NCBI GenBank assembly: GCA_024244665.1
Contig: JAAEOI010000607.1
Location: 1-9,918, forward strand
Source: Bacteroidota bacterium
Lineage (GTDB): Bacteria > Bacteroidota > Bacteroidia > Bacteroidales > GCA-2748055
DNA length: 9,918 bases
Direction of reading: 5' to 3'
The notes beneath the pieces were generated by a model that saw only the letters and a program-made list of their open reading frames with translations, did no database searches and was not told the origin of the DNA. Shown piece after piece: positions 1 through 9,918 of this stretch. Position numbers and translations under genes: made by a program. Within the stretch, counting starts at the first letter, position 1. Each line of letters opens with the position of its first letter.

Positions 1-506
1 CAACGCAATCTCAGGATGACACACTTAATTGAACATTACCTGGGGACAGAATTTCAGGACAAGAACCAACTGTCTGGGCAACACGACAGCTTCTTCTTCT
101 CTTATCACTGATCTGCATGATCACCGTCTCGCTCATATTCTTTTTCTCAATGACAAACTTAACAAACAGGATAAACACGGCTACAAGATTACACGACACC
201 CAAATGTATCAAAACCAAAGAACTATACCGCTGATTATCTTTGTATTAAAAAGTCACATCGAAAGGGGTGACGAAAACAAGAAAAGCGGTAGTCATTTTT
301 GCGATTTCAAAAAGTCACAACCCTGTTACTTTTACCTGATATGGTGAGTTTATTTTTATCAGCCTCTGTTGTGTGTATTTTATATATCACTAATAATAAG
401 AGCATTAGAGCACGCATGTGAAAACTTTTTAAGCGTATGGACCTCACATAATCTTGAAAACTCACATCTCTGTGACCTTCTGTTTTTGAGAAATAGGACA
501 CCCAAA
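1..506. other. Non-coding AT-rich stretch, no gene recognised
   Basis: I find no supportable gene here. Open frames on both strands are under about 80 codons, overlap each other, and have compositions unlike real proteins; no tRNA or rRNA fold was recognised by eye. The stretch is AT-rich and contains short A and T runs. It lies between an unseen neighbour to the left and a tandem array to the right, so it could be degenerate or purely intergenic DNA. Confidence 0.6.
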
Positions 507-768
507 AACATCAAAATCATCCACGAACATCAAAATCATCCACGAACATCGCAATCATCCAAAAACATCAAAATCATCCAAGAACATCAAAATCATCCAA
601 GAACATCAAAATCATCCAAGAACATCGAAATCATCCGAAAACATCGAAATCATCTAAAAACATCGCAATCATCCAAAAACATCCAAAAACATCGAAATCA
701 TCCAAGAACATCGAAAACATCGAAATCATCTAAAAACATCGAAATCAAAAACATCAAAATCACCCGAA
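507..768. repeat. 19-bp tandem repeat array, about 15 units
   Basis: The unit is AACATCAAAATCATCCAAG with small variants. Full 19-bp units start at 507, 526, 545, 564, 583, 602, 621, 640, 659, 688, 716 and 750 (the last degenerate). Shortened units of 10, 9 and 15 bp start at 678, 707 and 735. Variation is concentrated at unit positions 7-8 (AA, GA, GC or CA) and 16-19. The plus strand is almost free of G, giving a strong strand bias. Units at the left are most uniform and the right end is ragged, as expected for slippage or unequal recombination with decay. There are no unique spacers, so it is not a CRISPR array. Function unknown. Confidence 0.93.
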
Positions 769-866
769 AAGGAGCGGCGAAAACAGGATGACCTCCTGGC
801 CTGTGGGCTTAACAAGCAACATGAAATTAATAATCCCGGTTAAATTCCTGATCTGCTGATGCCTCG

Positions 867-1021
867 GCCCTGCCATCCCAGCTGCCGACCCAGCTGCCGA
901 CCCAGCTGCCATCCCAGCTGCCATCCCAGCTGCCGACCCAGCTGCCATCCCAGCTGCCGACCTAGCTGCATCCCAGCTGCCGACCCAGCTGCCGACCCAG
1001 CTGCCGACCTAGCTGCCGACC
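867..1021. repeat. 12-bp tandem repeat array abutting a stop codon
   Basis: The unit is CAGCTGCCGACC, alternating irregularly with the variant CAGCTGCCATCC. Units start at 867 (degenerate), 879, 891, 903, 915, 927, 939, 951, 963 (11 bp, one base lost), 974, 986, 998 and 1010. Ten units contain the palindrome CAGCTG; those at 963 and 1010 carry TAGCTG instead. The array is GC-rich, unlike the AT-rich 19-bp array about 100 bp away. Its last base is the last base of the stop codon of the phosphatase gene on the minus strand. It occupies the place where a terminator for that transcript would be expected, but no hairpin followed by a T run is visible. Confidence 0.93.
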
Positions 1022-1935
1022 TAGATCCCAACGAGTTCGGCGATCACCCCCTCCTTGAGGGAAAATTCAGACTGAATAAGGTTTTTAATGTGACATTCGT
1101 GTATCACAAAACTCACAAGAATCACAGCGGGCACAATCATATCGGCCCGGACCGGCTCCATTCCCGGTATCTGCAGGCGTCCGGCATGGGTGGACCGGAT
1201 CAGGTTCTGGTGGATCCATTTGAAATCCGACAAGGCCAGGGGTCGGCTGTAACCCACATCATCAACCACCCCGGAGCGGTGCCTGACCATGGCGTAGAAG
1301 GTGTCGAACGATCCCGATGCACCGATCAGAGTACGTGGTTTCTCCCTTTTTACCGCCTCCAGCAAGGGGCCCAGTTCATGCTTGAAATGGGCTAAAAGTG
1401 CATGGATTTCCTCGTGTGTAATGGGATCATTAAGATCGAAAAGTTCCAGGATACGTGCCATTCCCAGCTCAAAACTGTGCTTCCAGCTGATCCCCTGGTC
1501 ATCACAGATAATAAATTCGTTGCTCCCCCCGCCAATATCGAGGATCATTACCTTCTTTTTATTCATGGGGAAAGACTGGCGGACTCCCTTATAGATCAGC
1601 TCCGCCTCACGATCGCCGGGGATTACCCTGACCCTGAATCCGAAGCGTTTCTGAACCTCATCCACGAACTGTTGTCCGTTCGTGGCATTTCGGATGGCCG
1701 AAGTGGCAAAGGCACGGACCTCCTCTACCTCAAATTTTTTGATGGTATCCATGTGGTTGTTAATGGCCACATAGCCCCTTTCGAAGGCAGCCGGGGTAAT
1801 CCTGTTGATCTGTATTCCCCCGTGGCCCAGCTTTACCGGCTGTTTACCCGAGAAAATAATTTTGAAACTGCGCTCTTTGCGCTCTGCAATAAGAATGTCG
1901 AAGGTATTGGTACCAAAGTCAAGTATAGCAATCAT
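1021..1935 (-). CDS. Ppx/GppA-family phosphatase (exopolyphosphatase-like)
   Basis: Predicted 304-residue member of the Ppx/GppA branch of the actin-like ATPase fold. The family hydrolyses terminal phosphates of polyphosphate or of pppGpp in the cytoplasm. Visible motifs: the N-terminal phosphate loop DFGTNTFDILI (residues 6-16), ATSAIRNATNG (77-87), the segment IPGDREAELIYKGV with the family's conserved catalytic-type Glu (about 110), and the second phosphate loop DIGGGSNE (133-140). The length fits the short form that lacks the extra C-terminal HD-type domain of E. coli Ppx and GppA. I chose the ATG at 1935; a longer frame would need a TTG 15 nt upstream. It is the last gene of the grpE-led unit, 63 nt after the permease. 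The stop codon TAG lies at the edge of the 12-bp array. Substrate (polyphosphate or pppGpp) cannot be decided from sequence. Confidence 0.9.
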   Translation of the reverse strand: MIAILDFGTNTFDILIAERKERSFKIIFSGKQPVKLGHGGIQINRITPAAFERGYVAINNHMDTIKKFEVEEVRAFATSAIRNATNGQQFVDEVQKRFGFRVRVIPGDREAELIYKGVRQSFPMNKKKVMILDIGGGSNEFIICDDQGISWKHSFELGMARILELFDLNDPITHEEIHALLAHFKHELGPLLEAVKREKPRTLIGASGSFDTFYAMVRHRSGVVDDVGYSRPLALSDFKWIHQNLIRSTHAGRLQIPGMEPVRADMIVPAVILVSFVIHECHIKNLIQSEFSLKEGVIAELVGI

Positions 1936-1998
1936 CGGCTCTATTCTCAAAAGGTAAGAAGATGGTATTCATGGCTACAATAAAGCTACACAAAAAAT

Positions 1999-3384
1999 TT
2001 ATGAACTGTACCGCAGCCACTTCCAGATCTCCCTATAGGTGATCTTTTTACCATACATCAGGATGCCGGTGCGGTAGACTTTCCCTGCTACCCAGGTCAT
2101 TCCCACAAAGGTGGTCACCAGCAATGATCCGGAAACCGCAATCTGCCACCAGGGAACCCCGAAGGGTATCCGAACCATCATCACCACCGGTGAGGTAAAG
2201 GGAATCAGGCTGGCCCAGAAGGGGAGTGCCCCGTCGGGGTTGTTCATGGCGCTGATCATTATGTAGATACCCAGGATCAGGGGGGCAATCACTGGAAATA
2301 TGAGCTGCTGCGTATCGGTCTCGTTGTCGACCATCGACCCTATCACTGCGAACATAGCGGCGTAAAGCAGGTAGCCGAAAATAAAGTAGAAGAGGAATGC
2401 TCCCAGCATGACCCCTGCATTGATGTTTTTAAGGGAGGTAAAAATCTCCATGGCTGCATCCATATCTTCCCCTGAAAGAACAGATCCGTCATCGGAAGCC
2501 AGGGCCTCTTCGATGCCTCCATCCATAAATAGCTCCGAACCCACCACCTGTTCAGTGGGAGTCTGGTTCAATTCCGGGAAAAAGGCAGCCTTCAGCCCGG
2601 TGATCAGCGCAAATGAGAGGACAGTCCAGATTATAAACTGGGTCAGGCCGGTGAGGCCCACCCCTACAATCTTGCCCATCATTAGCTGGAAGGGTTTAAC
2701 CGAACTGACGATCACCTCGATGATCCTGCTCACCTTTTCTTCAATCACCCCGCGCATCACCTGTGAGCCAAAGAAGAAGATAAAAAAGAAGATCAGTAAG
2801 CCGCTCAAATAGCCCACTCCCATCTTCACCCCGGTGTGGGTCTCCTGGCTCTCCCCGTCTTTGGTCCATGTGATGCTGCGCAGGTTCACTTTGGTCTCCA
2901 CCTCGGCCAGGATCCGTTCGATGTCATGAATATCATTGGCAGCCAGCTTCAGATGTTCAATCTCACTCTCCATAGAACGCCTGATGTGTTCACTCACCTC
3001 CAGGGAGATAGTTTTGGTAGAATAGAGCCGTGAGGTTTCGGAAGCCATCAGGTTCGGGGGGATGTAGAGGATCGCATAGTAGCCCGATGCCTCAAAACCC
3101 TCTTTGAAGGTCTCCAGTGGAACTCCTTCGATGACCTGAAATTTCAGGTATTCCCCGTCGGGAATCACACAGGTGGCAGCTCCGGATCCGTATTCGGTAA
3201 AGAGTTTTGATTCGTCCAGCACCACCACGGTTTTCTCATCCTTGTCCTCCAGCGTTGCAAAATACATGGGGATCAACACATAGGCCGCGAAAATCAGGGG
3301 CCCCAGGATAGACATAATGATAAATGATTTCTTCCGGACCCTGGTGGTGTACTCCCTTTTAATGATCAGTGATATCATGCTCAT
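1999..3384 (-). CDS. ABC-2 type transporter permease (NatB-like)
   Basis: Integral membrane subunit of an ABC exporter, 461 residues. One membrane helix near the N-terminus (about 22-42) is followed by a large polar, presumably extracytoplasmic, domain (about 43-187). A C-terminal membrane block follows, with helices near 188-206, 238-262, 325-350, 362-380 and 413-433. The segment GVIEEKVSRIIEVIVSSVKP (212-231), just after the second helix, and SLIPFTSP (392-399) are typical of the NatB/YhaP group of ABC-2 permeases. An acidic loop of about 60 residues sits between helices three and four. The ATG at 3384 overlaps the ATPase stop codon by 4 nt, so the two are probably translated in fixed ratio. 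Substrate unknown; NatAB of Bacillus exports sodium, but related systems act on other substrates. Confidence 0.92.
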   Translation of the reverse strand: MSMISLIIKREYTTRVRKKSFIIMSILGPLIFAAYVLIPMYFATLEDKDEKTVVVLDESKLFTEYGSGAATCVIPDGEYLKFQVIEGVPLETFKEGFEASGYYAILYIPPNLMASETSRLYSTKTISLEVSEHIRRSMESEIEHLKLAANDIHDIERILAEVETKVNLRSITWTKDGESQETHTGVKMGVGYLSGLLIFFFIFFFGSQVMRGVIEEKVSRIIEVIVSSVKPFQLMMGKIVGVGLTGLTQFIIWTVLSFALITGLKAAFFPELNQTPTEQVVGSELFMDGGIEEALASDDGSVLSGEDMDAAMEIFTSLKNINAGVMLGAFLFYFIFGYLLYAAMFAVIGSMVDNETDTQQLIFPVIAPLILGIYIMISAMNNPDGALPFWASLIPFTSPVVMMVRIPFGVPWWQIAVSGSLLVTTFVGMTWVAGKVYRTGILMYGKKITYREIWKWLRYSS

Positions 3385-4319
3385 CTTGCCTGCCTGTTTT
3401 TGTTGCTTGCATCCTTCACCACCTGGATGAAAATATCGTTCATGTCAGGGAGGATTTCATGGAAAGCCTTTACATCAGTAATCTGCACCAGGTTTTTCAG
3501 CAGTTCATTGGATCCGCCGTCACGGGTAACCCTTATGGTTGCCTCCTGGCCACGGCCGTTCTCATCCATATGCAGAAGCTCAAATCCCGTTTCGAGTCCG
3601 CCGCTCAGCTTCTCCGGTTCCCCCTTAAAGTGTACCTTATATTTGTTGGCCCGGTACATATCCCTGACCTGGTTGATTTCGCCCTGAAGTACCACCTCCG
3701 ACTGGTTAATCAGCGTGATGTGATTACAGAGTTCCTCCACCGATGCCATGTTGTGGGTGGAGAAGATGATGGTGGCACCCTTCTCCTTCATCTGGAGGAT
3801 CTCGTTCTTAAGCAGGTTTACATTGATGGGATCAAAACCACTGAATGGTTCGTCGAAAATCAGCAGTTCGGGTTCATGCAGTACCGTGGTGATGAACTGC
3901 ACCTTCTGGGCCATCCCCTTGGAGAGCTCCTCCACCTTCTTATCCCACCAGCCGCCAATCTCGAACTTCTCAAACCAGACCTTCAGCCGTTTGAGGGCCT
4001 CAGCCCGGCTCAGTCCTTTCAATTGTGCAAGATAGAGCGCCTGCTCTCCCACCTTCATTTTTTTATAAAGGCCCCGCTCCTCGGGAAGATATCCGATCTG
4101 TGATCTGTGCTCGCTTCCTATAGGTTGGCCGCGGAACAGGATGGAACCCTGGTCGGGTGCGGTAATCTGGTTGATGATCCGTAGCAGGGTGGTTTTCCCT
4201 GCACCGTTGGGTCCCAGTAATCCGTAAATGCTTCCTTCGGGGACTTCAAGGGAGACCTTGTTCAGTGCCCTGTGGCCGCTGAAGTCCTTGATAACTGCAT
4301 CGGCAGTAATAAGGTTCAT
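3381..4319 (-). CDS. ABC transporter ATP-binding protein (NatA-like)
   Basis: Cytoplasmic ATPase subunit partnering the downstream permease, 312 residues. Walker A GPNGAGKT is at 36-43, the Q-loop region [11 protein letters not shown] at 75-85 (with Glu where many families have Gln), the signature LSKGM at 132-136 in place of LSGGQ, Walker B LLIFDEP at 152-158 with catalytic Glu157, the D-loop SGFD at 160-163 and the switch His189. The residues after about 210 form the C-terminal extension seen in NatA-type ATPases (DUF4162-like). The LPEERGLY and LSKGM variants are usual for this subgroup, so the protein should be active. Its ATG overlaps the dnaJ stop by 4 nt and its stop overlaps the permease ATG by 4 nt. 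Confidence 0.95.
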
Positions 4320-5473
4320 TCAAAAAAGTTTTTCATTCGGTGGAAAAATCCGTTCTCCGATTTATCGGGACGGGGTGTAAAACTATCGGATTGCTCCATT
4401 TTTTCAAATAATTTCTTCTCCTCCTTGTCCAGCGTTTTGGGAATCCAGACATTGATCTGCACCAACAGGTCGCCCCGACCATAACCGTTCACTTCAGGTA
4501 CACCTTTCCCTCTCAGGCGAAGAATCCTTCCAGGCTGCGTCCCGGCTTCAATCTTTATTTTAGCCATACCTTCCACGGTGGGGATCTCCACTGTTGAACC
4601 CAGGGTAGCCTGGGGAATGGTCAGGTAGAGGTTGTAGACCAGGTCGCTTCCGTCTCTGGTCAGCTCCGGGTGGTTTTCTTCCTGGATGATCACCATCAGG
4701 TCACCATTCACTCCTCCACGGCGGGCTGCATTACCCTTACCGCCCAACTTCACCTGCATGCCCTCTGCCACACCGGCGGGGATGTTGATCTTGATTACTT
4801 CCTCCTCTTTCACGATTCCTTCACCATAGCACGATTCGCACTTCTGGCTGATGGTTGCGCCCTCACCGTGACAGGTGGGACAGACCGAAGCGGTCTGCAT
4901 CTGGCCCAGGAAGGTATTGGTTACCCGTGTAACCTGTCCGGTTCCGTGGCAGGTGTTGCATGTATTTTTCGCAGTTCCGTTCTTGGCACCAGAACCATCG
5001 CATGTTTTGCACGAGACATATTTCTTAACCTTGATCTTTTTCTCAACACCCTCGGCCACATCCTGCAGGTTCAGTTTTACCTTCACCCTCAGGTTGGAAC
5101 CTTTGGTAACTCCTCCCCCGCGGGAGCCTCCGCCTCCAAAACCTCCAAAACCTCCAAAGCCTCCAAAACCGCCGAATATATCCCCGAACTGTGAGAAGAT
5201 GTCCTCCATGGACATTCCGCCGCCATGGAATCCTCCTCCTCCGCCATTCTCAAAGGCAGCATGTCCGAACTGGTCATATTTCTGTCGTTTCTGATCGTCC
5301 GAAAGCACTTCATAGGCTTCCGCCGCCTCCTTAAACCGCTCTTCCGCCGCCTTGTCACCGGGATTCTTATCCGGGTGGTTCTGAATTGCCTGTTTCCTGT
5401 ACGATTTCTTAATCTCTTCCTGGGATGCGTTTTTGGAAACCCCTAATATCTCGTAAAAATCTCTTTTTGCCAT
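4316..5473 (-). CDS. dnaJ: Chaperone protein DnaJ (type I Hsp40)
   Basis: Co-chaperone that delivers unfolded clients to DnaK and stimulates its ATPase; cytoplasmic, 385 residues, the usual length. The J domain (about 4-68) has the essential HPD at 33-35. A Gly/Phe-rich linker covers about 75-120. Four CxxCxGxG zinc motifs begin at Cys155, Cys172, Cys198 and Cys212, and the two beta-rich client-binding domains follow. I start it at the ATG at 5473 ([11 protein letters not shown]); the frame extends three codons further only through a TTG. It lies 22 nt after grpE, so the pair is co-transcribed, and its stop overlaps the ABC ATPase start. dnaK is not in the window. Confidence 0.98.
5133..5177 (-). 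repeat. 9-bp repeats encoding the DnaJ Gly-Gly-Phe tract
   Basis: Four consecutive 9-bp units (CCTCCAAAA on the plus strand, one with a G at the last base) at 5133-5168, followed by a diverged unit to 5177, encode the [14 protein letters not shown] tract around residues 101-114 of DnaJ. Near-identical codons over a low-complexity tract suggest recent slippage, so linker length may vary between strains. Confidence 0.8.
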
Positions 5474-5495
5474 ATGGTTCAATTAACCCCCGTTA

Positions 5496-6089
5496 TTACT
5501 CTCCAATTACCACCTTTGCGAATCGAAGCACCCTGTCGTTCAGGTAGTAGCCCTTCTGTATCACATCCACCACTTTGCCCTTCAGTTTCTTGGAAGTAGC
5601 CGGGATCTTGGTGATCGCCTCGTGAAGGTCGGTGTCAAACGCCTTTTTTATCGCTTCAATCTCTTTGACACCCTGCTGAGCAAGGAATCCGCTGAATTTT
5701 CCTGAGATCAGTTTCATCCCCTCCTTCACAGCAACAATGTCTTTTGCCTCATCCACCACCTGCAGTGCACGATCGAAATCATCGGCCACCGGCAGCAGGG
5801 CATTCAGCAGGTTCTCATTGGCGCTTTTCTGCAGGTCGATCTTCTCTTTGAGGGTGCGTTTCCTGAAATTGTCATATTCGGCTGACAACCTGAGGTAGCG
5901 ATCCTGTAATTCTGCCAGTTTTTCCTCCGCTGTGGGCTCTTTTTTCTCCTCAACAGCCTCATTTTCTTCGGTCTCTTCAGATCCCTCTTCCTTTGAAGTC
6001 TCTTCCTGAACCTCCTCCTGGTTCAGCTTCTCTTCAACTTCAATTTTTTTAACTTTCTGTTTATCAGATTTATGCGACTTATTGGCCAT
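5496..6089 (-). CDS. grpE: Nucleotide exchange factor GrpE
   Basis: Releases ADP from DnaK in the DnaK-DnaJ-GrpE cycle; cytoplasmic dimer. At 197 residues it has the usual length. Residues 1-55 are a highly charged Lys/Glu-rich tail with little predicted structure. A long helix, about 55-95, contains the family-typical YLRLSAEYDNFRKRT. The C-terminal beta domain ends in GYYLNDRVLRFAKVVIGE, a strong family signature. The ATG at 6089 is preceded by AGGAG with 8 nt spacing, the clearest ribosome binding site in the window. It is the first gene of the five-gene minus-strand unit. Confidence 0.98.
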   Translation of the reverse strand: MANKSHKSDKQKVKKIEVEEKLNQEEVQEETSKEEGSEETEENEAVEEKKEPTAEEKLAELQDRYLRLSAEYDNFRKRTLKEKIDLQKSANENLLNALLPVADDFDRALQVVDEAKDIVAVKEGMKLISGKFSGFLAQQGVKEIEAIKKAFDTDLHEAITKIPATSKKLKGKVVDVIQKGYYLNDRVLRFAKVVIGE

Positions 6090-6097
6090 CTCTTATT

Positions 6098-6102
6098 CTC
6101 CT
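6098..6102 (-). promoter_or_regulatory. Ribosome binding site of grpE
   Basis: AGGAG on the minus strand, 8 nt before the grpE ATG. Most other genes here lack such a site, as is common in Bacteroidota, so this one fixes the start and suggests strong translation of the first gene of the unit. Confidence 0.75.
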
Positions 6103-6160
6103 GTTTAGTATTCAATAATATGCCCCTTAGATGTCAAATATTGAGCCATTTAGTTTTCGT

Positions 6161-6173
6161 TGACATATTGTCA
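6161..6173. promoter_or_regulatory. Inverted repeat TGACA-TAT-TGTCA in grpE leader
   Basis: A perfect 5-bp inverted repeat with 3-bp spacer lies in the grpE-VOC intergenic region, downstream of the predicted grpE promoter and about 70 nt before the grpE start. Related half-sites ATGTCAAATA (6131) and ATGTCGCAAATA (6195) lie on either side. It could be an operator for a dimeric repressor. It does not match the CIRCE element of HrcA. Short enough that chance is possible. Confidence 0.3.
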
Positions 6174-6200
6174 GCTTTGGGGTCATTTTTAAACATGTCG

Positions 6201-6230
6201 CAAATATACAATCAGGCTGAGTTGGTGCAG
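6201..6230 (-). promoter_or_regulatory. Predicted promoter of the grpE operon
   Basis: On the minus strand the -7 box TATATTTG (6208-6201) matches the Bacteroidota consensus TAnnTTTG exactly. CTG (6230-6228) sits 19 bp upstream in the -33 position, where TTG is consensus. Transcription would start near 6194, giving a leader of about 105 nt. No transcript data, so this is a sequence match only. Confidence 0.55.
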
Positions 6231-6232
6231 TC

Positions 6233-6240
6233 TATTTTTG
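6233..6240 (+). promoter_or_regulatory. Candidate -7 box of the VOC-AraC unit
   Basis: TATTTTTG matches TAnnTTTG and lies 25 nt before the VOC start codon. No TTG is found at the expected -33 distance, so activation by a regulator may be needed, or the match is chance in AT-rich DNA. It would place this promoter back-to-back with that of grpE within about 60 bp. Confidence 0.4.
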
Positions 6241-6265
6241 CATCGTACCTTTAACCAAACAAAAA

Positions 6266-6631
6266 ATGAAAATGAAAAAGATGATTTCCTGGGTTGAAAT
6301 CCCGGCAGTGAACATGGAAAGGGCAGTTAAATTCTACAATGAAGTGCTCTGCCTGAATTTGAATATCCTTGATTGCGGAGAGGAGAAGATGGCCTGTTTT
6401 CCGGGCGACGAAGGAGCAATATCCCTGGCTCCGGATTTCAAACCCTCCAAGGATGGAATACTGGTTAGCCTGAACGTTGAGGAGAGGATGGATGAAGCAC
6501 TGCTTTTGGTGCAGAAGTGTGGTGGATCGGTGGTGAAAGGAAAAACCAAAATTGAGGCAGAAGGCAGGGGCTATTTTGCACTTTTTCTGGATAGTGAGGG
6601 CAACAGGGTAGGCTTCTATGGAAGCAGGTAA
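6266..6631 (+). CDS. VOC-fold (glyoxalase/bleomycin-resistance-like) protein
   Basis: Small cytoplasmic protein of 121 residues with the vicinal-oxygen-chelate fold: MISWVEIPAVNMERAVKFYNEVL (6-28) is a typical first beta-alpha unit, and GYFALFLDSEGNRVGFYGS (102-120) a typical last strand pair. The usual metal ligand position in the first strand is occupied by Glu11, and the protein contains no histidine at all, so classical Ni/Zn glyoxalase chemistry is doubtful; it may bind a ligand instead. The ATG at 6266 is used, with possible starts at residues 3 and 6 (M6 best matches the family start). No ribosome binding site is visible, only an A-rich leader. The AraC gene follows after 18 nt. Substrate unknown. 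Confidence 0.85.
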   Translation: MKMKKMISWVEIPAVNMERAVKFYNEVLCLNLNILDCGEEKMACFPGDEGAISLAPDFKPSKDGILVSLNVEERMDEALLLVQKCGGSVVKGKTKIEAEGRGYFALFLDSEGNRVGFYGSR

Positions 6632-6649
6632 GGGCGTAATCCATCCTGA

Positions 6650-7453
6650 ATGAATATTGACACTCCATCCGAAAGTCTTGCCCCATATGTGAAGAGCTAC
6701 TGGGGAATGGAACACACGGTTCCCAAGGGAGGGGACTACCTCTACCGGGTTGTACCCTCCGGACTTTCGGAACTGATGTTTTACCTGGGTGATCTTCCCG
6801 GATCGATGGATCCGGGAAAGATCATCACAGAACACTCCTTGCTTTCAGGTCAGCAAAAGGAGTATTATGACCTGCGGATTACCGGGACGCTCAATCTGTT
6901 TTCGGTTATCTTCCAGCCCCACGGTCTGATGGTCTTCTTTGATTTGCCCCTGCAGGAGATTTTCAATCAGAATGTCTCTCTGCGCCATATCCTTAAAGAT
7001 GCGGTTACTGAACTGGAAACCCAACTGTATGAGGCAGGCTCCTTCCCGGAAAGGAAACACATTGTTGAGTCATTCTTAAGCGACAGGCTGGCCGGCAGTA
7101 AGAAGAAGTATGAATTTGACCGCATTAGGTGCTGCATTGAGATCATCAACCGCTCTGGAGGGGAGGTGGGTATCGACACCCTCGCCTCCCATGCCTGTTT
7201 GTCAAGGAAACAGTTTGAAAGGATTTTCCAAACCCATGTGGGCAGCTCCCCGGGGCAGTTTCTGAAGACGGTGAGGTTTCAGAGGGCCGTGCACGAAAAA
7301 TCCCGGAACAGAGGAATGAGTCTTACCGAACTTACCTATCGGGCGGGTTACTATGATCAGTCCCACATGAACGCCGAGTTCCAAAGGCTGGCCGGAATGA
7401 CCCCCGGACAATATTTCGCCAGCTGTGATCCCTTTTCCGATTTTTTCAATTAA
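6650..7453 (+). CDS. AraC-family transcriptional regulator
   Basis: DNA-binding regulator of 267 residues. Residues 1-150 form an N-terminal domain of the kind common in Bacteroidota AraC proteins (DUF6597-like; starts PSESLAPYVKSYWGME, then VVPSGLSELMFYLGD). The C-terminal AraC domain has two helix-turn-helix units at about 175-200 (GIDTLASHACLSRKQFERIF) and 224-247. It ends in the family hallmark AGYYDQSHMNAEFQRLAGMTPGQY. There are 18 nt between the VOC stop and this start, so the two are probably co-transcribed and the VOC protein may act in the same response. The gene ends convergently against the response regulator gene, the stop codons sharing TTAA at 7450-7453. Ligand unknown. Confidence 0.93.
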   Translation: MNIDTPSESLAPYVKSYWGMEHTVPKGGDYLYRVVPSGLSELMFYLGDLPGSMDPGKIITEHSLLSGQQKEYYDLRITGTLNLFSVIFQPHGLMVFFDLPLQEIFNQNVSLRHILKDAVTELETQLYEAGSFPERKHIVESFLSDRLAGSKKKYEFDRIRCCIEIINRSGGEVGIDTLASHACLSRKQFERIFQTHVGSSPGQFLKTVRFQRAVHEKSRNRGMSLTELTYRAGYYDQSHMNAEFQRLAGMTPGQYFASCDPFSDFFN

Positions 7454-8148
7454 CTGGGGACCATAAACAGGTAACCTTTACCTTTGAGTGTTTGTATCCT
7501 GAGGCTGGTGTCGTGTTTGAAGTGATCCCTCAGCTTTCGGATATAGACATCCAGGTTTCTGGAGTTGAAGAAGGAATCGTCGCCCCAGACTGAAATCAGA
7601 AGTTGTTTGCGGTCAATTACACGGTTCACCGATCCGGTCAGAAGAGTTAGAATTTCACCCTCGCGATGCGACAGTGAAATCAACTCAATGGGCGATTTAA
7701 GTTCATACCTTTGAGGGTAGTATGTATACTTTCCGAGCTTCAGCTCCTCCGGGGTATGCTGTCTCTTGTTTTCCCCTCCATTGCTGATGGCCATCTGATT
7801 CTCTATTCTTACAATCAGCTCCTCAATGCTAAAGGGTTTCCGCATATAATCAGTTCCCCCGGCCTCAAATCCCTTTACCAGGTCGGCCGTTTCGGTCTTG
7901 GCTGTAAGGAAAATGACAGGCATGGCAGGCTTAAGGGCTTTGATCTGATGGCATAATTCATATCCATCCACATGGGGAAGCATAATATCCAGTATACAGA
8001 TATTAGGGTCGAACGAAGCATGGAGGTGCTTAATAACCTTGGCACCATCCGTTTCCCAGATCACTTCATAACCCTGTTTCTCCAGGGTTTCAGAAACAAT
8101 CCTGCCAAGGTATTTTTCATCCTCTATGTAAAGTATCTTTGTCTTCAC
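7450..8148 (-). CDS. OmpR/PhoB-family response regulator (RprY-like)
   Basis: Two-component output protein of 232 residues. The receiver domain (1-120) has the acidic pocket Glu9/Asp10, the phosphoacceptor Asp54 (CILDIMLP), Thr82 and Lys104 (in MRKPF). The winged-helix DNA-binding domain (about 135-232) has LSHREGEILTLL, the recognition region around SRNLDVYIRKLRDHF and the closing hairpin IQTLKGKGYLF. The start is GTG at 8148, and the overlap GTGA contains the TGA stop of the kinase, so the pair is translationally coupled. GGTDYM replaces the common GADDYM before the active Lys. Expected to bind direct repeats as a dimer; the TTAACC boxes at 9675-9712 are the obvious candidates. Confidence 0.95.
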   Translation of the reverse strand: MKTKILYIEDEKYLGRIVSETLEKQGYEVIWETDGAKVIKHLHASFDPNICILDIMLPHVDGYELCHQIKALKPAMPVIFLTAKTETADLVKGFEAGGTDYMRKPFSIEELIVRIENQMAISNGGENKRQHTPEELKLGKYTYYPQRYELKSPIELISLSHREGEILTLLTGSVNRVIDRKQLLISVWGDDSFFNSRNLDVYIRKLRDHFKHDTSLRIQTLKGKGYLFMVPS

Positions 8149-9632
8149 TCTTTCTGAATTGGGAAGTGGAGAGTGAAGATAATTCCACCCTCCTGAGGAG
8201 CTGTATAAGAGATAGAACCCGTGTGCTGTTTCATTACCTGGGAGGCAAAATTGAGGCCCAGGCCGTAGCCCTTCACATCGTGCCTGTTGCCCTGTGGGAT
8301 TCTGAAGAACTTTTCAAAAACCTGGTTCCTGTATTCCTCAGGTATACCAGGTCCATGATCCCTCACTGTCAGTGTTGAACCCGATTTGTTACTCTCAATC
8401 TGAATCTCAATAACAGGCTCAGGACCGCCATATTTAAGCGAGTTGTCAATGAGGTTCATGATCACACTCTCCCCATAGACCGGGTCAAGGTATGTAGGGC
8501 ATTCACCCCTTTCCGGGATCAGTTCGACTTTAGCACCCGCCTCCCTGATGGGAACTTCAAGGGTTCTGAGTACGTTTCTGACCAGTCCGCATAAGTCATG
8601 AGTATCCCTGTTCAGGACCAGGGAAGGATTTCTAAGCATATCATGGTGAAGCACCTTCCCCACAAGTTTTTCGAGCCGCTCCAGTTCACCGCTTGCCATT
8701 TCAAGATATTCATCCGATGCCTTCGGATCTTTCCGGAAATCATATTTTCGAAGTGCTTCAAGGGCAATCTTGACGGTCGATACCGGAGTTTTAAGCTCGT
8801 GACTGATATTCCCGATAAAATCGTCCCGCAGCCGGTGCAGGGTGATCTGCTTTTTAAGATTCCAGGAGGCAAAAAGCAGGGCTGAAGCAGAGAGTATCAG
8901 CAAGACCAGTCCAAACAGAATCTGCGGAAGCATGGTAAGGATAAGGAAACCACTGATGTGTCTCACATGTATGAGAGGCAGACAACTGCCAGCGTTGCCC
9001 TCCAGTACAATTCCTGGAATCTTTGCCGCTTGTACGTTTTCGGGATCCTCACCAGTCCACTCCAGGGAAAAGTTCCATCCCTTCAATTCCAGAACCTTCT
9101 CCATCATGGAGAGCAGAGCTGCGGAATCCAGACTCATGGCAAGGAGATGCGGGTGACTGTCGCTTTTGAAGGCATCCACATTCTCATCAATGAAGAGCTT
9201 CACACTTCGAACTATTCGGTCCTTATTTTCAACAAGATCCCCGGAATTGAGATGCTTCATCATCACCACGGTTCCCCCGGAGTCAGTGAGTGTTTTATGA
9301 ACAGCCGTATCAGAATCCATTGAAACGAACTGTTTCATCATCACGACAGTTCCGCTGGAATCGGCCAGAGATTGATGAATCTCCTTCTCGGGGATGAATA
9401 CGTCGATGGTTAAAGAATCATCCAGCGAAGGAAAAACCAGGTTCATCATGAGCATGGAATCCACCATCCGGTCGTGAACCATATAATACTCGTGGCCCAA
9501 CTGGTCCTGAAGGCTGATACGCTCTTCACGGTACTGCCCGCACAGCCAGTAGATAAGAAAGCCGGTGAGCAGCAGCTGACTGCAGACCATGAGCAGAGTC
9601 ATCCATCGATATTCAGATTTGTGCGATTTCAT
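8145..9632 (-). CDS. Membrane sensor histidine kinase (RprX-like)
   Basis: Sensor partner of the downstream response regulator, 495 residues. Transmembrane helix 1 is at about 12-31 and a long hydrophobic stretch at about 229-257. About 195 residues between them form a periplasmic sensor domain without a family I can name. No HAMP domain fits: only about 20 residues separate the membrane from the H-box ISHELKTP with the phosphoacceptor His278. The ATPase part has the N-box around Asn397 (MNLIDNSLKYG), G1 DHGPGI (425-430), F-box FEKFF (439-443) and G2 GYGLGL (455-460). The sensor contains an internal duplication (residues 86-101 and 112-127). The ATG at 9632 is chosen because MKSHKSEYRW gives a basic pre-membrane segment; the predicted promoter leaves almost no leader. 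Confidence 0.95.
   Translation of the reverse strand: MKSHKSEYRWMTLLMVCSQLLLTGFLIYWLCGQYREERISLQDQLGHEYYMVHDRMVDSMLMMNLVFPSLDDSLTIDVFIPEKEIHQSLADSSGTVVMMKQFVSMDSDTAVHKTLTDSGGTVVMMKHLNSGDLVENKDRIVRSVKLFIDENVDAFKSDSHPHLLAMSLDSAALLSMMEKVLELKGWNFSLEWTGEDPENVQAAKIPGIVLEGNAGSCLPLIHVRHISGFLILTMLPQILFGLVLLILSASALLFASWNLKKQITLHRLRDDFIGNISHELKTPVSTVKIALEALRKYDFRKDPKASDEYLEMASGELERLEKLVGKVLHHDMLRNPSLVLNRDTHDLCGLVRNVLRTLEVPIREAGAKVELIPERGECPTYLDPVYGESVIMNLIDNSLKYGGPEPVIEIQIESNKSGSTLTVRDHGPGIPEEYRNQVFEKFFRIPQGNRHDVKGYGLGLNFASQVMKQHTGSISYTAPQEGGIIFTLHFPIQKE
9252..9377 (-). repeat. Internal duplication in kinase sensor domain
   Basis: Residues 86-101 (HQSLADSSGTVVMMKQ) and 112-127 (HKTLTDSGGTVVMMKH) match at 11 of 16 positions, with an offset of 26 residues (78 bp). 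The DNA also matches well: TTCATCATCACCACGGTTCC at 9256 on the plus strand against TTCATCATCACGACAGTTCC at 9334. A weaker third copy may lie at residues 52-67 (VHDRMVDSM, then MMNLV). The copies have diverged, with several changes conserving amino acids, which hints at retention under selection. Confidence 0.8.
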
Positions 9633-9639
9633 TTCTATA

Positions 9640-9668
9640 CAAATATAGGCGTCGCAGGACTTATCCAG
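9640..9668 (-). promoter_or_regulatory. Predicted promoter of the kinase-regulator operon
   Basis: On the minus strand TATATTTG (9647-9640) is identical to the -7 box proposed for grpE. CTG (9668-9666) lies 18 bp upstream at the -33 position. The start of transcription would fall only a few nt before the kinase ATG at 9632, so the mRNA would be leaderless or nearly so. The TTAACC boxes begin just upstream of its -33 element. Confidence 0.55.
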
Positions 9669-9674
9669 CTTTTC

Positions 9675-9712
9675 ATTAACCTTAATTAACCTTAATTGGT
9701 CGCTTCTTAACC
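9675..9712. promoter_or_regulatory. TTAACC direct-repeat boxes, candidate response-regulator operator
   Basis: ATTAACCTTA is repeated exactly in tandem at 9675-9684 and 9685-9694, and a third TTAACC lies at 9707-9712. The TTAACC copies start at 9676, 9686 and 9707, so they are 10 and 21 bp apart and face the same side of the helix. OmpR/PhoB-family regulators bind as tandem dimers to such direct repeats; Bacillus PhoP, for example, uses TT(A/T/C)A(C/T)A with a period near 11 bp. The boxes lie directly upstream of the -33 elements of both divergent promoters, the usual place for an activator. Binding by the encoded regulator is inferred. Confidence 0.6.
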
Positions 9713-9713
9713 A

Positions 9714-9741
9714 TTGGGTACAAATCTGTACTATACTTTTG
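9714..9741 (+). promoter_or_regulatory. Predicted promoter of the secreted-protein gene
   Basis: TACTTTTG at 9734-9741 matches TAnnTTTG. TTG at 9714-9716 is 17 bp upstream, slightly closer than the usual 19-20 bp, which fits a promoter needing an activator. The third TTAACC box ends one base before the TTG. Start of transcription would be near 9747, about 11 nt before the ATG. Confidence 0.5.
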
Positions 9742-9757
9742 AAACAAAAACATCAAC

Positions 9758-9918
9758 ATGAAAAAAGCAATCTTCTTTTACACGCTTCTGATCCTTTGTT
9801 CAACGGTAAGTGCCCAGCAGACCAATAATGGATTTCTGCTATCGGGTTCCGTTATATATGAGCAGATCGTCAAACTCAATATTCAACTTGACGGAGATGT
9901 TGCCCTGATGGCTGGAAA
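9758..9918 (+). CDS. Secreted protein, N-terminal fragment, possibly GLPGLI family
   Basis: The gene runs off the window; 53 codons are visible. It starts MKKAIFFYTLLILCSTVSAQ, a clear Sec signal peptide with likely cleavage after the VSA at residues 17-19. The mature start contains GSVIYEQIVKLNIQLDGD, which resembles the opening strand and repeat region of Bacteroidota GLPGLI-type proteins (G-x-I-x-Y-E, then L-x-x-x-L-x-G-D), a family of unknown function that often sits beside two-component genes. The naming GLPGLI motif itself would lie beyond the window. The divergent position next to the kinase and the shared TTAACC boxes suggest it is a target of the regulator and acts in the periplasm or outer envelope. 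The start is well supported, the family less so. Confidence 0.7.
   Translation, partial: MKKAIFFYTLLILCSTVSAQQTNNGFLLSGSVIYEQIVKLNIQLDGDVALMAG

Follow-up and report, generated by a model that had tools for sequence, protein, structure and literature searches.

The window, by which we mean the whole stretch of 9,918 nucleotides analysed, carries a sensor histidine kinase gene and an OmpR/PhoB-type response regulator gene on the minus strand, and the beginning of a GLPGLI family gene on the plus strand. The intergenic gap between the kinase (minus) and the GLPGLI gene (plus) is 125 bp long (9633-9757) and contains an array of TTAACC boxes between two -7 promoter elements. The features are listed below, with invariance counted over 19 aligned sequences (L080 left out).

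7450..8148, minus strand: OmpR/PhoB-type response regulator (Response_reg and Trans_reg_C)
8145..9632, minus strand: sensor histidine kinase (HisKA and HATPase_c Pfam matches; two hydrophobic stretches by hydropathy)
9640..9647, minus strand: -7 element TATATTTG of the kinase promoter (plus-strand letters CAAATATA), 36 bp left of box 1
9676..9681, plus strand: box 1, TTAACC, exact; invariant in 19 of 19
9686..9691, plus strand: box 2, TTAACC; spacing 10 bp to box 1; TTAAC in every sequence, final C in 17 of 19
9696..9701, plus strand: box 3, degenerate, TTGGTC here; spacing 10 bp to box 2; initial TT shared by 19 of 19
9707..9712, plus strand: box 4, TTAACC; spacing 11 bp to box 3 and 21 bp to box 2; TTAAC in every sequence, final C in 18 of 19
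9734..9741, plus strand: -7 element TACTTTTG of the GLPGLI promoter, TAnnTTTG, 58 bp from the start of box 1
9758..9918, plus strand: GLPGLI family periplasmic/secreted protein, first 53 residues; extends beyond the window (full-length record P0195, 257 aa)

The response regulator matched PF00072 with 90.1 bits and PF00486 with 65.1 bits, each above the cutoff, and this combination of a receiver and a winged-helix Trans_reg_C domain bore out its earlier assignment to the OmpR/PhoB type. Its gene opens with a GTG codon and has a 4-bp overlap with the stop of the kinase gene, which suggests coupled translation. The kinase has two hydrophobic stretches, at about residues 10-32 and 225-260, separated by roughly 190-200 residues, and then HisKA and HATPase_c. 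Its predicted model has a pLDDT of 69, with residues 51-150 below 60, and a search of a viral collection returned no match for it.

The N-terminal end of P0195 is identical to the window fragment, letter for letter, and P0195 matched TIGR01200 (GLPGLI family) with 147.6 bits over residues 3-232 (cutoff 50); the 53-residue fragment by itself scored 11.2 bits, below the cutoff. The window's secreted protein is a GLPGLI protein. Its predicted fold, compared with LolA, RseB and MucB, may be a LolA/RseB-like half-barrel. The first-pass annotation spoke of a secreted protein, and the periplasmic/secreted assignment held, but the gene does not stand alone: in 16 of 19 relatives it is the first gene of an operon that continues with an outer-membrane beta-barrel gene. 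For this outer-membrane protein (OMP), a search of solved structures found no match.

Several further features were seen in the window. The genes grpE and dnaJ and an ABC transporter pair (1999-6089; assigned by Pfam, with the ABC permease-like gene assigned by eye) neighbour the kinase-regulator pair. The same grpE/dnaJ/ABC/kinase-regulator order recurs by eye in L001 and L069 and is absent from the ORF lists of more distant loci. Past the 3' end of a Ppx/GppA gene (1021-1950) lie two tandem-repeat arrays, one at 502-770 (14.4 copies of a 19-bp unit, overlapped by a 29-bp row) and the other at 877-1021 (12-bp unit CCCAGCTGCCGA, 12.2 copies).

Within the gap, two exact tandem ATTAACCTTA units (9675-9684 and 9685-9694) and a further TTAACC at 9707, with spacings of 10 and 21 bp, were found exactly where the first-pass annotation had placed them. 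Its count of three TTAACC boxes was correct but incomplete, having missed the degenerate fourth half-site at 9696-9701. The 9.9-kb window contains TTAACC 10 times where 3.64 (sd 2.14) would be expected, a count reached in 2 of 200 shuffles, and with boxes this frequent a single one means little. When the gap itself (9633-9757) was shuffled 20,000 times with dinucleotides preserved, three boxes never arose, at least two arose in 53 shuffles, and a 10-bp pair in one. Box 3 reads TTAACC in L076, TTCACC in L073 and TTAGCC in L171. Since columns 20-21, counted from the start of box 1, are TT in all 19 aligned sequences, the array in this order comprises four positions, 0/10/20/31; outside the order box 3 is weak, and the TT at +20/21 is often absent. 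The resulting 10-10-11 spacing is as expected for two OmpR-type dimers.

Conservation of the array and its two promoters

Relatives were picked by kinase similarity alone, which gave 20 genomes from overlapping sets (13 of 393, 3 of 28 and 8 of 12). Upstream DNA was available for 19 of the 20, the locus of G001 being cut by a contig end. The 0/10/31 boxes, matching 17 or more of the 18 box bases, were present in 18 of these 19 relatives, whose kinases are 32-58% identical to that of the window. Mean pairwise identity was calculated from an alignment of 18 relatives and the window (19 sequences, L080 left out), and amounted to 0.97-1.00 for the boxes, 0.95 over the six fixed bases of the -7 motif, and 0.29-0.33 for the outer spacers. 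The tandem linkers are also conserved (0.87 for columns 6-9 and 0.63 for columns 16-19). The first-pass annotation had proposed comparing genomes that keep the gene order, and in this comparison the boxes and their helical spacing persisted in 18 of 19 while the rest of the gap had diverged; its reading of a shared control region is thus supported by sequence comparison. The array, kept at the same distances from both promoters in distant relatives, is likely a binding site of the pair's own regulator.

The GLPGLI -7 element, TAnnTTTG, lies at +58 in the window and in 17 of 18 operator-bearing relatives, and at +57 in the remaining one (L078). The kinase -7 element, CAAAnnTA, lies at -35 to -37 in the window and again in 17 of 18; L078 has no exact match. 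In the window this element (9640-9647) ends 7 bp ahead of the annotated ATG, a gap that would make the kinase mRNA nearly leaderless; the database protein P0001 starts at kinase residue 15 instead.

The first-pass annotation also described -33 elements in both promoters. This was not borne out, as columns 37-57 and -28 to -3 are weakly conserved. TTG at a spacer of 17-21 was present in 4 of 19 and 3 of 19 promoters, compared with 2 of 22 background promoters, and the ATTGGG at 9713-9718 of the window is unconserved. The -33 reading was therefore rejected for lack of a conserved -33 in either promoter. By geometry, box 4 occupies the -33 position of the plus-strand promoter; as the background promoters, a small set of 22, are likewise without a -33 element, we infer rather than observe that box 4 replaces it. 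The -7 element is by convention taken as centred at -7. On this convention the GLPGLI promoter has box 4 at roughly -38 to -33, and the kinase promoter has box 1 at roughly -40 to -45. Such positions are the usual place of an activator contacting polymerase.

A kinase search in the family of G673 was positive in 19 of 60 genomes and yielded 18 evaluable loci; three genomes (G673, G712 and G809) were initially encountered via the operator. Of the 18 loci, 15 kept 16 or more of the 18 box bases (18 in four, 17 in nine and 16 in two). The low scorers were L210, L216 and L225 with 15, 14 and 13 of 18, respectively; the maximum among 500 shuffles of 1200 bp was 14 of 18, so that L216 is not above it and L225 falls within the shuffled range. 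The kinase -7 element lies at -35 to -38 in all 18 loci. Fifteen loci have a downstream GLPGLI match, and their target -7 elements were located at +58 in nine, at +57 in L213 and at +48 in L214, L217 and L224; exact TAnnTTTG was not found as a target -7 in L211 and L225. The +48 class is one helical turn nearer than +58, and in a further locus, L166, the target-gene -7 lies at +47. With the target -7 element at +58 or one turn nearer, the helical face seems to matter, and the +48 class points to a protein contact on a fixed face.

Rearranged loci and specificity of the operator

In four loci (L164-L167) the beta-barrel gene is separate from the GLPGLI gene, and in all four it has an operator of its own; because these loci were found by the operator search, only their gene context counts as independent. 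Their stand-alone OMP promoters read TATTTTCG, TACTTTCG, TAGTTTTA or TATTTTCG at +58, with -7 elements matching TAnnTTT in 4 of 4 and exact TAnnTTTG in 0 of 4. L168 and Emticicia sp. L002, found by the operator and by kinase similarity, respectively, have an OMP-GLPGLI-kinase-regulator operon with a single operator in front (17 of 18 bases, -7 at +58). In G374 an operator accompanies the GLPGLI-OMP genes (L172), and the kinase locus, L080, is on another contig and has two TTAACG boxes at the -36 register without box 4. L210 and L216 keep boxes 1-2 and are without box 4 and without a downstream GLPGLI match. By eye, L210 has a GLPGLI remnant soon after box 2, having lost the promoter and start region and kept boxes 1-2 and the kinase promoter. 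Box 4 is absent from three of the four kinase loci that have no intact divergent GLPGLI gene; the exception, L208, keeps every box and has no GLPGLI match downstream. L225 is an exception of another kind, having a GLPGLI gene whose operator is poor, at 13 of 18. Where the operon is rearranged, the boxes stay with the target genes.

The pattern TTAACC-N4-TTAACC had 35 matches in 20 genomes, 16 at the module and 19 elsewhere, and the reversed control had 27. The 19 non-module matches compared with 27 in the control indicate no wider regulon at exact two-box stringency. One of the 19, at L173 of G374, reproduces the core exactly (TTAACCTTAATTAACC), beside genes that have no connection with the module. 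Among 39 loci of other, mostly unrelated kinases, many from other phyla (L002-L040), the operator occurred in one (L002); the Terrimonas locus among them (L003) contains a different kinase pair and no operator. It occurred in none of seven paralogue loci of G001. A three-box search with one mismatch gave 29 matches across 393 genomes from the order (13 at the module; reversed control 40, 21 of these in one genome) and 21 matches across 395 genomes from the phylum (10 at module genes; reversed control 18). The non-module sites comprise 26 distinct ones (one, in G166, is in both lists), of which four were inspected: L169, L175 and L176 are at no module gene, with a distant regulator-like protein near L176, and L174 is an rprX promoter.

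The rprX promoters of another family (L177-L206) carry TTAAC boxes at the -36 register; of 25 scored, 10 matched 14 bases or more out of 18, the register being the best of several tried. The regulator beside L174 is RprY by model (443.4 bits, cutoff 370), and RprY is also the best NCBIfam model of the window's regulator, at 201.1 bits, below that cutoff. We read the SFFNSRNLDVYIRKLR stretch as the DNA-recognition helix; it is largely kept across the module regulators, and RprY of L174 has a related stretch. The boxes in rprX promoters are possibly an autoregulatory operator of RprXY. The presence of similar boxes in promoters of another regulator means that a paralogue could bind at the window array. 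The first-pass idea of a self-contained module thus stands at the exact-match level only; the code is not private, with related boxes in rprX promoters.

Proposed mechanism and rival explanations

The array comprises direct repeats about one helical turn apart, beside a promoter and conserved in relatives, as in an OmpR/PhoB-type direct-repeat operator. We consider it probable that 9675-9712 is the operator of the regulator encoded at 7450-8148, bound by two dimers that would serve autoregulation and activation of the GLPGLI-OMP operon. The phosphorylated regulator would bind as two head-to-tail dimers on one helix face, one on boxes 1-2 and the other on boxes 3-4, an occupancy that would explain the four positions. 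Boxes 1-2 would serve the kinase-regulator promoter (autoregulation), while boxes 3-4, with box 4 standing in for a -33 element, would recruit RNA polymerase to the operon of the GLPGLI protein and the outer-membrane beta-barrel; this split of labour is suggested by the rearranged loci. The kinase may read the state of the envelope, as its two hydrophobic segments about 190-200 residues apart and the targets of the circuit suggest.

The identity of the binder, the sign of regulation and the significance of the repeats could each be read otherwise. Another OmpR-type regulator such as RprY, or several paralogues sharing the TTAAC code, could bind the array, leaving the adjacent regulator as not its sole or main binder. 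The TTAAC boxes in the same -36 register of rprX promoters in a subset of genomes, the RprY beside L174 (443 bits), and the related recognition stretch in RprY, the closest named model of the window's regulator, fit this explanation. We nevertheless judge it quite unlikely, given that the full operator is tied to the module gene set, accompanies that set through rearrangements and shows no excess at other sites. A chance or structural repeat, AT-rich and with no regulatory role, has a negligible probability; TTAACC alone is common in the window, but three boxes were absent from all 20,000 shuffles and the footprint extends across families. The shuffles and the cross-family conservation against diverged spacers were decisive, and the chance repeat was rejected.

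A fixed helical phase with a one-turn alternative is typical of polymerase contact. The target -7 elements have such a phase (+58 or +48), and neither promoter has a conserved -33, both of which argue against the alternative of repression at both promoters, in which the regulator would sit at -33 of one and near -42 of the other, blocking RNA polymerase until a signal removes it. Repression would agree with the overlap of box 4 and the -33 position, by geometry, and with the Riemerella anatipestifer PhoP, which has a TTTAACA core and raises some GLPGLI genes and lowers others, as far as its description was covered (PMC9603813); on balance it appears unlikely. The preferred reading, activation by the adjacent regulator, can be extended tentatively into a wider and doubtful, though conceivable, picture of a widespread Bacteroidota envelope circuit. 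In it a dedicated two-component system would act through a rigid four-position operator, one half driving the sensor operon and the other the genes for a LolA/RseB-like protein and an outer-membrane beta-barrel; the LolA/RseB-like protein, as periplasmic ligand or feedback partner, would report barrel cargo to the kinase, much as RseB does for sigma-E. The RprXY operator would then be a variant, and one regulator lineage would have spread the promoter code.

Related systems and significance

ArcA of E. coli, a member of the OmpR/PhoB family, recognises direct repeats with 11-bp spacing and protects 44 bp at astC and 48 bp at trxC, whose distal repeat lies two turns off, according to the part of the source covered here (PMC3798270). 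It resembles the window system in being an OmpR/PhoB regulator with one-turn direct repeats, and its footprints are as predicted for two dimers (PMC3798270). ArcA is by this partial account a global regulator with diverse sites, whereas the window has one rigid TTAACC operator with 10-10-11 spacing and one gene set.

Within the same phylum, R. anatipestifer PhoP has its TTTAACA core from DAP-seq, binds upstream of its own operon by EMSA, and has direct targets that include five GLPGLI genes and a beta-barrel gene, in the portions of the paper covered (PMC9603813). Likened by this published description, it shares with the window system the OmpR type and the GLPGLI targets; it differs in its 583 peaks, compared with essentially one site per genome here, and the same portions contain no rigid TTAACC array or divergent kinase/GLPGLI module (PMC9603813). 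HaeSR of Porphyromonas gingivalis is likewise a kinase-regulator pair of this phylum; HaeR binds its own promoter, the system concerns outer-membrane haem uptake, and a PG0720 mutant has two GLPGLI genes down (PMC3764172, PMC8757827). The likeness rests on the published descriptions, in whose covered portions no binding motif is given and the neighbours include the lipoprotein PG0717 (DUF2874), unlike the window (PMC3764172, PMC8757827).

RprXY of Bacteroidales provides the closest named regulator model, and some rprX TTAAC boxes are equally far from the kinase -7; however, the window's regulator scored 201 bits against a cutoff of 370, which a true RprY passes with 443, and so falls outside RprXY by this model. 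The periplasmic proteins RseB/MucB and LolA may resemble the GLPGLI protein in predicted fold. No description of the operator or the module was found in the running text of the open-access papers searched; the term GLPGLI occurs in three of these papers, and where the letters of the box were followed up they belonged to primers. Systems of this kind are known, but neither the window's member nor its rigid operator or breadth seems to have been described in the texts searched.

Pfam lists the GLPGLI domain (PF09697) as of unknown function. A one-site circuit defined by sequence would offer a direct route to the function of GLPGLI proteins and their beta-barrel partners, by asking what switches the operator on. 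The array motif may also allow annotation of the regulator's targets in unstudied genomes, and the natural series of arrays (intact, split, shifted by one turn, and without box 4) would provide tests of how OmpR-type regulators act on the phylum's -7-type promoters.
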